Assembly (NCBI RefSeq): GCF_027531815.1
Contig: NZ_JAPZSK010000006.1
Location: 186,001 to 250,000 of the forward strand
Length of the DNA stretch: 64,000 nucleotides
Direction of reading: 5' to 3'
DNA from: Gemmatimonas sp.
Lineage (GTDB): Bacteria; Gemmatimonadota; Gemmatimonadetes; Gemmatimonadales; Gemmatimonadaceae
In this document: one piece after another, positions 1-64,000 of the stretch
How positions within the stretch are numbered: position 1 is the stretch's first letter
Layout: each line of letters begins with the position of its first letter
Translations under genes and position numbers: made by a program
Notes under the pieces: model-generated
What the model saw: only the letters and a program-made list of their open reading frames with translations
What the model was told of the DNA's origin: nothing
Database searches by the model: none

Positions 1-44
1 GCGGCGGCCGTGCGCGCGGCGGATGGCCGAGTGTTCGACGCCAT
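1..44 (-). CDS. Start of an unidentified gene, cut by the left edge
   Basis: An ATG lies 2 bases after the lspA stop codon on the same strand, and an open frame continues off the window edge, beginning MASNTRPSAARTAA. The tight spacing suggests one more gene at the end of the operon. Pseudouridine synthase genes often follow lspA in bacteria, but 14 codons of low-complexity Ala/Arg-rich sequence do not allow identification. Confidence 0.35.
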   Translation of the reverse strand, partial: MASNTRPSAARTAA

Positions 45-46
45 GA

Positions 47-583
47 TTACGGAGCGAGGTCGCGTGAATCGGTGGGCGACGGCGTGGCCGCCTCGCCGGC
101 GGCGGCCTGCGCCGCCAGCTCGCGACGCTCTTCCTGCCACAGCACGAGGGCCAGGAGGAACGCGCCGCTGCTCACCGCGATGTCGGCGATGTTGAAGGTC
201 GGCCACCGGTGCACGCCGAACCCGATATCGAGGAAATCCACCACCCCGTACTCGGAACGAATGCGATCGATCACGTTGCCCACGGCACCGGCCGCCACCA
301 GCGCGATAGCCAGCACGCGCCGGTAATCGTCATTCTCGGTGTGCTGGTACAGACGGCCCAGAATGACGAGCGCCCCGGCGGTGAGGCCCATGAAGAGCCA
401 GCGCGAATACGGACCGAGGTGCAGCCCGAAGGCCGCCCCCGGATTGTAGACGAGCGCGAAGCGGAACCACTCGCCGAAGACCGGCCGAGGGGTCGCCGCC
501 AACGTCGCCTCGGCCACCAGTTTGGTGATCTGATCCAGCAGGACGATGACGACAAAAACGGGAATCGCGAGAATCGCCTTCAC
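47..583 (-). CDS. lspA: Prolipoprotein signal peptidase (signal peptidase II)
   Basis: This 178-residue inner-membrane aspartyl protease cleaves the signal peptide from prolipoproteins just before the lipid-modified cysteine. The sequence shows four hydrophobic segments and the family boxes: NPGAAFG in the first half, GNVIDR with the first catalytic Asp, and FNIADIAV with the second. The GTG start is chosen because it precedes the first membrane segment (AILAIPVFVVIVLLDQITK) and lies 1 base after the dksA-like stop; a longer frame upstream only shadows that gene. Length is normal for LspA, with a short Ala/Glu-rich cytoplasmic tail. It is the last complete gene of the tilS-to-lspA operon; the ileS-lspA linkage is common in bacteria. 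Substrates in this window include the DUF4403 and HmuY-like lipoproteins. Confidence 0.95.
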   Translation of the reverse strand: MKAILAIPVFVVIVLLDQITKLVAEATLAATPRPVFGEWFRFALVYNPGAAFGLHLGPYSRWLFMGLTAGALVILGRLYQHTENDDYRRVLAIALVAAGAVGNVIDRIRSEYGVVDFLDIGFGVHRWPTFNIADIAVSSGAFLLALVLWQEERRELAAQAAAGEAATPSPTDSRDLAP

Positions 584-584
584 G

Positions 585-1019
585 TCATCCCTTCTTGGAG
601 TCTTCCTCGCGCTGCTTGCACGCGATGCAATAACGGGCATTCGGCAGCGCATCGAGACGCTCGAAGGCAATGTCCTCGCCACACTGGTGACACTTGCCGA
701 AGGTCTCCGGGGCCTTGTACAGGCGGCGGAGCGCCTGATCGATGTGCCACAGGAAGCGCCCTTCCTTGGAGGCGAAGAGGAACGCCTTTTCCCGCTCCAT
801 CGCGTCAGTGCCCTGATCGGCCATGTGGAAGGAGTAGGCGCTGCTGTCCCCCTCTGACGCCTCGCCGTTGGGGCCAAGGGTGTCGCTGTGATGGCCGAGC
901 TCCTTGAGCACACGCTTGCGTTCCTCGAGCAGTCGCTTCTCGAAGTGCTGCAGCTGCTTCTTGGGCATCGCCTTGGGCTTCTTGGCGTCCTTCGTCGACG
1001 CGGTCTTCGATTCGGCCAT
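585..1019 (-). CDS. TraR/DksA-family zinc-finger transcription factor
   Basis: A 144-residue protein of the DksA/TraR family, which binds in the RNA polymerase secondary channel and in some members works with ppGpp. The N-terminus is Lys-rich, followed by a long charged helical region suited to a coiled coil with an acidic ADQGTDAMEREK stretch, and a C4 zinc finger CHQCGEDIAFERLDA...YCIACK near the C-terminus (C-x2-C-x17-C-x2-C). The ATG overlaps the last base of the ileS stop codon (TGATG), so translation is probably coupled. A longer upstream frame would run back into ileS and is not used. The gene sits between ileS and lspA, an arrangement seen in several phyla. Whether it is a true DksA (ppGpp-responsive) or a generic TraR/DksA protein cannot be told from sequence alone. 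Confidence 0.88.
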   Translation of the reverse strand: MAESKTASTKDAKKPKAMPKKQLQHFEKRLLEERKRVLKELGHHSDTLGPNGEASEGDSSAYSFHMADQGTDAMEREKAFLFASKEGRFLWHIDQALRRLYKAPETFGKCHQCGEDIAFERLDALPNARYCIACKQREEDSKKG

Positions 1020-4000
1020 CACGACTGTTCCCTGGTGAGTGCAAGCTGCAGCGGCCGTCCATCGACGTCGCCCGCCTGCGTTGCGGTCCACATGGCGCCG
1101 TCTCCCGGGCCGGAGAATGGCGATCCCACCTCTCGACCGAGCAGCAATCGCACGGCGAGCACTTCGTCGGCGATGCGGCTGCGATGGGCGGCCACGGCGC
1201 TTTCCAGCTCCTCGTCCCCGGCAACGGCGAGCGTGATGCGATCACTCACCTCGAGCTGCGATTCCTTGCGGAGCCGCTGCACCCGGCTGATGACCTCCCG
1301 CGCCAGCCCCTCGGCGCGCAGTTCCGGCGTAATGGTGGGATCGAGCGCGACCCCATAGCCGCCGTTTTCCTGCACCACCGCTGCCCCTGACGCGCGCCGG
1401 ATGATGGCGACGTCGTCCGGGGCAATCAAGCGCTCGGCGTTGGCGACCGTGATGGTGACCGGGTTTCCGGCCGCCAGCTGGCGCAGCTGGTCGGCCGGCA
1501 GACCGGCCACGGCCTCGGCGACCTGCGGCGTCTCCTTGCCGAACTTCTTGCCCAGGGTGCGGAAGTTCGCCTTCGCCTCGAGCGCAACGAGCGCATCGGT
1601 GGAGGTGACAAACTCCACGTGCTTCACATTCAGCTCCGATGCCAGCAGTCCGCCGAGGGTGGCGACCAGGGTGGCGTCGCCCGGCACGACACATTGCATG
1701 GACGGCAGCGGTTGGCGCACCTTCACGTCGGCCACGTCACGCGCCGCATGGGCAAGTCCGGCGAGGGTGCGCAGGTCGTCCATGGCCGTTTCGAGCGCGT
1801 CATCGACAGGTGTGGGCTGCTCCCGCGTGAACGGCGCGAGATGCACCGAGGTACCCGTGAGATGGCGGTGCACGGCGTCGGTCATGAACGGTGCGAAGGG
1901 CGCGAGCAGCCGACAGGTCACCACCAGTACCTCGTGCAGCGTGGCGAAGGCGGCCCGGTTGTCTGCGCTGTCCACCTCGTAGAAGCGGGCACGACTCTGC
2001 CGGACGTACCACTTGGATACGTCGTCGTCCATGAACTGCATGACCCGACGGGCCGCCAGTGTGGCGTCGTACTGGTCGAGGTGCTGATTCACCTCGCGTT
2101 CTACGCGGGTGAGTCGCGAAAGGATCCAGCGATCGAGTGCCGGGCGCTCCGATACCGACGGGTCGGCGGCACCGGGGTGCCACCCGAAGTTGGCGTATTG
2201 CGCGAAGATCCCGTTGTAGACATTGCGGAAGGTGAGCAGGAAGCGGCCGGCCGTTTCGCGAATGGCGTTCTCGTCGAAGCGGCGCGGCACCCACACCTGG
2301 CTGGAGGCCACGAGGAACAGGCGTACGGCGTCGGCCCCGTGCCGCTCCATGACGTCCCACGGATTCACCACGTTGCCCTTCGACTTGGACATCTTCTGGC
2401 CGTTCGCGTCGAGCACCAGGTCGTTGACCACCACATGACGATACGGGGCGGCCTGATCGTTCGCGTTGTGCGGCAGGGCATCGCCCAGCGTGGTGGCGAT
2501 GGCGAGCAGCGAGTAGAACCAGCCCCGCGTCTGGTCGACCCCTTCGCAGATGAAGTCGGCGGGATACTGCGCCGCCACCACCTCCCGGTTCTCGAAGGGA
2601 TAGTGCCACTGCGCGAAGGGCATGGAGCCGGAGTCGAACCAGGTGTCGATCACCTCCGGCACCCGGCGCATGGTCCCGGTACCACTCCGTGCAGGCCAGG
2701 TGTACTGGTCGATATGCGGCTTGTGCGGATCGAAGTCGTCGGGGAGGGGCCGTCCGATGCGCGCCGCGAGATCGGCATAGCTGCCGATGACCTCGATCTC
2801 GGCGGGATCCTCGTCGTTGACCCACACGGGCAGCGGCGTCCCCCAGTAGCGATCGCGCGAGATGGCCCAGTCCACGTTGTTGGCCAGCCACTCGCCGAAG
2901 CGGCCGGTCCCCACCTCACTGGGATTCCAGTTCACGTGGCCGTTACGCTGCAGCAGCGCGTCGCGCACGGCGGTGGTACGCACGAACCACGACCCGCGCG
3001 CGTAGTAGAGCAGCGGGGTGCCGCAGCGCCAGCAGTGGGGGTACGCGTGCACGAAGGTCGTGGCCTTCCAGAGCACGTCGCGCTCCTTGAGCACCTCCAG
3101 GATACGCGCATCCGCCTTCTTCACGAACTGGCCGGCCACTTCGGGGACGCCTTCGACGAATTCCCCGCGGACGTTGACCGGCTGCACGAAGGCGAGCCCG
3201 TGCCGCTGACCGGCGGCGTAGTCGTCGGCGCCAAACGCCGGCGCCATGTGCACCACCCCCGAGCCGTCCTCGGCGGAGACGAACTCCTCGGGCACGATGA
3301 TCTCGTGATTGCCCTGCTCCGGGTACGGCACCCAGTCGAGTGGGCGACGATAGCGGCGACCGGCGAGTTCACGACCCGTCATGGTGCCCACCACATCCCA
3401 GCGATCGGCCCAGTCGGCGCCCAGTACCCCCGGAACCCGGGCCTCCGCCAGAATGATCGTCCAGTCGGCGCCGGTCTTCTTGCGGAGTTCCGCGTACACC
3501 AGCTCCGGGTGCACCGCGAGCGCGGTGTTGGAGACGAGCGTCCATGGTGTGGTGGTCCACACCAGAATCCGGCGGCGCATCGCGGGCGCGTTGCCATTGG
3601 CATCGAGCAGGTCGAGCGCCACGTACACGCTCGGGTCCTCCACGTCGTCGTAGCCCTGGGCGACTTCATGACTGGAGAGCGCGGTGCCGCAACGCGCGCA
3701 GTACGGCAGGATCTTGTGGCCGCGCGTGAGCAGCCCCTTGTCGTGCATGGTGCGCAGCGCCCACCACACGCTCTCCACGAAATCGTGCGAGTAGGTGACG
3801 TAGGGATTGTCGTAGTCGAGCCAGTAGGCCGTCCGATGGGACAGCTTCTCCCATTCGCCACGGTACTTCCACACGCTCTCGCGGCAGCGGCGATTGAACT
3901 CCGCCACCCCCACCTGTTCAATGAGCTGCTTGCCGCCGAGCTTGGCGATCTCGCTGGGGTCGACGCCCTGCCGCTCCGCCTCTTCGCGCTGCAGCTCCTT

Positions 4001-4306
4001 CTCGACCTCGATCTCCACGGGGAGGCCGTGCGTATCCCAGCCGGCCTTGCGCGGCACGTAGAACCCCTGCATGGCGCGGTGGCGGCAGAAGAGGTCCTTG
4101 ATGGTGCGCGCGAAGACGTGGTGAATGCCGGGGCGGCCGTTGGCAGTGGGCGGCCCCTCGAAAAACACGAACGGCTTTGCGTTGGCGCGCGCGGCCTGCG
4201 ACGCGGCGAACAGCTGCTCGTCGTCCCATTGGGCGAGGATGCCGCGTTCGAGCGCGTCAGCGGTGGAGTCGGGGAGCAGCGGATACAGCACGGCGTCCTG
4301 CGTCAT
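1019..4306 (-). CDS. ileS: Isoleucyl-tRNA synthetase
   Basis: A 1095-residue class I aminoacyl-tRNA synthetase that charges tRNA-Ile. The ATP-binding HIGH-type box appears as GRPGIHHV near residue 60, within GPPTANGRPG, and the second box as KMSKSKG near residue 637. Between them lies the CP1 editing domain (DGSGVVHMAPAFGADDY). Two cysteine pairs, CARCG and CWRCG, lie in the insertion. The long C-terminus and box sequences resemble the second, eukaryote-like IleRS type, which in some bacteria correlates with mupirocin tolerance; that is inference from family knowledge. The ATG is chosen because the family N-terminus (MTQDAVLYPL) starts there; upstream residues look non-coding. It follows pnp by 31 bases and overlaps the dksA-like gene by one base. 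Confidence 0.97.
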   Translation of the reverse strand: MTQDAVLYPLLPDSTADALERGILAQWDDEQLFAASQAARANAKPFVFFEGPPTANGRPGIHHVFARTIKDLFCRHRAMQGFYVPRKAGWDTHGLPVEIEVEKELQREEAERQGVDPSEIAKLGGKQLIEQVGVAEFNRRCRESVWKYRGEWEKLSHRTAYWLDYDNPYVTYSHDFVESVWWALRTMHDKGLLTRGHKILPYCARCGTALSSHEVAQGYDDVEDPSVYVALDLLDANGNAPAMRRRILVWTTTPWTLVSNTALAVHPELVYAELRKKTGADWTIILAEARVPGVLGADWADRWDVVGTMTGRELAGRRYRRPLDWVPYPEQGNHEIIVPEEFVSAEDGSGVVHMAPAFGADDYAAGQRHGLAFVQPVNVRGEFVEGVPEVAGQFVKKADARILEVLKERDVLWKATTFVHAYPHCWRCGTPLLYYARGSWFVRTTAVRDALLQRNGHVNWNPSEVGTGRFGEWLANNVDWAISRDRYWGTPLPVWVNDEDPAEIEVIGSYADLAARIGRPLPDDFDPHKPHIDQYTWPARSGTGTMRRVPEVIDTWFDSGSMPFAQWHYPFENREVVAAQYPADFICEGVDQTRGWFYSLLAIATTLGDALPHNANDQAAPYRHVVVNDLVLDANGQKMSKSKGNVVNPWDVMERHGADAVRLFLVASSQVWVPRRFDENAIRETAGRFLLTFRNVYNGIFAQYANFGWHPGAADPSVSERPALDRWILSRLTRVEREVNQHLDQYDATLAARRVMQFMDDDVSKWYVRQSRARFYEVDSADNRAAFATLHEVLVVTCRLLAPFAPFMTDAVHRHLTGTSVHLAPFTREQPTPVDDALETAMDDLRTLAGLAHAARDVADVKVRQPLPSMQCVVPGDATLVATLGGLLASELNVKHVEFVTSTDALVALEAKANFRTLGKKFGKETPQVAEAVAGLPADQLRQLAAGNPVTITVANAERLIAPDDVAIIRRASGAAVVQENGGYGVALDPTITPELRAEGLAREVISRVQRLRKESQLEVSDRITLAVAGDEELESAVAAHRSRIADEVLAVRLLLGREVGSPFSGPGDGAMWTATQAGDVDGRPLQLALTREQS

Positions 4307-4337
4307 GAGCACCAATGGAGAGGAACGAAGCAGAAGG

Positions 4338-5258
4338 TCAGAGTCGCGCCAGCACGCCCCGCACCACGGCGGACAGCTTGGGTTCGGCGCTTCGGGCCAC
4401 GGCAATGATGTCGGCGACGTGCGCCGGCTTCAGCGCGTCGGGGAGACACTGGTCGGTGATGATGGAGAGTCCCAGCACGCGCATGCCGCCGTGCACGGCC
4501 ACGATGACTTCCGGCACCGTACTCATGCCCACCACATCGGCGCCGATACCGCGCAGGAAGCGATACTCGGCGCGCGTCTCGAGATTGGGGCCCTGCACCG
4601 CCACATACACGCCCTCGCGCAGCGTGATGCCGGCGGCAACGGCCACCTCGCGCGCCAAGCGTCGCAGTGCCGGGTCGTACGGCTCCGACATGTCCGGAAA
4701 GCGCGGCCCGAGCGTTTCGTCATTGGGGCCGATCAGCGGGTTGTCACCCAACAGGTTGATGTGATCGGCAAGGAGCATGAGATCACCGGGGGCCCACAGG
4801 GGATGCATGCCACCGCAGGCGTTGCTCACGATGAGGGTCTCGGCGCCCAGGGCACGCAGCACGCGAACCGGGAAGGTGACCTGCTGGAGCGAGTACCCCT
4901 CGTACGCGTGGAATCGTCCCTGCATGGCCACGACCGTCCGGCCGGCGAGCGTACCGCACAACAGACGTCCCTGGTGCGACTCGACGGTGGAGAGCGGGAA
5001 GTTGGGAAGCTGACTGTACTCGATGACCTGTTCGACGGTCATCTCGTTGGCGAGGCCCCCGAGGCCCGTGCCGAGGATGATGGCCGCTTCCACCGGTCGC
5101 GGGAATCGCTGACGGATGGCGAGGGCACACGCCTCGATGCGTTCGCCGGGGTGCACGGCGAGCGCCGGCTGCGCCGCCCCAATGGCCGTGTGCTCCGGCG
5201 TGTCGTGCAGCGGCGGCCGAGCAGCCAGAACGGACGGTGTCCCCGCGCCGTCGCTCAC
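4338..5258 (-). CDS. Trimeric purine nucleoside phosphorylase, possibly adenosine-tolerant
   Basis: This 306-residue cytoplasmic enzyme of the PNP/MTAP family splits purine nucleosides with phosphate to base and ribose-1-phosphate, feeding salvage together with the hpt gene upstream. Visible motifs: phosphate loop GTGLGGLA (63-70), GRFHAYEGYS (114-123), VSNACGG (144-150), and the purine-binding segment GPNLETRAE followed by VVGMSTVPEV. The residue equivalent to Asn243 of human PNP reads Asp here (LSIITDQ instead of LSLITN). In human PNP that exchange is known to admit 6-aminopurines, so adenosine may be a substrate; this is inference. The GTG start overlaps the divIVA stop by four bases (GTGA). 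About 45 N-terminal residues are extra relative to the family core. Confidence 0.9.
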   Translation of the reverse strand: MSDGAGTPSVLAARPPLHDTPEHTAIGAAQPALAVHPGERIEACALAIRQRFPRPVEAAIILGTGLGGLANEMTVEQVIEYSQLPNFPLSTVESHQGRLLCGTLAGRTVVAMQGRFHAYEGYSLQQVTFPVRVLRALGAETLIVSNACGGMHPLWAPGDLMLLADHINLLGDNPLIGPNDETLGPRFPDMSEPYDPALRRLAREVAVAAGITLREGVYVAVQGPNLETRAEYRFLRGIGADVVGMSTVPEVIVAVHGGMRVLGLSIITDQCLPDALKPAHVADIIAVARSAEPKLSAVVRGVLARL

Positions 5259-5866
5259 CTCTCCTCCTCCACGACGGCGTCGAGCCACGACGGCGTGGGC
5301 GTGATGTTGCGCGGCGGCAACTGACGCAGCTCCCGCGCGACGGGGGGCTCCGTGTCGCCGTCTGCCGTGCGTGGCAACGTGAAGTCGGGGATGGGCTCCT
5401 GCTCGACGGAGTTGATTTCCGCCAATTGCCGCTCGAGCTGATGGCGCAACTGCGAGACATACGCCCGCCGCCTGCGCCAAAGCCCCTGCAGCTCCTGCTG
5501 GGCACGCGCCACCTCGTCCCGCACCCCCGCCAGCTGGCGTTCGGCCTCCTGCTGTGCCTCGCGCACGATGAGTTGCGCTTCACGTTCGGCCTGCTCGCGA
5601 ATCTCGCCGCGCAGCTGCTGGGCGCTGACGAGTGCCTCGTTCAACGCCTTGTCGCGTTCGCGAAACGACTTGAGCTGCTCGTGAAAGTTGCGCGCCTTCT
5701 GCTCGATCTCCTGGTTGACGCGCGCCAACCGTTCGAGCTCTTCCGCCACCTGATCGCGAAACTGATCGACCCGCGCGCGATCATAGCCCCGCAGCGCATT
5801 GCCGAAATCGTATCGGCGCGCGTCGAGCGACGTGAAGCGGAACCCCTGGAAGTTTTCGTCGGTCAT
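5255..5866 (-). CDS. DivIVA-domain coiled-coil protein
   Basis: A 203-residue protein whose N-terminus (FRFTSLDARRYDFGNALRGYD) is the DivIVA/GpsB membrane-targeting domain, followed by a long Glu/Gln/Arg-rich coiled coil from about residue 45 to 150 and a Pro-rich tail. DivIVA proteins bind curved inner membrane and recruit division or pole-organising partners. The ATG lies 17 bases after yggS, and the gene overlaps pnp by four bases. The yggS-divIVA order recalls the yggS/sepF/ylmH/divIVA division cluster of Gram-positives; here only these two members are present. The exact division role is inferred from the domain. Confidence 0.88.
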   Translation of the reverse strand: MTDENFQGFRFTSLDARRYDFGNALRGYDRARVDQFRDQVAEELERLARVNQEIEQKARNFHEQLKSFRERDKALNEALVSAQQLRGEIREQAEREAQLIVREAQQEAERQLAGVRDEVARAQQELQGLWRRRRAYVSQLRHQLERQLAEINSVEQEPIPDFTLPRTADGDTEPPVARELRQLPPRNITPTPSWLDAVVEEER

Positions 5867-5883
5867 TCGCTGTCCGGTATGCG

Positions 5884-6591
5884 TCAGGTCCGACTGCCGA
5901 AAAGCACGGTACCGAGGCGCACATGCGTGGCCCCTTCCTCCACGGCGATTTCGTAATCGCCGGACATCCCCATACTGAGCCACTCGGCCGGATGACCGGC
6001 CGCGCGCACCACCTCGCGCGCCGCGCGCGCGCCGGAGAACACGGCACGCAGCAGCGCCTCGTCGGCGTCGAACGGCGCCATGGTCATGACCCCGCACACC
6101 CGCAGCGACGGGAGCGCGAGCAACCGCTCGGCGGTGATGGCCACATCGGGCACGGCCACCCCGCTCTTGCTCGCCTCGCCACTCACATTCACCTGCAGCA
6201 GGACATCGAGGGTGGTGCCGACGCGGGTCGCTTCGTCGTGAAGCGCCACCGCCAGTCGCTCACTGTCGAGCCCGTGGAACAGTGCGAAGCGCAGCGCATG
6301 GCGCGCCTTGTTGCGTTGCAGATGACCAATCAGGTGCCAGCGCACCGGTACGGTAACCTGCGCCATCTTGCCTTCCGCTTCCTGCACGCGGTTCTCGCCT
6401 ACGTCGGTGATCCCGGCGTCCCACACCGCTTCAACCGCTTCTGGCCCGTGGGTCTTGGTGACCGCGACCAATGTGACGTCCTGCCCGTGTCCGCCGCGCG
6501 AACGCGCGTCGTTGATGCGCGCACGCACCTCCGCCACCGCGTTCCGAACGGCCTCTGGCCGCAGCGCCGTCACGTGCTCGGAAATTGGCAT
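5884..6591 (-). CDS. YggS/PROSC-family pyridoxal phosphate homeostasis protein
   Basis: A 235-residue PLP-binding protein of the YggS family, which folds like the N-terminal barrel of alanine racemase and buffers free pyridoxal phosphate rather than catalysing a known reaction. The PLP lysine is in LVAVTKTH (about residue 46). Other family signatures are GENRVQEAEGK, RWHLIGHLQRNK, QVNVSGEASKSG, GVMTMAP and the C-terminal phosphate-binding LSMGMSGDYEIAVEEGAT. Length is normal. The ATG is 12 bases after the DUF2723 gene; residues upstream of it do not look like protein. It precedes divIVA in the same operon. Confidence 0.95.
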   Translation of the reverse strand: MPISEHVTALRPEAVRNAVAEVRARINDARSRGGHGQDVTLVAVTKTHGPEAVEAVWDAGITDVGENRVQEAEGKMAQVTVPVRWHLIGHLQRNKARHALRFALFHGLDSERLAVALHDEATRVGTTLDVLLQVNVSGEASKSGVAVPDVAITAERLLALPSLRVCGVMTMAPFDADEALLRAVFSGARAAREVVRAAGHPAEWLSMGMSGDYEIAVEEGATHVRLGTVLFGSRT

Positions 6592-6602
6592 AGCACATAA
6601 GG

Positions 6603-8474
6603 TTAGACACCGTTGCACCCCGACACAAGTAACGTGTCGGTGGGTGTCGTCAGCAGCGTGCAGCGCAGCAGTTCCTGCGCGGCATGTGCCGCCGGATCGG
6701 CGTCTGCCGGGAGTACATCCAGCGCGCCGACGGGGAGCAGATCGCGGCTCGTGCGCAGGGCCCGCAGGTCGAGCGTGGTGCGACCCGCCGGCGCGATGCT
6801 GTCGGGCGCGTACACCAGCCCCTGCAGCGCCCACCCACTCCCCGGATCGAGGCGGCGTCGGTCGGTGGCGGCGAGCAGTGTGCTCACCCGCACGGGACGT
6901 CGCGCCCGGCTGGCGCTCTGCATGACGGAGCGAAGCGCCGCGCCACTCCCCGGCCAGCGCTCCACGGCGCCGTCATCCAGCAGCCGCTGCGCCGCCAGCT
7001 GCGCACGGTACCACGTGGCGCCGAGCAATGGCACCGTGACCACGGCCACGTCCGTGCGATACTCCTCGACCTGCTGCAGATACCAGAGGGGAAAACTGTC
7101 GTTGTCGCCTGCCGTGACCAGCACCCCGGCGGGCGGCACCGCGTCCAGCAACAGCCGGGCGTACGTGCGTGGCAACGACGACACGGGCTCCCGCGTGCGG
7201 TCGGTCACCGGGCGGTTGGCCAGAACCGGCACGAGCGCCAGCACGAACGGCAGCACCGCCACCGGTGCCGGCAGTCGCCGGGCGAGACTGGCGGCCAACG
7301 CCACCACACCGGCAGCCGCCAGCACCCCCCACGCCCAGAAGGCGAGGACGAAAAAGTAGTCCCGTTCGCGGGCCTCGTGCGGTGCGCCGTCGGGCAGCAC
7401 GCCGATACCGAACGTGGGCCCTGCCCGAAGGTTGAGCCACACGGCCACGCCGAGCGTGGCGGAGGCGAGGAGCACGGCCAGGCCGCGCCCGAGGCGGGCA
7501 TCGAAGCGCCAGACGCGGCGCAATCCCAATGCAGCCAGCCACACCCAACAGAGACTGAGCGCCGTACGACCGAACGCCGCCGTGGGCAACGGGTGGGCGC
7601 CAAACGCCACTTGCCAGTCGGCCCACTGGAAGACGTTGGCCACCTGCAGCCAGAGCGGCGCCTGGCGCGGCCACAACCCGGCCACCTGGTACTGCTCGCG
7701 CCGGAGCACGGCGAGGAGCGCCCGCCAGGTCTCGGGGTTGCCACTATCGAGTGCCGGGTTGCGCACCGACAGCAGCGGCAGCAGCGCCACCGCGGAGAAG
7801 CCGAGGAGAAAAAGGGCCAGCCAACTGGCCACCTCGCGCCGCGTGGGGCGGGCGCCACGCCACGCCAGCACGATCGCTGCGGGGAGCGCGACCAGCAGCG
7901 ACAGATGCAGCGGCACGGCCAGCCCGGCGAGAAAGGCCACGAGGGCGCGGCCACGGGCGCGCTGCCCGTTGCTGCTGCCGTGGCGGCCGGCGAACTCGCC
8001 AGCGGCGAGCATGGCGACGCTGGCGAGCATGGTGACCGCGTACACCTCGGCTTCGGTCGCGGTGTTCCACACGCTGAACATCGTGCCGGCCATCACGGCG
8101 CCTACCACGGCGCCACGGGCCCCCAGCGCCCGGGCCATCATCCAGGCCGTGAGACCGCCGGTGAGCGCTGCCGCCCATACGGAAAGCAGCGTGACCGCCC
8201 GCGGCGGTGCGGTGCCGGCGAACAGGCGGGTGGCGACGTTGGCGAGTACCACCCAGAGCGGTGTACCCGGCGGGTGCGGCACGCCGAGGGTGTGCGCCGC
8301 CGCCATGAACTCGGTGGCATCCCAGAACGTGAGATCCGGGGCGGCCGTGCTCAGGTACAGCCCCAAAAGCACCATCGTCGCCACGACTGCGGCGACGATG
8401 GATGAGGGGAGCTGGATTCGAGCCGGGGGACTCAAGCCGGCGCGCGCATCAGGCCGGGGCGACTTCGGGGCCAC
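6603..8474 (-). CDS. DUF2723-family multi-pass membrane glycosyltransferase (GT-C type)
   Basis: About 623 residues with roughly ten hydrophobic segments in the first two thirds and a soluble periplasmic C-terminal domain. The N-terminal region carries the DUF2723 signature: an acidic loop after the first membrane segment (DLTFWDATEF) and HPPGTPLW, matching the catalytic loop of GT-C protein O-mannosyltransferase-like enzymes. In Bacteroidota such proteins have been linked to protein O-glycosylation; the substrate here is unknown. The start is uncertain: a GTG inside the end of ftsH (26-base overlap) is used, a TTG at 8435 is the alternative, and no clear ribosome binding site decides. It sits between ftsH and yggS in the housekeeping operon. 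Confidence 0.85.
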   Translation of the reverse strand: MAPKSPRPDARAGLSPPARIQLPSSIVAAVVATMVLLGLYLSTAAPDLTFWDATEFMAAAHTLGVPHPPGTPLWVVLANVATRLFAGTAPPRAVTLLSVWAAALTGGLTAWMMARALGARGAVVGAVMAGTMFSVWNTATEAEVYAVTMLASVAMLAAGEFAGRHGSSNGQRARGRALVAFLAGLAVPLHLSLLVALPAAIVLAWRGARPTRREVASWLALFLLGFSAVALLPLLSVRNPALDSGNPETWRALLAVLRREQYQVAGLWPRQAPLWLQVANVFQWADWQVAFGAHPLPTAAFGRTALSLCWVWLAALGLRRVWRFDARLGRGLAVLLASATLGVAVWLNLRAGPTFGIGVLPDGAPHEARERDYFFVLAFWAWGVLAAAGVVALAASLARRLPAPVAVLPFVLALVPVLANRPVTDRTREPVSSLPRTYARLLLDAVPPAGVLVTAGDNDSFPLWYLQQVEEYRTDVAVVTVPLLGATWYRAQLAAQRLLDDGAVERWPGSGAALRSVMQSASRARRPVRVSTLLAATDRRRLDPGSGWALQGLVYAPDSIAPAGRTTLDLRALRTSRDLLPVGALDVLPADADPAAHAAQELLRCTLLTTPTDTLLVSGCNGV

Positions 8475-10431
8475 CCAGCAGCGGTGGCGTAATGGGACGC
8501 GGCGCGGCCACCGGTTGCGTCGCCAGGGGTGCCGGTGCCGAGGGGAAGTCGGGCCCGCTGCGCGGCGGTAGCGGCTTGCCCTCCTTGAGCACGAGAATGT
8601 CGTCGCGCGTGAGCGTCTCGCGCTCGAGCAGGCTGTGCGCAACGGCATCGAGGAGCGTACGATGCTCCGTCAGCACGGCCACGGCTCGCGCGTGCGCTTC
8701 GAACGCCACGCGCTTGACCTCGCCGTCCACCAGCTGCGCCGTCTGCTCGGAGACCTCGCGGCGCGACTGGATCTCGCGACCCAGGAAGAGCTCCTGCTCG
8801 TTGTCCCCCACGAGGATGGGCCCGATCGTGTCGGAGAGCCCCCACTGCGTGACGTAGCGCCGCGCGATGTTGGTGGCCTGCTGAATGTCGCTGGCCGCCC
8901 CGGTCGTCACGCGATTGTGGCCGAAGACGATTTCTTCGGCTGCCCGTCCGCCATAGGCCATGACCAGTCGCGCCTCGAGCTGTTCACGCGTCACGGAAAC
9001 GCGATCGTCCTCCGGCAGCGTGAAGGCAATGCCCAGTGCCCGGCCGCGCGGCACGATGGTGACCTTGTGCAGCGGATCGTTGCCCGGGACCATCATGGCG
9101 CACACGGCGTGGCCCGCCTCGTGGAACGCGGTGAGGCGTCGCTCCTCTTCCTTCATGACGAGCGACTTGCGCTCGGCTCCCAGCATGACGCGATCCTTCG
9201 CTTCCTCGAGATCGCTCATGTAGATCTTGTCGTGATTCTTGCGGGCGGCGAGCAGCGCCCCTTCGTTGACCAGGTTGGCAAGATCGGCACCCGCCATGCC
9301 CGGCGTCCCGCGCGCGAGCGAGGTCACGCTCACATCTTCGGCGATGGGCTTGTTGCGCAGGTGCACCTTGAGGATGCCTTCGCGGCCACGGAGGTCGGGG
9401 GCATCGACGACGATCTGGCGATCGAAGCGGCCCGGGCGCAGCAGCGCGGGATCGAGCACGTCGGGGCGGTTGGTGGCGGCGATGAGAATGACGCCGTCGT
9501 TGGACTCGAACCCGTCCATTTCCACGAGGAGCTGATTGAGCGTCTGCTCGCGCTCATCGTGACCGCCGCCGAGGCCGGCGCCGCGGTGCCGGCCCACAGC
9601 ATCGATCTCGTCGATGAAGATGATGCACGGCGCATGCGCCTTGCCCTGTTCGAACAGATCACGGACGCGCGACGCGCCCACGCCCACGAACATCTCGACG
9701 AAGTCGGATCCGGACATGCTGAAGAACGGCCGCCCCGCCTCGCCGGCGACCGCCTTGGCCAGCAGCGTCTTGCCCGTGCCCGGCGGACCCACCAGCAGTG
9801 CTCCCTTGGGGAGGCGACCCCCCAGCTTGGTGAACTTCTGGGGATCCTTGAGGAACTCAATGATCTCCTGCAGTTCGACCTTGGCTTCGTCAGCGCCGGC
9901 CACGTCGGCAAACGTCACCTTGGGGGTGTCACCGCTGAGCAGCTTCGCCTTGCTCTTGCCGAACGAGAAGGCCTTGTTGCCGCCCGCCTGCATCTGGCGG
10001 AAGAGGAAGATCCAGAAGCCGATGAGCAGCAGGTACGGCAGCATGGTGATGAGCAGGCTGCCGAAGTTTGCCCGCGGCTCCGTCGTGGCGGTCTTCACGC
10101 CCGCCTTGTACAGGTCTTCCTGCTCCTTGGGAGCGGACCCCTGCACCAGCCGCACGGTGAACCGCTTGGCCGGCCGGTTGGAGACCCGGACCTCCTGGTT
10201 GAACTGCCCCGTCAGGACATTGTCGGTGAACGTGGCCTGCTTGATGTTGCCGGCAGCCAGCTGCTGGCGGTAATCGGAGTAGCCGATTTCCGGCGCGGCC
10301 GCCTCGCGGCCGTTCCCGTACGACAGGAACGCCACCGGAATGAGGAAGACGATGATCCAGAACGCGGCCGACTTGGAATACCGCGCCCAGTTGGTGGGCT
10401 TCTTTGGCGAGGGCGTCATGTTTGGTGCCAT
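8449..10431 (-). CDS. ftsH: ATP-dependent membrane zinc metalloprotease FtsH
   Basis: A 660-residue inner-membrane AAA+ protease that degrades unassembled membrane proteins and regulatory proteins. Order of parts: first membrane segment 22-38, periplasmic domain, second membrane segment about 125-145, AAA+ module with Walker A GPPGTGKT (215-222), Walker B IIFIDEID (270-277) and the second region of homology [20 protein letters not shown], then the zinc site HEAGH (437-441). The C-terminal tail after about residue 620 is Pro/Ala-rich and probably disordered. Start and length are typical. It follows hpt by 12 bases, the widely conserved tilS-hpt-ftsH arrangement. Confidence 0.98.
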
Positions 10432-10443
10432 GGGATAACCGCC

Positions 10444-11031
10444 TTACTGCAGGCTGGCCACGTACGGCAGGTGCCGAAAATTCTCGGCGTGATCCAAGCC
10501 GTACCCGACCAGAAATTCGTGCGGAGCATCGAACCCGATGAACCGCGTGGGATGGTGGAGCTCCGTCGCGATGTGCTTGTGCAACAGCGCGCAGATTTCC
10601 AGGGACGTGGGTTTCCGCTCCCCAAGCAGCTCGATGAGCCGATTGAGCGTGCGGCCGGAGTCCACGATGTCCTCGACGAGAAGAATGTGTTTGCCTTCCA
10701 ATTCCGTTTCCGGATCGTAGAGCAGACGCACTACGCCACTCGATTCCATGGCGTCGCCGTACGACGAGGCCACCAGGAAGTCCACCTGCAGCGGCCGGGC
10801 AATGTGCCGCACGAGATCGCTCAGGAAGATGAAGCTGCCCTTGAGCAGCCCCAACACCAGGAGCTCCCCGTCGGGGTACGCTGCTGTAATGGCGGCTCCC
10901 AGCTCGCGCACGCGCGCATCGATCGCCGCCGCATCGTAGACGATACGCCGCACGGCGCGCCCGTCGAGACGGGGATCCGCGGTTACCCCGGACAGCGGTG
11001 CCCCAGAATGCTCAGTCAAACTCGCGCTCAC
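10444..11031 (-). CDS. hpt: Hypoxanthine phosphoribosyltransferase
   Basis: A 195-residue cytoplasmic salvage enzyme that joins hypoxanthine (and usually guanine) to PRPP, giving IMP or GMP. The PRPP-binding motif [13 protein letters not shown] is at 117-129, preceded by the flexible-loop region ([13 protein letters not shown]), and the purine-binding end [17 protein letters not shown] is intact. It overlaps the end of tilS by 20 bases. An alternative, slightly shorter start is possible because the first 25 residues are not conserved in the family. With pnp in the same operon it forms a purine salvage pair: pnp frees the base and hpt recharges it. Confidence 0.96.
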
Positions 11032-12388
11032 ACCGGTACCAGATCAGTTCCGGCCTCCCGGGCCGGGACGGTGCCGCAAGACCGCGGCAAACGCCGGGAA
11101 CCCACATCGGTTCGCCAGCGGCCAACATGACGGGCCACGTGGGACGATCGAGCACGGGAACCCGCGACTCCGTAAAGTACCGGGTTACCCGTCTCCCTGC
11201 TGGTGCTCCGGCGGTACGAATGCGATCACCGGGCTGCCAGGGTCGTACGGTAACGGACGTCCCGGCGGGCAAACCGATGCACCACGCATCCGTGGCCAAC
11301 GGCTCCACGCCAAGACGACGAATGCGCCACCGCCCGAACCGGGGCGGCAGCGCATCGACCGAGCCGGCGAACACCGGCCACCCCGAGTCACGACCGGCAG
11401 CGCGACGCACTTCGAAGATGTCGCTCCGCCCGTCCCGACGCCGGGCAATCGTGGCCCCGCCGGCGAGCCTGATGTGCGCCCCACGGCGGTCCGACATGGT
11501 AAACCGCACGGCCGCACGGGTTCCGTTGGCGTCCAGGGTGACCCCGGCGCGTGCGCAGATGGCCGGCCAGAGCACCGCGCGTCCCTCGGCACTGGTGCCC
11601 TCGAGAATTCGGGCCGGTACGGTGAGCCGAGTCCGGTCGCCGGTGAGGACCAGACCGCACCCGTCGAGATACTGCTCGACCTCCCGGCGCCAGGCCGCGG
11701 CCCGCTCCCCGAGCGCCAGCATGGCCTCTCCGAAGCCGGGCGACGCCGTCTCCAGTGCGGGGAGCAGTTCGTGGCGCACCCGACCGCGGAGAAAGCGGAG
11801 CGCGGCGTTCATGGGATCGTCGAGGTACGGCAGCCCTTCGCCTTCCACCCAGCGGGCGAGCTCCTGTCGGGACACGCCCAGCCAGGGGCGCAGCACGTCG
11901 GAGGTGGCGCCGAGCGCCGCCAGCCCGCGGGCACCGCTGCCGCGCAGGGCCCGCATGACGATGGTCTCCAGCTGATCGTCGCGCGTGTGCGCGGTGGCCA
12001 CGCGGGCGCGAAAGCCCTGCGCAACCCGACGGAGAAACGCCCACCGCGCGTCGCGCCACTGTGCCTCACTGCGTCCCCCCACCCGGGCCCGCTCCCGCAC
12101 CACCGTCAGCCCCAGGCGGCGCGCCTGTGCCGCCACCAGGCTGGCGGCCTCGGTGGCGTAGTCCCCGGTGGCGTGGTCGTAGGTGGCCACGGCGGCAATG
12201 CGCTGCGGCGCCCACCGGGCCATAGCATGCAGCAGCGCCATGGAGTCGCGCCCTCCGGACACCGCCAGCACCAGCGGGCCGTCGACGGCCTGCAACGCCA
12301 CGTCGAGGACGGCGTGCAACAGATCGCCGGGGGCGATATCGTCGGGGGGGAGGTCGTCCCGCGGGAACTCCTGCTGCTGCCGATCCAT
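11012..12388 (-). CDS. tilS: tRNA(Ile)-lysidine synthase
   Basis: A 458-residue enzyme that converts C34 of the AUA-reading tRNA-Ile to lysidine using ATP and lysine. The N-type ATP pyrophosphatase loop reads SGGRDS (44-49), and the downstream [24 protein letters not shown] segment is the family's second signature. The C-terminal tRNA-binding domain ([10 protein letters not shown]) is present. The ATG is preferred over an in-frame TTG nine bases upstream. It heads the long minus-strand operon, diverging from the small gene at 12561, so the operon promoter should lie in 12389-12560; I found no convincing -35/-10 pair there. Its ileS partner is in the same operon. Confidence 0.95.
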
Positions 12389-12560
12389 TCCGCACAAAGC
12401 GATGGGAACGGCGTGGCGTCAACCGGTACCGCGCCGAATTCGGCGCCCGGGCGGGTCCGCGCCCCCTACCCTGCCTGCCCTGGCTCGACTACAGTTGTCA
12501 GGGTCTGGCACGCCGCCATCACGTTCGACGTCGCCAATCTTTCGTCTCCGGAGACTCACA

Positions 12561-12725
12561 GTGGAATCACACGGCACCCTCGGCACCATCTGGGCTTCGT
12601 TCGGGATGACCGCCTACTACATGGCGCTCACCTGGATCAATATCCTGCTCGGGCTGTTCCTGTCGCCGCTGTTCGTGATTCCCCTCACGTGGCTCAAGCA
12701 GAAGCAGGGCGGCTTCGAGTCGTAA
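12561..12725 (+). CDS. Small (54-residue) membrane protein of unknown function
   Basis: A short open frame with a GTG start and a GGAG ribosome binding site 7 bases upstream (12550-12553). The protein has one long or two short hydrophobic stretches (MTAYYMALTWINILLGLFLSPLFVIPLTWL), ends in a charged tail (KQKQGGFES), and stops just before a strong rho-independent terminator. This combination of binding site, hydrophobic pattern and terminator supports a real gene. I do not recognise the family. It is transcribed divergently from tilS. Confidence 0.7.
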   Translation: MESHGTLGTIWASFGMTAYYMALTWINILLGLFLSPLFVIPLTWLKQKQGGFES

Positions 12726-12747
12726 GGCGCGATCCCCCAACGCACGA

Positions 12748-12780
12748 ACGGCCCGCTCGGAGATCGAGCGGGCCGTTTTC
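12748..12780 (+). terminator. Rho-independent terminator after the small membrane protein gene
   Basis: A perfect 12-base-pair GC-rich stem (12748-12759 with 12765-12776) around a 5-base loop is followed by TTTTC. It lies 22 bases after the stop codon of the 54-residue gene. The minus-strand side lacks a comparable T run. Confidence 0.9.
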
Positions 12781-12810
12781 CTTGTGTGGCGTCGACTGAC
12801 TCGAGACCAA

Positions 12811-12880
12811 GAACTCGAACTCACGACTGAAAACTCGAGTGGTGAGTCGAAAGTTCGAGTTGTGGGTTGTGAGTTCGAGT
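12811..12880. repeat. Nested inverted repeat built from ACTCGA/TCGAGT words
   Basis: Outer arms ACTCGAACTCAC (12813-12824) and its exact reverse complement (12869-12880) flank an inner pair AACTCGA/TCGAGTT (12832-12838, 12855-12861). The whole is made of repeats of ACTCGA and GAGTTCGAG words. It sits between the terminator of the small membrane gene and the end of amt, a convergent boundary. It has no T tract, so it is not a textbook terminator. Similar word-repeat palindromes lie near 21.4 and 50.15 kb. Confidence 0.75.
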
Positions 12881-12889
12881 CCCGGGCGG

Positions 12890-14260
12890 CTACGCCACCC
12901 GCGGCACCCGCCCCAGCTCCGTCGCGGAGAGCACCACGGCGTCGCTCAGCGACGTCGTGCGGCCCGTGAGATCGGACAGATCGCCACCGTGGTAGGCTTC
13001 TTCGCCGTGTTCCGCGAGGTCGATGCCCTGGACTTCCACTTCCACCGGCACGCGCAACGGCATGACCGCCTGCAGCGCATACAGGATGGCCACGCTGGCG
13101 ACCGCGGCGAAGGCAATGGTGGCCACCACGGCCAGCAGCTGCACGCCAATGAGTGACGGATTGCCGTGCAGCAGACCGTCGGCGCCGGCGGGGTTCACGG
13201 CCTTCGACGCAAAGACGCCCGTGAGCACGGCGCCCATGATGCCGGCCACGCCGTGGCAGGCAAAGACGTCGAGGGTGTCGTCAAGGCGTGTCTTGGGGCG
13301 GTAGTGCAGCGCCGCAAAGGAGAAGGGGGCGGCGAGCGCGCCCATGAGCAGCGCCGACAGGGGCGTCACGAAGCCCGCGGCGGGGGTGATGGTCACCAGT
13401 CCCACCACGGCGCCGGTTGCGGCGCCAACGGCCGTAGCGCGGCCGCCCTTGAACAGCTCGAGCGCCAGCCACGCGATCATCCCCGCGGCCGCCGCGGTGT
13501 GCGTGGTGACGAGCGCGTTGGCGGCGATCCCGTCGGCCGCCAGCGCCGACCCGGCGTTGAAGCCGAACCATCCGAACCAGAGCAATCCGGCGCCCAGCAG
13601 CGCAAAGGGCACGTTGTGCGGCACGTTGGGGAGGCGCTTGAAGTCCCGGCGCGGTCCAAGGAAGAGCGCCAGCACCACCGCTGTGGTCCCGGCGGAAATG
13701 TGCACGACGGTCCCGCCGGCAAAGTCCAGTGCGCCGAGCTTGCGGAGCCACCCCCCGTCTCCCCACACCCAGTGCGCCAGCGGATCATAGATGATGGTGG
13801 TCCAGATGACGCCAAACGCCAGGTAGGCGACGAACCGCATGCGGTCGATGACGGCACCGGAGAAAAGGGCCACCGTGATGCCGGCGAACATCGCCTGGAA
13901 GGCGGCGAAGAGCAGATGCGGCAGCAGCGCCGAGTACGTGGGGTTGGGGGCACCCGTCACGCCGGCAAACCCCACCCATTCGAAACCGCCGATCCAGGAC
14001 GACCCCGGACCGAAGGCGAGGCTGTACCCGATAAGGACCCACTGGACCGTGACCACCCCGAGCGCCCCGAGGCTCATGAGCATGGTGTTGAGGGCGCTCT
14101 TGGTGCGCACGAGGCCGCCATAGAAGAACGCCAGCCCGGGCACCATGAGCAGCACGAGCGCCGTGCTGATGAGCACCCACGCCGTGTCACCGGCGGACAC
14201 GGTGGGCGTTTCGGCCTGCGCCGCGGAGAGAAGCGGGAGCAGCATGCTCGGTGACGACAT
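12890..14260 (-). CDS. amt: Ammonium transporter (Amt/MEP/Rh family)
   Basis: A 456-residue inner-membrane ammonium channel with the normal 11 transmembrane pattern and a likely signal-like first helix ending in AQAETP. Family signatures: GLAFFYGGLVR in the first helix, GGTVVHISAG, the first twin-His site in VTTHTAAAAG, and the second in DDTLDVFACHGVAGIMG. The cytoplasmic tail after about residue 405 is longer than in AmtB of E. coli. It starts directly after the PII gene stop with no gap, so the two are co-transcribed. In other bacteria the PII protein plugs the channel when nitrogen is plentiful. Confidence 0.97.
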   Translation of the reverse strand: MSSPSMLLPLLSAAQAETPTVSAGDTAWVLISTALVLLMVPGLAFFYGGLVRTKSALNTMLMSLGALGVVTVQWVLIGYSLAFGPGSSWIGGFEWVGFAGVTGAPNPTYSALLPHLLFAAFQAMFAGITVALFSGAVIDRMRFVAYLAFGVIWTTIIYDPLAHWVWGDGGWLRKLGALDFAGGTVVHISAGTTAVVLALFLGPRRDFKRLPNVPHNVPFALLGAGLLWFGWFGFNAGSALAADGIAANALVTTHTAAAAGMIAWLALELFKGGRATAVGAATGAVVGLVTITPAAGFVTPLSALLMGALAAPFSFAALHYRPKTRLDDTLDVFACHGVAGIMGAVLTGVFASKAVNPAGADGLLHGNPSLIGVQLLAVVATIAFAAVASVAILYALQAVMPLRVPVEVEVQGIDLAEHGEEAYHGGDLSDLTGRTTSLSDAVVLSATELGRVPRVA

Positions 14261-14671
14261 TCAGCGAGACTCCCGCGTGGGCACGCGCATTTCGAGTTGT
14301 GTTTGCCGCATGACTTCGTCGGCGTTCACCGCCGTCAGCGCGTCGTTGTCGCTCTCGCCGGTGCGGATGCGCACGGTTCGCTCGAGCGGTAGCACGAAGA
14401 TCTTGCCGTCTCCCACCTCGCCGGTGCGGGCGCCGTCGCAGATGGCCTGAATGGTGCGCTCCACGAACTCTTCGGAGCAGGCCATCTCGATACGCACCTT
14501 CTCGTGAAACTCCAGCACCACGGACTCGCCGCGATACTGCTGCACCACGTCGCGCTCACCGCCGTGCCCGCTGACCCGGGAGAGCGTCATTCCGGTCACG
14601 CCAACCTGGAATAGCGCACGTTTCACGTCGGCCAGCTTTTCCGGACGGAGCACGGCAACGATGAGCTTCAC
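14261..14671 (-). CDS. glnK: PII nitrogen-regulatory protein (GlnK/GlnB-like), Tyr51 absent
   Basis: A 136-residue trimeric signal protein that reads ATP/ADP and 2-oxoglutarate. The core aligns without gaps to E. coli GlnK: KLIVAVLRPEKL at the N-terminus, GMT at 27-29, Lys58, and the nucleotide motif GDGKIFV. The T-loop is unusual: Tyr46 is kept (QQYRGE), but position 51, the uridylylated Tyr, is Val, and the 38-40 Arg-Gln-Lys triplet reads Gly-Glu-Arg. The C-terminus extends about 24 residues past the usual 112. The GTG start has GGAG 5 bases upstream. Its place before amt argues for control of ammonium uptake, but probably not through Tyr51 uridylylation. Confidence 0.93.
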   Translation of the reverse strand: MKLIVAVLRPEKLADVKRALFQVGVTGMTLSRVSGHGGERDVVQQYRGESVVLEFHEKVRIEMACSEEFVERTIQAICDGARTGEVGDGKIFVLPLERTVRIRTGESDNDALTAVNADEVMRQTQLEMRVPTRESR

Positions 14672-14935
14672 GAAAACTCCGGGCAGAATGGAACCGTGGG
14701 CAGCAGGCGCATGCACACGACTTTGTGCCAATTCTGCACGAACGACAATACAGCAGCCATTGTTTCCGCCCAAATCATTGAACACCGAAACAACCGACGT
14801 GCATTTCGTGCACGGAACAGGTCCAGCACGATCATCAGGCGCCACCAACCCGAGCAGATGCCGTAGCATTCAGGAACGCCCACCACGACCAACCCGGCCG
14901 AAGGCGCCTTGCGGAAGGCGTCTGGCCGAAGACGG
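14672..14935. promoter_or_regulatory. glnK-amt upstream region with a small palindrome
   Basis: This 264-base gap upstream of glnK (minus strand) should hold its promoter. The clearest element is a 5-5-5 inverted repeat GTGCA-N5-TGCAC at 14799-14813, a possible operator. A TGGCAC motif on the minus strand near 14732 hints at a sigma-54 promoter, but its spacing to the next TGC is three bases too long. Nothing else is evident. Confidence 0.35.
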
Positions 14936-16144
14936 CTATGCCGGCAGCGACTCGAACGATCGCCCGCGCCATGCCTTCGGGCGTCGTGCCGTACTCAGCG
15001 TAAGCCGCCAGGCGGCCCCGAGGTCGGCCAGCCACGAGAGCCAGAACGTGACGCCACGCTCGGCATAGCTGCCACGCAGCGCCCACAGCATGAACAGGCG
15101 GATGAACAGTGCCGACCCGTTCACCAGCAGCAGTGCCTTCCACAGCATGGCGTTGGGGGCATTGGTGAGGGCGATCGTTCCCGTGGCAATCAGCGCGCCG
15201 AGCACGAGCAGGATGGGCAGGGGAAGCCCCTGCACCGCCCACACCAGCGCCACGTCGAGCCACCGGCGCCACATGGGTGTGGCGTCCTTGAGGTCGAAGC
15301 TGCGCCCCCACTCGCGCCACATTTCGCCCAGCGAGGCGTACGAGCGCACCTGGATGATCTGCGAGCCATCGAGGAAGCCAACGCGCGCGCCGTTGGCGGC
15401 GAGGTGCCGCGCCAGCGTCACGTCATCGCACCACGACGTGCGGGCACACGAATAGCCCCCGTGGGCCAGCAGCAGGTCGCGGCGCGCAACGAAGCATTGC
15501 CCGTTGGCCAGCACCCGATCGGGGGGCGGCTGGGTGGCGCCCGCCGCACCGCAGCGGTACACCAGCGTGGTGAGCATGGCCGGCTGCACGAAGCGCTCGG
15601 CCGGCGTCTGGTCGCGGAACTGTGGGGAGAAGCTGGCCACGTCGTAGCCGTCCTGCTCCACCGCGTCGATGACCGCGCCCACGAGCCCCGGCGCCGGCAC
15701 GGTGTCGGCGTCGATGCCGAGCACCCAGTCGCCCTTGGCTTCGCGCAGACCGTTCTCGAGCGCCCACACCTTGCCCACCCACCCCGGCGGCAGCGGGTCA
15801 TCGGTGACCAGACGAATGCGCGGGTCCTTGCGTGCCGCCGCCTCCACGAGCTCGCGGGTGCCGTCGGTAGACCGGCTGTCCACCACCAGCACTTCGAGCA
15901 GTGGGGCGTCCTGCTGCATGAGCCCTTCGAGGCACGGGCCCACCCGCTTGGCCTCGTTGAGCGTCGTGACCATCACGGTGACCGTGGTGTCGCTACGCGG
16001 CGTACGGCGGGGCGCGATGGGCGGCCGACGCGAGTAGCCCGGGGCCAACCGCGCCAGCAGCACGAACAGGAGCCACACCTGCAGCCCCAGCAGGACCACG
16101 CCGATCAGGCGCCCCGCGTCGGCAAAGACCATGGGCAACGTCAT
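14936..16144 (-). CDS. Family 2 membrane glycosyltransferase (HpnB/CruC-like branch)
   Basis: A 402-residue GT-A glycosyltransferase with an N-terminal membrane helix (10-37), a cytoplasmic catalytic domain and three to four C-terminal membrane helices. Catalytic-domain marks are VMVTTLNEAKRV (sugar-nucleotide site), VVDSRSTDGT, LPPGWVGKVWAL, the DXD-type GIDADTVP and CDDVTLARHL. The LPPGWxGKxWA box is typical of glycosyltransferases attached to hopanoid (HpnB) or carotenoid (CruC/CrtQ) genes, so a lipid acceptor is plausible, but no such pathway gene is nearby. The ATG overlaps the stop of the DUF2867 gene by four bases (ATGA), indicating coupling. Confidence 0.82.
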   Translation of the reverse strand: MTLPMVFADAGRLIGVVLLGLQVWLLFVLLARLAPGYSRRPPIAPRRTPRSDTTVTVMVTTLNEAKRVGPCLEGLMQQDAPLLEVLVVDSRSTDGTRELVEAAARKDPRIRLVTDDPLPPGWVGKVWALENGLREAKGDWVLGIDADTVPAPGLVGAVIDAVEQDGYDVASFSPQFRDQTPAERFVQPAMLTTLVYRCGAAGATQPPPDRVLANGQCFVARRDLLLAHGGYSCARTSWCDDVTLARHLAANGARVGFLDGSQIIQVRSYASLGEMWREWGRSFDLKDATPMWRRWLDVALVWAVQGLPLPILLVLGALIATGTIALTNAPNAMLWKALLLVNGSALFIRLFMLWALRGSYAERGVTFWLSWLADLGAAWRLTLSTARRPKAWRGRSFESLPA

Positions 16145-16494
16145 CGACCCTCCCGGGGATCCGACGCGTGGCGCACCGCCGCACGATCGCAAATGGCAGT
16201 GGCCAAGGCCGGAAAGAGCAGCTGATGTGCGGGGACCATCGCGAACCAGTAGAGGTGGCTAAACAACCCAGGAGGCACGAAACGCCCCTCCTGCATGAAC
16301 CGGGTACCTGCCCCGCCCGGTTCCGCCCGGCATTCCAGCCAGACGTATCCGGGGAGCCACGTCTCTGCCCGCAGCAGCAGGCCTCGTGACGGGTCGAAGG
16401 CGTCCGTCCGGCACCCATCGACCACCGCTCCAACATACCGGGTGGCAGACTCCTCCTGTGGCTCCGGCCGGCCGCGCAGGCCCAGTCCATCCAC
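16141..16494 (-). CDS. Short DUF2867-family protein
   Basis: About 117 residues if the GTG at 16494 is the start. The C-terminal two thirds match the DUF2867 pattern: GAVVDGCR, LLLRAETWLPGYVWLECR, a basic-acidic strand, then FVPPGLFSHLYWFAMVPAHQLLFP. The usual DUF2867 unit is about 30 residues longer at the N-terminus, and here that part is missing or changed. A different frame covers the upstream stretch, so a frameshifted or shortened gene is possible. It overlaps the glycosyltransferase start by four bases and diverges from the thioesterase gene at 16568. The function of DUF2867 is not known; it is often fused to or next to lipid-modifying or SDR genes. Confidence 0.62.
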   Translation of the reverse strand: MDGLGLRGRPEPQEESATRYVGAVVDGCRTDAFDPSRGLLLRAETWLPGYVWLECRAEPGGAGTRFMQEGRFVPPGLFSHLYWFAMVPAHQLLFPALATAICDRAAVRHASDPREGR

Positions 16495-16567
16495 ACCGCG
16501 AAGGTGGCGACTTGTCGCCCCAGGGGGTAGCCTCTCTCCATCGTTGACGCCCCCTTTCCTGCTCCCC

Positions 16568-17068
16568 GTGTCTCGCGCCAATCCCTCCCCCGGTCGCCAG
16601 TTGCTGTCCAACTGGGACCGCCTGCACCGCCTCCCGCTCGGCAAGCGGTTGTTCAGCTGGGCCGTGGGCTACACGGCGCCGTACACCGGCACGGTGGGTG
16701 GCGTCTACACCGATGTTCGCCCGGGTTTTGCCCGCGTCGTGCTGCGCGACCGGCGTGCCGTGCGCAACCACTTGGCGTCGGTCCACGCTGTGGCGCTCGT
16801 GAACCTCGCCGAAATGGCAAGCGGCGTGGCGCTCATGACGGCGCTGCCGCCCGGGGTTCGTGGCATCGTGACGGGGCTGTCGATCGAGTATCGCAAGAAG
16901 GCCCGCGGCCGCCTGACCTGCGAATGCGAGGCGGCGGTGCCGTCTGCCGTGTCGCCCGGCATGCCCGCGAGCGTGACACACGATGTACACGCCGCCATCG
17001 CCGACAGCGCCGGGGACGTGGTGGCCGTGGCCACCGTGCACTGGCGCCTGTCTCCCCCTTCCGCGTGA
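16568..17068 (+). CDS. DUF4442 hotdog-fold protein, thioesterase-like
   Basis: A 166-residue protein with the DUF4442/PaaI-like hotdog pattern: GKRLFSWAVGYTAPYTGTVGGVYTDVRPGFARVVLRDRRAVRNH, the helix HAVALVNLAEMASGVAL, and GIVTGLSIEYRKKARGRLTCECEA. Relatives hydrolyse acyl-CoA or other acyl thioesters. The GTG start is chosen because the fold begins soon after; longer upstream reading runs through non-coding Ser/Arg-rich sequence. It is 2 bases before the nitronate monooxygenase-like gene, the first of three coupled plus-strand genes. The substrate is unknown. Confidence 0.8.
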   Translation: MSRANPSPGRQLLSNWDRLHRLPLGKRLFSWAVGYTAPYTGTVGGVYTDVRPGFARVVLRDRRAVRNHLASVHAVALVNLAEMASGVALMTALPPGVRGIVTGLSIEYRKKARGRLTCECEAAVPSAVSPGMPASVTHDVHAAIADSAGDVVAVATVHWRLSPPSA

Positions 17069-17070
17069 CC

Positions 17071-18141
17071 ATGCCCGCTGCTCCGCTCCCGCCTTCGCCG
17101 TTGGGCGAGACCGCGCTCACCCGCCACGCCGGCATTCGCGTGCCGCTGATCTGCGGCCCCATGTATCCCTGCAGCAACCCCGAACTGGTGGCCGCGGTAA
17201 GCAGGGCGGGCGCGCTGGGGATCGTGCAGCCCATTTCGCTCACGTACGTGCACGGGTTCGAGTTCCGGGCGGGGCTGCGCCGGATCCACGAGCTGAGCGG
17301 TGGCGCCCCCATCGGCTTCAACGCGCTCATCGAAGCCTCCAGCAAGACGTACCAGAATCGCATGGTGCGGTGGGTGGAGACGGCGCTCGAGGAGGGGGTG
17401 CGCTTCTTTCTCACGTCACTGGGCAACCCGCGCTGGGTGTGCGAGCGCGTGCATGCCGCCGGCGGCGTGGTGTACCACGACATCACCGAACGCAAATGGG
17501 CGCTCAAGGGACGTGACGGCGGCGCGGACGGCCTCGTGGCCGTGAATCGTGAGGCGGGCGGGCACACGGGGTCGCGTGATGCGCGCACCCTGTTCGACGA
17601 GATCGCCGATCTTGGCCTGCCGGTGGTGGCGGCCGGCGGTGTGGGGGAGGCGGCCCACTTCCGCGCACTGCTCGAGATGGGCTATGCGGGCGTGCAGCTG
17701 GGGACCCGCTTCATCGCCACTACCGAGTGCAACAGCGACGTGCGCTACAAGGAAGCCATCGTGCACGCGACCTCGAAAGACGTGGTGCTGACCGAACGGC
17801 TCACCGGCGTCCCGGTGTCGGTGTTGCGCACCCCGTACGTGGAGCGCCTGGGTACCACGGTGGGTCCGATTTCACGCCTGCTGTTCAAGGGACGCAAGAC
17901 CAAGCACTGGATTCGCACCTGGTACGCCCTGCGCTCACTGCGGCAGCTCAAGCGCTCGAGCATGGATGGGGCCACCAGCGACTACTGGCAGGCCGGCCGC
18001 AGTGTGGACGCCGTGCACGACATCCGACCCGCGGGGGACATCGTGCGCGAATTCGCGGCGGCGCTGGAGGGAGCACCGGTCTCCCTGGCCGACAGCGACA
18101 CGACGCATGCGTCGCCCCATTCATCAGGTTCGCCATCATGA
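17071..18141 (+). CDS. Nitronate monooxygenase / 2-nitropropane dioxygenase-family FMN enzyme
   Basis: A 356-residue FMN-dependent TIM-barrel protein. It shows the family N-terminus (RHAGIRVPLICGPMYPCSNPELVAAVSRAGALGIVQP), the active-site segment VAVNREAGGHTG with its His, and the phosphate-binding loops LPVVAAGGVGEAAHFRALLEMGYAGVQLGTRFIATTEC. The family covers nitronate oxidation as well as enoyl reductase-type reactions, so the substrate is open. The stop overlaps the start of the acylase gene by four bases (ATGA). The C-terminal 30 residues are extra and low in complexity. Confidence 0.88.
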   Translation: MPAAPLPPSPLGETALTRHAGIRVPLICGPMYPCSNPELVAAVSRAGALGIVQPISLTYVHGFEFRAGLRRIHELSGGAPIGFNALIEASSKTYQNRMVRWVETALEEGVRFFLTSLGNPRWVCERVHAAGGVVYHDITERKWALKGRDGGADGLVAVNREAGGHTGSRDARTLFDEIADLGLPVVAAGGVGEAAHFRALLEMGYAGVQLGTRFIATTECNSDVRYKEAIVHATSKDVVLTERLTGVPVSVLRTPYVERLGTTVGPISRLLFKGRKTKHWIRTWYALRSLRQLKRSSMDGATSDYWQAGRSVDAVHDIRPAGDIVREFAAALEGAPVSLADSDTTHASPHSSGSPS

Positions 18142-20555
18142 CCCGTTACGCTTTTTCGACTTTGCGCCGTTCAGGCGTGTGGCTCGTGTGCTGCCTGCTC
18201 GCCACACCACTCGCCGCCCACGCGCAGGCGTCCGCCCAGTCGCTTGCCACCAGGGGGCTGCGCGCGCCGGTTTCCCTCACGCGCGACAGTGCGGGTATCG
18301 TGCACATCGAGGCGCAGAACGAGCACGACCTGTTCTTCGCGCAGGGCTACAGCGCCGCGCGCGACCGGCTCTTCCAGCTCGAGCTGTGGCGCCGGCAGGC
18401 CACGGGCACGATGGCGGAAGCGTTGGGGCCGCGCTGGGTCGCGCGCGATCGGGCGGCGCGGCTCATGACGTACCGCGGCGACATGGCCACCGAACTCGCG
18501 CACTACCACCCGCGGGGCAAGGCAATCATCGAGGCGTTCGTCGCAGGAGTGAACGCGTGGGTGGACCGGGTGCGCGCCGATGCCACGCTCATGCCTCCCG
18601 ATCTCGCGGCCCTTGGCATCACCCCCGGGCACTGGACGCCGGCGGTCGTGGTGTCGCGCCACAATGCGCTGGCCAGCAATGCCAGCGAGGAAGCCGGGCT
18701 GGCGCGTGCCGTGCGGATGCTGGGCAGCGACGCCGTGATGCGCCGGCGGCGCTTCGAACCGGGCAATGTGCGTCTCGCGCTGGACAGCGCGGTGGCGCAG
18801 CTCGTCGCCACGGTTGCCGATGCGCGGCTGCTGGCCGATTACAGTGGCTCGCGCAGCGCACCGTCCTTCCGCGCCGACGAGCTGGCCGCCTCATGGCGCC
18901 GGCCGACGGCGGCACCTGGCGACACGACCGCGCGTGTCGAGACCGACCGCTGGGAGAGCAACAACTGGGTGATCAGCGGCGGGCGCACCGCGAGCGGCAA
19001 GCCCATCGTCGCCAACGATCCGCACCGGGCCATCTCGCTGCCGTCGCTGCGCTACCTGGTGCATCTCAAGGCGCCGGGTTGGGATGTGATTGGCGGTGGT
19101 GAACCGGGAATTCCCGGGGTGGCCATTGGCCACAATCAGCATGGTGCGTGGGGGCTCACGATCTTCGGCATCGACAGCGAAGACCTGTACGTGTACCAGC
19201 TCGACGCCGCGAACCGCGCCTATCGCTACAAGGGCGGCTTCGAGCCGCTGCGCGTGCTTGGCGACACGGTACGCGTGAAAGGGGGCGGCGCGGTTCCCGT
19301 TTCGCTGTCCTATACGCGGCATGGTCCGGTGCTGTACGTGGACAGCACCCGCCACGTCGCCGTGGCGTTGCGCGCCGGATGGCTGGAGCCCGGTGGCGCG
19401 CCGTATCTCGCCAGCCTGCGGCTGGATCAGGCCACGAACTGGACGGAGGCGCGCGCGGCGCTCACGTATGCGCGCATGCCCGCGCTCAACTGGATCTGGG
19501 GCGATACCAGCGGCACCATCGGCTGGCAGACCGCGGGCGTGGCGCCCGTGCGGCGCAATTGGGAGGGGCTCATGCCGGTCCCTGGCGATGGGCGTTTCGA
19601 GTGGGATGGGTTGCTGCCCATCGCCCAGCTGCCGCACGAGACCAATCCCGCCCGTGGCTATGTGGGGACGGCCAACGCCTTCAACGTGCCAAGCACCTAT
19701 GCGCACTTCGAGGCACTCGCGCGCAGCTGGTCCGACCCATTCCGTCACGATCGTCTGCAGCAGGTGCTGGACACCACGCGCCAGGCCACCGTGGCCAGCT
19801 CGGGGGCGCTGCAGCACGACGCCTACGCCCTGGCGGCAGAGCGCCTGGTCCCACTGCTCGATCACGTGACCGTTCCCACGCCGTTGGCCAAGGCGGCGCG
19901 CGATACGCTAATGGCGTGGAATCGCGTGCTCGATGCCGAGTCGCGGGGCGCCGCCATTTACGTGGCGTGGGAGCGCCGACTGGCGTCGCACACCGCGGCG
20001 CTCGTCGTGCCGCCCAACGCACGCCCGCTGCTGCGCACGGTGCCGCTGTCCCGCGTCGTGGAGCTGCTCACCCGCCCGGACTCCTTGCTTGGCGACCGTC
20101 CGGAGGGCACCCGCAACGACGTGCTCGTCCGTGCGTTCACCGAGACGATCGACGACCTGCGCCAACGCTTCGGCGACGACCTGAGTGGCTGGCGCTACGG
20201 GGATGCGCGCTTCCATCACGCGCGCATTGCGCATCCGTTGGACGCGCTGGTATCCGACTCGCTGAAGCGCGTGCTGTCGCCGGGTCCGGCACCGCGCGGT
20301 GGCTACGCCAATACGCTGCTGGCCACGAGCAATGCCGACAACCAGAATCATGGCGCCAGCTTGCGCGTGGTGATGGACGTGGCCGACTGGGACGCCGCGC
20401 TGGTGACCAACACGCCAGGTCAGAGTGGTGACCCGCGCAGCCCGTTCTACACCAACCTGTTCTCGTCGTGGGCGCAAAACCGCTTCCTGCCCCTGCCCTA
20501 CTCTCCTGCGGCCGTCAAGCGACAGGCCGCGGAAGTCGTGGTCCTCACCCCCTGA
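18138..20555 (+). CDS. Secreted penicillin acylase-family (S45) N-terminal nucleophile amidase
   Basis: An 805-residue exported hydrolase. A signal peptide (about 1-31, ending AAHAQA) is followed by the alpha region (GIVHIEAQNEHDLFFAQGYSAARDRLFQLELWRR), a spacer, and the autocatalytic beta-chain start at Ser274 within WESNNWVISG, then KPIVANDPHRAISLP. The conserved C-terminal ADNQNHGASLRVVMD is present. S45 enzymes deacylate beta-lactams, acyl-homoserine lactones or other N-acyl compounds after self-cleavage in the periplasm. The ATG overlaps the upstream gene stop (ATGA). Coupling to a thioesterase and a flavoenzyme suggests turnover of an acylated compound; this is inference. Confidence 0.92.
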   Translation: MTRYAFSTLRRSGVWLVCCLLATPLAAHAQASAQSLATRGLRAPVSLTRDSAGIVHIEAQNEHDLFFAQGYSAARDRLFQLELWRRQATGTMAEALGPRWVARDRAARLMTYRGDMATELAHYHPRGKAIIEAFVAGVNAWVDRVRADATLMPPDLAALGITPGHWTPAVVVSRHNALASNASEEAGLARAVRMLGSDAVMRRRRFEPGNVRLALDSAVAQLVATVADARLLADYSGSRSAPSFRADELAASWRRPTAAPGDTTARVETDRWESNNWVISGGRTASGKPIVANDPHRAISLPSLRYLVHLKAPGWDVIGGGEPGIPGVAIGHNQHGAWGLTIFGIDSEDLYVYQLDAANRAYRYKGGFEPLRVLGDTVRVKGGGAVPVSLSYTRHGPVLYVDSTRHVAVALRAGWLEPGGAPYLASLRLDQATNWTEARAALTYARMPALNWIWGDTSGTIGWQTAGVAPVRRNWEGLMPVPGDGRFEWDGLLPIAQLPHETNPARGYVGTANAFNVPSTYAHFEALARSWSDPFRHDRLQQVLDTTRQATVASSGALQHDAYALAAERLVPLLDHVTVPTPLAKAARDTLMAWNRVLDAESRGAAIYVAWERRLASHTAALVVPPNARPLLRTVPLSRVVELLTRPDSLLGDRPEGTRNDVLVRAFTETIDDLRQRFGDDLSGWRYGDARFHHARIAHPLDALVSDSLKRVLSPGPAPRGGYANTLLATSNADNQNHGASLRVVMDVADWDAALVTNTPGQSGDPRSPFYTNLFSSWAQNRFLPLPYSPAAVKRQAAEVVVLTP

Positions 20556-20624
20556 GCCGGCGATCTGTCCGCCCATCGCCGCTCCCCCTTCGTCACCCGT
20601 TCATCTGCTCCCGGAGACCTGCTC

Positions 20625-21287
20625 ATGCTGTCGCTCACGTTGCCCGTCGTCATCGCCGCCGCATCCCTCGCGTCCACGCCGTCGCCGTCGCCTCGCCCGA
20701 CGTTTGCGCAGCAGGACATGTCGTTCTTCATCACCAGCGTGGGGTCCGGCGACGGCGCCAACCTCGGTGGGCTCGAGGGGGCCGACAAGCACTGCGCCAC
20801 GCTCGCCGAGGCCGCCGGCGTGCGCGGCAAGACGTGGCATGCGTATCTCAGCCAGCAGGCCGTGGGCGGCAAGTCGGCGGTCCATGCGCGCGATCGCATC
20901 GGCAAGGGCCCGTGGAAGAACGCCAAGGGCGTGGTGGTGGCCACGAGCGTGGACGATCTGCACAGCGAGGCCAACAAGCTGAGCAAGGACAACAGTCTCA
21001 CCGAGAAGGGCACCGTGGTGAACGGCCGCGGTGACACGCCCAATACGCACGACATCCTCACCGGCTCGACGCTCGACGGCCGCGTGCAGCCCGGTGACGG
21101 CGACAGCACGTGCAGCAACTGGACGAGCAATGCCGAAACCGGCAGCGCCTCCGTGGGCCATCATGATCGTCAGGGGGGCGGCGCCAACCCCACCAGCTGG
21201 AACTTCGCGCACGCCTCCCGCGGCTGCAGCCAGAAGAACCTGCAGGCGACGGGCGGGAACGGGTTGTTCTACTGCTTTGCGGTGTAA
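20625..21287 (+). CDS. Secreted lectin-like (DUF1554-like) protein
   Basis: A 220-residue protein with an N-terminal signal sequence (MLSLTLPVVIAAASLAS) and one conserved extracellular domain: FFITSVGSGDGANLGGLEGADKHC at the start, then KTWHAYLS, DGDSTCSNWTS, GHHDRQGG and a closing SRGCSQ...GLFYCFAV. Four cysteines could form two disulfides, and the layout resembles the C-type-lectin-like DUF1554 domain found in surface proteins. The ligand is unknown. It follows the acylase by 69 bases and is the last plus-strand gene before a convergent boundary with a bidirectional terminator. Confidence 0.72.
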   Translation: MLSLTLPVVIAAASLASTPSPSPRPTFAQQDMSFFITSVGSGDGANLGGLEGADKHCATLAEAAGVRGKTWHAYLSQQAVGGKSAVHARDRIGKGPWKNAKGVVVATSVDDLHSEANKLSKDNSLTEKGTVVNGRGDTPNTHDILTGSTLDGRVQPGDGDSTCSNWTSNAETGSASVGHHDRQGGGANPTSWNFAHASRGCSQKNLQATGGNGLFYCFAV

Positions 21288-21330
21288 CTGCGCGAACGGC
21301 TGACAGCGGCACTGCATACTGCGGTTACCT

Positions 21331-21525
21331 GCAGACGGCAGACGGCAGGAACCACAGCACGCAGACGGGAGCAATGTGGTAGAAAAAACGGGCGCCCCCG
21401 CTTCGCGGGGCGCCCGATTTCCTTTGTGGTAGGAATATCAGGAGCGGCGCGCAGCGCACGCTCCTGTGTTGTTCTACCGCCGTGCTGCTTACTGCGTGCT
21501 GTAGTTCCTGCCGTCTGCCGTCTGC
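21331..21525. repeat. Long inverted repeat (34-base arms, one mismatch) at a convergent boundary
   Basis: The left arm (21331-21364) and right arm (21492-21525) are reverse complements over 34 bases with one mismatch. Each holds tandem GCAGACG words, then GGAAC, and ends at GCACGCAG or its complement. A bidirectional terminator and a smaller hairpin (GGAGCG...CGCTCC, about 21440-21464) lie inside. Weaker complementarity continues outward to about 21290 and 21590. It is non-coding and separates convergent genes. Confidence 0.85.
21389..21416. terminator. Bidirectional rho-independent terminator
   Basis: A 10-base-pair stem CGGGCGCCCC/GGGGCGCCCG has an A run before it (AGAAAAAA) and T-rich sequence after it (ATTTCCTTT), so it can end transcripts from both the lectin-like gene (plus) and the S9 peptidase gene (minus). 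Confidence 0.9.
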
Positions 21526-21532
21526 TGTTGAG

Positions 21533-21577
21533 CGCAGTAATCCGTCACGCAGTAATCCGTCACGCTGTAAGCCGTCC
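21533..21577. repeat. 15-base tandem repeat, three copies
   Basis: CGCAGTAATCCGTCA occurs twice exactly (21533-21547, 21548-21562), followed by a degenerate third copy (21563-21577). It forms the outer right flank of the long inverted repeat, 10 bases before the end of the S9 peptidase gene. Confidence 0.8.
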
Positions 21578-21586
21578 CGCCGTTAC

Positions 21587-23812
21587 TCAGTTCGTACCCG
21601 GCTTCTTGTCCTGCAACCAATACGCAAACCACTGCCGCAACCGCCCCAGCCGGTCCACCAGCAGCCACGGTTCTCCCGCGCGGCTCAGGTCATGGTTGGA
21701 GCGCGGGTACCGAATGAGCTCCACCGGCACCCCCTGCTTCTTGAGTGACATGAACCACATCTCCGCGCTCCCCATGGGCGTGCGATGGTCCTCCTCGCTC
21801 TGCACGATGAGCATGGGCGTCTTCACCTTCTGCACATAGCGGATGGGCGAGAGCGTGTCGTAGAGCGCCTGGTTGTCCCACGGCTTCCCATAGAACTCGA
21901 ACTCGGTCAGCCCCTGCGCATCGCTCGACCCGTACCAGTACGTCCAGTCGGTAATGGTGCGGTCCGTCTGAATGGCGGCGAAGCGATTGGTCTTCGTCGC
22001 CATCCACGTGGTCATGAAGCCACCGTACGACCCGCCCGTGGCCCCCAGCTTCGCGCTGTCCACATCGGGGCGCGCCGCCACGATGTCCACGGCCTTCATC
22101 AGGTCCTCGTAGTCTTCCATGCCCCAGCGGCCGCGCGTGCTGTACGTGAAGTCGGCGCCATAGCCGCTCGACCCGCGCGGGTTGGTGAACAGCACGAACA
22201 TCCCCTGCGCGGCGAGGTTCTGGAACTCGTCGAACCAGCCCTCACCATACGCCGAGTGCGGACCGCCGTGGATGTAGATCACCATGGGGTACTTCTTCCC
22301 CGGCTCGTAGCCGTACGGCTTCATGAGCCAGCCTTCGATCTCGAGGTTGCCCACGCTCTTGTAGGTGAAGCGCTCGGCGTCGCTCCACACCACGTCGGCG
22401 TTCACGGCATCGTTGAAATCGGTGAGCTTGCGCTCGCCGGTGCCGTCGGCGTTGGCCACGAACAGCTCGGTGGGCCTGGTCATGCTGGTCGCCACGTACG
22501 CCAGCACCTTGCCCGCCGCGTCGTAGCTGGTGCCGCGAATCTGTCGGCGGCCGCCCACCAGCTCCTTCGGCGCGCTCTTCCCGGCGAGGTCGGCGCGCAG
22601 CACGGCCGAACGACCGCCAATGTCGGCGGTGAACTGGATGCCCGTACGCAGCCAGTCCATACCGCTCGGCTCGAACTGCCAGTCGCCGAGCAGGTTGCGT
22701 GGCGTGCCGCCGTTCACCTCGACCACGAAGAGGCGGGCACTCTTCGTACGGCCAGGGCGGCCAATGAAGGCCAGCTGCTTGCTGTCGGGAGACCAGGTGA
22801 GATCCGACTCCGCCCCCATCCAGTCGGCCACCTTGCGCGGCGTCCCCCCGTCCACGCTGAGCAGGTAGATGTCGGCCTCGTTGCGCTCGGCCTCGTCGCG
22901 CACCTTGTCGTAGGGCAGTCTGGCCAGCGAGTCACGCTCGAGCTCCACCACGCTGTCGGGGCGCAGGCGCGCGTCGGCCACAAAGGCCACCCACTTGCCG
23001 TCAGGACTTACCACCGGGCTCCGGTGTGAATACGCCACGTTCGTGATCTGCTTCTTGGCCGTATCGCCCACCAGCTGCTTGAACAGCTGCTGCGGGCGCC
23101 AGTGGCGCGCGACCCGGCGCCCCGGCACAAAGCCGGTGGCGTTGTTCTTGTACGCCATGTCCACCACATGGCGGCCGTCGAAGCGCGTGGGTACGGCGGG
23201 GCGCGTAATGGCGTCGAAGGGCGGCCGCGCCATGGGCTGCTGCTGCGCGAACGGGTCACCAGCGGGCACCTGCGGGGCCGGCGCTGCCGGCTCGGCGAAC
23301 ACCGCAAAGGCGCCGGTGGCCGGCATGGTGCCGCTGGTCGGATACCCCGGCACCTGCATGGCCTCCCCGCTGGGCTGGTCGAGGCGGATGGCCCACGTGT
23401 TTCCCGTGCCGCCGCTGCGCGACGACGTGAAGAACAGGTAGCTGCCGTCGGGGCTCCAACGCGGGTTGCTGCTCTCGGTACTCGGCGCCGTCCACCGCTG
23501 CGGCTCGCCGCCGGCGGTGTTCACCACCCACACCTCGCTGTGCCGGCGATTATCCCCTTCCACCGCGCGGGTCACGGTCATGGCCACCCGCTTGCCATCG
23601 GGCGACACGGCCGGTGCGCTCACATTCACCACGCGATACCAGTCGCCGAGCATCATGGCGCGCGGGCCCTTGGGGAGCGGTGTGGCGGTTGCGGCCGATC
23701 GTGCGGCCGCGGCGCCCTGGGCGCTCACGGCGGCCGGGACGAGGAGCAGCTGGGGGGCAAGCGCGAGCCAAGCGGCGCGGCTCCGCATCGGGACAAGACG
23801 TCGGATGGGCAT
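21587..23812 (-). CDS. Exported S9-family (acylaminoacyl peptidase-like) serine peptidase
   Basis: A 741-residue exported peptidase with a signal sequence (RAAWLALAPQLLLVPAAVSAQ), an N-terminal beta-propeller built of WD40-like/TolB-type blades (AVSPDGKRVAM, RWSPDGSYLFF, VVSPDGKWVAF, TWSPDSKQLAF), and a C-terminal alpha/beta hydrolase. The catalytic Ser is about residue 595 in GGSYGG, the Asp lies in QSEEDHRTP and the His in YPRSNHDLS. Such enzymes remove short or acylated peptides from protein digests. The ATG at 23812 is taken as the start of the signal peptide; upstream frame is not protein-like. It is monocistronic, read towards the shared terminator near 21400. Confidence 0.93.
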   Translation of the reverse strand: MPIRRLVPMRSRAAWLALAPQLLLVPAAVSAQGAAAARSAATATPLPKGPRAMMLGDWYRVVNVSAPAVSPDGKRVAMTVTRAVEGDNRRHSEVWVVNTAGGEPQRWTAPSTESSNPRWSPDGSYLFFTSSRSGGTGNTWAIRLDQPSGEAMQVPGYPTSGTMPATGAFAVFAEPAAPAPQVPAGDPFAQQQPMARPPFDAITRPAVPTRFDGRHVVDMAYKNNATGFVPGRRVARHWRPQQLFKQLVGDTAKKQITNVAYSHRSPVVSPDGKWVAFVADARLRPDSVVELERDSLARLPYDKVRDEAERNEADIYLLSVDGGTPRKVADWMGAESDLTWSPDSKQLAFIGRPGRTKSARLFVVEVNGGTPRNLLGDWQFEPSGMDWLRTGIQFTADIGGRSAVLRADLAGKSAPKELVGGRRQIRGTSYDAAGKVLAYVATSMTRPTELFVANADGTGERKLTDFNDAVNADVVWSDAERFTYKSVGNLEIEGWLMKPYGYEPGKKYPMVIYIHGGPHSAYGEGWFDEFQNLAAQGMFVLFTNPRGSSGYGADFTYSTRGRWGMEDYEDLMKAVDIVAARPDVDSAKLGATGGSYGGFMTTWMATKTNRFAAIQTDRTITDWTYWYGSSDAQGLTEFEFYGKPWDNQALYDTLSPIRYVQKVKTPMLIVQSEEDHRTPMGSAEMWFMSLKKQGVPVELIRYPRSNHDLSRAGEPWLLVDRLGRLRQWFAYWLQDKKPGTN

Positions 23813-24156
23813 GGACGGGTAAGGAGGGGGCCGCTCAGGAGGGGCGGCGGAATCATGGCGGGCGGAAGAGGCGGTGGGCAACCCTGCCTGACATACGCCC
23901 GCCGTAGGTGGTGTGCTGCCGGTCTTGCGCCAACTTCGCTGCCCCGAGTCGATTGGCGGCGCCGCCGACAGGGCAGGATTGTGACATTTATCCCAATTCT
24001 CTCTTGCCCTTCCGTGGGTATCCCCCTACCATGTTCGGCATCGCGGAGGAGCGGCCGCGTAACCGACCCGAGGTTCGTCCCCGGCAGCCAGCCGGTGTGC
24101 CGATTCGCAGGGGCGGCGCAGCAAATCGGTGGTAGTTCACGCCCGATGTTCCACAC
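23813..24156. other. Intergenic region upstream of the S9 peptidase, no gene found
   Basis: The left part should hold the minus-strand promoter of the S9 gene; none stands out. On the plus strand, TTGCCC (24004-24009) and TACCAT (24027-24032) are separated by 17 bases and could form a promoter for the tiny ORF downstream, each hexamer matching the sigma-70 consensus at four of six positions. No convincing ORF or RNA fold was identified elsewhere. Confidence 0.4.
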
Positions 24157-24176
24157 TTACTCGAGGAGGTGATCAA

Positions 24177-24242
24177 TTGTCTAGTTCCTGTCCCTTTGCC
24201 GGCTCGTCCTGGGCAGCAGATCTCCTGATCGGCGCCCGGTAA
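24177..24242 (+). CDS. Candidate 21-residue peptide gene with an extended Shine-Dalgarno
   Basis: AGGAGGTGATC (24164-24174), complementary to essentially the whole 16S rRNA anti-Shine-Dalgarno tail, ends two bases before a TTG codon that opens a 21-codon frame ending LLIGAR-stop. An 8-codon frame (MFHTYSRR) ends inside the binding site at 24172. A stable hairpin follows 48 bases later. The predicted peptide (SSSCPFAGSSWAADLL near its start) has one Cys and no recognised family. The unusually strong site, the promoter-like hexamers upstream and the hairpin suggest a short expressed transcript, but chance cannot be excluded. The close TTG (2-base spacing) is shorter than usual. Confidence 0.4.
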   Translation: MSSSCPFAGSSWAADLLIGAR

Positions 24243-24290
24243 CACGGGTTCTTCCGGTTCAGGGTCTCCTCGAGCCGGCAGGGAAATCAT

Positions 24291-24325
24291 GAAGGGCCGT
24301 CCCGTTTTCGAACGGGCGGCCCTTC
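24291..24325. terminator. Stem-loop between convergent transcripts
   Basis: GAAGGGCCGTCCCGTT (24291-24306) pairs with AACGGGCGGCCCTTC (24311-24325) with a one-base bulge. It is followed by T-poor sequence on both strands, so termination strength is uncertain. It lies after the tiny ORF (plus) and after the M28 peptidase gene (minus). Confidence 0.65.
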
Positions 24326-24344
24326 GTCGTTCCGGGATAACCGG

Positions 24345-24382
24345 AGGCGCGGAGGTGGGGAGGCGCAGAGGTGGGGAGGCAC
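24345..24382. repeat. 16-base direct repeat
   Basis: AGGCGCGGAGGTGGGG (24345-24360) is followed directly by AGGCGCAGAGGTGGGG (24361-24376), one mismatch, and the start of a third unit AGGCAC. It is non-coding and lies 22 bases from the end of the M28 peptidase gene. Confidence 0.7.
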
Positions 24383-24403
24383 ACAGCAGGCCCCTCTCCC
24401 CCG

Positions 24404-25417
24404 TCAGCGCCTGATCGTTGCCAACGCCCCGTCGAGTTGGCGCACGAGTGCGGCGGCGAACTCCACGCTGCGGCGATAGAAGGCGGGATCCACCTTGTCG
24501 ACATCGTCGCCCGGCTTGTGATAATCAGGGTGATCCTCGACCCCCAAATACAGAAAGGGGATCCCCTTGGCGTGGAAAGCGCTGTGGTCCGACGAGCCCG
24601 TCCAGTCATCGCCGGGCTTGAGATCCCTGGTGTCGTGTCCGAAACGCACGGTGACCTTGGACGCCGCCGAGGCGGCCTCGGCCAGCGGCTTGAGAAACGG
24701 ATAATGCGAGGTGCCGGCCACCCAGAGCGCGCCGGCATCCTGCCGTGCCACCATGTCGAGATTGAGGTTCGCCGCGATGCTTTCCAGCGGAATGGGCGGC
24801 GCGCTCACGAAGGCGCGGGCGCCCTGCAGCCCCATTTCCTCGGCATCGAAGAACACCAGCACGACGTCGTGCTGCGGTGGCGCGCGCATGAGCCGTTCGG
24901 CCACGGTGAGCAGCGCCACGCACCCACTCGCGTCGTCGTCGGCGCCGTTGAAGATCTCCCCGTTGCGTACGCCGAGATGGTCGTAGTGGGCGCTCAGCAC
25001 CAGGGCGCGTCCCGAGCCGGAGCGCCCCGGAATGCGGGCCACGATGTTCACACCGGCCATGCTGTCGGCCCCGGCGGCGCCACGGGCGCGAAAACGGAAG
25101 GGATGCTCGAAGCGTGCCCCCACGGGACGCACACCCATGGCGTGCAGTTGCTGCACGAGATACGCGCGCGCCCTGGCGCTGCCGGGGGTAGCGGTGCGGC
25201 GCCCCTCCATGCTGTCGGCCGCCAGCACGGACAGGCGTTGCATGAGGGCAGACGTGACGGAATCGCTGGGCGGCGGGAAGGGCTGCGCGGCGAGGGGCGC
25301 TACGGCGACGGGCGCCACGGCGATGGGCGCCACAGCGAGGGAGGCTGCCAACAGGAAGGACCGGGACGCTCGGATCGACACGGCAACGGGGGTGGGATGG
25401 TGAGGGTGCGGGGTCAT
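24404..25417 (-). CDS. Exported M28-family zinc aminopeptidase
   Basis: A 337-residue exported metallopeptidase. The signal peptide contains five-residue repeats (APIAV, APVAV, APLAA) encoded by 15-base direct repeats. The M28 zinc ligands are visible: LSAHYDHLG, NGADDDASG, FFDAEEMG with the catalytic Glu, the Asp in LNLDMV, and the His in SSDHSAFHAKG. The family removes N-terminal residues from peptides and acts in the periplasm or outside. The ATG overlaps the DUF4403 stop by four bases (ATGA). It ends the thrA operon, an odd partner for threonine synthesis. Confidence 0.93.
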   Translation of the reverse strand: MTPHPHHPTPVAVSIRASRSFLLAASLAVAPIAVAPVAVAPLAAQPFPPPSDSVTSALMQRLSVLAADSMEGRRTATPGSARARAYLVQQLHAMGVRPVGARFEHPFRFRARGAAGADSMAGVNIVARIPGRSGSGRALVLSAHYDHLGVRNGEIFNGADDDASGCVALLTVAERLMRAPPQHDVVLVFFDAEEMGLQGARAFVSAPPIPLESIAANLNLDMVARQDAGALWVAGTSHYPFLKPLAEAASAASKVTVRFGHDTRDLKPGDDWTGSSDHSAFHAKGIPFLYLGVEDHPDYHKPGDDVDKVDPAFYRRSVEFAAALVRQLDGALATIRR

Positions 25418-26856
25418 TGAATCCATACCCCACTCTGCCCCGTGAGTCGCGCCCGCACCACGATGCCGGTAGGCGTGGTACTCACGGTCATGATCTGCAC
25501 GTCGCGCACGCTGCTGCCCATGACCACACCCGGGGCGAGCGTGCCATTCAGTTTGGTGAGCAACTCCGCACGAGCCGAATCGAGCTGCGCCCCAAGCGGC
25601 ACCCGGCCGCCGCCGGTGGCACGGCGCACCGCGAACGCCACAAGCGGCGCCGCCAGGGTGGCCTTCACCCGCGACAGTGCCCCGCGGCTCTGCAGCGTCC
25701 AATCCAGATCATCGAGGCGCAGCTCACGCGTGGCGGCATCCCATCGGGGTCGTGACAGGAGCTCCAGGCGGCCACGCAACGCGCCCGACACCGCGAGGTC
25801 CACGAGTACCGTATCGCCCTGGCCGCGCACGAACACACTGTCCACTCGCACACTTTCGTTGCGGGTGTCCTCGGTGAGCAAGACCGTGGCCCGTCGTGCC
25901 AGCTCCACGAAGGGCAGTTCCACGGTCACCGGAACAGAGAACTCTGCCGGCGCCGTGCCAAGCGCCAGCGGCGGCAGGGGGCGCGTGCGCACCATGGGCT
26001 TGCCGCCGGCAACCACGCGCGGGCGCGCATACAGGACCAACGTGGTCGTGATGTTCACCCCCGCTCCCACGAACGGGGTGACCCGCACCGCTTCGGGCTC
26101 GAGCTGCAGCCACAGGCTGGACGCGCTGTCGAGCGCCGTCGGTTCGAGAAAGCTGCGCCAGAGCGAGTCAGCCAGCGGCCGAAAATCGGCGACCAGCGGA
26201 ATGGTGCTGTCGGCTTGCGCCGCAAAGACCCGCAGCTGGCGGTCGACAATGCCCTGCAACGTTTTCGATGCGTCCACGCCGAACGCCGTCACCAGACACG
26301 GATCCTGCAAGGTGGCGGCGAGCCGACTGTCCTGCGCGCCAATGCGCCAGTCCCGACGCCAGTAGAGCGCCGTGCTCATGGACAGTGCGGCACGGCGCAT
26401 CGACTCCGGCGCGTAGCCGCAACTGGCCACGCGCGCACCACCCACTACGCCAAGACGGGCGCGAAAGGCAAGGTCCGTGTCGATGAGCAGCCTATTGTCG
26501 CGGCCACGCAGGCGCAGCGGCTCCCGCCGGTATACGTACTGATGACACACCAGCCCACCGGCATTGGCGCACAGGGCCGCGGTGAGTGAGTCGCGTGCCG
26601 GAAAGAGCGAGTCGAGCGACGGCACGAGCGCGCGCAGCACGTAGGTGACCTTGACCGGCACTACGGCCAGTTCGCTGCCGCCCGCCGGTGCCGCCGAAGG
26701 CGCGGGCGCAGGCACCGTGCCGGCGGACACGGGGCTGGCCGGCAATGGGCGCGGTGTGGCGGCGCCGGAGGGCGGCCCGGCAGCGCGCGCGCAGGCACCC
26801 GCCAGCACGAGCGAGGCCAACGCCAGCGACGGTGTGCGATGGCCGCGCCCGCTCAT
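25414..26856 (-). CDS. DUF4403-family lipoprotein
   Basis: A 480-residue predicted lipoprotein. The start is chosen because a signal with lipobox LAGAC (LALASLVLAGACARA) follows directly. After a Pro/Ala linker the protein repeats beta-rich segments typical of DUF4403, including an internal pair of related halves (VKVTYVLRALVPSLDSLFP near the N-terminus and FSVPVTVELPFVELARR later). Two Cys pairs (LCANAGGLVCHQ) may form a disulfide. DUF4403 resembles tubular lipid-binding or lipid-transfer-like folds, but no function is established. It precedes the M28 peptidase gene with a four-base overlap and follows the SDR by 46 bases. Confidence 0.8.
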   Translation of the reverse strand: MSGRGHRTPSLALASLVLAGACARAAGPPSGAATPRPLPASPVSAGTVPAPAPSAAPAGGSELAVVPVKVTYVLRALVPSLDSLFPARDSLTAALCANAGGLVCHQYVYRREPLRLRGRDNRLLIDTDLAFRARLGVVGGARVASCGYAPESMRRAALSMSTALYWRRDWRIGAQDSRLAATLQDPCLVTAFGVDASKTLQGIVDRQLRVFAAQADSTIPLVADFRPLADSLWRSFLEPTALDSASSLWLQLEPEAVRVTPFVGAGVNITTTLVLYARPRVVAGGKPMVRTRPLPPLALGTAPAEFSVPVTVELPFVELARRATVLLTEDTRNESVRVDSVFVRGQGDTVLVDLAVSGALRGRLELLSRPRWDAATRELRLDDLDWTLQSRGALSRVKATLAAPLVAFAVRRATGGGRVPLGAQLDSARAELLTKLNGTLAPGVVMGSSVRDVQIMTVSTTPTGIVVRARLTGQSGVWIQ

Positions 26857-26902
26857 GGGCCAGGCCACCGCAAGGCGTTGCCCGACTCGGGCACGGCGAG
26901 GG

Positions 26903-27640
26903 CTACCAGCGCCGTTCCGCCCCGGTCCAGTCGAGGAAGGCCCCCGTTCGATCAAGCGGGAGGCGCTCGACCTGCATGAGCAGGCCGAGCGCGGCTTCGT
27001 CGATGGGCACCTTGAAGGCCGGGCCATCGGGCGTCGTGGCGTAGTTGCCCGGGTTGCCGATCAACACGGCGATGCGCTCCTCGGCCAGGTCGTGGGCGAG
27101 GGTGCGCATGTACATGTGCAACGCCGCCGCGCTGGTGCACGTGGCATAGTCGGCCCCTTGCGACTTGCCTTCGAGGGAGCCCAGCCAGCTGCTCACGGCG
27201 AGCACGCGCGCGCGATCGCCGCGGGCCAGCCAGGGCAGCAGCGTGCGCACCAGCAGCAGCGGCGCCACGGCATGACGGCGCAGATGCTCGGTGAGTCCGC
27301 TGCCGGTGAGTGTCTGCAGATGTTCATCGCGCTCGGTGCTGGCGAGCGTCTCGTGCGGCCCGGGCTCCGCCGGGCCGATGACCACGAGATCCAGCGAATC
27401 GGTCAGTCCTTCCAGCACCGGCGCCACATCGGCCACGCTCGACGCGTCGGCCGGATCGAGTGGCAGCAGTTCCAGCCCGCCGAACTCTGCGCGCAGGTCG
27501 GCCAGAATGGGTACGCGTGCGGGATTGCGGCAGCAGGCATACACACGATCGCCGCGGATGAGGCTCTGTCGCACGAACTCGACGCCCAGTGGCCGCGAGG
27601 CACCGGTCACGAGCGTGCGGCGCGCACTGGCGGCGCTCAC
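26903..27640 (-). CDS. Short-chain dehydrogenase-like protein, catalytic Tyr-Lys site degenerate
   Basis: A 245-residue Rossmann-fold SDR. The cofactor motif TGASRPLG at the N-terminus and the strand VLAVSSWLGSLEGK (usual catalytic Ser) are present. The usual YxxxK reads GADYATCTSAAALHMY: no Lys sits four residues after Tyr or at the place aligned by the following helix. The protein may therefore bind nucleotide without normal SDR catalysis, or use a changed mechanism. Its start overlaps the thrC stop by four bases (ATGA), so it is translationally coupled to threonine synthase. It is not homoserine kinase, which is the missing step between thrA and thrC here. Confidence 0.82.
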   Translation of the reverse strand: MSAASARRTLVTGASRPLGVEFVRQSLIRGDRVYACCRNPARVPILADLRAEFGGLELLPLDPADASSVADVAPVLEGLTDSLDLVVIGPAEPGPHETLASTERDEHLQTLTGSGLTEHLRRHAVAPLLLVRTLLPWLARGDRARVLAVSSWLGSLEGKSQGADYATCTSAAALHMYMRTLAHDLAEERIAVLIGNPGNYATTPDGPAFKVPIDEAALGLLMQVERLPLDRTGAFLDWTGAERRW

Positions 27641-28989
27641 GCCACCTCCCGTGCACGACGCGCGATGACGTCGGCGACCGCCCGCACCGTGGCCTCGATC
27701 TCCACGGGCCGGTTGGCGTGGGCAAAATCGTCGCGCTGCTGATGCAGCTCCACGAGCATGCCGGGATCCTTGAGGACGTGTCCGGTGAGCACCGCCACCA
27801 CGCGATCGCCCGAGCGGATCACGCCACTGCGTACCAGCTGCCGGACACCGGCCACACTGGCGGCACTGGCCGGCTCACATCCGACGCCGGCCGCGTCCAC
27901 CTGCACTTTGGCGTCGATGATCTCCTCGTCGGTCACGCTGAGGACGAGGCCATCCGTATCGCGAATGGCCCGCACGGCACGATCCCAGCTGGCCGGATCG
28001 CCAATACGAATGGCGGTGGCGATGGTCTCGGCCTGCACGCGGAGGCGCTCCCGGAAGCTGTCGCGAAACGCCTTGGCAAAGGGGGCCGCCCCGGCGGCCT
28101 GCACGCTCACCAGACGCGGCATGCGGTTGATGAGCCCCAGCGCGTGCGCTTCGCGCAGCGCCTTGCCGAAGGCCGCCGTGTTGCCAAGGTTGCCGGCGGG
28201 GAGCACGATGAAGTCGGGGACGGACCAGTCCATCTGCTGCAGCAACTCCAGCACGATGGTCTTCTGCCCCTCCACCCGCCACGGATTGATGGAGTTGAGG
28301 AGGTAAATGCCCAACTCGCGTGACGCGTCCTGCACGAGGCGCAGGCAGTCGTCGAAGTCGCCGCGCACCAGCAGAGTGGTGGCGCCGTAGGCGAGCGTCT
28401 GCGCCATCTTGCCAAGCGCCACCTTGCCGGCCGGTACGAACACCAACCCGGGAATCCCGGCCTGGGCCGCGTAGCTCGCCAACGAGGCACTCGTGTTGCC
28501 CGTACTGGCACACGCCACGGCGGTGGCCCGCGTGCGCACCGCTTGCGTGGTGCCCACGGTCATGCCGCGATCCTTGAACGAACCGGTGGGATTGTACCCC
28601 TCATGCTTGAGCAACAGGCCGTCACATCCGGCCCAGGCGCTCACGCGCGTCCGGGAGAGCAGCGGCGTGTTGCCCTCGGGATGGCTGGTGATGGCCGCTC
28701 CGGCCGCGGGCATGACCACCTGCTCAAAGCGCCACACGCCGCTGGCATGTCCGGCGGGGCGCGCACAGCAGTGCTGCGCGAAGGCGTGCCGCAGGGCCGC
28801 TGGTGCAGCGGACGCGCCCATGCTGTCCACCGGCGCCCGGTGAATGATGGCGAGCAGGCCGCCGCAGTGCGGACAGGCGGGACTCGCGTCGAGTTCGTGC
28901 CAGTCGGCACCGCACACATCGCAGCGTTGCACACTGTGCTGCCCGGGCGCCTCCTGCGCGCCCAGAAAGATCGAGTCGTTCGCTGCCAT
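27637..28989 (-). CDS. thrC: Threonine synthase
   Basis: A 450-residue PLP enzyme that converts O-phosphohomoserine to threonine. An N-terminal zinc-ribbon (CDVCG ... CPHCGG) precedes the fold, as in many class I threonine synthases. The PLP lysine is in NPTGSFKDRG; the phosphate-binding CASTGNTSASLASYAA and VLPAGNLGNTAAFGKAL follow. The ATG is chosen because it lies 2 bases after the thrA stop; upstream frame only shadows thrA. The last third is conserved, so the enzyme looks functional. Homoserine kinase (thrB) is not in this window. Confidence 0.96.
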   Translation of the reverse strand: MAANDSIFLGAQEAPGQHSVQRCDVCGADWHELDASPACPHCGGLLAIIHRAPVDSMGASAAPAALRHAFAQHCCARPAGHASGVWRFEQVVMPAAGAAITSHPEGNTPLLSRTRVSAWAGCDGLLLKHEGYNPTGSFKDRGMTVGTTQAVRTRATAVACASTGNTSASLASYAAQAGIPGLVFVPAGKVALGKMAQTLAYGATTLLVRGDFDDCLRLVQDASRELGIYLLNSINPWRVEGQKTIVLELLQQMDWSVPDFIVLPAGNLGNTAAFGKALREAHALGLINRMPRLVSVQAAGAAPFAKAFRDSFRERLRVQAETIATAIRIGDPASWDRAVRAIRDTDGLVLSVTDEEIIDAKVQVDAAGVGCEPASAASVAGVRQLVRSGVIRSGDRVVAVLTGHVLKDPGMLVELHQQRDDFAHANRPVEIEATVRAVADVIARRAREVA

Positions 28990-28991
28990 CG

Positions 28992-31550
28992 TCAGGCCGG
29001 GGTAAGCTGGAGGATGTCGTTGAGCACCCCCGCGGCGGTTACCGCAGGACCTGCCCCGGGGCCGGTGATCACGAGGGGATGCTCGCGATAGCGCATCGTG
29101 GTAAACACGATCTGATTGTCGGTGCCGCGCAGTCCGGCCAGCGGATGCGACGGCGGGACCGCCTGCAGCCCCACCTGCACTCTGGTGCGCGTCGCGCGCA
29201 GCACATAGCGCAGCACGCGCCCCTGCCGGGTGGCCGCCGCCTGCCGCGCGGCCCATGCCGCGTCCTGATCGGCCAGCGTGGCCTTGAAGCGGGCCACCGG
29301 CATGGAGCGGAAGGCCTCGGGCACGAGGCTCTCCACGGTGACATCGTCCAGATCGCCGGTGAAGCCGATGAGCCTCGCGAGGATCAGCGCCTTGCGCGCC
29401 ACGTCCATGCCGCTCAGGTCGTCGCGCGGATCGGGTTCGGTGTAGCCGCGCGCCATGGCGTCGCGCAGCGCCTCACTGAAGGGGCGCCCCTTGCCGATCT
29501 CCGTGAGCAGGAAGCCAAGCGTGCCGCTGGTGCACCCTTCGATGCGCAATACCTTGTCGCCGGTTTCGACCAGCTTCGCGTAGCTGTCCATGACGGGCAG
29601 GCCAGCGCCCACCGTGGTTTCGTGAAGAATACGCGCACCGTGCTGGGTGGCCAGCGCCCGCAGCGCCTCCACCTCCACGCGTGACGCGGAGAGCGGCTTC
29701 TTATTGGCCAGCACCACGTCCCAGTCGGCGGTGATGGCTTTCCGTACGGCCGGCAAGGTCTGATCGGCGGTCAGGTCCACCAGCACGGGACGCGATAGCG
29801 CGTGCCGCGCAATCTGTGATACCGCCTCGGAGGCCGTGGCCTTGATGGCACCGGGGATGGCCATGAGCGATGCCCCCTGCTCCTTCAGCGTCACCGCGTT
29901 GAGCAGCTGCTTGGCCGAGAGGCCATCGGCGTTGAAGAGGTACCCGCTGCGATCGACGAGCCCCACAATGGTGGGCTTCACGCGACGGCGGGTGCGCGGC
30001 AGGATGCGCAGCAGCTCACGACCGATCTGTCCGACCCCCAGCAGCACCACATCGAGACGATCGTCGTGGCGTACGCCGCCGCCGCCGATCTTGTCGAGCT
30101 GGAACTCATCGTGTACCGCGCGCGCCGCCTGTTCAGCGTCCTTTTCGGTGATGACGACGGAGATGTTCAGCTCACTCGACCCCTGCGCAATGGCCACGAT
30201 GTTCACGTGGGCGCCGGAGAGCGACGAGAACATGCGGGAGGCAATGCCCGGTGAGCCTGCCATGCCAAGGCCGACCACGGCCAGCGTGGCCATCCCGCCC
30301 TTCACCTCCACCCCCTCCAGTTCGCGACGCGCCACTTCGAGCGCGAAGGCCTCCTCCAGTGCGGCGCGGGCCTGCGCCCCACGTTCCGCCGGCACGCACA
30401 ACGAGATGCTGTGCTCGGAGCTGGCCTGCGTAATGAGGGTCACGCTGATGCCCGCCTGCTGGAGCGCCGCGAAGGTGCGCGCCGCAATGCCCGGCACCCC
30501 CAGCATGCCGTTGCCGGTGACGGTGACCAGCGCCTGGCCGCGCACGATGCTGAGCGCCTTCACGGGATAACGCTGCAGCGTGTGCCGCGTGCTGATTTCC
30601 GTGCCGGGGGCGTCCGGCTCGGCAAACGGGCGCACGAATACCGGCACCTGAATACGCGCCAGCGGAATGAGGGCGCGCGGGTGCAGCACCTTGGCGCCGT
30701 AGTAGGCCAGCTCGGCCGCTTCGCGCACATTCAGCTGCGGCACGATGCGGGCACTCGGCACGAGGCGCGGGTCGGTGGTCATCAGCCCGGGCACATCCTT
30801 CCAGAGCGTAATGCGCTGGGCCTTGAGGGCCCGCCCGAGTACGGTGGCCGTGAGGTCGCTGCCACCGCGCCCCAGCGTGACGAGGGCGCCGTCGGGACTC
30901 GCCCCCACGAAGCCCGGCACCACGGGCATCACGCGCCGGCGCAGCAATGGGGCCAGCCGGTCGCGCACCCGCCGGTCGGTCGCTGCCAGATCGGGAAAGG
31001 CGTTGCCGAAGACGCCGTCGGTGACGATGAGCTCCGCCGCCTCGACGTACTGAGCCTTGGCGCGGCGCGCCTGCATTCCGGCCACCACCAGCCGCGCGGA
31101 CAGCTGTTCCCCCCGCGCCACGAGAAAGTCCCGCGTGCGCGGGGTGAGTTCGCGCAGGCTGGCGACCCCGTGCGCGAGGGTCCGCAGCTCCGCAAAGGCG
31201 TCCTCCAGCTCCTCCACTAGCACGGCCCGGGCACGCCGGGTGGGAATGATGCCCTCCGCCACGGCCACGTGCCGGGCCTCGAGGCGGTCCACCGCGGCGT
31301 CGGCAGCCCGGAAGTCGCCGGCGCGGGCCGATTCGGCCATGGCCAGCAGGGCGTCGGTTACCCCGGCCAATGCCGACACGACTGTGACCACCTGGGAGGG
31401 GCGCGGCGTCAGGATAAGGTCGATGGCGTGCCGAACCGCAGCGGCATCGGCCAGCGACGCCCCGCCGAACTTGAACACGTCGACAGCCTTTCGCCGGCCA
31501 GAGGAGGCCGAACGGGGGGAACGGGATGGGGAGGCGGTGCGTGCTGGCAT
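28992..31550 (-). CDS. thrA: Bifunctional aspartate kinase / homoserine dehydrogenase
   Basis: An 852-residue fusion. The aspartokinase part starts with VDVFKFGGASLAD (about 21-33) and includes ITLWKDVPGLMTTDPR; two ACT regulatory domains (VTVTGNGMLGVPGIAARTF and LAVVGLGMAGSPGIASRMF) follow; homoserine dehydrogenase begins about residue 497 with DVVLLGVGQIGREL and includes LANKKPLS and EGCTSGTLGFLLTEIGKG. It catalyses the first and third steps of threonine/methionine synthesis, and the ACT domains suggest threonine feedback. The ATG at 31550 is used; a GTG at 31598 would add 16 residues. It heads the operon thrA-thrC-SDR-DUF4403-M28 and diverges from glgP; the 156-base gap between must hold both promoters. 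Confidence 0.95.
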   Translation of the reverse strand: MPARTASPSRSPRSASSGRRKAVDVFKFGGASLADAAAVRHAIDLILTPRPSQVVTVVSALAGVTDALLAMAESARAGDFRAADAAVDRLEARHVAVAEGIIPTRRARAVLVEELEDAFAELRTLAHGVASLRELTPRTRDFLVARGEQLSARLVVAGMQARRAKAQYVEAAELIVTDGVFGNAFPDLAATDRRVRDRLAPLLRRRVMPVVPGFVGASPDGALVTLGRGGSDLTATVLGRALKAQRITLWKDVPGLMTTDPRLVPSARIVPQLNVREAAELAYYGAKVLHPRALIPLARIQVPVFVRPFAEPDAPGTEISTRHTLQRYPVKALSIVRGQALVTVTGNGMLGVPGIAARTFAALQQAGISVTLITQASSEHSISLCVPAERGAQARAALEEAFALEVARRELEGVEVKGGMATLAVVGLGMAGSPGIASRMFSSLSGAHVNIVAIAQGSSELNISVVITEKDAEQAARAVHDEFQLDKIGGGGVRHDDRLDVVLLGVGQIGRELLRILPRTRRRVKPTIVGLVDRSGYLFNADGLSAKQLLNAVTLKEQGASLMAIPGAIKATASEAVSQIARHALSRPVLVDLTADQTLPAVRKAITADWDVVLANKKPLSASRVEVEALRALATQHGARILHETTVGAGLPVMDSYAKLVETGDKVLRIEGCTSGTLGFLLTEIGKGRPFSEALRDAMARGYTEPDPRDDLSGMDVARKALILARLIGFTGDLDDVTVESLVPEAFRSMPVARFKATLADQDAAWAARQAAATRQGRVLRYVLRATRTRVQVGLQAVPPSHPLAGLRGTDNQIVFTTMRYREHPLVITGPGAGPAVTAAGVLNDILQLTPA

Positions 31551-31706
31551 GGGCTCAGAGATGACGGGACGTCCCGCGTAACGGGGTCGTTCCGACACTA
31601 GCCGCGGCTGGTGTGCCTGTCCACACCCTGCGCACGGGGCATACTATTCCCGTGTGCGGGTGCTAAACTGAAGCATCCCCGTTTTCAGAAACAAAGACCA
31701 CCTTTC

Positions 31707-33881
31707 ATGACACTCCTCGTCGACGCGCCCCAGATTCCGTTCGTGCAGGCCCCGGGCACCCTCCCCGGTCGCATTGCCGGCCTGGCCCAGCTGGCTCAGA
31801 ACCTCGCCTGGAGCTGGAACCGCGACGCCCGCTCGCTGTTCAAGTCCATCGACGAGTCGCTCTGGAACCGGACCCGCCACAATCCGATCCGGCTGCTGCA
31901 GCTGGTCCAGCCCGATCGATTGGACGCACTCGCGACCGACCCGGTGTTTTGCGCCCGCTACGACCGCGCCATGCAGTGGCTGGCGGCCGAGCGGTCGGAC
32001 GAGCACACATGGTACGCCCGTACATTTCCCGAACTTCGTGGCAAACCGGTCGCGTACTTCTGTGCCGAATTCGGCATCCACAATTCGGTGCCCATCTATT
32101 CCGGTGGGTTGGGCGTGCTGGCCGGCGACCACCTCAAGACGGCGTCGGATCTTGGCGTCCCGCTGGTGGCGGTCGGCATTCTCTACCGCAACGGATATTT
32201 CGACCAGCGCATCCGGGTGGATGGCTGGCAGGAGGACAGCGACGCGCGCATCGAGTTCGACGGGGTACCGCTGGTGCCGCTTCCCGGGCGCGACGGGGCC
32301 CGCCATCTGGTCACCGTCAACACCTTCGGGCGCGACATTCACATTCGCGTGTGGAAGATGCAGGTGGGACGCGTGCCGGTGTACCTGCTCGATTCGGACC
32401 TCGAGGTCAATCACCCCGAAGACCGGCCCCTGCTTTCCAAGCTGTATTCCGGCGGGCCGGCGATGCGTCTGCGGCAGGAGTGGCTGCTGGGAGTGGGCGG
32501 CGTGCGCGCGCTGCGTGCCCTGGGGATCGCCCCGGCGGCGTGGCATGCCAACGAGGGGCATGCGGCCTTCATGATGGTCGAGCGCGTGCGCGAGCTGTGT
32601 GCCGGCGGCCTCGCGTATCGGGACGCGGTGAAGCAGGTCCGCAACGCGAGCGTGTTCACCACCCATACGCCCGTCCCGGCGGGTCACGACCATTTTTCGG
32701 TGGACGAAGTGCGGCAGTGCGCCAACGGCTACTGGAACGAGATGGGGATTGATGCCGAGACGTTCCTGCGCATCGGGTTCCACCCCGAATCCGGATCGGG
32801 CGTGTACCACATGACCGCCGCCAGCGTCCGTCTTTCGCGCCGGGTCAACGCGGTGTCGCGCCGCCACGGGATCGTCACGCGCGAGATGAGCCGCTCGCTC
32901 TGGCCCACTCACGACGCGGAATCGATTCCCGTGGGGCACGTGACCAACGGCGTGCATCTCGCCACGTGGATGGCCACCCCCATCATGACGATGCTCGATG
33001 AGCATCTGGGGCCGGCGTGGGGGCACAGCAACGACCCGGCGCTCTGGGAGCAGGTGCTCACCCTCGACGACGAAACGCTCTGGTACACGCACTCGCGCCT
33101 CAAGAACACGCTCATGCGCCTGGTGCGGGAGGAGGCGCGTCGGGCCTTTGCGGCGCGTCAGATGGAAACCACGCAGTTGGTGGGGGCCGGCACGTTGCTC
33201 GACCCCAACACGCTCACCATTGGCTTTGCGCGGCGCTTCGCCACGTACAAGCGCGCCAACCTGATCTTCCGTGATGTCGAGCGGCTGCGCCGCCTCGTCA
33301 CGAATGCGCAGCGGCCGGTGCAGATCGTCTTCGCTGGCAAGGCGCATCCAGCCGACAATCCGGGCAAGCAGGTGCTGCAGAACGTGTATCAGTTCACGCG
33401 CGATCCGCAGTTCGAGGGGCGCGTGGCGTTCGTGGAGGATTACGGCATGCACCTGGCCCACCTGCTCGTGCAGGGGGTGGACCTGTGGATGAACCTGCCG
33501 CGAGTGCCGCTCGAGGCGTCGGGAACCAGCGGCATGAAGGCGGCGCTCAACGGCGTGCCGCAGCTCTCCACCGTCGACGGCTGGTGGGAGGAGGGTTTCG
33601 AGGGGAACAACGGCTGGGCCATCGAGCCCGAAGTGGACGACGACAACGGCATGAACACCGCCAATCGCCTCTACGAACTGCTCGAGCAGGAAGTCGTCCC
33701 CCGCTTCTACGATCGCGACAAGAACGAACTGCCGCGCCGCTGGCTCACGATGATGAAGCACGCCATTCGTGTGGGCGGACAGCAGTTCACGGCGCGGCGC
33801 ATGGTGGAGCAGTACGCGCGGGCCTACTACGCCCCCGCCATTCTTGGCGATTCCCTTCCCGACGATCCGCCACTCGCCTGA
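31707..33881 (+). CDS. glgP: Alpha-glucan (glycogen/maltodextrin) phosphorylase
   Basis: A 724-residue GT35 phosphorylase that releases glucose-1-phosphate from alpha-1,4-glucans. The sequence has the DUF3417/short-type N-terminus (GRIAGLAQLAQNLAWSWNRDAR), PVAYFCAEFGIHNSVPIYSGGLGVLAGD, and the PLP lysine at about 611 in EASGTSGMKAALNG. It belongs to the short bacterial type that lacks the animal regulatory N-terminus. It is followed, after 100 bases, by glgA and the GH57 gene, giving a glycogen synthesis/degradation set. Confidence 0.95.
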   Translation: MTLLVDAPQIPFVQAPGTLPGRIAGLAQLAQNLAWSWNRDARSLFKSIDESLWNRTRHNPIRLLQLVQPDRLDALATDPVFCARYDRAMQWLAAERSDEHTWYARTFPELRGKPVAYFCAEFGIHNSVPIYSGGLGVLAGDHLKTASDLGVPLVAVGILYRNGYFDQRIRVDGWQEDSDARIEFDGVPLVPLPGRDGARHLVTVNTFGRDIHIRVWKMQVGRVPVYLLDSDLEVNHPEDRPLLSKLYSGGPAMRLRQEWLLGVGGVRALRALGIAPAAWHANEGHAAFMMVERVRELCAGGLAYRDAVKQVRNASVFTTHTPVPAGHDHFSVDEVRQCANGYWNEMGIDAETFLRIGFHPESGSGVYHMTAASVRLSRRVNAVSRRHGIVTREMSRSLWPTHDAESIPVGHVTNGVHLATWMATPIMTMLDEHLGPAWGHSNDPALWEQVLTLDDETLWYTHSRLKNTLMRLVREEARRAFAARQMETTQLVGAGTLLDPNTLTIGFARRFATYKRANLIFRDVERLRRLVTNAQRPVQIVFAGKAHPADNPGKQVLQNVYQFTRDPQFEGRVAFVEDYGMHLAHLLVQGVDLWMNLPRVPLEASGTSGMKAALNGVPQLSTVDGWWEEGFEGNNGWAIEPEVDDDNGMNTANRLYELLEQEVVPRFYDRDKNELPRRWLTMMKHAIRVGGQQFTARRMVEQYARAYYAPAILGDSLPDDPPLA

Positions 33882-33969
33882 ACCGGCAACGTGGCCAACG
33901 AGACCGTTGCCTGCTGTACGTTCCCGCGTCGATTCACCACCAGTTCCGTGAATCGGCGCGGGATTCTGC

Positions 33970-33975
33970 TAGAAT
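33970..33975 (+). promoter_or_regulatory. Candidate -10 element giving a leaderless glgA mRNA
   Basis: TAGAAT matches the sigma-70 -10 consensus at five of six positions and lies 6 bases before the glgA ATG, so transcription would start at or next to the start codon. No Shine-Dalgarno is present before this ATG. A clear -35 is not seen; TTCCGT at 33944-33949 is spaced 20 bases away, longer than usual. Confidence 0.5.
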
Positions 33976-33981
33976 AGAACG

Positions 33982-35496
33982 ATGACCTCCCCCATGAAGC
34001 CCACGCCCAGTTGGGGCTCGCCACTAGTGCGCGCTCCGGAATCGGGTGCGCCCACCATCGTGCACCTCACGGCGGAGTACAGCCCCTTCGCCCGCTCCGG
34101 CGGGCTGGCCGAGGCGGTCATGGGACTGGCCAATGTCCAGGTGCACGGCGGCGCGAATGTGGTGGTCTTCCTGCCGCTCTACCGCACGGTGCGCGATTTT
34201 GCGCCCGATCTCGCGCCGCTCGGCCGCCCCATTGCCGTCGACCTCGGGTTCCGTCGCGAAGAGGTGCGCTTCTTCCGCGAGGTCAACGCGCCCAAGGGCC
34301 CCAAGGTGGTATTCGTCGACATCCCGTCCGCCTTTTCGCGGAGCGGTCTGTATGGCGAAGGGGGGCGTGACTACGCCGACAATGCCCGCCGCTTCGCGCT
34401 CTACTCGCGCGCGGTGCTCGACGCCATTCCTCGGCTCATCGCGGGCCCCGTGCTCGTGCACGCGCACGACTGGCACGCCTCACTCGCCCTGCTCTACATG
34501 CGCAGCTATGCGGAGTTGCGGGAGCGATTCGCCGGCACGCCCACGGTGCTCACCGTGCACAACGGGGGCTATCAGGGGCACTTCCCCCCGGCCGCCCTCA
34601 ACGACTGCGGCATTCCCCCGGAGCGGTTCACCTTCCGCCACGCCGAATGGTACGGCAAGGTGAACTTCCTCAAGGCGGGGCTCACGCACGCGGACATGGT
34701 GGTGACGGTCAGCCCCAATCACGCCGCCGAACTGCGCACGGCCGACGGTGGCTTCGGCCTGCACGAGGTCTTCCAGTGGCTGGGCAACCGCTTCACCGGC
34801 ATCGTGAACGGGATCGATCAGGCCGTATGGAATCCGGCAGACGACGACCAGATCACAGCGCCCTACAGCGATGTTGATCCGACGGACAAGGCGCGCTGCA
34901 AGGCGGCGCTGCAGCGCAGTTTCGGGCTGCCGCAGCGGAAGCGCACGCCACTCTTCGGCTTCACGGGACGCATGGTCAAGCAGAAGGGACTCGACCTGAT
35001 TCTCAACTCGCACCTCGTGTGGACCCTGGATGCACAGTTCGTGTTTCTCGGGGCCGGCGAACAGCGATACGAACAGGCGCTCACCGCCCTCTCGCGCGCA
35101 CGTCCGCGCCACGTGGGGGTGCAACTCGACTTCACCGACCGGCTCGAGCACCGGCTCATGGCCGGCGCCGACCTGTTCCTCATGCCGTCGCAGTACGAAC
35201 CGTGCGGCCTTACGCAGCTGCGGGCGCAGCGTTACGGCGCGCTCCCCATTGGCCGACGTGTCGGGGGCATTGCCGACACCGTTGAGGATGATGCCACCGG
35301 GTTCCTCTTCGACGCGTTCGAGCCGACGGCCTTCGATCGGGCCATCTCGCGGGCACTCGCGCGCTTTCATGATCCGGCCGCGTGGCTACCGCGCATGCAG
35401 ACGGCCATGCGCCGCGACTTCAGCTGGCAACGCTCGGCCGAGCGTTATGCCGAGGTGTATCGGCGCGCCACCGACATCGCGCGCCATCACGCATGA
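33982..35496 (+). CDS. glgA: Glycogen synthase
   Basis: A 504-residue GT5 glycosyltransferase that extends alpha-1,4-glucan from ADP- or UDP-glucose. Visible: the N-terminal acceptor/nucleotide region IVHLTAEYSPFARSGGLAEAVMGLA, HAHDWHASLALLYM, TVHNGGYQGHFPP, the C-terminal nucleotide half GFTGRMVKQKGLDLIL, and MPSQYEPCGLTQLRAQRYGALPIGRRVGGIADTVED. The usual KTGGL reads RSGGL, as in several bacteria. It overlaps the GH57 gene by four bases (ATGA). See the separate -10 entry for likely leaderless expression. Confidence 0.95.
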   Translation: MTSPMKPTPSWGSPLVRAPESGAPTIVHLTAEYSPFARSGGLAEAVMGLANVQVHGGANVVVFLPLYRTVRDFAPDLAPLGRPIAVDLGFRREEVRFFREVNAPKGPKVVFVDIPSAFSRSGLYGEGGRDYADNARRFALYSRAVLDAIPRLIAGPVLVHAHDWHASLALLYMRSYAELRERFAGTPTVLTVHNGGYQGHFPPAALNDCGIPPERFTFRHAEWYGKVNFLKAGLTHADMVVTVSPNHAAELRTADGGFGLHEVFQWLGNRFTGIVNGIDQAVWNPADDDQITAPYSDVDPTDKARCKAALQRSFGLPQRKRTPLFGFTGRMVKQKGLDLILNSHLVWTLDAQFVFLGAGEQRYEQALTALSRARPRHVGVQLDFTDRLEHRLMAGADLFLMPSQYEPCGLTQLRAQRYGALPIGRRVGGIADTVEDDATGFLFDAFEPTAFDRAISRALARFHDPAAWLPRMQTAMRRDFSWQRSAERYAEVYRRATDIARHHA

Positions 35497-37319
35497 GCGA
35501 GGGCGCGCATCACCTCATCGTGCACCAGCACCTCTATCAGCCACCGCGCGAAGATCCCTGGCTGGAGCTGGTGCCGGGCGAACCGTCGGCGGCTCCCGAC
35601 CACGACTGGAACAGCCGCATCAATCGCGAGTGCTACGCGCGGCTCGGTCGCGCCGAGGCGTTTCGTCGTGATCCGCGCGCCGTGGCCCGTGATGCCGACG
35701 CGCGTTCCGGGCTGGCCCGCGTGGTGAATCTCTACGCGTGGTGCTCGTTCGACGCAGGGGCTACGTTGTGCGAATGGCTGGACAGCGAAGCCCCCGACTC
35801 CATGCAGGCCATGATCGCCGGCGATGCCGCGAGCGTGCGGCGCTGGGGGCACGGCAATGCCATTGCGGCACCGTATCACCACGTCATCCTGCCCCTCGCG
35901 TCACCACGGGATAGGCTCACGGAAATCCGCTGGGGCATTCGCGACTTCCGTCGCCGCTTCGGCCGTGAGCCCGAAGGGATGTGGCTCCCGGAGTGCGCGG
36001 CCGATGAGGCCACGCTGGAAGCGGTGGCCGCCGAAGGTATCGCCTTCACGATTCTGGCGCCGTATCAGCTGCACGGTCATCAGGGGGAAGGCATGCCGGT
36101 ACGCTGGCGCGCCACCACCGGACGCGGCGCCTCCGGGCGTTCACTCACCATTGTGCCGTACGACGGCTCACTGGCCGGTGACGTGGCCTTTGGCGGCCTG
36201 CTGCGCAATGCGTATGCGCTCGCGGAACGCTTCATGCCCTATCGCGGCCAGACGCTGGAGGGGCCGCGCGGCACGACGCTCGCCACCGACGGCGAGACGT
36301 TCGGACATCATCACAAGTCGGGCGACTCCGTGCTGCTGGAAGCACTGGCAATCGTCGCGCGGCAGTCGGGCACCCGACTCACCAACGCGGCCGCCCTGGT
36401 GGCCAACCACGCCCCGATACACGATGTGCATCTCGTCTCCCCGTCGGCGTGGAGCTGCGCGCACGGCGTGGAGCGCTGGCGCAGCAACTGCGGCTGTCGT
36501 CTGGACGGCGGCAAGCCGCCGCTGCAGCAGTGGCGCGGCCCCTTACGCGCCGCCCTCGAACAGTTGGCCGCTCAGATGCATGCCGTGTACGAGCACGAGG
36601 GCGCCGCGCTGTTCGCGGACGATCCCTGGACCGTGCGCGACCGGTACGGCGATGCGGTGGCCGCCGACGGCCCGCTGCTCGAGACCTTCGCCAGACAGGT
36701 CATGCGCGCCGGGGCGACCGACAGCGAAGTGCGACGCGGACGTGCACTGCTGGAACTGCAGCGTGCGGCCCTGCGGCTGTTCACCTCGTGTGCCTGGTTC
36801 TTCGACGAGGTGGATCGCATCGAGGTCCGACAGGTCCTGCGCTATGCCGCGCGCTGCCTCGAGCTGAGCGGCGTCGCGGCGCGACTCACCCCGGAGTTCG
36901 TGCAGTGGCTGGCACCCGCCACCAACGGCCGTCCCGACGCGCCGAGTGCCGGTGACGTGTTCGTGCGGGAGGCACTCCCGCACCGCGATCCAACGCTGTG
37001 CGTGGCCGCCGGAGCCATGGCCGCGGCCAGTGCCACCGTGTCCGGTGCCCCATCGCGTGTGGGAACGTTCGACGTGCAGGTGGAGGCTGGGGAACCGGGG
37101 TGGCATGTGCGCACCACGCACCGGCGCACCGGCGCCACCGCGTCCTTTTTCGGCACGGTCGAAGGCGAGGGCCCCTCGCTGATCGTGCGGCTGTTCAACG
37201 CTGCCGTACCGAACGAGGCGCCGGAGGAGGTGCGTCCACACGAGTTCCCCGAACCGTTGGCGCGCGCGGTGCTCACACAACGCACCGACAGCGATCACGC
37301 CCTGCTGGCGCCGTTGTAG
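35493..37319 (+). CDS. GH57-family glycoside hydrolase/transglycosidase with DUF3536-type C-terminus
   Basis: A 608-residue protein with the GH57 barrel at the N-terminus (HHLIVHQHLYQPPREDPWL). The likely nucleophile Glu is about residue 167 in WLPECAADEATLEAV, and the acid/base Asp about 266 in LATDGETFGHHH. A helical domain with conserved CSAWS-like SAWSCAHGVERWRSNCGC and a C-terminal beta domain follow. GH57 includes amylases, branching and transfer enzymes; DUF3536 members are not biochemically defined as far as I know. Coupling to glgA suggests action on nascent glycogen. No GH13 branching enzyme is in the window, so branching is one possibility. Confidence 0.86.
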   Translation: MSEGAHHLIVHQHLYQPPREDPWLELVPGEPSAAPDHDWNSRINRECYARLGRAEAFRRDPRAVARDADARSGLARVVNLYAWCSFDAGATLCEWLDSEAPDSMQAMIAGDAASVRRWGHGNAIAAPYHHVILPLASPRDRLTEIRWGIRDFRRRFGREPEGMWLPECAADEATLEAVAAEGIAFTILAPYQLHGHQGEGMPVRWRATTGRGASGRSLTIVPYDGSLAGDVAFGGLLRNAYALAERFMPYRGQTLEGPRGTTLATDGETFGHHHKSGDSVLLEALAIVARQSGTRLTNAAALVANHAPIHDVHLVSPSAWSCAHGVERWRSNCGCRLDGGKPPLQQWRGPLRAALEQLAAQMHAVYEHEGAALFADDPWTVRDRYGDAVAADGPLLETFARQVMRAGATDSEVRRGRALLELQRAALRLFTSCAWFFDEVDRIEVRQVLRYAARCLELSGVAARLTPEFVQWLAPATNGRPDAPSAGDVFVREALPHRDPTLCVAAGAMAAASATVSGAPSRVGTFDVQVEAGEPGWHVRTTHRRTGATASFFGTVEGEGPSLIVRLFNAAVPNEAPEEVRPHEFPEPLARAVLTQRTDSDHALLAPL

Positions 37320-37330
37320 TCACCCGGCGC

Positions 37331-37384
37331 CATGCAGGGAGCGCCAACCGGGAGCGCCATGCAGGGAGCGCCAACCGGGAGCGC
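37331..37384. repeat. 27-base tandem duplication
   Basis: Two exact 27-base units (37331-37357, 37358-37384), each beginning CATGCAGGGAGCGCC and ending AACCGGGAGCGC, lie between the GH57 gene and the end of the TonB receptor gene. They are non-coding and near a convergent boundary. Confidence 0.85.
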
Positions 37385-37400
37385 TGCACGCGACGACGAA

Positions 37401-39563
37401 TCAGTCGAGTGCCGCCCAGTGTATGTGCAGGCCGGCAAAGAGCTGCCGGTCGAACGCCGGCGTCCACAGCGCCGGCCGTTGGTTCAGCAGATTGTTGCCA
37501 CCCACGGACAACGTGGCGGTGGGGGTGATGCGCAACCGCCATTGTGCATCAACCGACAGCAGTGCGCCCTGGCGCCCGATGACCCCGGGCGCCGTGGAGA
37601 ACGGCCCCGTAATGGGGGCGCCAGCGGGGATCCCCACGAGCGGCGCTCCGCCGGTGTAACGCACCGAAACATCGCCGGCGAGCCCCTGCAGCACCGCGAA
37701 TTCCCGCGACGCACGGAAGCGCGCCGTATGGCTGGCCCGGCGATTGAGGGGGAGCCCGCTGGAGAGGTTGCGCGCCCGCAAATAGTCGTACCCCACCGTG
37801 AACTCGGCTCCCAGCAGATTCATCCGCGCGTTGGTCTCGATCCCCTGCGTGCGCGCACGGGACACGTTCACGTTGGCGTAGGTCTGGAAGCCGGCGGCGT
37901 TGTCTCCGCGATAGCTCCAGTCGACGAGATCCTTCACGTCGTTGCGGTACGCTTCCACATCCAGCGACCAGCGCAGCGACGGGGCCCACGTACCGCCGGC
38001 GCTGCCGCTCACCGAGCTCTCGGGACGCAGATCGGGATTGCCCACGATCTCGTACCCACCCGCCGGGTTGAAGAAGGTGTAGCGAATCTCCTTGAAACCG
38101 GGGGCCCGGAAACCACGCGCCACATTGCTGCGGAAACGCAGCGCCGGTGTCGCCTGCCACGCCAGCCCCACCGACGGATTGGCCGTGCTCCCCCACAAGG
38201 TGCTCGCGGTGTACCGCGCACCGGCGGTGAGCAGCACGTTGCCCATCGTCCACGAATCGCGCGCGAACACTTCGCTGATGTTCTCCCGCGCGCTGTCACC
38301 ATCGACCTTGTCGGGAGCGACCAGCGTGCGCCGCGAATGCTGCACCCCGAGATCGAGGGCATGACGCCCGACCACCGTGGTATACGCCACCAGATACCGT
38401 TGCTGCCGCTCCTGCTGTTCCACCGAGTCGGCAGAGCCGCGAATGGGCAGCAGCCCGCGGGCCTGACGGTACTGGTAGCTGAAACGCTGCTGGAACGACC
38501 GTACGCGCAGGTGGCCACCCAGCGCCGGCCCCTGCACTTCAGCGAATCCCTGCGCACCGCGATTGTCGATGAAGCCGTTGAAGCTGGCATCGAGCGGAAA
38601 CCGCTGGCGCTCCTGCGAGCCCTGCACGTCGAGACGCGCGGTCCACTGCGACCCGAGCGCCACGCGCACGTCACTACGCAGGTCGAAGATGCGGTTGAAC
38701 GTGGACCCTGCCGCGTTGTAGCCGGTCACCCGATCGCTCTGCCGCCAGCCGCCATTCACGCGATAGCCTACCCGCCCCGCTGTGTTGCTGATGCCCAGCG
38801 AGGCTTCCTCGCGCCCGAGTTCCCCCTGCCGCGCCACACCGTCCACGGTGAGCGTGCGCGTGGGCGCCGCCTGCACGATGTTGATCACACCGCCCAGCGC
38901 GTCACTGCCGAATTCCACACTGCTGGGCCCCTTCGTGACTTCGATACGCTCGGCGGCAATGGTGCTCAGTCGCCCGATGTCGCGGCTCTCCACGAGCGAG
39001 CCCGCCACCGGCTCACCATCCACCAGCACGAGCACGCGCGAGTCATCGAAGCCACGGATGGAGATGCTTGTCTTGCTGGGAGGCGCCGGCAGCTCCTGCA
39101 TGCCGGGCAACTGCCGCAGCAGCTGGTTCGCCGATACTGCCGCCACGGCATCGATTTCCTTGCGGTCGACCACCGTGACGCTGCGCGGTGATTCACTGGC
39201 ACGAATGACGCGCTGGCCCATGGTGGTGGTGAAGACCGGCAGCACCGTGGCCAATGGTTCGAGTGCGATACGCCATTCACCCACCAGCCGTTCGGGGGTG
39301 ACCACGAGGCGCTGTTCACGGTAGCCGAGCATACGCACCAGCAGCGTATCACCGGCGCGGGAGGGCGCGGCAAACCGCCCCTCGCCGTCGCTGCGGTGCC
39401 GCACGTTCCCACGCACCTGGCGCACCTCTGCCGACGCCACGGGGGCTCCGTCGGCACGCGACACCACGACGCCGCGCACCTGTGCAGCAGCGGTGGCCGG
39501 CGCCAGCCCCACGGCCAACGCCATCATCGCCACGACTGGCACCAGCTGACCCGCACACCGCAT
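37401..39563 (-). CDS. TonB-dependent outer-membrane receptor, probably haem/iron (HmuR-like)
   Basis: A 720-residue outer-membrane receptor: signal peptide (MMALAVGLAPATAAAQ), carboxypeptidase-regulatory-like domain (VRGVVVSRADGAPVASAEVRQ), plug domain (QLLRQLPGMQELPAPPSKTSISIRGFDDSRVLVLVDG, EVTKGPSSVEFGSDALGGVINI) and a beta-barrel ending in an aromatic-rich IHWAALD. The FRAP (GFRAPGFKEI) and NPDL (GNPDLRPESS) boxes typical of haem receptors are present, but the His usually between them is absent. It lies 16 bases after the HmuY-like lipoprotein gene on the same strand, supporting a haem-acquisition pair. An alternative GTG start lies two codons upstream. Confidence 0.85.
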   Translation of the reverse strand: MRCAGQLVPVVAMMALAVGLAPATAAAQVRGVVVSRADGAPVASAEVRQVRGNVRHRSDGEGRFAAPSRAGDTLLVRMLGYREQRLVVTPERLVGEWRIALEPLATVLPVFTTTMGQRVIRASESPRSVTVVDRKEIDAVAAVSANQLLRQLPGMQELPAPPSKTSISIRGFDDSRVLVLVDGEPVAGSLVESRDIGRLSTIAAERIEVTKGPSSVEFGSDALGGVINIVQAAPTRTLTVDGVARQGELGREEASLGISNTAGRVGYRVNGGWRQSDRVTGYNAAGSTFNRIFDLRSDVRVALGSQWTARLDVQGSQERQRFPLDASFNGFIDNRGAQGFAEVQGPALGGHLRVRSFQQRFSYQYRQARGLLPIRGSADSVEQQERQQRYLVAYTTVVGRHALDLGVQHSRRTLVAPDKVDGDSARENISEVFARDSWTMGNVLLTAGARYTASTLWGSTANPSVGLAWQATPALRFRSNVARGFRAPGFKEIRYTFFNPAGGYEIVGNPDLRPESSVSGSAGGTWAPSLRWSLDVEAYRNDVKDLVDWSYRGDNAAGFQTYANVNVSRARTQGIETNARMNLLGAEFTVGYDYLRARNLSSGLPLNRRASHTARFRASREFAVLQGLAGDVSVRYTGGAPLVGIPAGAPITGPFSTAPGVIGRQGALLSVDAQWRLRITPTATLSVGGNNLLNQRPALWTPAFDRQLFAGLHIHWAALD

Positions 39564-39579
39564 CAGCACCGAGCGGAAC

Positions 39580-40698
39580 TCAGCGGATGCGCGCGTAGCG
39601 AATGGTCGGGAATCCGGCGGCTCCCGTTGCGCTGTAGTAGTCGATGAGCTGGAACTTCCAGACCCGTGTGCCGACCCTGGCGAAATACGTATTGAACGCC
39701 GGGTGCAGACGCTGCTGCCCGGTGAGGTCGTAGCGGAACGGCGCGCGAGGATCGAGGATCGAGTTCGGGATGGGGCCGAGCAGCTGCGACAGGAAGGGCA
39801 CGTACTGCGGTGCGTCGTTGGCCACCGTTACGGCGGCAAAGGTTGGCGACGCGCCCCCCGGGTTGGTGCCCACGTTGCATGCCGTGTTCACCGTGATGGC
39901 GAGGCGCGTCGGGTCAGGGTTGAACTGGAAATCCCAGTTGCAGCCGCTGGGTGTGACGACGCTGTTGGTGGCAAGGCTGATCGCGCGCGTGGTGGTCCCG
40001 GGCACGACGACGAGCCGCTGCACGGCCCCGAGCGCCGTCCCCGTCTGCAGCCGCGACTCGAACACCACCGAGTCGGTGGCGCGCGTGCGATTGAATCCGA
40101 TGGCGGCGTTGCGGAACACGGCAAACTGGCCATTGGCGAGGCGGATCTTCCAGAACTGGCCCGCGTTTGCCACGGGGACCCCCCCCAGGACGATATGCCC
40201 CTGCGGGTTGTCGGCGAGGCGGTCGGTCACGAACAGACTGTCGGCCGGCACCTGCGCGTCGCGCAGCGCGTCGAACGCTGCGAGCGTGTTGGCCGGCGTG
40301 AACGCCAGCACCTGCTGCGCGGTGGCATTCTGATTGTTGGCCAGCGTGAAGCCCAACACCGTCTTGCCGGCGCCGGTGGCCGGCGAGGCCAGCCGCACCT
40401 CGAACCGACGGAGCGCCAAGTCCCAATCGGCACTGCGTGGCACCAGCCCGCCGGAAGCAAAGCTGAAGTAGACGAGCGTGTCGTTACTGCTGGCGTTGAG
40501 CGGCGCGGTGGTGACCACCTCGTTGAGAGCCGGCTCACGACCGAGCGCGCCCGGGCCGGTGAGGTCGGCTTCGCCTTCGCAGGCGGTGAGGGTGAACAGG
40601 GCAGCCAGCGTGGCGACGGTATGGCGCGCCTGTCGGCGGCGGAAAAGCGCCGTCCCGGCAAGGGTCGGCGGCGTCGGAATCGTTCGGGAAAGCACCAT
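39580..40698 (-). CDS. HmuY-family haem-binding lipoprotein
   Basis: A 372-residue predicted lipoprotein with signal and lipobox LAALFTLTAC. Its C-terminal half matches the HmuY domain: NTYFARVGTRVWKFQLIDYYSATGAAGFPTIRYARI, and earlier WDLALRRFEVRLASP. HmuY proteins of Bacteroidota take haem from host or environmental haemoproteins and deliver it to a TonB receptor. The same order is seen here. This one is longer than Porphyromonas HmuY by a central insertion, and the haem-ligand histidines are not obvious, so iron/haem specificity is inferred. It diverges from the SDR at 40790. Confidence 0.82.
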   Translation of the reverse strand: MVLSRTIPTPPTLAGTALFRRRQARHTVATLAALFTLTACEGEADLTGPGALGREPALNEVVTTAPLNASSNDTLVYFSFASGGLVPRSADWDLALRRFEVRLASPATGAGKTVLGFTLANNQNATAQQVLAFTPANTLAAFDALRDAQVPADSLFVTDRLADNPQGHIVLGGVPVANAGQFWKIRLANGQFAVFRNAAIGFNRTRATDSVVFESRLQTGTALGAVQRLVVVPGTTTRAISLATNSVVTPSGCNWDFQFNPDPTRLAITVNTACNVGTNPGGASPTFAAVTVANDAPQYVPFLSQLLGPIPNSILDPRAPFRYDLTGQQRLHPAFNTYFARVGTRVWKFQLIDYYSATGAAGFPTIRYARIR

Positions 40699-40789
40699 GC
40701 CCGATCCTAGCAAAGCGGTCCTGCGGGTGGCATTCGTAATTGTCCGAGGGGTGACGTAGGGTATTCCCCTCCCCCCTAACCTTGAGCGC

Positions 40790-41551
40790 ATGTCCCCCAC
40801 TCCCCCTGCCCGCCCGGTCGTCGTCATCACCGGCGCCAGCTCCGGCATCGGCGCGGCGCTGGCAACCCGCCTGGCGCCCACCCATCACCTCGTGCTCGTG
40901 GCCCGACGCGCCGAGCCGCTCCGCGCGCTCGCCGGCACGCTGGGGTCCCCGGACGTCGTGACCGTCGCGGCCGATGTGACCGTGCGACAGGAGGTCGACG
41001 ACATCGTCGACACCGCACTCGCCCGCTTCAGTCGCCTCGACGTCTGGGTGAACAATGTCGGGCGTGGCATCACGCGGGCGCCGTCGGCGCTCACCGATGC
41101 CGACGTCGACGACATGATGCGGGTCAACGTGAAGAGCGCGCTCTACGGCATGCAGGCGGTGCTCCCGCACTTCCGTCTCGTGGGGCGCGGCCACGTGATC
41201 AACGTGTCGTCCATGCTGGGGCGGGTGCCCACGGCCACCTTCCGCTCGGCCTACAGCGCGTCGAAGCACTTCCTCAACGCGCTCACCGCCACCCTGCGTA
41301 CCGAAGTGCAGGAGACGCACCCGGCAATTCAGTTCTCGCTGGTGAGCCCCGGCGTGGTACGCACCGCCTTCGGCAGCAACGCCCTGCACGGCGGCCCGGA
41401 CTCGCACACGCTCCCCAACTCACAAAGCGCCGAGGAGGTGGCGGAGGTCATCGCGCAGGTCATCGCCGATCGCCGACCGGATGTGTACACCCGGGCGGGG
41501 ATGGCGGAGATGGTCGGCAGCTACCTGCGCGAGTTGGCCACCGATCCCTGA
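40790..41551 (+). CDS. Short-chain dehydrogenase/reductase
   Basis: A 253-residue classical SDR with cofactor motif TGASSGIG, NNVGRG, catalytic Ser in VINVSSMLG and YSASK. The substrate is unknown. Unlike the SDR at 26903-27640, its catalytic residues are complete. It sits alone between the divergent HmuY-like gene and the convergent histidine kinase gene, with only 22 bases before the latter's stop codon. Confidence 0.9.
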   Translation: MSPTPPARPVVVITGASSGIGAALATRLAPTHHLVLVARRAEPLRALAGTLGSPDVVTVAADVTVRQEVDDIVDTALARFSRLDVWVNNVGRGITRAPSALTDADVDDMMRVNVKSALYGMQAVLPHFRLVGRGHVINVSSMLGRVPTATFRSAYSASKHFLNALTATLRTEVQETHPAIQFSLVSPGVVRTAFGSNALHGGPDSHTLPNSQSAEEVAEVIAQVIADRRPDVYTRAGMAEMVGSYLRELATDP

Positions 41552-41573
41552 TCACTACGGCGACGCCGACCAC

Positions 41574-42986
41574 TTACGCGAGTGAATGCAGCGGGGGTGG
41601 AGTAAGCGGAAGCGTGAGAACGAAGGTGGTACTGGGAAGGGCCCCGGTATCCTCGACGATGAGCTCTCCACCCAGGAGTCGGGCCAGCTGCCGAGAGATA
41701 CTGAGCCCCAGCCCCGACCCGGGCTGTGGACTCTCCCCTGCCGGCGCGCTCTTTCGCCAGAACGGCTCGAAGCAATGCTCCCGGTCGGCGGGGGACAGCC
41801 CTTCCCCTTCGTCCTGCACGGTCACCCGCACGTTGGCCAGCGACGGGGACTCGGGCCTTTCCAGCACCACATGCACGATGCCGCGGTGGGCGTACTTGAT
41901 GGCGTTCGTGATGAGATTCACGACAATGCGTGTCACCTTGCCGGAATCGGTCTGCAGCACCACCGAGCCAGGAATGGGCGTGAAGACCACGGCCATGCCC
42001 GCCTGCTCAGCGAGCGGACGTGTCATGGCGATGGCCTCCTTCAGCACTTCGCCAAGATTCACCCGTTCCAGCCGTACCTGGTCCACCCCCGAATCGATAC
42101 GTGCCTGCGCCAGCAGATCGTCGATGAGCGACATGAGATGCCGACCCGACGAGTGCATACGATTCAGCCGATGCTGTGCTGCGTCGGTGCTTCCGTCCAG
42201 GGCGCCACGGGCGATCACCTCGGCGTAGTTCATGACGGCGCTGATGGGTGACCGGAGTTCGTGACTCACGTTCGCCACGAATTCGGCCTTGTCGCGATTG
42301 GCCTTCTCGGCGCGTTCCCGCGCCTCCCGCTCGGCCACCTTGAGATGCGCACGCATGATGGCTTGCGCGCACATGATGCCGAGGGTGGTGACGAAGGCCC
42401 GCTCGTCCTCATCGAAGACGGGCACATGCGGCCATGTCAGCCCCAGGACCCCACGCAGTTCACCGTTCGCCCACACCGGCACCACGGCGGCAGCCCTGCC
42501 CCCGGCGCGGCGCAAGCTTGCCCCCCATTCCGGGAACTGCCGTTCCGCTTCGTCGACATCGAAGAACAGTGGCTCGCCGGTCCGGGCAACCTGTGCGAAG
42601 GGCAATGGCGAATCGAGCGTTCGCCACTCCAGCAGGTCACTCACCTCGGCGTCCACGCCGACGGAGTGTACCACGTGCAGACGGGCGGCCGGGCCCGGAA
42701 GCGCGGGCGGCTGCCCGGGGAGCGGGGGAAAGTTGCCCAGCGTGACCACGACGGCGCCTGTTGCCCCCAATGCCGTGAGCGCCTGCCGCTCGATGAGGTC
42801 GGCGGCAATCTCCGGCGTCAACGCGTCGGTGAGGGATCCACTCAGGGTGGACAGTGCGCGCAAACGCAAACTGGCGGAAGACACGGGTCCATCACCGCCA
42901 GTACCACCGCTGCCCGCAGCGCTGGGAGGAACCGGTCCCACCATATTCAATACCGGAATGCCGTTGGCCGACGGCCCGTACACCAT
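41574..42986 (-). CDS. Orphan GAF-domain histidine kinase
   Basis: A 470-residue sensor kinase without membrane segments. A GAF-like domain (about 40-220: VVVPVWANGELRGVLGLTW) precedes a coiled linker, the HisKA domain with phospho-accepting His in NVSHELRSPISAVMNYAEVI, and the HATPase with NLITNAIKYA, VTVQDEGEGLSP and GSGLGLSISRQLA. It is thus a cytoplasmic sensor. No response regulator gene is adjacent. The ATG is preferred over a TTG four codons upstream; an inverted repeat GTACAC-N5-GTGTAC (42978-42994) spans the start and could be an operator. Signal and partner are unknown. Confidence 0.88.
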   Translation of the reverse strand: MVYGPSANGIPVLNMVGPVPPSAAGSGGTGGDGPVSSASLRLRALSTLSGSLTDALTPEIAADLIERQALTALGATGAVVVTLGNFPPLPGQPPALPGPAARLHVVHSVGVDAEVSDLLEWRTLDSPLPFAQVARTGEPLFFDVDEAERQFPEWGASLRRAGGRAAAVVPVWANGELRGVLGLTWPHVPVFDEDERAFVTTLGIMCAQAIMRAHLKVAEREARERAEKANRDKAEFVANVSHELRSPISAVMNYAEVIARGALDGSTDAAQHRLNRMHSSGRHLMSLIDDLLAQARIDSGVDQVRLERVNLGEVLKEAIAMTRPLAEQAGMAVVFTPIPGSVVLQTDSGKVTRIVVNLITNAIKYAHRGIVHVVLERPESPSLANVRVTVQDEGEGLSPADREHCFEPFWRKSAPAGESPQPGSGLGLSISRQLARLLGGELIVEDTGALPSTTFVLTLPLTPPPLHSLA

Positions 42987-43090
42987 GTGTGTACGCAACC
43001 GGAGACCTCACCGACCAAGATTTCCCACTGGGGGAATATACCGCCGCCATGCTCCGGTAGCGAGCGAGAGAACGCCTACGGCGAGAGACC

Positions 43091-44308
43091 CTACGGGATC
43101 GATTGCCCCCGCACCGCCGGATTGGCCTCGGGCCTGAGCCGCGCCGCCGCGACCGCTTTCACCGGCCGCTCGAAGGTGTCGAGAGACGGACCGAGTGTGG
43201 GTTCGCACACGCCTTCGGCGGTCTCGCGGATGAGCTGGTCTACCACGGCGCGAAGGTCTCCGGTGCGTGCATAGGTGGCCAACTGCCGCTGTGCGCTCGA
43301 CCCCTCCTCCATGATGCGGAAGGCATACTCGACTTCCTTGCGGGTACCGAGCTCATCGAGCACGTCATCCAGGAACCACTCGATGAGCTCACGAATGAGC
43401 ACCGGCGCCTCGAGCTCCGTCTTCTTGCCGAAGTCGATGAGCTTGCCACCCAGCCCGTAGCGCACGGCGCGCCACTTGTTCTCCTCGATGAGGTCGGAGG
43501 CGTACACGCGGAACGTCATGTTGTCGCGGCGCAGCTTCCACATCTTGGCGACTACGGCCTGCAGCATGGCGGCGATGCACACCGCCTCGTCCACACGCGT
43601 GTTCACGTCGCAGACGCGGAACTCGAGCGTGGGGTAGAGATGGTGAGGGCGCACATCCCACCAGATCTTCGATCCGTTGGGAATGGAGCGCGTCTTGGTG
43701 AGCGTATCCACGAGGTCGGCGTAGTCGCTCCACCCATTGAGGATGCGCGGCACGCCGGTCCGCGGGAAGTTCTTGAAGACGATGCTGCGGTAGGAATGCA
43801 GCCCGGTGTTGCGCCCGAACCAGAACGGCGAGGAGGTGGATAGGCAGAGGATGTGCGGCAGGATGTAGCGGGCTGCGTTGAGGCAGTCGATGCGGAACTC
43901 CTGATCCTCGATCCCCACGTGCACGTGCGTGCCGAAGATCAGCAGCCGGTGCGCGAGATCCTGCAACTCCGCCTTTACGCCGAGGTATCGCTCCTTCGGC
44001 GTCATCTCCATGTTCATCCAGTTGGAGAAGGGGTGCGTTCCGGCCGAGGCGATGGTGAGACCGTGCTCGCCCGCGGCGCGGATGACCAGTCCGCGCAACT
44101 TCACCAGCTCGGTGCGCAGCTCGGCAATGGACGCGCACGGCTTGGTGCCGATCTCCACCTGGCACTGGTGCAGTTCGGCCTTGACGTCGGCTTCCGTCGC
44201 AAAGGCACTCTGCACCAGCGAATCGAAACCGGGCGACAGGTCGCGCGTGACCGGATCGATGATCTGGTACTCTTCCTCAATGCCGACCGTGAGGGTGGGT
44301 CCCTTCAT
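43091..44308 (-). CDS. YbdK/GCS2-family carboxylate-amine ligase
   Basis: A 405-residue enzyme of the glutamate-cysteine-ligase-2 (YbdK) family. The N-terminus TVGIEEEYQIIDPVTRDL holds the ATP/metal Glu cluster; further motifs are HQCQVEIGTKPC, SAGTHPFSNW, GTHVHVGIEDQEFRID and the C-terminal PTLEFRVCDVNTRVDEAV. Family members couple glutamate's gamma-carboxylate or a related acid to an amine; E. coli YbdK has weak glutamate-cysteine ligase activity. The start overlaps the C26 gene stop by four bases (ATGA). It ends the four-gene ligase cluster. The true substrate is unknown. Confidence 0.92.
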   Translation of the reverse strand: MKGPTLTVGIEEEYQIIDPVTRDLSPGFDSLVQSAFATEADVKAELHQCQVEIGTKPCASIAELRTELVKLRGLVIRAAGEHGLTIASAGTHPFSNWMNMEMTPKERYLGVKAELQDLAHRLLIFGTHVHVGIEDQEFRIDCLNAARYILPHILCLSTSSPFWFGRNTGLHSYRSIVFKNFPRTGVPRILNGWSDYADLVDTLTKTRSIPNGSKIWWDVRPHHLYPTLEFRVCDVNTRVDEAVCIAAMLQAVVAKMWKLRRDNMTFRVYASDLIEENKWRAVRYGLGGKLIDFGKKTELEAPVLIRELIEWFLDDVLDELGTRKEVEYAFRIMEEGSSAQRQLATYARTGDLRAVVDQLIRETAEGVCEPTLGPSLDTFERPVKAVAAARLRPEANPAVRGQSIP

Positions 44309-45126
44309 GGCGCCCCCACGCCCATGCGGGGCGCATGGGAAACGGGATTGTTGGCAGCCGCCCAGGTAGCCGCTGCGTCGATGAAGGCGCCGAACAGCTG
44401 CCGCGTATGTGGATCGCTCATTTCGAACACCTCCGGGTGCCATTGCACCCCCATGCAGAATCCATCGGTCTGCCCTTCGATCGCCTCAATGAGCCCATCG
44501 TCGGCGGTGGCGGATACCAGCAGGTCGCGGCCGAGCGTCTTGATTCCCTGATGGTGCATGCTGTTCACCGGGCAGCGGACGCAGTTGAGCATCTGCGCCA
44601 ACCGACTCCCCTCCACCACGGTCACCTCGTGCGCGATATGGTCGCGCTCGAAGCCGGCGGTGGGGAAGAAATCGTGCTTGTGGAAGGTGGAGTTTTGTGA
44701 TGCCAGGTCCTGCCACATGGTCCCGCCCTGCGACACGTTGATGATCTGCAGGCCGCGGCAGAGGCCGAGTACCGGCTTGCCCTCAGCGATGGCCCAGCGC
44801 ACCAGCTGCAGTTCCACGAGGTCACGGGCGGGGTCGAGATTTCCACACTCCGGGCGCACCGACTCGCCGTACTCGGCGGGGTTGATATCCACGCCGCCGG
44901 GGATGAGCACCCCGTCGAGGCGCTCGTAGATGGCCCGCAGCGTGGGGAGATCGTCGTCGAGCAGCGGGATCATCCACGGCACGGCGCCGGCCGCCGTGGC
45001 CGCGTGGAAGTACCGCTGATTCATGACCCAGCTGGAGGGGAGCGCCGGCGGGATGCCATCTATTGAATGCAGCGTCTGCGTCGTCAGCCCGATCGTGGGG
45101 CGGTACGAGGGAAAATCAGCGGACAT
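44305..45126 (-). CDS. C26-family glutamine amidotransferase-like hydrolase (PuuD-like)
   Basis: A 273-residue class I glutamine amidotransferase-fold protein of the gamma-glutamyl-gamma-aminobutyrate hydrolase group. Catalytic Cys lies in LGLCRGLQIINV; His and Glu are in GVQWHPEVFE. GVLIPGGVDINPAEYGE matches the family. Such enzymes cleave gamma-glutamyl amides or supply ammonia from Gln. The ATG shares one base with the upstream ATP-grasp stop and overlaps the YbdK-like gene at its end. Inside this cluster it may remove a gamma-glutamyl cap placed by the GCS2 ligase; that role is inferred. Confidence 0.93.
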   Translation of the reverse strand: MSADFPSYRPTIGLTTQTLHSIDGIPPALPSSWVMNQRYFHAATAAGAVPWMIPLLDDDLPTLRAIYERLDGVLIPGGVDINPAEYGESVRPECGNLDPARDLVELQLVRWAIAEGKPVLGLCRGLQIINVSQGGTMWQDLASQNSTFHKHDFFPTAGFERDHIAHEVTVVEGSRLAQMLNCVRCPVNSMHHQGIKTLGRDLLVSATADDGLIEAIEGQTDGFCMGVQWHPEVFEMSDPHTRQLFGAFIDAAATWAAANNPVSHAPRMGVGAP

Positions 45127-46499
45127 CAGCGCGACTCGACCAGGAATGTGGGGACGTTCGAACCTCCCCCCGCCGTGACGTTGAGGAGCGGATCCGTGGC
45201 AATGCGGGTCAGGCACCCGTTCACCGTGGTGCCGTTGGCGAGGAACGGCGCCGTGTCGAGCATGCGCTCGCCAATGTGCAGCGCTCCCTCCACCATCGCC
45301 GGCCACAGTTCGCTGGGTACCTCCACCCGCTCCTGCACGATATACGGCTCAGCAAGGGCTGTCTCGATGGCCCGTTGCCAGGTGGCATCATCCACGGTCC
45401 AGCCCAGCACAATGCCCTTGCCGCCGTACTCATCGTTGGGTTTGAGGACCATCGACTCCCGCCGTGTCGCGATGAACGGGAGCAAATCGACGGTGTGCTC
45501 CCCCCCCGCACTGTCGCGATACTGCGTGTGTCGCGCCTCCACCACACGGGTCCACGGCACATGGGCCTGCACCGCGGCGTGCTCGTCGGCGGAGAACAGC
45601 TGAGCCTGGCGCTCATCACTTAACACAGCGAGTGAGGCCTTTTTATGCAAAAGCTTGCAGCGAAACGGGTTGACCATGCACACCGCACGCGCTCTCACCG
45701 CCTGAACGACTGGTGAATCGAGGCCACATCGGGTAACGAGCTCGTCAATGAGGACGCGCTTGTATATGAACGTGACCGGCCGGCCGGCAACCGTGAGCTG
45801 CCCATTTCGATACTCCGCTTCACGCGGATCACCGATGAAGACCGGAATCCCCCGCGCCTGCAACTCCCGCTCGAAGAGCACGAATTCGCTGTAGGTGGGG
45901 ACATCGCGCCAATCCAGAATGCACACCTGCGGGAGCTCCTTGGTGCCCCGCCATTCTCCCCAGGCCTGCAGCAGCGCATCCACCACCCCCGCGGCAGCGG
46001 GAATGGGGAGCACGATGTGCTCGCGGGTGAACGCCTGCATCCCGGGCAGTGCCAGGAAGGCGCGCGAAAGCGCATCGTTGTACGCCGCGCCGGCCGGCGT
46101 CTCGGCGTTGTACTCGGTGAACTTGAGGCCGGTTGGGCCCGCCCCGGACACAAAGAACGCGTCCAGGCGCGAAGTGGGACTGGCCGTCCGGAACCCCGGA
46201 TCGGCATGAATCACCTGCTCCTCCCAGCTGGTCAGGCCGAACTGCGCCCGCAGCCCCGCGTCAGCCATGGCCGCCAAACGCACCTTCTCGAACGCCGATC
46301 CCACCAACGCGCAGGCCTTCCCCAGCAACCGATACTCAGCGAGCGACAGGAAACGCGGCCGCAGCACGCCGCACAGGGGCCGCTCGCCAAAAAAGAGCCC
46401 CTGGTCACGAAGCTGCTGTATCAACACGGCTGCGGAATCGGCCGCGAGCGAGCCGGTAGCGAGCGTGTCGTGGTAGCGGGCGACAGTTGCCGTGGACAT
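45126..46499 (-). CDS. Circularly permuted ATP-grasp ligase
   Basis: A 457-residue predicted amide-bond ligase. The usual last ATP-grasp element, the metal-binding acidic/Asn motif, appears early as FTEYNAETPAG (near residue 128), while the ATP-binding lysine loop MVLKPNDEYGGKGIVLGW and YIVQERVEV come late (about 350-400). This order marks the circularly permuted ATP-grasp group. The C-terminus HIGERMLD...NVTAGGGSNVPTFLV is compatible. It follows the first ATP-grasp gene by 2 bases and shares one base with the C26 gene. The substrates are unknown; the fold forms peptide, amide or ester bonds using acyl phosphate. Confidence 0.82.
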   Translation of the reverse strand: MSTATVARYHDTLATGSLAADSAAVLIQQLRDQGLFFGERPLCGVLRPRFLSLAEYRLLGKACALVGSAFEKVRLAAMADAGLRAQFGLTSWEEQVIHADPGFRTASPTSRLDAFFVSGAGPTGLKFTEYNAETPAGAAYNDALSRAFLALPGMQAFTREHIVLPIPAAAGVVDALLQAWGEWRGTKELPQVCILDWRDVPTYSEFVLFERELQARGIPVFIGDPREAEYRNGQLTVAGRPVTFIYKRVLIDELVTRCGLDSPVVQAVRARAVCMVNPFRCKLLHKKASLAVLSDERQAQLFSADEHAAVQAHVPWTRVVEARHTQYRDSAGGEHTVDLLPFIATRRESMVLKPNDEYGGKGIVLGWTVDDATWQRAIETALAEPYIVQERVEVPSELWPAMVEGALHIGERMLDTAPFLANGTTVNGCLTRIATDPLLNVTAGGGSNVPTFLVESR

Positions 46500-46501
46500 C
46501 G

Positions 46502-47512
46502 CTATTTCGTGATCAGCGACGACGTGGACGCGGACACGCCGGGGGCAGACGTTGCCTGCCCGGACGATGGCGCCGGCGGTGCGCCGATGATGGGAACGGC
46601 CCCGTCGCCGGTGGCGAGAACGGGGCGCGGCGCCGTGGCCAGGCGGATTGCCAGGTCGGCCATATGCTCCACCACCCAGTCGAAGTAGCTCGGGGTGAGC
46701 GAGTTGATGTCCATGTCCGGCGCCGGATTCATGAAGTCGATCGCGTAGGGAATGCCGTCCTTCACGGCGAACTCGACCGTGTTCATGTCATAACCCAGCG
46801 CCCGGCACAGGGTGAGGGCGTCGCGCACGCACCGATCCTCCAACGCCTTGCCCAGATATCCCGGGTCAGGGATGTAACGACGCTGCCCAGGATCGTAGGG
46901 CATGGGAAGCACGTATTCACGCCCCAAGACCATGCAGCGGACGTAGGCGTCCCACTTCACGAACTCCTGGACCACCATGGTCAACAGCCCGCTGCTGTTG
47001 TAGTGCTGCAGCAGTTCTTCCATGGAATGGCACACGTACACGTCACGCCACCCGCCGCCGTGCGCATCCTTGAGCACACAGGGAAAGCCGATGTGCTCGG
47101 CCACGCCGCGCCAGTCGAGGGGGTACGACAGGTTGCGCAGCGATTCGGTATGGGAGATCCCGGGGATGTAGTCCTTGTTGGGGAGGACCATCGTCTTCGG
47201 GTGGGCGACCCCGTTCTGGATGGCCAGCGTGGCATCGTAGAACTTGTCGTCGGCCGACCACATGAACGGGTTGTTCACCACCGTCACCCCCATGCGCGTG
47301 GCATGCTTGAGGAAGGTGCGGTAGAAGCCCACTTCGTGGCTGATGCGGTCAATGATGAGCGTGTACGGCACGGGCTGCCCCATGCGCGTCGCGTCGAGCT
47401 TGATGTAGTCGGCCGACACGCCGCTCTGGCGACGGTTGACGGCGTCGAGAAACGCCGGCGGGAACGACCATTCCCGGCCGACGAGCAATCCAATGCGCGG
47501 TTCGATGGACAC
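46502..47512 (-). CDS. ATP-grasp (RimK-like) ligase
   Basis: A 336-residue ATP-grasp protein, first gene of the cluster. The GTG start is chosen because GGAG lies 8 bases upstream (47521-47524) and the family-like opening IEPRIGLLVGREWSFPPAF follows; a GTG 13 codons earlier is less likely. The ATP loop FPCVLKDAHGGGWRDVYV, the hinge VVQEFVKWDAYVR and the metal site VEFAVKDGIPYAIDFMNPAPD are intact. The last 40 residues are Ala/Pro/Ser-rich and likely disordered. The family resembles predicted ligases that act on hydroxy-acid or amino-acid substrates. The next gene is 2 bases away. Confidence 0.85.
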   Translation of the reverse strand: MSIEPRIGLLVGREWSFPPAFLDAVNRRQSGVSADYIKLDATRMGQPVPYTLIIDRISHEVGFYRTFLKHATRMGVTVVNNPFMWSADDKFYDATLAIQNGVAHPKTMVLPNKDYIPGISHTESLRNLSYPLDWRGVAEHIGFPCVLKDAHGGGWRDVYVCHSMEELLQHYNSSGLLTMVVQEFVKWDAYVRCMVLGREYVLPMPYDPGQRRYIPDPGYLGKALEDRCVRDALTLCRALGYDMNTVEFAVKDGIPYAIDFMNPAPDMDINSLTPSYFDWVVEHMADLAIRLATAPRPVLATGDGAVPIIGAPPAPSSGQATSAPGVSASTSSLITK

Positions 47513-47769
47513 GATGATGGCTCCAATGGCAAGACGGGTGAGTATCGCCACTATGGGGACTTGCCCGTCCGTCCGCCAGCAGCGCGGACGGTGCAGCCTG
47601 ATCCCGGCGCATGCTGTGACAAAGGCTGTGCGAGGCTATTCCCGGCGGTCCGAACGCGGCAGGTGAGCGAACTCGACCGTTACGCCACTGGCCAGGACTG
47701 GTGCAGTCCGCTGCCTCGGAAAGCCTGTGTTGGCAAACAAGGAAAGAGCAGTTTTGTGAGCAACTGCCG
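47513..47769. other. Intergenic sequence upstream of the ATP-grasp cluster
   Basis: Non-coding on both strands as far as I can judge. It should hold the cluster's minus-strand promoter, which I could not place. The part near 47725-47780 is visibly more AT-rich than the surrounding DNA and leads into the DnaA-box cluster. Confidence 0.4.
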
Positions 47770-47895
47770 TGTGGACAAATCACCCCCTGCCGCCCGAAAA
47801 CGGCAGGGCATCACGAAGCCGTTTATCCACAGGGGGGCTGGGCGCAGGTGCGGTCCCAAACGCCACTTACGTGGTTTTCCACACGCTTTCCCACA
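47770..47895. other. Cluster of four DnaA-box-like sites, oriC-like
   Basis: Within 126 bases lie one perfect consensus box TTATCCACA (47823-47831), TTTTCCACA (47875-47883, one mismatch), TTTCCCACA (47887-47895, two mismatches) and TGTGGACAA (47770-47778; TTGTCCACA on the other strand, one mismatch). A hairpin CCCTGCCG-N8-CGGCAGGG lies between them (47785-47808). The preceding 50 bases are AT-rich for this genome, and the flanking genes diverge. These traits fit a replication origin or another DnaA-binding locus such as a titration site. No dnaA, dnaN, gidA or parAB is in the window, which argues for caution. Confidence 0.5.
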
Positions 47896-48040
47896 CATAT
47901 CTACAGTGCTGTCAACAACTTAGGAGGCAACCAGCGTATTGCGTGGGCGCCTGGATCGTCATAACATCCCCGCCCATCGACGACGCGATTCACTTCGGGA
48001 AATCGGTGGTCACGTTCCTGCCCCCTCACGGAATAGAGCT

Positions 48041-48445
48041 ATGCACGTCGTCGCCATTGACGCGCCAATCGGTCCGATGGAGCTCGCGCCCATCACAAGC
48101 CTGCCAATCCACACGGAAGTGCGTGCGGACCGAATCAGTGCGTTCTGGACGGATGATGACCGCTACGTAGTGCGATCGGAGGGCGACCATGGCGTCGCCT
48201 GGTATCGCATCGACGCCGAACAGGAGACGGACGTGGAGGCTGCCATGGCGGCCTCCCTCGAGGCCCGGCGCGCCCTTGGCGCCCTCATGGCCGACATCAT
48301 CCCCCTGGGTGGGGGGCGCGTGGCGTTTCCGGTGGGCAGCACCGGTCGTCGCGTGTATCGGGTCTGGCGTGCCGCCAAGGGCGGCACCGCGCGGACTAGA
48401 ATCCTGGGAGTTCGAGCTGCGCGGTCACGCCGCCTGCCAGCGTAA
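48041..48445 (+). CDS. Unrecognised 134-residue protein
   Basis: An open frame beginning MHVVAIDAPIGPMELAP with mixed alpha/beta composition, an acidic centre (EQETDVEAAMAASLEARRALG) and a basic tail. I do not recognise the family. A longer version from a TTG at 47939, preceded by AGGAGG at 47922-47927, adds 34 residues that look non-coding; the ATG is preferred but its ribosome binding site is weak. Its end overlaps the convergent gene's end by 50 bases. Confidence 0.5.
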   Translation: MHVVAIDAPIGPMELAPITSLPIHTEVRADRISAFWTDDDRYVVRSEGDHGVAWYRIDAEQETDVEAAMAASLEARRALGALMADIIPLGGGRVAFPVGSTGRRVYRVWRAAKGGTARTRILGVRAARSRRLPA

Positions 48446-49337
48446 CGCCGGCAGCCTGCAACCACGCCAGCAGTACGTCCTGCCCATGATCGCCTGCCAT
48501 CGCCGAGCGGGCTGCACTGAGATGCAGCTTGAACTCGGCACTCACATCGGGAAGCGTCCGTCTCAGCACCGCCACCGTGAGCAGCTCGGTGGCGTCGGCC
48601 AGATGCCGGATGGCGAACTCCGTCATGCGCGCGCGCAGCGCCGCCGCATTGTGCACCGGTCCGTCGCCGGGCACCTCGTGGTCGGCCCGGCGCTCGCGGA
48701 ATGCGGCCAGCCTGGAACGGGTGGCGGAGAGCATGGGCAGCTCATCGCCGGCGTTATCGGGGAGCACGGCGACGGGCGCCCCCATGAGGCCCAGCCAGGC
48801 CATCCAGAGGGTGCCACGGGCGTACGGCTCCCACGGCTCGTGCTCGAGCCGGTGCGCCAGACGCTTCACCGTATCGGCAATGTGCGCCCGGGCTTCCCAC
48901 CAGCGCACGTAGGCATCGGTCTGGCGGCTGACCAGCGCCAGGGCGCCCAGCTTGAGCGCCCACTTGACGGCGGATTCGCCGTCGTCGAGCGGCGGGCGCA
49001 GGGCGGCGGCGCACCGAAAGGCGCGAGCCGCTCCCAGCGCCAGTACGGCCTGTGCCAGATCCCTGGCCGCACTGGGGGTGGGCTGCAGAGCGGCGTCGAG
49101 TTGGCCGAGGGCGGCGAGTTCGTAGGCGGTGCCCAGCAGGGCCAGCCCGTCGGCAATCGGCTCGCCGAGTCCGTCGCCGTCGCGCAATGCCGCCGCGTCG
49201 GCGCGCTCCAGCAGCAGCGCGCGGCGTTCGGCGGGAATGGCGGCGACGGCCCAATGCTCATCGAGCGTGGTCCGGGCCAGTTCGGCCAGGGCCCGCGCGG
49301 CGAGGTCACGATCTGCGGCCGGGGTGAGGACGGGCAT
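48396..49337 (-). CDS. Unrecognised 313-residue alpha-helical protein
   Basis: The frame starting MPVLTPAADRDLAARALAELARTTLDEHW is Ala/Leu-rich and predicted mostly helical, with Trp-rich positions (RWWEARAHIAD, EPWEPYARGTLWMAWLGLMG). No signal peptide, membrane segment or known motif was found. The other frames across the region are Arg/Pro-rich shadows. The ATG is chosen because the longer upstream reading passes through Arg/Cys-rich non-coding-like sequence. It overlaps the convergent gene at 48041-48445 tail to tail and diverges from the gene at 49636. Confidence 0.6.
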   Translation of the reverse strand: MPVLTPAADRDLAARALAELARTTLDEHWAVAAIPAERRALLLERADAAALRDGDGLGEPIADGLALLGTAYELAALGQLDAALQPTPSAARDLAQAVLALGAARAFRCAAALRPPLDDGESAVKWALKLGALALVSRQTDAYVRWWEARAHIADTVKRLAHRLEHEPWEPYARGTLWMAWLGLMGAPVAVLPDNAGDELPMLSATRSRLAAFRERRADHEVPGDGPVHNAAALRARMTEFAIRHLADATELLTVAVLRRTLPDVSAEFKLHLSAARSAMAGDHGQDVLLAWLQAAGVTLAGGVTAQLELPGF

Positions 49338-49635
49338 CCAGCCTCCGTAAGGGGAGAGCTCGAACGGGGTCCTGCGGGGAAGCGAGCACGAACACCGTAG
49401 CGACCAGCCGGTCGCTGCGGACTGCGTACGACGGCCGCGCGACCAGAATCGGGAACGCGGCCGGCACCACCGAAACACCAGCACCAACCAACGCACCAGC
49501 AGCAGCATGCGGCTCAGCCGCACGCTGTGCATCGCCATCACTGTCGCATTTATGTAACAGCTCGGCGTCTGTCAAGGGTACTGTCGCGATTCTGTCCGCA
49601 GCAGCCCAGCCAGCCGCCCTCTCCGAGGAAGTCGC
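49338..49635. other. Divergent intergenic region, promoters not resolved
   Basis: This 298-base gap separates two divergent unrecognised genes. Its right half (about 49535-49600) is locally AT-richer (GTCGCATTTATGTAACAG) and probably contains the promoters. No hairpin, operator or ORF could be supported. Confidence 0.35.
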
Positions 49636-50040
49636 GTGGGATTCGAGTCGTCGCAGGTGGCACGTCGTCGGTTGGCCGCCCTGGCCGCAACCAATGGCCG
49701 TATTCAGGAGGCGCTCGCGCCCTCCCAGTTCCCGGGGTTGAGCGCGTCCGCCAAGGGGAGCCCCCTTGGCCCGCGTGCCGATCGTCCTGATGCGACGAGC
49801 GTGCCAGCCTCGAGCGCGGCGCTGGTCCAGCACCTCGATCATCTGGCGCACGACATCATGACCACCCCCGGCGCTGGCGGCGCCCTCATCGCGGCGTATG
49901 CGGCGCAGGCCCGGGCGCTTTCGATGGTGGTGGAGGCGGCCCGTCGGGCGGGCACGGGGCCCATGCCGGCGTCGGTGATTGCGGCCGTGCAGGAAGCGCT
50001 GGCGGCGCCGAGCCCGTTCCCCCGGCCCATGGCGGGCTGA
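49636..50040 (+). CDS. Unrecognised 134-residue protein
   Basis: A GTG start with GAGGAAG 5 bases upstream opens a frame with a basic helical N-terminus (QVARRRLAALAATNGRIQEAL), a Pro/Ser linker and a helical C-terminus (LVQHLDHLAHDIM, ALSMVVEAARRAG, VIAAVQEALAAP). There is no signal peptide or membrane segment. The family is not recognised; a regulatory or structural helical protein is possible. It is followed by a long palindrome and converges on the S9 peptidase gene. Confidence 0.55.
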   Translation: MGFESSQVARRRLAALAATNGRIQEALAPSQFPGLSASAKGSPLGPRADRPDATSVPASSAALVQHLDHLAHDIMTTPGAGGALIAAYAAQARALSMVVEAARRAGTGPMPASVIAAVQEALAAPSPFPRPMAG

Positions 50041-50102
50041 CTCGTTCAGAACTGCGATCCGGGGAATCGAGTGGGAGAGTCGAGAGGCTGAGGGGGAGAC
50101 GT

Positions 50103-50204
50103 GAGCCCGGATAGCTGTGAGGCGGAGGGTTCCAGCGGCGAGAGTTGAGGTCACCTCCTCAACTCTCACTTCGGGAACCCTCCGCCTCACAGCTATCCGG
50201 GCTC
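50103..50204. repeat. Long imperfect palindrome at a convergent boundary
   Basis: Left arm from 50103 (GAGCCCGGATAGCTGTGAGG and on) is the exact reverse complement of the right arm ending at 50204 for the outer 31 bases; after a 7-base mismatch block the inner AGAGTTGAGG/CCTCAACTCT also pairs. Additional complementary words (GAGAGTCG about 50074 and CGACTCTC about 50225) extend it. There is no T run. It is non-coding and lies between the convergent genes at 49636 and 50266. Confidence 0.9.
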
Positions 50205-50265
50205 AACTCGTTCGCCTGAGCTCGCGACTCTCAGCGGCTGCCGCTGAGGGCTCAGAACTCAGCGC

Positions 50266-52578
50266 TCAGTTGTCCCCCTTCACATCGACCTTCTTTTCGG
50301 CTTTCGGGTCTTCCAGCGTCTCCAGCACCTGACGCCACGAGAACTTGCTCCCCTTGCCGAGGACGTAGTAGTCCATCCACGCCATCTCCGACATGGACTT
50401 CACCAACCGGTTGCGGGCGTCGGGAATACCGTGCGAAGCGCCCGGATACATGAACAGCTCCGTGGGCACCCCCACCCGCTTGAGCCCCATGTGCAACTCC
50501 ACGCTCTGGGGGCTCGGGACGCGCGGGTCCCCCTCCACCACGTGAATCATTGTGGGGGTCTTGGCATTGCGGATGAACTGGATGGGTGACTGCCGCCAGT
50601 AGGCGTCGAAGTCGTCGTACGGCAGCTTGTCGCCCAGGTAGTGCTGGCGGTTTCGCTGCACATCCGACTGCGCGTACATGGAGATCCAGTTGGACGTCCC
50701 GGCGCCGCTCGAGATGGCCTTGAAGCGCGTGGTGTGCGTGAGGATCCAGTTGCTCCAGTGGCCACCGGCGCTCCACCCCAGCACCCCCATCTTCGTGCTG
50801 TCCACCAGCCCCGTGCCAATGAGATGGTCGACCCCCGTCATGATGTCCTGGTAGCCGGGGTCGAAGTAGTTGCCCACGATGCCGTTCTTGTGCGCTTCAC
50901 CGTAGTTGGTGCTGCCACGATAGTTGGGCATGAGCACCGCCCACCCCTGCCCCGCGTACACCTGGGCACCGTAGCCGCCGTTGAAGGTGAGCTGGTCGGC
51001 CGCGGCGGGGCCGCCGTGAATGGCCACCAGCAGCGGGTATCTCTTTCCGGGCTCGTAGCCCACCGGCTTCACCAGCACGCCCCCCACCGGCTTGCCGTCG
51101 GTGCTGGTCCAGGTGACCTCGGTTTCCTCGCCAAGGGCGATCTGCTCCCGCACCCACGGGTTCACATCGGTGAGCTGCACCCACGCCGCCTTCTTCGGCA
51201 GCTCCAGCAGCGAGGCGACCGTGTAGAGCGCTGGCGCGGTGACGGGGTCCTGATAGTTGATGAGCAGGCGCTTGGTGTCGGCGTCCTGCGCTACGCTCAC
51301 CACCCCCTGCACCGCCGTGACCGGCTTCACCTTGCCCGTGGCCACGTCCATGGCGAACAGCTGTTGGGTGGCCTTGAGCCCCTCGTTGAAGTAGATCGTG
51401 CGGCCGTCCGCCGACCAGAACTCGGCCGAGACGTCGCCATCGAGATCCCCGATCTTCCGGAACGGCGCCCCCTTGGCCGCCACGTCGCGGACATACACGC
51501 GACGGTTCTTCATGTTGTACTTCGTGAGGTCGTCCGACCCCGAGAAGGCGATGGTGCGGGAATCGGGAGAGAAGCTCAGCGGGCTTTCCCCGTTCTCGTC
51601 ATTGGTCGTGAGCCGTTCGATGCCGTTCCCCTGCGTGTCCAGCAGGAAGACGTCGGCGTAGATCCCCTCTTCGGTGATGTTGCGCTTGTACCGGTTGTTG
51701 GGCACGGCGTTGAAGCCGATCCAGCGGCCATCGGGTGACACGGTAAAGCCGGTCACCGCCATGCCGGTGTCGCGCGTGAGCCGCGACGTGGTGTAGGAGG
51801 AGCTGGTGAGATCGAGCGCCCACAGCGAGACCGTGGGTTCTTCCTGATTGCGGATGTTCACCGTGAAGCGCTTCTCGCGGCGCAGGCGCTCATCGGTGTC
51901 CACGGTGTCGGCCGACAGGAAGTAGATCCGCTTGGAGTCGGGGGCCACACGCCACTCCCCCACGCCGGTCCGGTGCTTCGTGAGCTGTGCCGGCACCAGC
52001 GAATCGAGCGGGGTACCGGCCGCGAGCTTGGCCACGGGCAGCGCATACAGCTGCTCCTCGGTGGCCTTGCCGCTGCGGTAGACCAGCCACTGGCCGTCCT
52101 TGGTGAAGGCGAAGGTGGACACCCCCTGCGTCGCGTTCGTGATGCGACGCGCCTCGCCGCCGTCGGCGCGCATCAGGAACAGCTGCTGCTGGCTGCCGCT
52201 GGCCGCCGGGGCTTCCCGATTGGAGGTGAACACAAACCACCCGCCGGCAGGGGCCCAGCGCGGGCTCCCTTCGTTCTTGGTGGTGGTGAAGGTGAGCTGC
52301 TTCGAGCTCGCCACGCCGCGGTCGGTGGCCACCACGTGAATGTCGGACTGGCTGGTGGCCTCCTTCCAGTCGGGCGTGCTTACCGTGTACAGCAGCTGCT
52401 TGCCGTCGGGGGAGACGGCGGGGGCCCCGGCGCTGCGCAGGTACTGGGCGTCGAGGAAGCTCATGGGCCGCTTGGCCGCACCGCCCTGCGCCTGCAGCGC
52501 GGCAGCCGAGAGCAGGGACAGCAGCAGCGGCGGGAGGGTCCGCGAAGGGCGGCCCGCGAAGGTCAACCGAACCGGCAT
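50266..52578 (-). CDS. Exported S9-family prolyl oligopeptidase-like peptidase
   Basis: A 770-residue exported serine peptidase. Signal peptide (RTLPPLLLSLLSAAALQAQ), a propeller of TolB/WD40-like repeats (AVSPDGKQLLY, TVSPDGRWIGF, SFSPDSRTIAF) and a C-terminal hydrolase with IHGGPAAADQLTFNGGYG, MPNYRGSTNYGE and the catalytic Ser about residue 603 in GWSAGG; the Asp lies near VVEGDPRVPSPQ and the His in PGASHGIPDARN. It is related to but distinct from the S9 enzyme at 21587. The ATG gives a normal signal peptide. It diverges from the sortilin-like gene by 77 bases. Confidence 0.93.
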   Translation of the reverse strand: MPVRLTFAGRPSRTLPPLLLSLLSAAALQAQGGAAKRPMSFLDAQYLRSAGAPAVSPDGKQLLYTVSTPDWKEATSQSDIHVVATDRGVASSKQLTFTTTKNEGSPRWAPAGGWFVFTSNREAPAASGSQQQLFLMRADGGEARRITNATQGVSTFAFTKDGQWLVYRSGKATEEQLYALPVAKLAAGTPLDSLVPAQLTKHRTGVGEWRVAPDSKRIYFLSADTVDTDERLRREKRFTVNIRNQEEPTVSLWALDLTSSSYTTSRLTRDTGMAVTGFTVSPDGRWIGFNAVPNNRYKRNITEEGIYADVFLLDTQGNGIERLTTNDENGESPLSFSPDSRTIAFSGSDDLTKYNMKNRRVYVRDVAAKGAPFRKIGDLDGDVSAEFWSADGRTIYFNEGLKATQQLFAMDVATGKVKPVTAVQGVVSVAQDADTKRLLINYQDPVTAPALYTVASLLELPKKAAWVQLTDVNPWVREQIALGEETEVTWTSTDGKPVGGVLVKPVGYEPGKRYPLLVAIHGGPAAADQLTFNGGYGAQVYAGQGWAVLMPNYRGSTNYGEAHKNGIVGNYFDPGYQDIMTGVDHLIGTGLVDSTKMGVLGWSAGGHWSNWILTHTTRFKAISSGAGTSNWISMYAQSDVQRNRQHYLGDKLPYDDFDAYWRQSPIQFIRNAKTPTMIHVVEGDPRVPSPQSVELHMGLKRVGVPTELFMYPGASHGIPDARNRLVKSMSEMAWMDYYVLGKGSKFSWRQVLETLEDPKAEKKVDVKGDN

Positions 52579-52655
52579 GGTGTGGGACTCCAGCAAGAGG
52601 GAATGGGGGGCGCCACCATCTTGCACCCGGGGTGACCGACGAGCAACGTCTCCCG

Positions 52656-55600
52656 ATGCTCTCGAACCGTTCTTTCCGTGGTGGCCTGCGCGCCATCTGT
52701 GTGACGATCGTCGCCCTCGCCGCGCTGGTCCCCGCCGGCGTTGAGGCCCAGTCCTCCGCCCGCCCTGGTGCCCCCGCCGCCGGCGGCACACGCCCCGCCT
52801 ACGACCCGACCCTCTACAGCGATGGCAGCCGCACGGCACGCGCCTTCAAGTCGCTGCGCTGGCGGCTGGTGGGTCCCTTCCGCGGCGGCCGCTCCACGGC
52901 GGTCACCGCCGATCCCACCCGCCCGCTCGTCTTCTATTTCGGCGCCGTGAACGGCGGCGTGTGGAAGACCACCAACGCCGGCCAGACGTGGGAGAACATC
53001 ACCGACGGCAAGACCGACCTGTCGAGCGTGGGGGCCATTACCGTGGCGCCCAGTGACCCGAACGTGATCTGGGTGGGCAGCGGCGAAGGGAAGCCGCGTG
53101 AGGACATTACCTACGGCACGGGCGTGTACCGCAGCACCGACGGCGGCGAGAGCTGGGTACCGCGCGGGCTGGCCAATACGCACCAGATCACCAGCCTCCG
53201 GGTGCACCCGACCAACCCCGATGTGGCCTACGTGACGGCACTCGGCCACGCCTTCGGCCCCAACCCCGATCGCGGCGTGTTTCGCACCACCGACGGCGGG
53301 GCCACCTGGAAGAAGATCCTGTTCGTGGACGACAGCACCGGCGCCGCCGATCTCTCCATGGACGTGACCAACCCGCGCATCCTGTACGCCAGCCTGTGGA
53401 AGTTCCAGCGCACGCCGTGGGGGATGAACGCGGGCGCCGGGCGCAGCGGCCTGTGGAAGAGCACCGACGGCGGTGACACGTGGACGGAGCTCACCTTCAA
53501 CCCCGGCATGCCCAAGGGGCTGATCGGCAAGATCGGCGTGGCCGTCTCCCCCGCCAACGGGCAGCGCGTGTACGCCAACATCGAAGCGCAGGACTCACTG
53601 GGTGGCGTCTTCCGCAGCGACGACGGCGGCGCCTCGTGGACGCGCACCAACAGCGACCAGAAGTTCGTGGTGCGCCCGTTCTACTACATGAGCATCACCG
53701 CCGACCCGGTGAATGAGAACACCGTGTACGTGATGAACCTGCAGGTCAGCCGCAGCATCGACGGCGGCCGCACGTTCACCACCGTGCGCGTACCACACGG
53801 TGACACGCACATCATGTGGGTGGACCCGAAGAATCCGCAGCGCCTCATCAACGGCAACGACGGTGGCGCCACCGTTTCACTCGACGGCGGCCGCACCTGG
53901 AGTGCGCAGAACAACCAGCCCACGTCGCAGTTCTACCACGTCACCACCGACCAGTCGCAGCCGTACCGCATCCTGGGTGCGCAGCAGGACAACACCACGG
54001 TCAACATCGCCCACCGCAGCGACCGCGGCAGCCTCACCGAGCGTGACTGGTACCCCGTGGCCGGCTGTGAGAACGCGTACATCGCCATCGACCCGCGCGA
54101 CCCCAACGTGACCTTCGGCGGCTGCTACATGGGGCAGCTCTCGCGCCACGATGCGCGCACCAACATGCGCCGCGACGTGTCGGTGTGGCTTGGCAACTAC
54201 GACGGCTACGCGGTAGCCGACGTACCGCAGCGCTTCCAGTGGACCTTCCCCATTCATTTCTCGCTGCACGACCCGGACGTGCTCTATACGGCGTCGCAGT
54301 ATCTCTGGCGCTCGCGCAACCAGGGGAGCAGCTGGGAGAAGATCTCGGGCGACCTCACGCGCCACGACCCGGCCACCATGGGGCGCAGCGGCGGTCCCGT
54401 GAGCGGCGACATGACCGGCACGGAGTGGTACGCCACGATCTTTGCCGTTGCCGAGTCGCCGGTCACCAAGGGCGTGCTGTGGACGGGGAGCGATGACGGT
54501 CTCGTGCATGTGTCACGCGACAACGGTGCCACCTGGACGAACGTGACCCCGAAGGCGTTCGGGGCGTTCACGCGCGTGTCCATCATCGAGGCGTCGCCCT
54601 TCGAGGCGGGCACCGCGTACGTCGCGGCCAACCGCTACCAGCAGGACGATTTCACCCCGTACCTGTTCAAGACCACCGATTACGGCGCCACCTGGACGCG
54701 CATCGACGCCGGCATTCCGCAGGGGGCCTTCACGCGCGCCATCCGCAGCGACACGAAGCGCAAGGGGCTGCTCTTCGCCGGTACGGAAACCGGTGTGTAC
54801 GTCTCGCTCAACGACGGCGCCAATTGGGAACCGCTGCAGCTCAACCTGCCGCGGGTGGTCATTCGTGACCTGCGCGTGCACGGCAACGATCTCCTTGTGG
54901 CCACGCATGGTCGCTCCTTCTGGTCACTCGACGACATCTCGCCGCTGCGTACGCTGAGCGAAACGGTGACGGCCAAGCCCGTGCACCTGTTCGCACCCGC
55001 ACCGGCCGTTCGCTGGGTCAGCGGGGGCGGCAGCGGGCGCGCCTCACTCACGGCGGGGGGCAATCCTCGCTATGGCGTGAACATCGACTACTGGCTCAAG
55101 ACGGCTCCTACCGCCCCCATCTCGCTGCAGATCGTGGAAGCGGGCGGCACGGTGGTGCACACCTTCAGCAGCGCCGCGGCACCGAAGAAGGACAGCACCG
55201 GCAATCCCGCCGCCGATTCCGCCGCCGCGCTGGTGCGCACGAAGCAGCGCGCCGAAGCGCTCTCCTATGAGCCTGCCGACTCGGTGGTGCACGCCCGCGC
55301 CGGTGCCAATCGCTTCACCTGGGACCTTTCCTACCCCGGCCCCAAGACCATCCCGGGCGCCATCATTGACGACGGCACGACCGACGGCCCGACGGCTGTG
55401 CCGGGGGAGTACGCCGTGCGCCTGATCGTGGGCAAGGACACGCTGTCGCAGCCGTTCACGGTACTCGCCGACCCGCGCGTGTCGCTCACGGCCGCCGAGT
55501 ACAGGGCGCAGTTCGATGCGGCCAATGCGGTCGGGGCGCGTATCACGAGCATCACCGAAACCGTCGCGCGCATTCAGGACCTGCAGCGGCAGCTCGACGA

Positions 55601-55967
55601 GCGCGCTCGGCAGGCCGCATCGCAGGCATATGCGGCGGAGGTGCGTGACGCGTCGGCGGCGCTCCGACGCAAGCTGGAGGCGGTGCGCGCCGAGATCTAC
55701 GAGGTGTACACCAAGGCCGATCAGGCGACGCTGAACTACCCGATCAAGCTCTATCAGATGTTCATCTCGCTGAACTCGCAGGTGCTGGAAGGCACCAACC
55801 CGCCCACGAAGCAGCACAGCGAGATCACGAGCGACCTGGGTGGCAAGCTGGACGTACAGTTGCGCACACTGCAGGGGCTCGAGGAGAAGGAGTTGAGCGA
55901 CTTCAACGCGCTGCTCTCTCGGCTTGGGGTGCCGAACGTGTTCGTGCCGAAGAAGCCGATCGGGTAG
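52656..55967 (+). CDS. Large exported Asp-box (sortilin/VPS10-like) beta-propeller protein
   Basis: About 1103 residues from the ATG (GTG at 52632 would add eight). A signal sequence (VTIVALAALVPAGVEAQ) is followed by around ten Asp-box repeats of form SxDxGxxW, e.g. TTNAGQTW, STDGGESW, TTDGGATW, STDGGDTW, SDDGGASW, SLDGGRTW, SRDNGATW and TTDYGATW, spread over residues 100-760; this is the ten-bladed sortilin-type propeller. A beta domain and a C-terminal coiled coil (AARIQDLQRQLDERARQAAS-type) follow. These proteins are common in soil bacteria; they probably bind peptides or glycans outside the cytoplasm, but the role is unknown. Confidence 0.88.
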   Translation: MLSNRSFRGGLRAICVTIVALAALVPAGVEAQSSARPGAPAAGGTRPAYDPTLYSDGSRTARAFKSLRWRLVGPFRGGRSTAVTADPTRPLVFYFGAVNGGVWKTTNAGQTWENITDGKTDLSSVGAITVAPSDPNVIWVGSGEGKPREDITYGTGVYRSTDGGESWVPRGLANTHQITSLRVHPTNPDVAYVTALGHAFGPNPDRGVFRTTDGGATWKKILFVDDSTGAADLSMDVTNPRILYASLWKFQRTPWGMNAGAGRSGLWKSTDGGDTWTELTFNPGMPKGLIGKIGVAVSPANGQRVYANIEAQDSLGGVFRSDDGGASWTRTNSDQKFVVRPFYYMSITADPVNENTVYVMNLQVSRSIDGGRTFTTVRVPHGDTHIMWVDPKNPQRLINGNDGGATVSLDGGRTWSAQNNQPTSQFYHVTTDQSQPYRILGAQQDNTTVNIAHRSDRGSLTERDWYPVAGCENAYIAIDPRDPNVTFGGCYMGQLSRHDARTNMRRDVSVWLGNYDGYAVADVPQRFQWTFPIHFSLHDPDVLYTASQYLWRSRNQGSSWEKISGDLTRHDPATMGRSGGPVSGDMTGTEWYATIFAVAESPVTKGVLWTGSDDGLVHVSRDNGATWTNVTPKAFGAFTRVSIIEASPFEAGTAYVAANRYQQDDFTPYLFKTTDYGATWTRIDAGIPQGAFTRAIRSDTKRKGLLFAGTETGVYVSLNDGANWEPLQLNLPRVVIRDLRVHGNDLLVATHGRSFWSLDDISPLRTLSETVTAKPVHLFAPAPAVRWVSGGGSGRASLTAGGNPRYGVNIDYWLKTAPTAPISLQIVEAGGTVVHTFSSAAAPKKDSTGNPAADSAAALVRTKQRAEALSYEPADSVVHARAGANRFTWDLSYPGPKTIPGAIIDDGTTDGPTAVPGEYAVRLIVGKDTLSQPFTVLADPRVSLTAAEYRAQFDAANAVGARITSITETVARIQDLQRQLDERARQAASQAYAAEVRDASAALRRKLEAVRAEIYEVYTKADQATLNYPIKLYQMFISLNSQVLEGTNPPTKQHSEITSDLGGKLDVQLRTLQGLEEKELSDFNALLSRLGVPNVFVPKKPIG

Positions 55968-55977
55968 GCGCGCGATC

Positions 55978-56199
55978 ATGGTGTGGCTCATGGCTGCGTG
56001 CGTCGTGGTCGCGGTGGCGATCTGGCGCACGCGCCCCGCACAACGCGCAAAGGCGCTTTTCCCCCTTGGTCTGAGTGCCGTGATGGGTTCGATCGCCGCG
56101 AAGGACCGCGACGTGTGGCTGTCCATGGCGCTCAGCGTGCTCGCCATCGCGCTGTTCCTCACGTCGCTCTGGCAGCAACGCTCCGATCGGCGAGACTGA
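55978..56199 (+). CDS. Small two-helix membrane protein
   Basis: A 73-residue frame starting [16 protein letters not shown], with a second hydrophobic segment ([19 protein letters not shown]) after a basic loop. The ATG is 10 bases after the sortilin-like gene stop, so the two are probably co-transcribed. The family is not recognised. Its end overlaps the 3' end of ilvC by 41 bases, which is unusual and makes the last dozen residues less certain. Confidence 0.5.
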
Positions 56200-57271
56200 C
56201 GCCCGCCTGGCTCGCCACGCCCGTGTCGGGGCGCACGACCCTGGCGTCGAGAAATGGCATGAGCGCCCGAAGTCGCTCCCCCACCTGCTCGATGGGGTGA
56301 TCCGCATCGGTCAGGCGCGCCGCGGTGAAGTGCGGACGGCCAGCGTCGTTCTCGGCCACCCAGGTCTTCGCGAACTCGCCGCTGCGAATGTTGGCCAGCA
56401 GCTGGCGCATGGCCTCCTTGGTCTGCGCGGTCACGATGCGCGGGCCGGCAATGTAGTCGCCGTATTCGGCGGTATCACTCACGGAGTAGCGCATGTAGTT
56501 GAGCCCACCCTGGTACATCAGGTCCACGATGAGCTTGAGTTCGTGCAGGCACTCGAAGTAGGCCATTTCCGGGCGGTAACCGGCTTCCACGAGCGTTTCG
56601 AAGCCGGCCTTCACCAGCGCACTGACCCCGCCGCACAGCACCGCCTGCTCCCCGAACAGATCCGTTTCCGTCTCCTCGGCGAAGCTGGTTTCGATCACGC
56701 CAGCGCGGGTGCAGCCAATGGCCCAGGCGTAGGCGAGCGCATCCTCACGCGCTGCGCCACTGGCATCCTGCGCCACGGCAATGAGTCCCGGCACACCGCC
56801 CCCCTGGGTGAACACTTCACGCACCCGATGTCCCGGGCTCTTGGGCGCAATGAGGGCCACGTCCACCCCGTCGGGCGGGGCGATCAGGTTGAAGTGCACG
56901 TTGAAACCGTGCGCAAACCAGAGGGTCGTGCCGGGGCGCATGCTGGGCGCGATATCGCGATCGTAGATGCGCTGCTGTTCGGTGTCGGGCGCCAGCATCA
57001 TGATGGCATCGGCCTCCGCGGCGGCGGCGGCAACCGGCATCACGCGCAGTCCCGCCGCTTCGGCCGCCGCCCAGCTCCTGCTCCCCTCACGCAGCCCCAC
57101 GCGTACGTCCATGCCGCGGTCGGCCAGATTGCGTGCATGCGCATGCCCCTGGCTGCCATATCCGATGATGGCAATCCGGCGGCCCTCGAGTCGCTGCGGC
57201 TCAGCGTCACCGTCGTACAGCACCGGTGCGGCGAACATGGGGGTCGTATTGGGCGTGTTGGTCGGGGTCAT
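56159..57271 (-). CDS. ilvC: Ketol-acid reductoisomerase
   Basis: A 370-residue enzyme of the second step in valine/isoleucine synthesis. Cofactor motif [17 protein letters not shown]-type loop LREGSRSW, catalytic/metal sites [16 protein letters not shown] and [24 protein letters not shown] and SGEFAKTWV are intact. It is a class I short form with about 30 extra C-terminal residues. The ATG is one base after the ilvN stop; upstream extension is not protein-like. It is the last gene of the attenuator-controlled ilvB-ilvN-ilvC operon and its end overlaps the convergent small gene. Confidence 0.96.
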
Positions 57272-57272
57272 C

Positions 57273-57824
57273 TCAGGCAGCCTCCTCGGTGGGCGCGCCG
57301 TCGGCTTGCGCGCGGTAGTCGTTGGGTGCTTCAAGCACACGCGGCGTAGGGCCGCGCATCATGGCCAGTCGGCCGGTCCGCATGAGTTCCGCGATGCCGA
57401 AGCGACGCATCGCACTCACGAACTGCTCCACGCGCTCGGGGGCATCGGTGATCTCCACGATCACTTCGTCCGGCCCGAGATCCAGCACGCGGCCGCCGGC
57501 AGCCAGCGTTTCCTCGGCGATGTGCGTGAGTGCGGCACTCGTTGCCCGCACCTTGAGCAACGCCGTCTCCCGCACCACGGTGGGGGCGTCGGTGGCATCA
57601 GCCACACCGATCACCTCCACGAGGCGGTCGAGCTGCTTCACCACCTGTGTGGCCTCATCCACGCTCACCGCGAGGGTAAGCCGGGAAATGCCTGGCGTTT
57701 CGCTGCGCCCCACGGAGAGCGACACGATGTTGTAGCCGCGCCGCCGCAGCAGCGTCACGATGCGGTGCAGCACGCCGGGGCGGTCGTGCACGAGGGCGAT
57801 GAGGGTATGCACCGGTGCGGTCAT
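57273..57824 (-). CDS. ilvN: Acetolactate synthase small (regulatory) subunit
   Basis: A 183-residue regulatory subunit with N-terminal ACT domain ([28 protein letters not shown]) that binds valine, and a C-terminal region ([33 protein letters not shown]). It activates the catalytic subunit and confers feedback. The start overlaps the ilvB stop (ATGA). A longer frame shown upstream would lie inside ilvB and is not used. Confidence 0.94.
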
Positions 57825-59701
57825 GCCTGCTCCGTGGTGTGGGGGGTGCGCCACGCGGTCCGCGGCGTGACGCGCGAATCACCCATCGGCGACTCACGCC
57901 GCTGCCGTTCACGCAGCTGCTGGTCGTGGTGCGCTTCGTCGTGCACCATGTCGTGAATGGCGCGGCCGGCCGGCACCATGGGGAAGACGTTGGCTTCACG
58001 TTCCACGCGGAAGTCGATGAGCACCGGGCCGTGGTGTGCCCATGCCTCGCGTATCGCCGCTTCGGCATCGGCCACATCGTCCACGGTGATTGCGTGCCAC
58101 CCGTGCGCCTGCGCGAGCAGCGCGAAGTCGGGACCGGACAGCGGCGTTTCGCTGTAGCGGCGCCCCTCGAACAGCTGCTGCCACTGCCGCACCATGCCCA
58201 GATAGCCGTTGTTCACCACGGCCACCTTCACGTTGCCAAGCCCTTCCTGCCGAATGGTGGCCAGCTCGCAGGCGGTCATCTGGAAGCCGCCGTCGCCGCA
58301 GAACGCCCACACGGTGTGCGCGGGATCGGCGATGGCCGCCCCCAGCGCCGCCGGTACGGCGAACCCCATGGTGCCCGCACCGCCGCTGGTGATGTGCGAG
58401 CGGGCCCGCTGCCAATCGATGAGTTGGGCCGCCCACATCTGGTGCTGGCCCACATCGGTCACGACGCGCCAGTCTCGGCGCGTATCGGCCACGGCGTTGA
58501 ACGCGGCGAAGACGTCCTGCGGCATGAGCGGCGCGGTACGCTCGCTACGGCGGTAATGCTGCCGCGGCGCGAACTCCGCCTTGAGGGCGGCAATCTCCTC
58601 ACGCCACGGAGCGAACCGCTCGGGCTGCACGGGGATGCGCGGGGTGATGGTTTCCAGGACATCGCGGGCATCGCCGAGTATTCCGATGTGGGCGGTGACC
58701 AGCTTGCCGATCTCCGCGGCATCGATGTCCACATGAATCACTCGTGCGTGAGGTGCGAATGCCGACACCTTCCCGGTCACGCGATCGTCGAAGCGACTGC
58801 CGATGTTGAAGAGCACGTCGCACTGCTGAATAGCCCGGTTCACGTGCACCCAACCGTGCATGCCTGGCATGCCGAGCATGAGCGGGTGGTCGTGCGGCAT
58901 GGCACCGAGGCCGTGCAGGGTGGTGACCACCGGCATGCCGGTACGCTCCGCGAAGCGACGCAGGGCGTGACTGGCGTTCGCCTGCATCACCCCGTTGCCG
59001 GCCAGCACCAGCGGACGGCGTGCGTTCAGTAGCGCGCCCACGGCGGCCTCGATGGCCTGCACCGCGGCGAAATCCGCACGTCGACTTGCGGGGCGATAGC
59101 CGGGCAGGTCCATGCGCACATCCCAGTCGGGCACGCATCGCTCCTGCTGCGCATCCTTGGTGATGTCGATGAGCACCGGCCCCGGTCGGCCGGTCTGGGC
59201 TATGTGAAAGGCCTCGCGCACCACACGCGGAATGTCGGCCGCGCGCGTGACGAGGTAATTGTGCTTGGTAATGGGCACGGTGATGCCCGTGATGTCGGTC
59301 TCCTGAAACGCGTCGGTCCCCAGCAGGTGGCTGGGTACCTGCCCGGTGATGGCCACCAGGGGCGTCCCATCCATCCACGCGTCGGCGATGGGTGTCACGA
59401 GATTGGTGGCGCCGGGGCCGCTGGTGCCGATGCACACGCCCACGCGACCGGTGGCGCGGGCGTACCCCTCGGCGGCGTGACCGCCCCCCTGTTCGTGCCG
59501 CACCAGGACGTGCCGCAGCTGGCTGCGGTACTCCCACAGGGCGTGGTAGAACGGCATGATGCAGCCACCGGGAATGCCGAACAGGACGGCAACGCCCTCG
59601 CGAATGAGTGCCTCGCACAGGATCTGCGCGCCCGTGACCTCGCGCGCGGGCGAAGCACCGGGAGCACCATCGAATGGGGTGTTGGGCGGACCGTCGATCA
59701 T
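57821..59701 (-). CDS. ilvB: Acetolactate synthase large (catalytic) subunit
   Basis: A 626-residue thiamine-diphosphate enzyme that joins two pyruvates (or pyruvate and 2-oxobutyrate). Catalytic Glu in VRHEQGGGHAAEGYARATG, TSGPGATNLVTPIADAWMD, FAD/oxyanion and cofactor sites (AGNGVMQA, SRFDDRVTGK) and the diphosphate motif GDGGFQMTACELATI...VVNNGYLGMVRQWQ are intact. It starts 21 bases after the attenuator terminator and leads ilvN and ilvC. About 50 C-terminal residues (DEAHHDQQLRERQRRE) are extra and charged. The leader region should set expression by the supply of charged Val/Leu/Ile tRNAs. Confidence 0.97.
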   Translation of the reverse strand: MIDGPPNTPFDGAPGASPAREVTGAQILCEALIREGVAVLFGIPGGCIMPFYHALWEYRSQLRHVLVRHEQGGGHAAEGYARATGRVGVCIGTSGPGATNLVTPIADAWMDGTPLVAITGQVPSHLLGTDAFQETDITGITVPITKHNYLVTRAADIPRVVREAFHIAQTGRPGPVLIDITKDAQQERCVPDWDVRMDLPGYRPASRRADFAAVQAIEAAVGALLNARRPLVLAGNGVMQANASHALRRFAERTGMPVVTTLHGLGAMPHDHPLMLGMPGMHGWVHVNRAIQQCDVLFNIGSRFDDRVTGKVSAFAPHARVIHVDIDAAEIGKLVTAHIGILGDARDVLETITPRIPVQPERFAPWREEIAALKAEFAPRQHYRRSERTAPLMPQDVFAAFNAVADTRRDWRVVTDVGQHQMWAAQLIDWQRARSHITSGGAGTMGFAVPAALGAAIADPAHTVWAFCGDGGFQMTACELATIRQEGLGNVKVAVVNNGYLGMVRQWQQLFEGRRYSETPLSGPDFALLAQAHGWHAITVDDVADAEAAIREAWAHHGPVLIDFRVEREANVFPMVPAGRAIHDMVHDEAHHDQQLRERQRRESPMGDSRVTPRTAWRTPHTTEQA

Positions 59702-59722
59702 GGGAGCCTGGCTGAAAGGACA

Positions 59723-59756
59723 AGGGCCCCCTCCGACCGTGTGCGGAGGGGGCCCT
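59723..59756 (-). terminator. Attenuator terminator before ilvB
   Basis: On the minus strand a perfect 13-base-pair stem (59756-59744 with 59735-59723; AGGGCCCCCTCCG against its complement) is followed by TTGTCCTTT, ending 21 bases before the ilvB ATG. Its 5' arm can instead pair with GGGAGGGGCC from the hairpin just upstream (59788-59779 or so), giving an antiterminator. Confidence 0.8.
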
Positions 59757-59776
59757 CGAGTCCGTTTCAGACCAGG

Positions 59777-59799
59777 CCGGCCCCTCCCGCATGCGGGAG
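59777..59799 (-). promoter_or_regulatory. Pause/competitor hairpin and antiterminator arm of the ilv attenuator
   Basis: CTCCCGCATGCGGGAG (59784-59799) is a perfect palindrome directly extended on the minus strand by GGGCCGG. The 3' half plus this extension, GGGAGGGGCC, is complementary to GGCCCCCTCC of the terminator 5' arm with one bulged base. The two pairings exclude each other, the geometry of a 1:2/2:3/3:4 attenuator. Confidence 0.65.
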
Positions 59800-59816
59800 A
59801 GGCGGCGGTGTTCGCG

Positions 59817-59936
59817 TTACGCTATCGCGACCCGGCGGCCTTCCCGCGTGCCGATAAGCACGAGGACTACCGATACGCGTACTACCGTACCGATGGCCGG
59901 AACAAGGCTGACAAGACGCGAGAACGTGGGGAACAT
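59817..59936 (-). CDS. Leader peptide of the ilvB-ilvN-ilvC operon (ilvL-like)
   Basis: A 39-codon frame runs from ATG 59936 to TAA at 59817. Its centre reads VVRVSVVLVLIG (codons 18-29), and the part before it LVSLVPAIG: 16 of the 39 codons are for Val, Leu or Ile, like the ilvL leaders of enterobacteria. It ends 17 bases before the first hairpin of the attenuator. No clear ribosome binding site precedes the ATG, and a shorter start cannot be excluded. The frame in the opposite strand here is a shadow. Ribosome stalling at the Val/Leu/Ile codons is the expected control mechanism. Confidence 0.65.
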   Translation of the reverse strand: MFPTFSRLVSLVPAIGTVVRVSVVLVLIGTREGRRVAIA

Positions 59937-60032
59937 CAGAGTGGCGTGACCGAAAAAGCGCTGGGGGGGGCGAAGAAGGTGCCGCGCGAGTGACGAGCGG
60001 GATGAAGCGTGCGCAACAGGGATGGCGGCCAA

Positions 60033-60062
60033 AGCTTAGGCAATACCGGGCCAGAGGCGCAA
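60033..60062 (-). promoter_or_regulatory. Candidate promoter for the ilv leader transcript
   Basis: On the minus strand TTGCGC (60062-60057) and TAAGCT (60038-60033) are separated by 18 bases, about 90 bases upstream of the leader ATG. The hexamers match the sigma-70 consensus only partly (four and three of six), so this is a weak call. The promoter must otherwise lie in 59937-60117, or the transcript comes from ilvD. Confidence 0.3.
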
Positions 60063-60117
60063 GTGGCACACCGCCTTCCCTCCCTCGTTCCCCTGCCCCG
60101 AACCCGCTCGTCGCGGG

Positions 60118-61827
60118 TCACGCATCCGCGTACACATGCGTCTCGGCGCGCGCCCCCGGATGTGTCACCGCCCCGTAGCGCGCCGGTCCCACGGTCTGGG
60201 CGTAGCGCCAGATCGCACCGCTCTGGTAGTCGGTCTGTCGCGGCTCCCAGGTGGCGCGACGGGCAGCCAATTCATCGTCCGACAGGCGCACCGTGAGGGT
60301 GCCCACCGAGGCGTCGATGTCGATGATGTCGCCGTCGCGCAGCAGCGCCAACGGGCCACCCACCGCGGCTTCGGGCCCCACGTGCCCGACACAGAGGCCG
60401 CGGGTCGCGCCGCTGAAGCGTCCGTCGGTGATGAGCGCCACGTGCTCGCCCATGCCCTGCCCGTAAATCGCGCTGGTCGTGCTCAGCATCTCGCGCATCC
60501 CCGGTCCGCCGCGCGGCCCCTCGTAGCGAATCACCAGTACGTCGTTCTTCTCGTACTGGCGCTCCATGACGGCGGCAAAGCACGCCTCCTCGCTGTCGAA
60601 CACGCGCGCCGGCCCGCTGTGCACCAGATGAGCAAGCCCGGCCACCTTCACGATGGCGCCATCGGGGGCGAGGTTGCCGCGCAGCCCCACGAGCCCCCCC
60701 GTGGGAGAAAGGGCCTGCGACACCGGCATGACCACGCGCTGGTTACCGGGCACCACCACATCGGCCAGGTTTTCTGCGAGGGTCTTGCCGGTGACCGTGA
60801 TGCAGTCACCGTGCAGGAAGCCCCCGTCGAGCAGCGCCTTGAGCACGACCCCCGCGCCGCCGATATCGTGCACATCCTTCGCGAGATAGCGCCCGCCCGG
60901 CTTGAGGTCGGCAATGAGCGGCGTGCGCTTGAACACCTCGGCCACATCGAACAGGTCGAAGTCGATGCCGCATTCGTGGGCCATGGCGGGCAGATGCAGC
61001 GTGGCATTGGTGGAGCCGCCCGTGGCCGCCACCACCGCGGCGGCGTTCTCGAGTGAGCGTCGCGTCACGATCTGCCGTGGGCGCAGCCCGTCCCGCAGCA
61101 ACCGCATGACGGTCTCGCCGGCCGCCTCCGCGTAGCGATCGCGCGTCTCGTATGCTGCCGGCGGACTCGCCGAGCCGGGGAGCGCCAGGCCAATGGCTTC
61201 GCTGACGTACGCCATGCTGTTGGCGGTGTACTGGCCGCCGCAGGACCCGGCCCCCGGGCAGGCCACCTTCTCGAGTGCCGTCAACTCCTCGAGCGACATC
61301 GTGCCCGCCGCGTAGGCCCCCACCGCCTCGAACACGTCAAGCACCGTGACGTCGCGATCCCGATGCCGCCCCGGCAGAATGGAGCCGCCATAGAGGAACA
61401 CACTGGGCACGTCGAGTCGTACCATGGCCATCATCATGCCCGGGAGCGTCTTGTCGCACCCCGCAATGCCGACGAGCGCATCGTAGCAATGTCCGCGCAC
61501 GGTGAGTTCAATGCTGTCGGCAATCACGTCGCGGCTCACCAGCGACGCCTTCATGCCGGCATGCCCCATGGCGATGCCATCGGTCACCGTGATGGTGCAG
61601 AACTCGCGCGGCGTCCCGCCTCCCGCGATGACCCCACGCTTGGCCACTTCAGCCTGTCGCTTGAGCGCAATGTTGCATGGCGCGGCCTCGTTCCAGCTGG
61701 ACACGACGCCCACGAGGGGGCGCGCCACCTGCTCCTCGTTGAGCCCCATGGCATAGTAGAACGCCCGATGCGGTGCGCGCTCGGGACCTTGCATGGCATG
61801 ACGACTGGGACGCTTCGATTCGGACAT
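60118..61827 (-). CDS. ilvD: Dihydroxy-acid dehydratase
   Basis: A 569-residue iron-sulfur enzyme, the third step of valine/isoleucine synthesis. Cluster-binding Cys are visible in [16 protein letters not shown] and CPGAGSCGG; substrate/metal motifs [29 protein letters not shown] and [19 protein letters not shown] are intact. Length is normal. It lies upstream of the leader region, so it may be expressed apart from ilvBNC or read through. The DUF1707 gene ends 35 bases before its start. Confidence 0.97.
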
Positions 61828-61862
61828 GATGGGCGCGCTAAGGTGAACGCGGCCGTGAAACG

Positions 61863-62510
61863 TCAGCCGCCCCGCTGAATCTCGGTGGCGCGCGCGAGGG
61901 CGGCCAGATACTGCCGCTCATTTTTGTACTCACGGCGGCCGCGCGTGATGTCAACGCCGCCCATGATCGCCGCGCCGCTCACGCGCACCAACGGCGCGGC
62001 CGGGTCCTCCACGGCGGCGCCGGCCTTGTACTCGAAGCCGCCAAGGAAGGCGGCGCCCACCACCTCGAGGCGCACGCCTTCGGGGAGCACGAGCTCGACG
62101 CCCCCCATGAACGCCACCACCTCGATCTCCGTCATGCCTGGCGCAAAACGCGCCTCCCGCAGGTCGAGCTCTCCGCCGCCGGCCACCGCCCACACCTTGA
62201 GCTGGCGTGGCACCAGCCACCCGCCCTTGACGCCGAATCCGCCGGCCACGGCCACCGCGGCACCGCGCTCGGGCACGACCCCTTCGGCGGTGAAGCAGCG
62301 CTGCCAATCCTCCAGCGATCGCGAGGGATCGGCCGGGTCGACCAGCAGCTGCTGCAACTCGGCCGGCGTACGCACCCGATAGGCGGCCGCCAGTCGCCCA
62401 TCGAGCTGCTCCACCGAAAGCAGGTCGTTCGCAAAGGCCGCGGCGAGCAACCGGACGACCCGGTCACGGTGCGCCTCCGTGACGGGGAGGGGAGCGTAAG
62501 GAGAGTGCAT
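61863..62510 (-). CDS. DUF1707 / LiaF-like cell-envelope stress protein
   Basis: A 215-residue cytoplasmic protein. The N-terminal DUF1707 segment ([49 protein letters not shown]) is followed by a LiaF-type beta-helical domain with repeated glycine-rich rungs ([43 protein letters not shown]). DUF1707 proteins often pair with envelope stress systems; the role here is unknown. GGAGAG ends at 62505 within a few bases of the ATG. It precedes ilvD in the same direction. Confidence 0.85.
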
Positions 62511-62601
62511 GGGGACGCTACGCGTTCACGCCAGCCGCTGTTTCAGGCGCTGGCGATGCTCCCCTGCCACGTCGACCATGCCGGGCACGAACCGAAGCCC
62601 C

Positions 62602-64000
62602 TTACAGCGCCGGGCGCCGGGTGTGAAAGTCGGTGGCTTTCTGGAACTGGTGCGCCACCGAGAGGATGATGTCGTCGGCGTACAGGTTGCCCGTGATCAC
62701 GCCGCAAATGGGCTGCGCCTTGTACACCGGCGCCGGCGTGCTGTCGTTGCCACGTGGCCCGCCGCCACCGAACTGCGGCACGTCGAACTTGTACGGCAGC
62801 ACCGCACACGGATGACCGGTTTGCGCGTTGGGGCCCACGTCGGCGTTGGGGGCGCCAATGAAGCCATCCAGCTCCTTCATGAACGCGCCCCACTTCTGCA
62901 CCAGCAGCAGGCGGCGACGCTGGTTGTTCACGAAGTCGAAGGCGCGTAGGGTGCGCCCCCCCAGGAAGCGCGGATTCCAATCGGCCGCCGCCATGGGGTT
63001 GGGCTCCCCCTCGCCGATGCCTCGGGGACGCTGCGGCGGCGTGTTGCCGAATGGCCCGTTGGCACCGGGGCCCGTGGCGGGGCGCGCCGGGAGCGCGTTG
63101 AGGTCGAGGTTGAACTCCTTCGCCTTGCGCTGCACGTAACTGTCGAACGCCGCCGCGTATTCGGCATTGAGCCCGCCCCCACCCATGCCCGCCACCGTGG
63201 GACGTGCCCCAATGGGCCTGGGGACCATCCCCAGACTTTTGAGCTTCTCCACCAGTTCCGTTGGCGCATTCGGATCCACGCCAATGCGCAACTTGGCGAG
63301 GGCAATGTTGCGCTCGAAGGTGAACGGCGTGGTCACGGTGCTGGCGTCCTTGGGATCCATGCCGTGCAGCACGTTGAACACCATCGCGCAGTCCTCGGCG
63401 GTGCGGCACATGGGCCCCACGCGGTCCTGCGACCACGACAGCACCATGCCGCCGTGCCGACTCACGCGACCGTACGTGGGGCGCAGCGCGCTAATGCCGT
63501 TGCGAATGCTGGGCGACACAATGGACCCCTGCGTTTCCGTGCCAATAGCAAACGCCACCAGTCCGGCAGCCGTGGCCGACCCGGGGCCGGCCGAGGAGCC
63601 ACTCGACCCAATGGTGGGGTTCCACGGATTGTTGGTGCGACCGCCGTACCACCAGTCGTTCTGCGCGAACAGGCCGGTGGAGAGCTTCGCCAGCAGTACC
63701 GCGCCGGCGTTGCGCAGGCGGACGACGATGTCGGCGTCGTAGTCGAACTGCTGATCCTTGAGGTCACCGGTCCCCCACGACGTGGGGGCGTTCTTCGTGG
63801 CAAAGAGATCCTTGAGGCCATACGGCACCCCGTGCAGTGGTCCGCGCGACTTGCCCGCCGCGAGCTCGCGGTCCATGGCGTCGGCCTCCGCGCGCGCCGA
63901 CTCCTTCATGAGCGTCACCACGCAGTTGAGCGTGGGATTGAGCTTCTCGAGCCGATCGAGGTAGATGTCGGTGATCTGCCGCGACGTGATCTTGCGCGCC
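62602..64000 (-). CDS. Amidase-signature-family amidase, N-terminus beyond the right edge
   Basis: The visible 465 or so residues include the catalytic Lys in GVPYGLKDLF, the cis-Ser region GSSGSSAGPGSATAAGLVAFAIGTETQGSIVSPS with the nucleophile Ser, and RPTYGRVSRHGGMVLSWSQDRVGPM. The upstream frame continues off the window (DIYLDRLEKLNPTLNCV), where a signal peptide may lie. Downstream of the core is an odd Pro/Gly-rich insertion (PATGPGANGPFGN) and FVNNQRRRLLLVQKW. The family hydrolyses amides such as peptide C-terminal amides, Glu-tRNA-Gln intermediates or xenobiotics; the substrate is unknown. The GATA subunit is less likely because the insert is atypical. Confidence 0.88.
   Translation of the reverse strand, partial: ARKITSRQITDIYLDRLEKLNPTLNCVVTLMKESARAEADAMDRELAAGKSRGPLHGVPYGLKDLFATKNAPTSWGTGDLKDQQFDYDADIVVRLRNAGAVLLAKLSTGLFAQNDWWYGGRTNNPWNPTIGSSGSSAGPGSATAAGLVAFAIGTETQGSIVSPSIRNGISALRPTYGRVSRHGGMVLSWSQDRVGPMCRTAEDCAMVFNVLHGMDPKDASTVTTPFTFERNIALAKLRIGVDPNAPTELVEKLKSLGMVPRPIGARPTVAGMGGGGLNAEYAAAFDSYVQRKAKEFNLDLNALPARPATGPGANGPFGNTPPQRPRGIGEGEPNPMAAADWNPRFLGGRTLRAFDFVNNQRRRLLLVQKWGAFMKELDGFIGAPNADVGPNAQTGHPCAVLPYKFDVPQFGGGGPRGNDSTPAPVYKAQPICGVITGNLYADDIILSVAHQFQKATDFHTRRPAL

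Follow-up and report, generated by a model that had tools for sequence, protein, structure and literature searches.

A DnaA-box element of almost fixed geometry, predicted to regulate a promoter-like site, in Gemmatimonas and related Gemmatimonadaceae

First-pass annotation of a 64,000-nucleotide stretch of Gemmatimonas sp. DNA (the window; positions 186001-250000 of contig C6 in a 27-contig draft genome of 4.3 Mb) picked out a group of DnaA boxes between two divergent genes, and raised the question of whether this is a replication origin or a site that titrates DnaA. No published report of such a locus was found for Gemmatimonas or Gemmatimonadota, in a literature coverage that lacks most subscription papers. 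The cluster is part of an element of about 240 bp, 47727-47967, whose geometry is almost fixed; further conserved motifs on both sides of the boxes, and a promoter-like site reaching to 47967, had been overlooked. The components and the adjoining genes, numbered by their positions in the window, are as follows.

47727-47740, no strand assigned: outer motif GTGTKRGCAAACAA (reverse TTGTTTGCCAACAC), a conserved imperfect palindrome defined by alignment columns, also found upstream of dnaA
47748-47759, no strand assigned: conserved GCA-TTTTGTGA motif; 47756-47759 invariant, 47753-47755 conserved in 26 of 27 rows
47770-47778, reverse strand (inverted): DnaA box 1, TTGTCCACA, one mismatch; every letter except one invariant across all 27 rows
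47785-47808, no strand assigned: hairpin CCCTGCCG/CGGCAGGG, present in the window genome, unconserved
47823-47831, forward strand: DnaA box 2, TTATCCACA, no mismatches; 53 bp from box 1
47865-47869, forward strand: ACTTA, a conserved motif starting 10 bp ahead of box 3
47875-47883, forward strand: DnaA box 3, TTTTCCACA, one mismatch; 105 bp from box 1, opening a tight head-to-tail array
47887-47895, forward strand: weak DnaA-like 9-mer, TTTCCCACA in the window genome, two mismatches; 12 bp after box 3 (alignment columns)
47897-47905, forward strand: DnaA-like 9-mer, ATATCTACA in the window genome, commonest form ATATCCACA; 22 bp after box 3 (alignment columns)
47909-47917, forward strand: weak DnaA-like 9-mer, CTGTCAACA in the window genome; 34 bp after box 3 (alignment columns)
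47914-47923, forward strand: AACAACTTAG, strongly conserved in the alignment columns; family-wide form CAAC[AG]ACTTA
47938-47967, forward strand: promoter-like site recognised by conservation; -35 TTGCGT at 47940-47945, about 17 bp, -10 TAACAT at about 47962-47967
48041-48445, forward strand: gene for a 134-aa protein, under purifying selection, no Pfam family above cut-off
48396-49370, reverse strand: convergent neighbour gene without a Pfam match, accompanying the element across the family and overlapping the 3′ end of the 134-aa gene

The boxes themselves are borne out, three with no more than one mismatch falling within 114 bp, as is their setting in a gap between divergent genes, with an ATP-grasp-like gene starting at 47551 (reverse strand) and the 134-aa reading frame at 48041 (forward strand). 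The grouping had been judged unlikely to arise by chance, which is true of the clustering (three boxes within 126 bp in 0 of 400 simulated Markov-1 windows, two boxes in 14 of the 400) but not of the number of boxes with up to one mismatch in the 64-kb window, which is ordinary (4 observed against 3.02 expected). Genome-wide, the pattern TCCACA-N25-55-TTNTCCACA occurs once, at the element. There are eleven TTWTCCACA sites in the genome, two of them the element's and one at dnaA; at none of five further sites inspected, a check that set aside three sites on C6, is there a cluster, and most of these lie inside long open frames.

To describe the geometry, the upstream regions of the 134-aa gene were compared among the 30 loci recovered by a search of relatives; L240 has no upstream sequence, and the other 29 were aligned. 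The spacing of boxes 1 and 2 is 53 bp in all 29 loci, and that of boxes 1 and 3 is 105 bp in 27, with single loci at 104 and 106 bp. Column statistics, taken over 27 rows (L228 and L241, whose lengths are off by one, were omitted), show near-invariant motifs separated by columns near background. The motifs follow in the order GTGTKRGCAAACAA, GCA-TTTTGTGA, box 1, box 2, ACTTA, box 3 and the three weaker 9-mers (+12, +22 and +34 from box 3), after which come AACAACTTAG and the promoter-like pair. Constant length combined with free sequence between the motifs points to proteins sitting in register on the helix. We infer that DnaA is the protein at the boxes; the DnaA of the window genome has the standard DNA-binding domain (Pfam). 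It seems improbable that the TTNTCCACA sites are instead bound by some other protein, a reading that could appeal to the co-conserved motifs, which have no assigned binder: in the alignment columns the 9-mers agree with the DnaA consensus, position 3 being their main point of variation, and upstream of dnaA this 9-mer is fixed as well.

A hairpin had also been reported next to the boxes. It exists in the window genome, but it is not conserved, since at least seven of its eight pairs form in only 3 of 29 rows, and 44% of cells pair across the arms, compared with 29–44% when the arms are slid (29 rows). Boxes 1 and 2 are inverted with respect to one another and able to pair (92% of cells), and the hairpin sits between them, so that a structured RNA or riboswitch can be drawn in which box 1 pairs with box 2 around an inner hairpin. 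There is next to no chance that this is correct: pairing between boxes 1 and 2 follows from their being copies of one motif, the promoter-like site is located downstream of the boxes, and a search of 47000-48600 against Rfam gave no match up to E = 1. With the hairpin unconserved and Rfam empty, the structured RNA was rejected.

Is the element the chromosomal origin? The first-pass annotation had proposed it as a candidate oriC, to be judged by GC skew and by whether a better box cluster lies near dnaA. Several features are consistent with an origin: the direct box pair is the only one in the genome by the pattern above, and the tight head-to-tail array resembles oriC. In addition, the T-A skew of C6 falls steadily and is then flat from about 230–250 kb (44–64 kb of the window), close to the element. 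Nor is there a better cluster near dnaA. Upstream of dnaA there is one conserved box in a promoter-like setting (TTATCCACA in 27 of 28 loci compared, TTGTCCACA in one; the shorter matches L216 and L217 were not used), and the start of the chromosome of the relative G020, from -77 to about +133 kb, has eight single boxes with up to one mismatch and no cluster.

GC skew speaks against the proposal. G020 is on one contig (4,636,964 bp) and was sampled in forty 20-kb stretches, then filled in around the skew extremes; its cumulative GC skew reaches its minimum about 3 to 45 kb past the record start, in the region of dnaA, and its maximum near 1.93 Mb. The element is at 1.6304-1.6307 Mb, with the skew maximum about 0.3 Mb beyond it; box cluster and skew minimum are thus separated by about 1.6 Mb, and no box cluster is found at the minimum. 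In the window genome, the GC skew of the dnaA contig (C17) switches sign near dnaA, and that of C6 shows no switch at the element. A second relative, G028, gave a skew that is weakly negative at 1.68–1.92 Mb, turns positive at 2.04 Mb and is negative again from 2.16 Mb, a profile from twenty 20-kb stretches that is too noisy to place the maximum and that neither supports nor contradicts G020. The published chromosome architecture of the phylum, with a ter region of high gene strand bias and the predicted ori opposite (PMC11237797, 2024, as far as its available text goes), also stands against an origin here; the word DnaA is absent from the main text of that paper in the part available. Finally, the DNA had been described as locally AT-richer, which is so only mildly (core GC 0.57 against mostly 0.64–0.71 across the window; 0.47 in G020), and the alignment columns contain no conserved AT-rich unwinding tract beside the boxes. 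Of the marks of an origin, then, the element has the DnaA-box cluster and lacks the GC-skew minimum and the AT-rich unwinding element. An oriC at this locus was rejected on the skew extremes of G020 and the absence of a switch in C6; the element is very probably not the origin, and we give an origin here only a slight chance. In the 0–45 kb skew minimum of G020 (L148, L248 and L249), and in L001 upstream of dnaA, an oriC is unrecognisable by standard boxes.

What the boxes do keep a nearly constant relation to is the promoter-like site. The register of the array continues, nearly constant in the alignment, into this site, which was identified through conservation and which fails a strict sigma-70 consensus scan, no promoter passing there. 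Spacing to the divergent ATP-grasp gene varies, box 1 beginning 119 bp away in L113 and 219 bp in L110 (both genes matched from residue 1), and distant relatives lack a box cluster upstream of that gene; regulation of the ATP-grasp gene as the main role was therefore rejected. The reverse-strand run of genes to which it belongs (43091-47551) encodes a GCS2 glutamate-cysteine ligase family protein, a peptidase C26 and two ATP-grasp-like proteins (below the Pfam cut-off), and is a possible peptide-ligation cluster.

The gene downstream of the promoter-like site is under purifying selection, with dN/dS of 0.12–0.37 over codons 1–118 (one of 21 pairs has no amino-acid change). Its product matched in Pfam only Acetyltransf_17, below the cut-off (E 0.0032), and gave a weak structure model (pLDDT 61.6) with which a search of the PDB found no match at E <= 0.001. 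Among the seven sequences compared the final 16 codons do not vary, silent sites included, and the roughly 50 bp over which the ends of the 134-aa and convergent genes overlap (48390-48445) are nearly invariant across the genus. The invariance is more simply explained by this overlap, the end of the convergent gene being itself conserved; an RNA gene at the 3′ end was considered and rejected, ARAGORN having found none.

The element is also present outside the genus. A model built from its sequence only (R1) matched 48 of 179 family genomes at E <= 0.1, leaving 131 without a match. The matches comprise 29 of 30 genomes of the genus (one split over two contigs), four in genus g24 over nearly the full length, and, in six other genera, 14 that cover part of the box 2-to-promoter half; one match, in G191 (E 0.0988), is no better than chance and was excluded from alignment A3. 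This core, box 2 to promoter, recurs in the other genera adjoining the same convergent gene, a relative of which is present at all 18 family loci outside the genus with a real match. The 134-aa gene was detected at 14 of these 18 loci and not at L312, L314, L318 and L321, where element, promoter-like site and convergent gene persist; either loss or divergence of the gene at these four loci, or an independent function of the element, would account for this. These counts make the locus an old one, in which the element persists better than the detectable gene. L317 (G038:C37:49500-61500) carries the element and the small gene in duplicate, the copies lying about 5.6 kb apart. A core model (R2), run on 395 genomes drawn from the phylum, matched 39 family genomes strongly and eight outside the family weakly (E 8e-5 to 0.0098). 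Inspected by eye, these eight weak matches are DnaA-like box arrays near other genes; at loci from other families (L357, L358, L359-L362 and L364) the neighbours, as read by eye from their first residues, include a NIF3-like gene and a sigma-70 factor, each with the array upstream, and Ku, adjacent, which is no more than suggestive.

DnaA also acts as a transcription factor, through several boxes directly upstream of the regulated promoter. The locus described here likewise has several boxes, upstream of a promoter-like site (47938-47967) for which it is probably a regulatory region bound by DnaA. The strong boxes 1, 2 and 3, roughly five helical turns apart (53 and 52 bp), would anchor DnaA on one face of the DNA, and from box 3 it would extend across the weaker 9-mers spaced 12, 10 and 12 bp, the array ending about 15–20 bp upstream of the -35. 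Bound in such an upstream position, DnaA would most likely activate transcription of the 134-aa gene, whose expression would follow the level or nucleotide state of DnaA and hence the replication cycle; both the sign of regulation and this role in the cell cycle are predictions from the arrangement of the sites. The element differs from known DnaA-regulated promoters in that some 240 bp of almost fixed geometry are kept across the genus and partly across the family, in having an uncharacterised target gene, and in lying near the terminus in G020. The array itself recalls the DnaA-oligomerisation regions of oriC, where a strong box is followed by weak head-to-tail sites: here a strong box 3 precedes weaker 9-mers in the same direction, 10–12 bp apart. 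Unlike those regions, the element lies at neither skew extreme of G020, has no conserved AT-rich unwinding element, and leads into a promoter-like site.

The main rival is a function like that of the E. coli DARS1, DARS2 and datA sites, in which the nucleoprotein complex would serve to convert or retain DnaA, with the promoter either secondary or a modulator of that complex. Like those sites, the element is non-coding, keeps its DnaA boxes in a conserved geometry and lies away from oriC, and its additional conserved motifs could bind architectural proteins. In E. coli, DARS cores contain three DnaA boxes, and their distances from oriC are conserved (PMC4585315, available part; the comparisons with E. 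coli draw also on the available part of PMC12371093). The element lies 35–39% of chromosome length from dnaA in three one-contig genomes (a figure derived from positions, with the length of G029 rounded, and measured from dnaA rather than from oriC), so that its position may be conserved in a similar way. The best support is that the element is retained at loci in which the 134-aa gene was not detected. Against this, a fixed register with one promoter is unexpected for a pure DnaA-cycling site, and none of the conserved motifs of the element has been assigned to IHF or Fis; the likeness drawn here is one of layout. The titration proposed at the outset is possible, but so few boxes make a weak sink, and the fixed register with the promoter points first to regulation. 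We consider a function of the DARS or datA kind unlikely as the primary one, though it could coexist with regulation of the promoter.

A further link, to dnaA, comes from the outer motif. In the 4.3 Mb genome there are two exact copies of TTGYTTGCCAACAC, one at the element's outer end and the other in the region upstream of dnaA (C17:67701), each conserved within its own alignment; reversed as a control it does not occur genome-wide, and one mismatch adds two places, at least one of which falls within a long open frame. The motif came to light through comparison of the element with the dnaA upstream region, which makes its rarity partly post hoc. A motif common to the element and the dnaA upstream region suggests a second, shared regulator. 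About 58 kb from the element, a reverse-strand gene (L002 259-1998, at about 174.5–176.2 kb of C6 in the window genome, G000) encodes a 579-aa protein with two tandem DnaA-type AAA+ domains, and neither the DNA-binding nor the N-terminal domain of DnaA among the Pfam matches listed; it adjoins a small GTPase-like gene (read by eye), and a second DnaA-like match of its kind is present in most of the genus. The protein is a candidate DnaA regulator, or something else.

The locus shows that a DnaA-box cluster alone is insufficient to call an origin. A more far-reaching proposal, which we regard as doubtful, is that it is a terminus-side DnaA control centre of the Gemmatimonadaceae, a rigid array feeding back both on DnaA activity and on its own promoter. 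If so, a site duplicated late in each round would share a second regulator with the dnaA upstream region, and the end of replication would be coupled to permission for the next round, in bacteria whose origin region is without an ordinary box cluster near dnaA. Most knowledge of DnaA control comes from a small number of model bacteria, and the array with its promoter-like site would offer a direct handle on it in a little-studied phylum.

Follow-up and report, generated by a model that had tools for sequence, protein, structure and literature searches.

A predicted six-segment leader-peptide attenuator upstream of ilvBNC in Gemmatimonas and related Gemmatimonadaceae

The leader of the ilvBNC genes of the soil bacterium Gemmatimonas sp. 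is very probably a ribosome-mediated transcription attenuator that senses charged valine, leucine, and isoleucine tRNAs. Computational analysis of the window (the whole 64-kb stretch of contig NZ_JAPZSK010000006.1 studied here) and of related genomes identified the parts of the element, their conservation and covariation, and a predicted three-phase switch. Six alternating RNA segments, A to F, are arranged as in the relay of the enterobacterial his attenuator, a likeness of architecture and not of homology, in which A:B, C:D, and E:F stand against B:C and D:E.

RESULTS

A Val/Leu/Ile-rich frame and two hairpins occupy the gap between ilvD and ilvB

On the minus strand the gene order is ilvD, a gap with the leader, and then ilvB, ilvN, and ilvC, and all four genes score above the NCBIfam cut-offs (Table 1). 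The gap measures 416 nt, exactly 59702 to 60117, from the ilvD stop (60118) to the ilvB start (59701); a preliminary description made from the sequence alone had read it as a classical ilv attenuator. The parts that it listed are all present on the minus strand: a 39-codon frame rich in Val, Leu, and Ile (ATG, 38 codons, and TAA; MFPTFSRLVSLVPAIGTVVRVSVVLVLIGTREGRRVAIA), a palindromic hairpin (CTCCCGCATGCGGGAG) within 59779 to 59805, and a 13-bp terminator (5′ arm, 59744 to 59755; 3′ arm, 59724 to 59735) with the tail TTGTCCTTTC at 59714 to 59723. The terminator does stand shortly before ilvB, with 22 nt between its stem and the gene, and its T-tract is only moderately T-rich; a simple consensus scan for promoters and terminators flagged nothing, this terminator included.

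In a six-frame, stop-to-stop search of the window, the leader was the sole stretch with 9 of 12 residues Val, Leu, or Ile in the last 60 codons, and it is followed by a hairpin of −33.6 kcal/mol with a T-rich tail. The whole leader RNA, folded as the preliminary description had proposed, reaches z = −6.65 against dinucleotide shuffles, and its predicted structures include A:B, C:D, and E:F. The frame is open further 5′ (TTG at 60032); a 71-codon version starting at this TTG was rejected, the TTG not being conserved in G005.

Codon choice within the leaders is unusual. Leucine is encoded by CTT in 45% of cases in the leaders versus 4% in the window ilv genes and by CTG in 10% versus 48%; for valine, the values are 28% versus 4% for GTA and 18% versus 75% for GTG. 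The leaders compared were 24 from the family plus those of G012 and G055, and the reference was the window's own ilvB, ilvC, and ilvD, which is indicative for the other genomes. Judged from sequence, this enrichment of codons that are rare in the window's ilv genes is the pattern expected for regulatory codons. The preliminary description was right that no Shine-Dalgarno sequence precedes the leader, and the lack is common to the relatives. At several of these (G036, G069, G099, G159, G092, L168, L170, and L176), the leader start codon lies 6 to 9 nt past a predicted −10 box, which suggests that their leader transcripts are leaderless.

Table 1. Features of the ilv locus and its leader, in window coordinates
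Feature	Position	Strand	Basis
ilvD, dihydroxy-acid dehydratase, 5′ of the leader	60118..61827	−	TIGR00110, 669 bits
Putative promoter, TTGCGC, 18 nt, TAAGCT	60029..60062	−	Inferred from sequence only; weak consensus match; identical in G005
Leader peptide frame, 39 codons, 16 Val/Leu/Ile	59817..59936	−	Sequence; homologues in relatives
Segment A region, early leader frame; would pair with the B region without a ribosome	59899..59930	−	Predicted fold; masking A releases B
Control codons GTA GTA CGC GTA TCG GTA GTC CTC GTG CTT ATC (VVRVSVVLVLI)	59853..59885	−	Sequence; rare-codon enrichment
Segment B, GCACGCGGGAAGG, within the leader frame; predicted to pair with C	59839..59851	−	Folding, swaps, helix scan, compensatory changes
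Segment C, CCGCCTCTCCCGC, 5′ arm of first hairpin	59793..59805	−	Folding, helix scan, compensatory changes
Segment D, GCGGGAGGGGCC, 3′ arm of first hairpin; predicted antiterminator with E	59779..59790	−	Folding, swaps, helix scan, compensatory changes
Segment E, GGGCCCCCTCCG, 5′ arm of terminator	59744..59755	−	Folding, swaps, compensatory changes
Segment F, CGGAGGGGGCCC, and T-rich tail, 3′ arm of terminator	59714..59735	−	Folding, swaps, compensatory changes
Outer stem around the terminator (59766 to 59778 with 59705 to 59716)	59705..59778	−	Predicted; function putative
ilvB, acetolactate synthase large subunit	57821..59701	−	TIGR00118, 697 bits
ilvN, acetolactate synthase small subunit	57273..57842	−	TIGR00119, 146 bits
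ilvC, ketol-acid reductoisomerase	56159..57340	−	TIGR00465, 428 bits

The frame and the alternative stems are conserved in the Gemmatimonadaceae

Five further Gemmatimonadaceae genomes (G005, G021, G032, G110, and G061) carry a homologous two-hairpin leader before ilvB. The ilvB of G005 is 94% identical to that of the window, that of G021 80%, and that of G032, a member of another genus, 74%. Leader peptides of the direct relatives keep the V/L/I run with exchanges among V, L, and I, so that, for example, TVVLVSVVRVLVGTREG in G005 corresponds to TVVRVSVVLVLIGTREG in the window. In the other ilv-positive Gemmatimonadaceae, ilvD and ilvB are contiguous, and a V/L/I-rich leader stands before ilvD of ilvDBNC in 18 of 18 cases examined, with two hairpins in 17 and one hairpin in G036.

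Synthesis of branched-chain amino acids has a patchy distribution in the Gemmatimonadaceae: of 148 genomes of the family, 28 have an ilvB-like gene, and within the genus such a gene was found in only 4 of 30 (none of the three single-contig genomes among them). In one genus member (G012, locus L007), ilvB is preceded by a T-tailed terminator and a distinct leader with a Leu run (MSSTTLLLLTQPGAPVGALGVRVCSMGMGSERAP) that could not be aligned with the other leaders.

Pairing partners have evolved together. In a swap test, segments paired better with their own partner than with that of another genus for the leader frame with C (p = 1.6e-4), C:D (p = 1.1e-3), D:E (p = 7e-5), and E:F (p = 4e-5), while the pairs that the model does not need, frame:E and C:F, were weaker. 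When 18 sequences were aligned with plain MAFFT and scanned for conserved helices without supervision, C:D, E:F, B:C, and both halves of D:E came out among the best helices. Compensatory changes, in counts that are inflated by shared ancestry, occur in 4 of 5 pairs of B:C, where pairing drops from 88% to at most 71% when the partners are slid, and in 4 of 15 pairs of the terminating form (C:D and E:F), where it drops from 91% to at most 70%. The ability of D to pair with the terminator 5′ arm, already proposed in the preliminary description, was confirmed in the sequence and is backed by swaps and compensatory changes. A:B is predicted by folding, and B:C, C:D, D:E, and E:F are backed also by covariation and swaps.

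A V/L/I-rich leader thus lies shortly before the operon with a terminator ahead of its first gene, and the relatives keep the frame, the V/L/I control codons, and, through compensatory changes, the stems. This conservation supports the initial reading of the gap as an ilv attenuator, which loss of leader and stems in the relatives would have spoken against.

Ribosome position is predicted to set a six-segment relay

We propose that RNA polymerase would transcribe the short leader frame with a ribosome behind it. When charged tRNAs are scarce, the ribosome would stall at the V/L/I codons and mask segment A; B would then be free to pair with C, D would be freed to pair with E, the E:F terminator would not form, and ilvBNC would be transcribed. 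When charged tRNAs are plentiful, the ribosome would reach the stop codon and mask B, C:D and then E:F would form, and transcription would end. Without translation, A:B, C:D, and E:F would leave the switch off by default. Stalling, termination, antitermination, and the amino acid response are what we infer for the living cell.

The element therefore remains a leader-peptide attenuator, as first described, but one with a six-segment relay in place of the simple three-hairpin scheme of trp and leu. That simpler scheme was rejected, since C is out of direct reach of masking from the control codons and B is required. The distance of about 50 bases between the control codons and the first hairpin, noted initially as a weak point, is real but no longer a weakness, because the overlooked in-frame segment B, a late part of the leader frame that resembles D, would capture the 5′ arm of the first hairpin.

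For a masking scan, the RNA was folded as it stands before F is made, and everything 5′ of a moving ribosome edge was masked. The window sequence formed C:D without a ribosome and B:C with D:E when the leading edge lay at nt 18 to 90 of the frame; C:D returned past about nt 96 and persisted until C itself was masked. If about 15 nt are masked ahead of the A-site, as assumed here, these edges correspond to stalls at codons 2 to 26, most of the control codons included. In most leaders C starts 8 to 16 nt past the stop codon, and a ribosome at the stop codon would therefore leave most of C free.

Across 24 leaders, the antiterminator share averaged 0.13 with no ribosome and 0.58 to 0.77, over four leading-edge positions, with a stalled one; a ribosome at the stop codon gave 0.39. 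Shuffling the codons lowered the stalled share from 0.62 in the real leaders to 0.25 (mean of two stall positions). The stalled share was at least 0.5 in 16 of the 24, and no switching appeared in this simple model for G032, G073, G081, G107, G108, and a few more. By computation, ribosome position thus selects between antiterminator and terminator forms that exclude each other, though not in every relative.

Alternative readings of the gap

Three other explanations were weighed. The hairpin could be a plain terminator of ilvD, the V/L/I run a chance open frame, and the ilvB promoter further down. The element does sit 3′ of ilvD in the window, but this reading, to which we give very little credence, fails because an equivalent leader stands before ilvD, with no preceding ilv gene, in 18 relatives; moreover, conservation extends to the V/L/I content of the frame and to the pairings B:C and D:E, and about 22 nt between terminator and ilvB are too few for a promoter. 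Equally improbable in our estimate is control of ilvB by an RNA that has no ribosome sensor (a riboswitch, a T-box, or a protein-bound attenuator), with the frame left untranslated. The missing Shine-Dalgarno sequence and the several stems would suit such an RNA, and other RNA sensors serve some bacterial ilv operons. Against it stand the conserved V/L/I codons and reading frame, the enriched rare isocodons, and invariant columns that fall in the switching stems and form no conserved aptamer-like core. Rfam searches likewise returned no family at gathering score, whether T-box riboswitch or leader family (His, Leu, ilvH, and others), and nothing relevant at permissive thresholds (ilvH, 14.5 bits, E = 6).

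It is also unlikely, if less so, that leader translation acts mainly on the initiation of ilvB translation, with an extended terminator stem hiding the start, stalling opening it, and termination playing a minor part. Each of the six ilvB-type leaders is predicted to have an outer stem around the terminator; this stem differs in sequence from lineage to lineage and reaches 6 to 10 nt before ilvB. The weak T-tract also favors this reading. On the other side, T-tracts are better, and the gene lies further away, in many of the 18 ilvD-type leaders; moreover, no stem covaries more strongly than E:F, which is what a terminator should show. We therefore retain transcription attenuation as the preferred reading and regard the outer stem, which reaches the ilvB initiation region, as possibly a second, translational layer of control.

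Other leaders in the source genome and in the order

In the source genome (G000:C11, L201), a His-rich frame (MQSLRTTHHHAHHSHGPTGRGASCVMG; THHHAHHSHG) precedes hisG at 31623 and is followed by a hairpin (CGGCCCGTCCCCTCCGGACGGGCC) with TTTTTTG about 50 nt before hisG. Its start codon lies a few nucleotides past a promoter-like site, TTGACG-17-TACCGT. This leader is likely a His attenuator, and its presence with a terminator in the same genome supports attenuation as a general habit of the organism.

Neither leuA (TIGR00973) nor an HMGL-like synthase (PF00682) was found in the whole source genome, and the organism therefore seems unable to make leucine despite its ilvDBNC genes and the Leu codons in the leader. 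Given a genome without leuA or an HMGL-family synthase, sensing of leucine by the leader would not be end-product control.

Of 20 genomes from a second family of the order, 18 have a V/L/I-rich leader with a terminator upstream, typically just before leuA, which precedes ilvB there (leuA identified by family search at three loci only). A leader scan of 40 loci gave 24 forward matches versus 2 on the reverse strand. In the leuA type, the 3′ part of the frame pairs directly with the terminator 5′ arm in the predicted fold when the ribosome is held early, a four-segment logic. Families f4 to f7 and f11 gave isolated matches only, with those in G197, G203, and G352 credible; the matches in f11 and G373 are, as far as seen, not at branched-chain amino acid operons.

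DISCUSSION

The his attenuator of E. coli and Salmonella (Rfam His_leader) has segments A to F, and a ribosome stalled over A lets B:C and D:E replace A:B, C:D, and E:F. The Gemmatimonas leader has the same six alternating segments and relay logic; whereas the his attenuator senses histidine, it carries Val, Leu, and Ile codons, precedes ilv genes, and matches no Rfam leader family. The ilvGMEDA and ilvBN attenuators of E. coli have a multivalent V/L/I leader peptide before ilv genes and a T-tailed terminator, features found here as well. However, the Gemmatimonas leader has another peptide and another RNA, it lacks a Shine-Dalgarno sequence, and its control codons lie about 50 nt before the first hairpin past the frame, a distance that B is predicted to bridge.

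Leaders of this composition before ilvB are also known in Actinobacteria (PMC11857589, PMC10272879, PMC1262725, PMC13236596). The ilvBNC attenuators of C. glutamicum and M. tuberculosis have a V/L/I leader, CUU and GUA control codons, and a terminator (PMC11857589, PMC10272879, PMC13236596), and they share these features and the ilvB-N-C order with Gemmatimonas. The ilvBNC transcript of C. glutamicum has a leaderless start, as is suggested for several Gemmatimonas relatives. In these two species, one antiterminator competes directly with the terminator, whereas in Gemmatimonas an extra hairpin would relay the signal, and no sequence similarity was seen. A superficially similar ilvB leader of Streptomyces did not respond to codon substitution (PMC1262725), a result that counts against the attenuator reading of the Gemmatimonas leader.

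According to a 2010 survey, which added a case from the Firmicutes, leader-peptide systems had been known only from Proteobacteria and Actinobacteria (PMC2965389). In the literature that could be searched, to which few subscription journals belong, no paper was found to describe such attenuation for Gemmatimonadota. The mechanism is classical; its occurrence in this phylum and the variant architecture are new as far as the searched literature shows.

The leuA-type leaders of other Gemmatimonadota families share with Gemmatimonas a V/L/I leader and a terminator before the first branched-chain amino acid gene, but they have a single terminator hairpin where the ilv leader has a relay with an additional one. 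Given the four-segment logic of the leuA type, the relay of the Gemmatimonadaceae looks like the insertion of one extra hairpin. We suggest tentatively, and with somewhat less than even confidence, that branched-chain amino acid genes are widely subject to attenuation in the order, where this control is probably ancestral and takes two forms, a four-segment leuA type and a six-segment ilvD/ilvB type, and that in the ilvB type an outer stem that occludes the ribosome-binding site would let one stall control both transcription and translation. If this is true, the stepwise evolution of a relay attenuator could be followed.

Such leaders stand almost throughout two families of the Gemmatimonadota, a phylum in which little is known of regulation. 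Their presence indicates that amino acid operons are controlled there by the coupling of transcription and translation, and with two architectures next to each other, the origin of multi-segment attenuators becomes testable.
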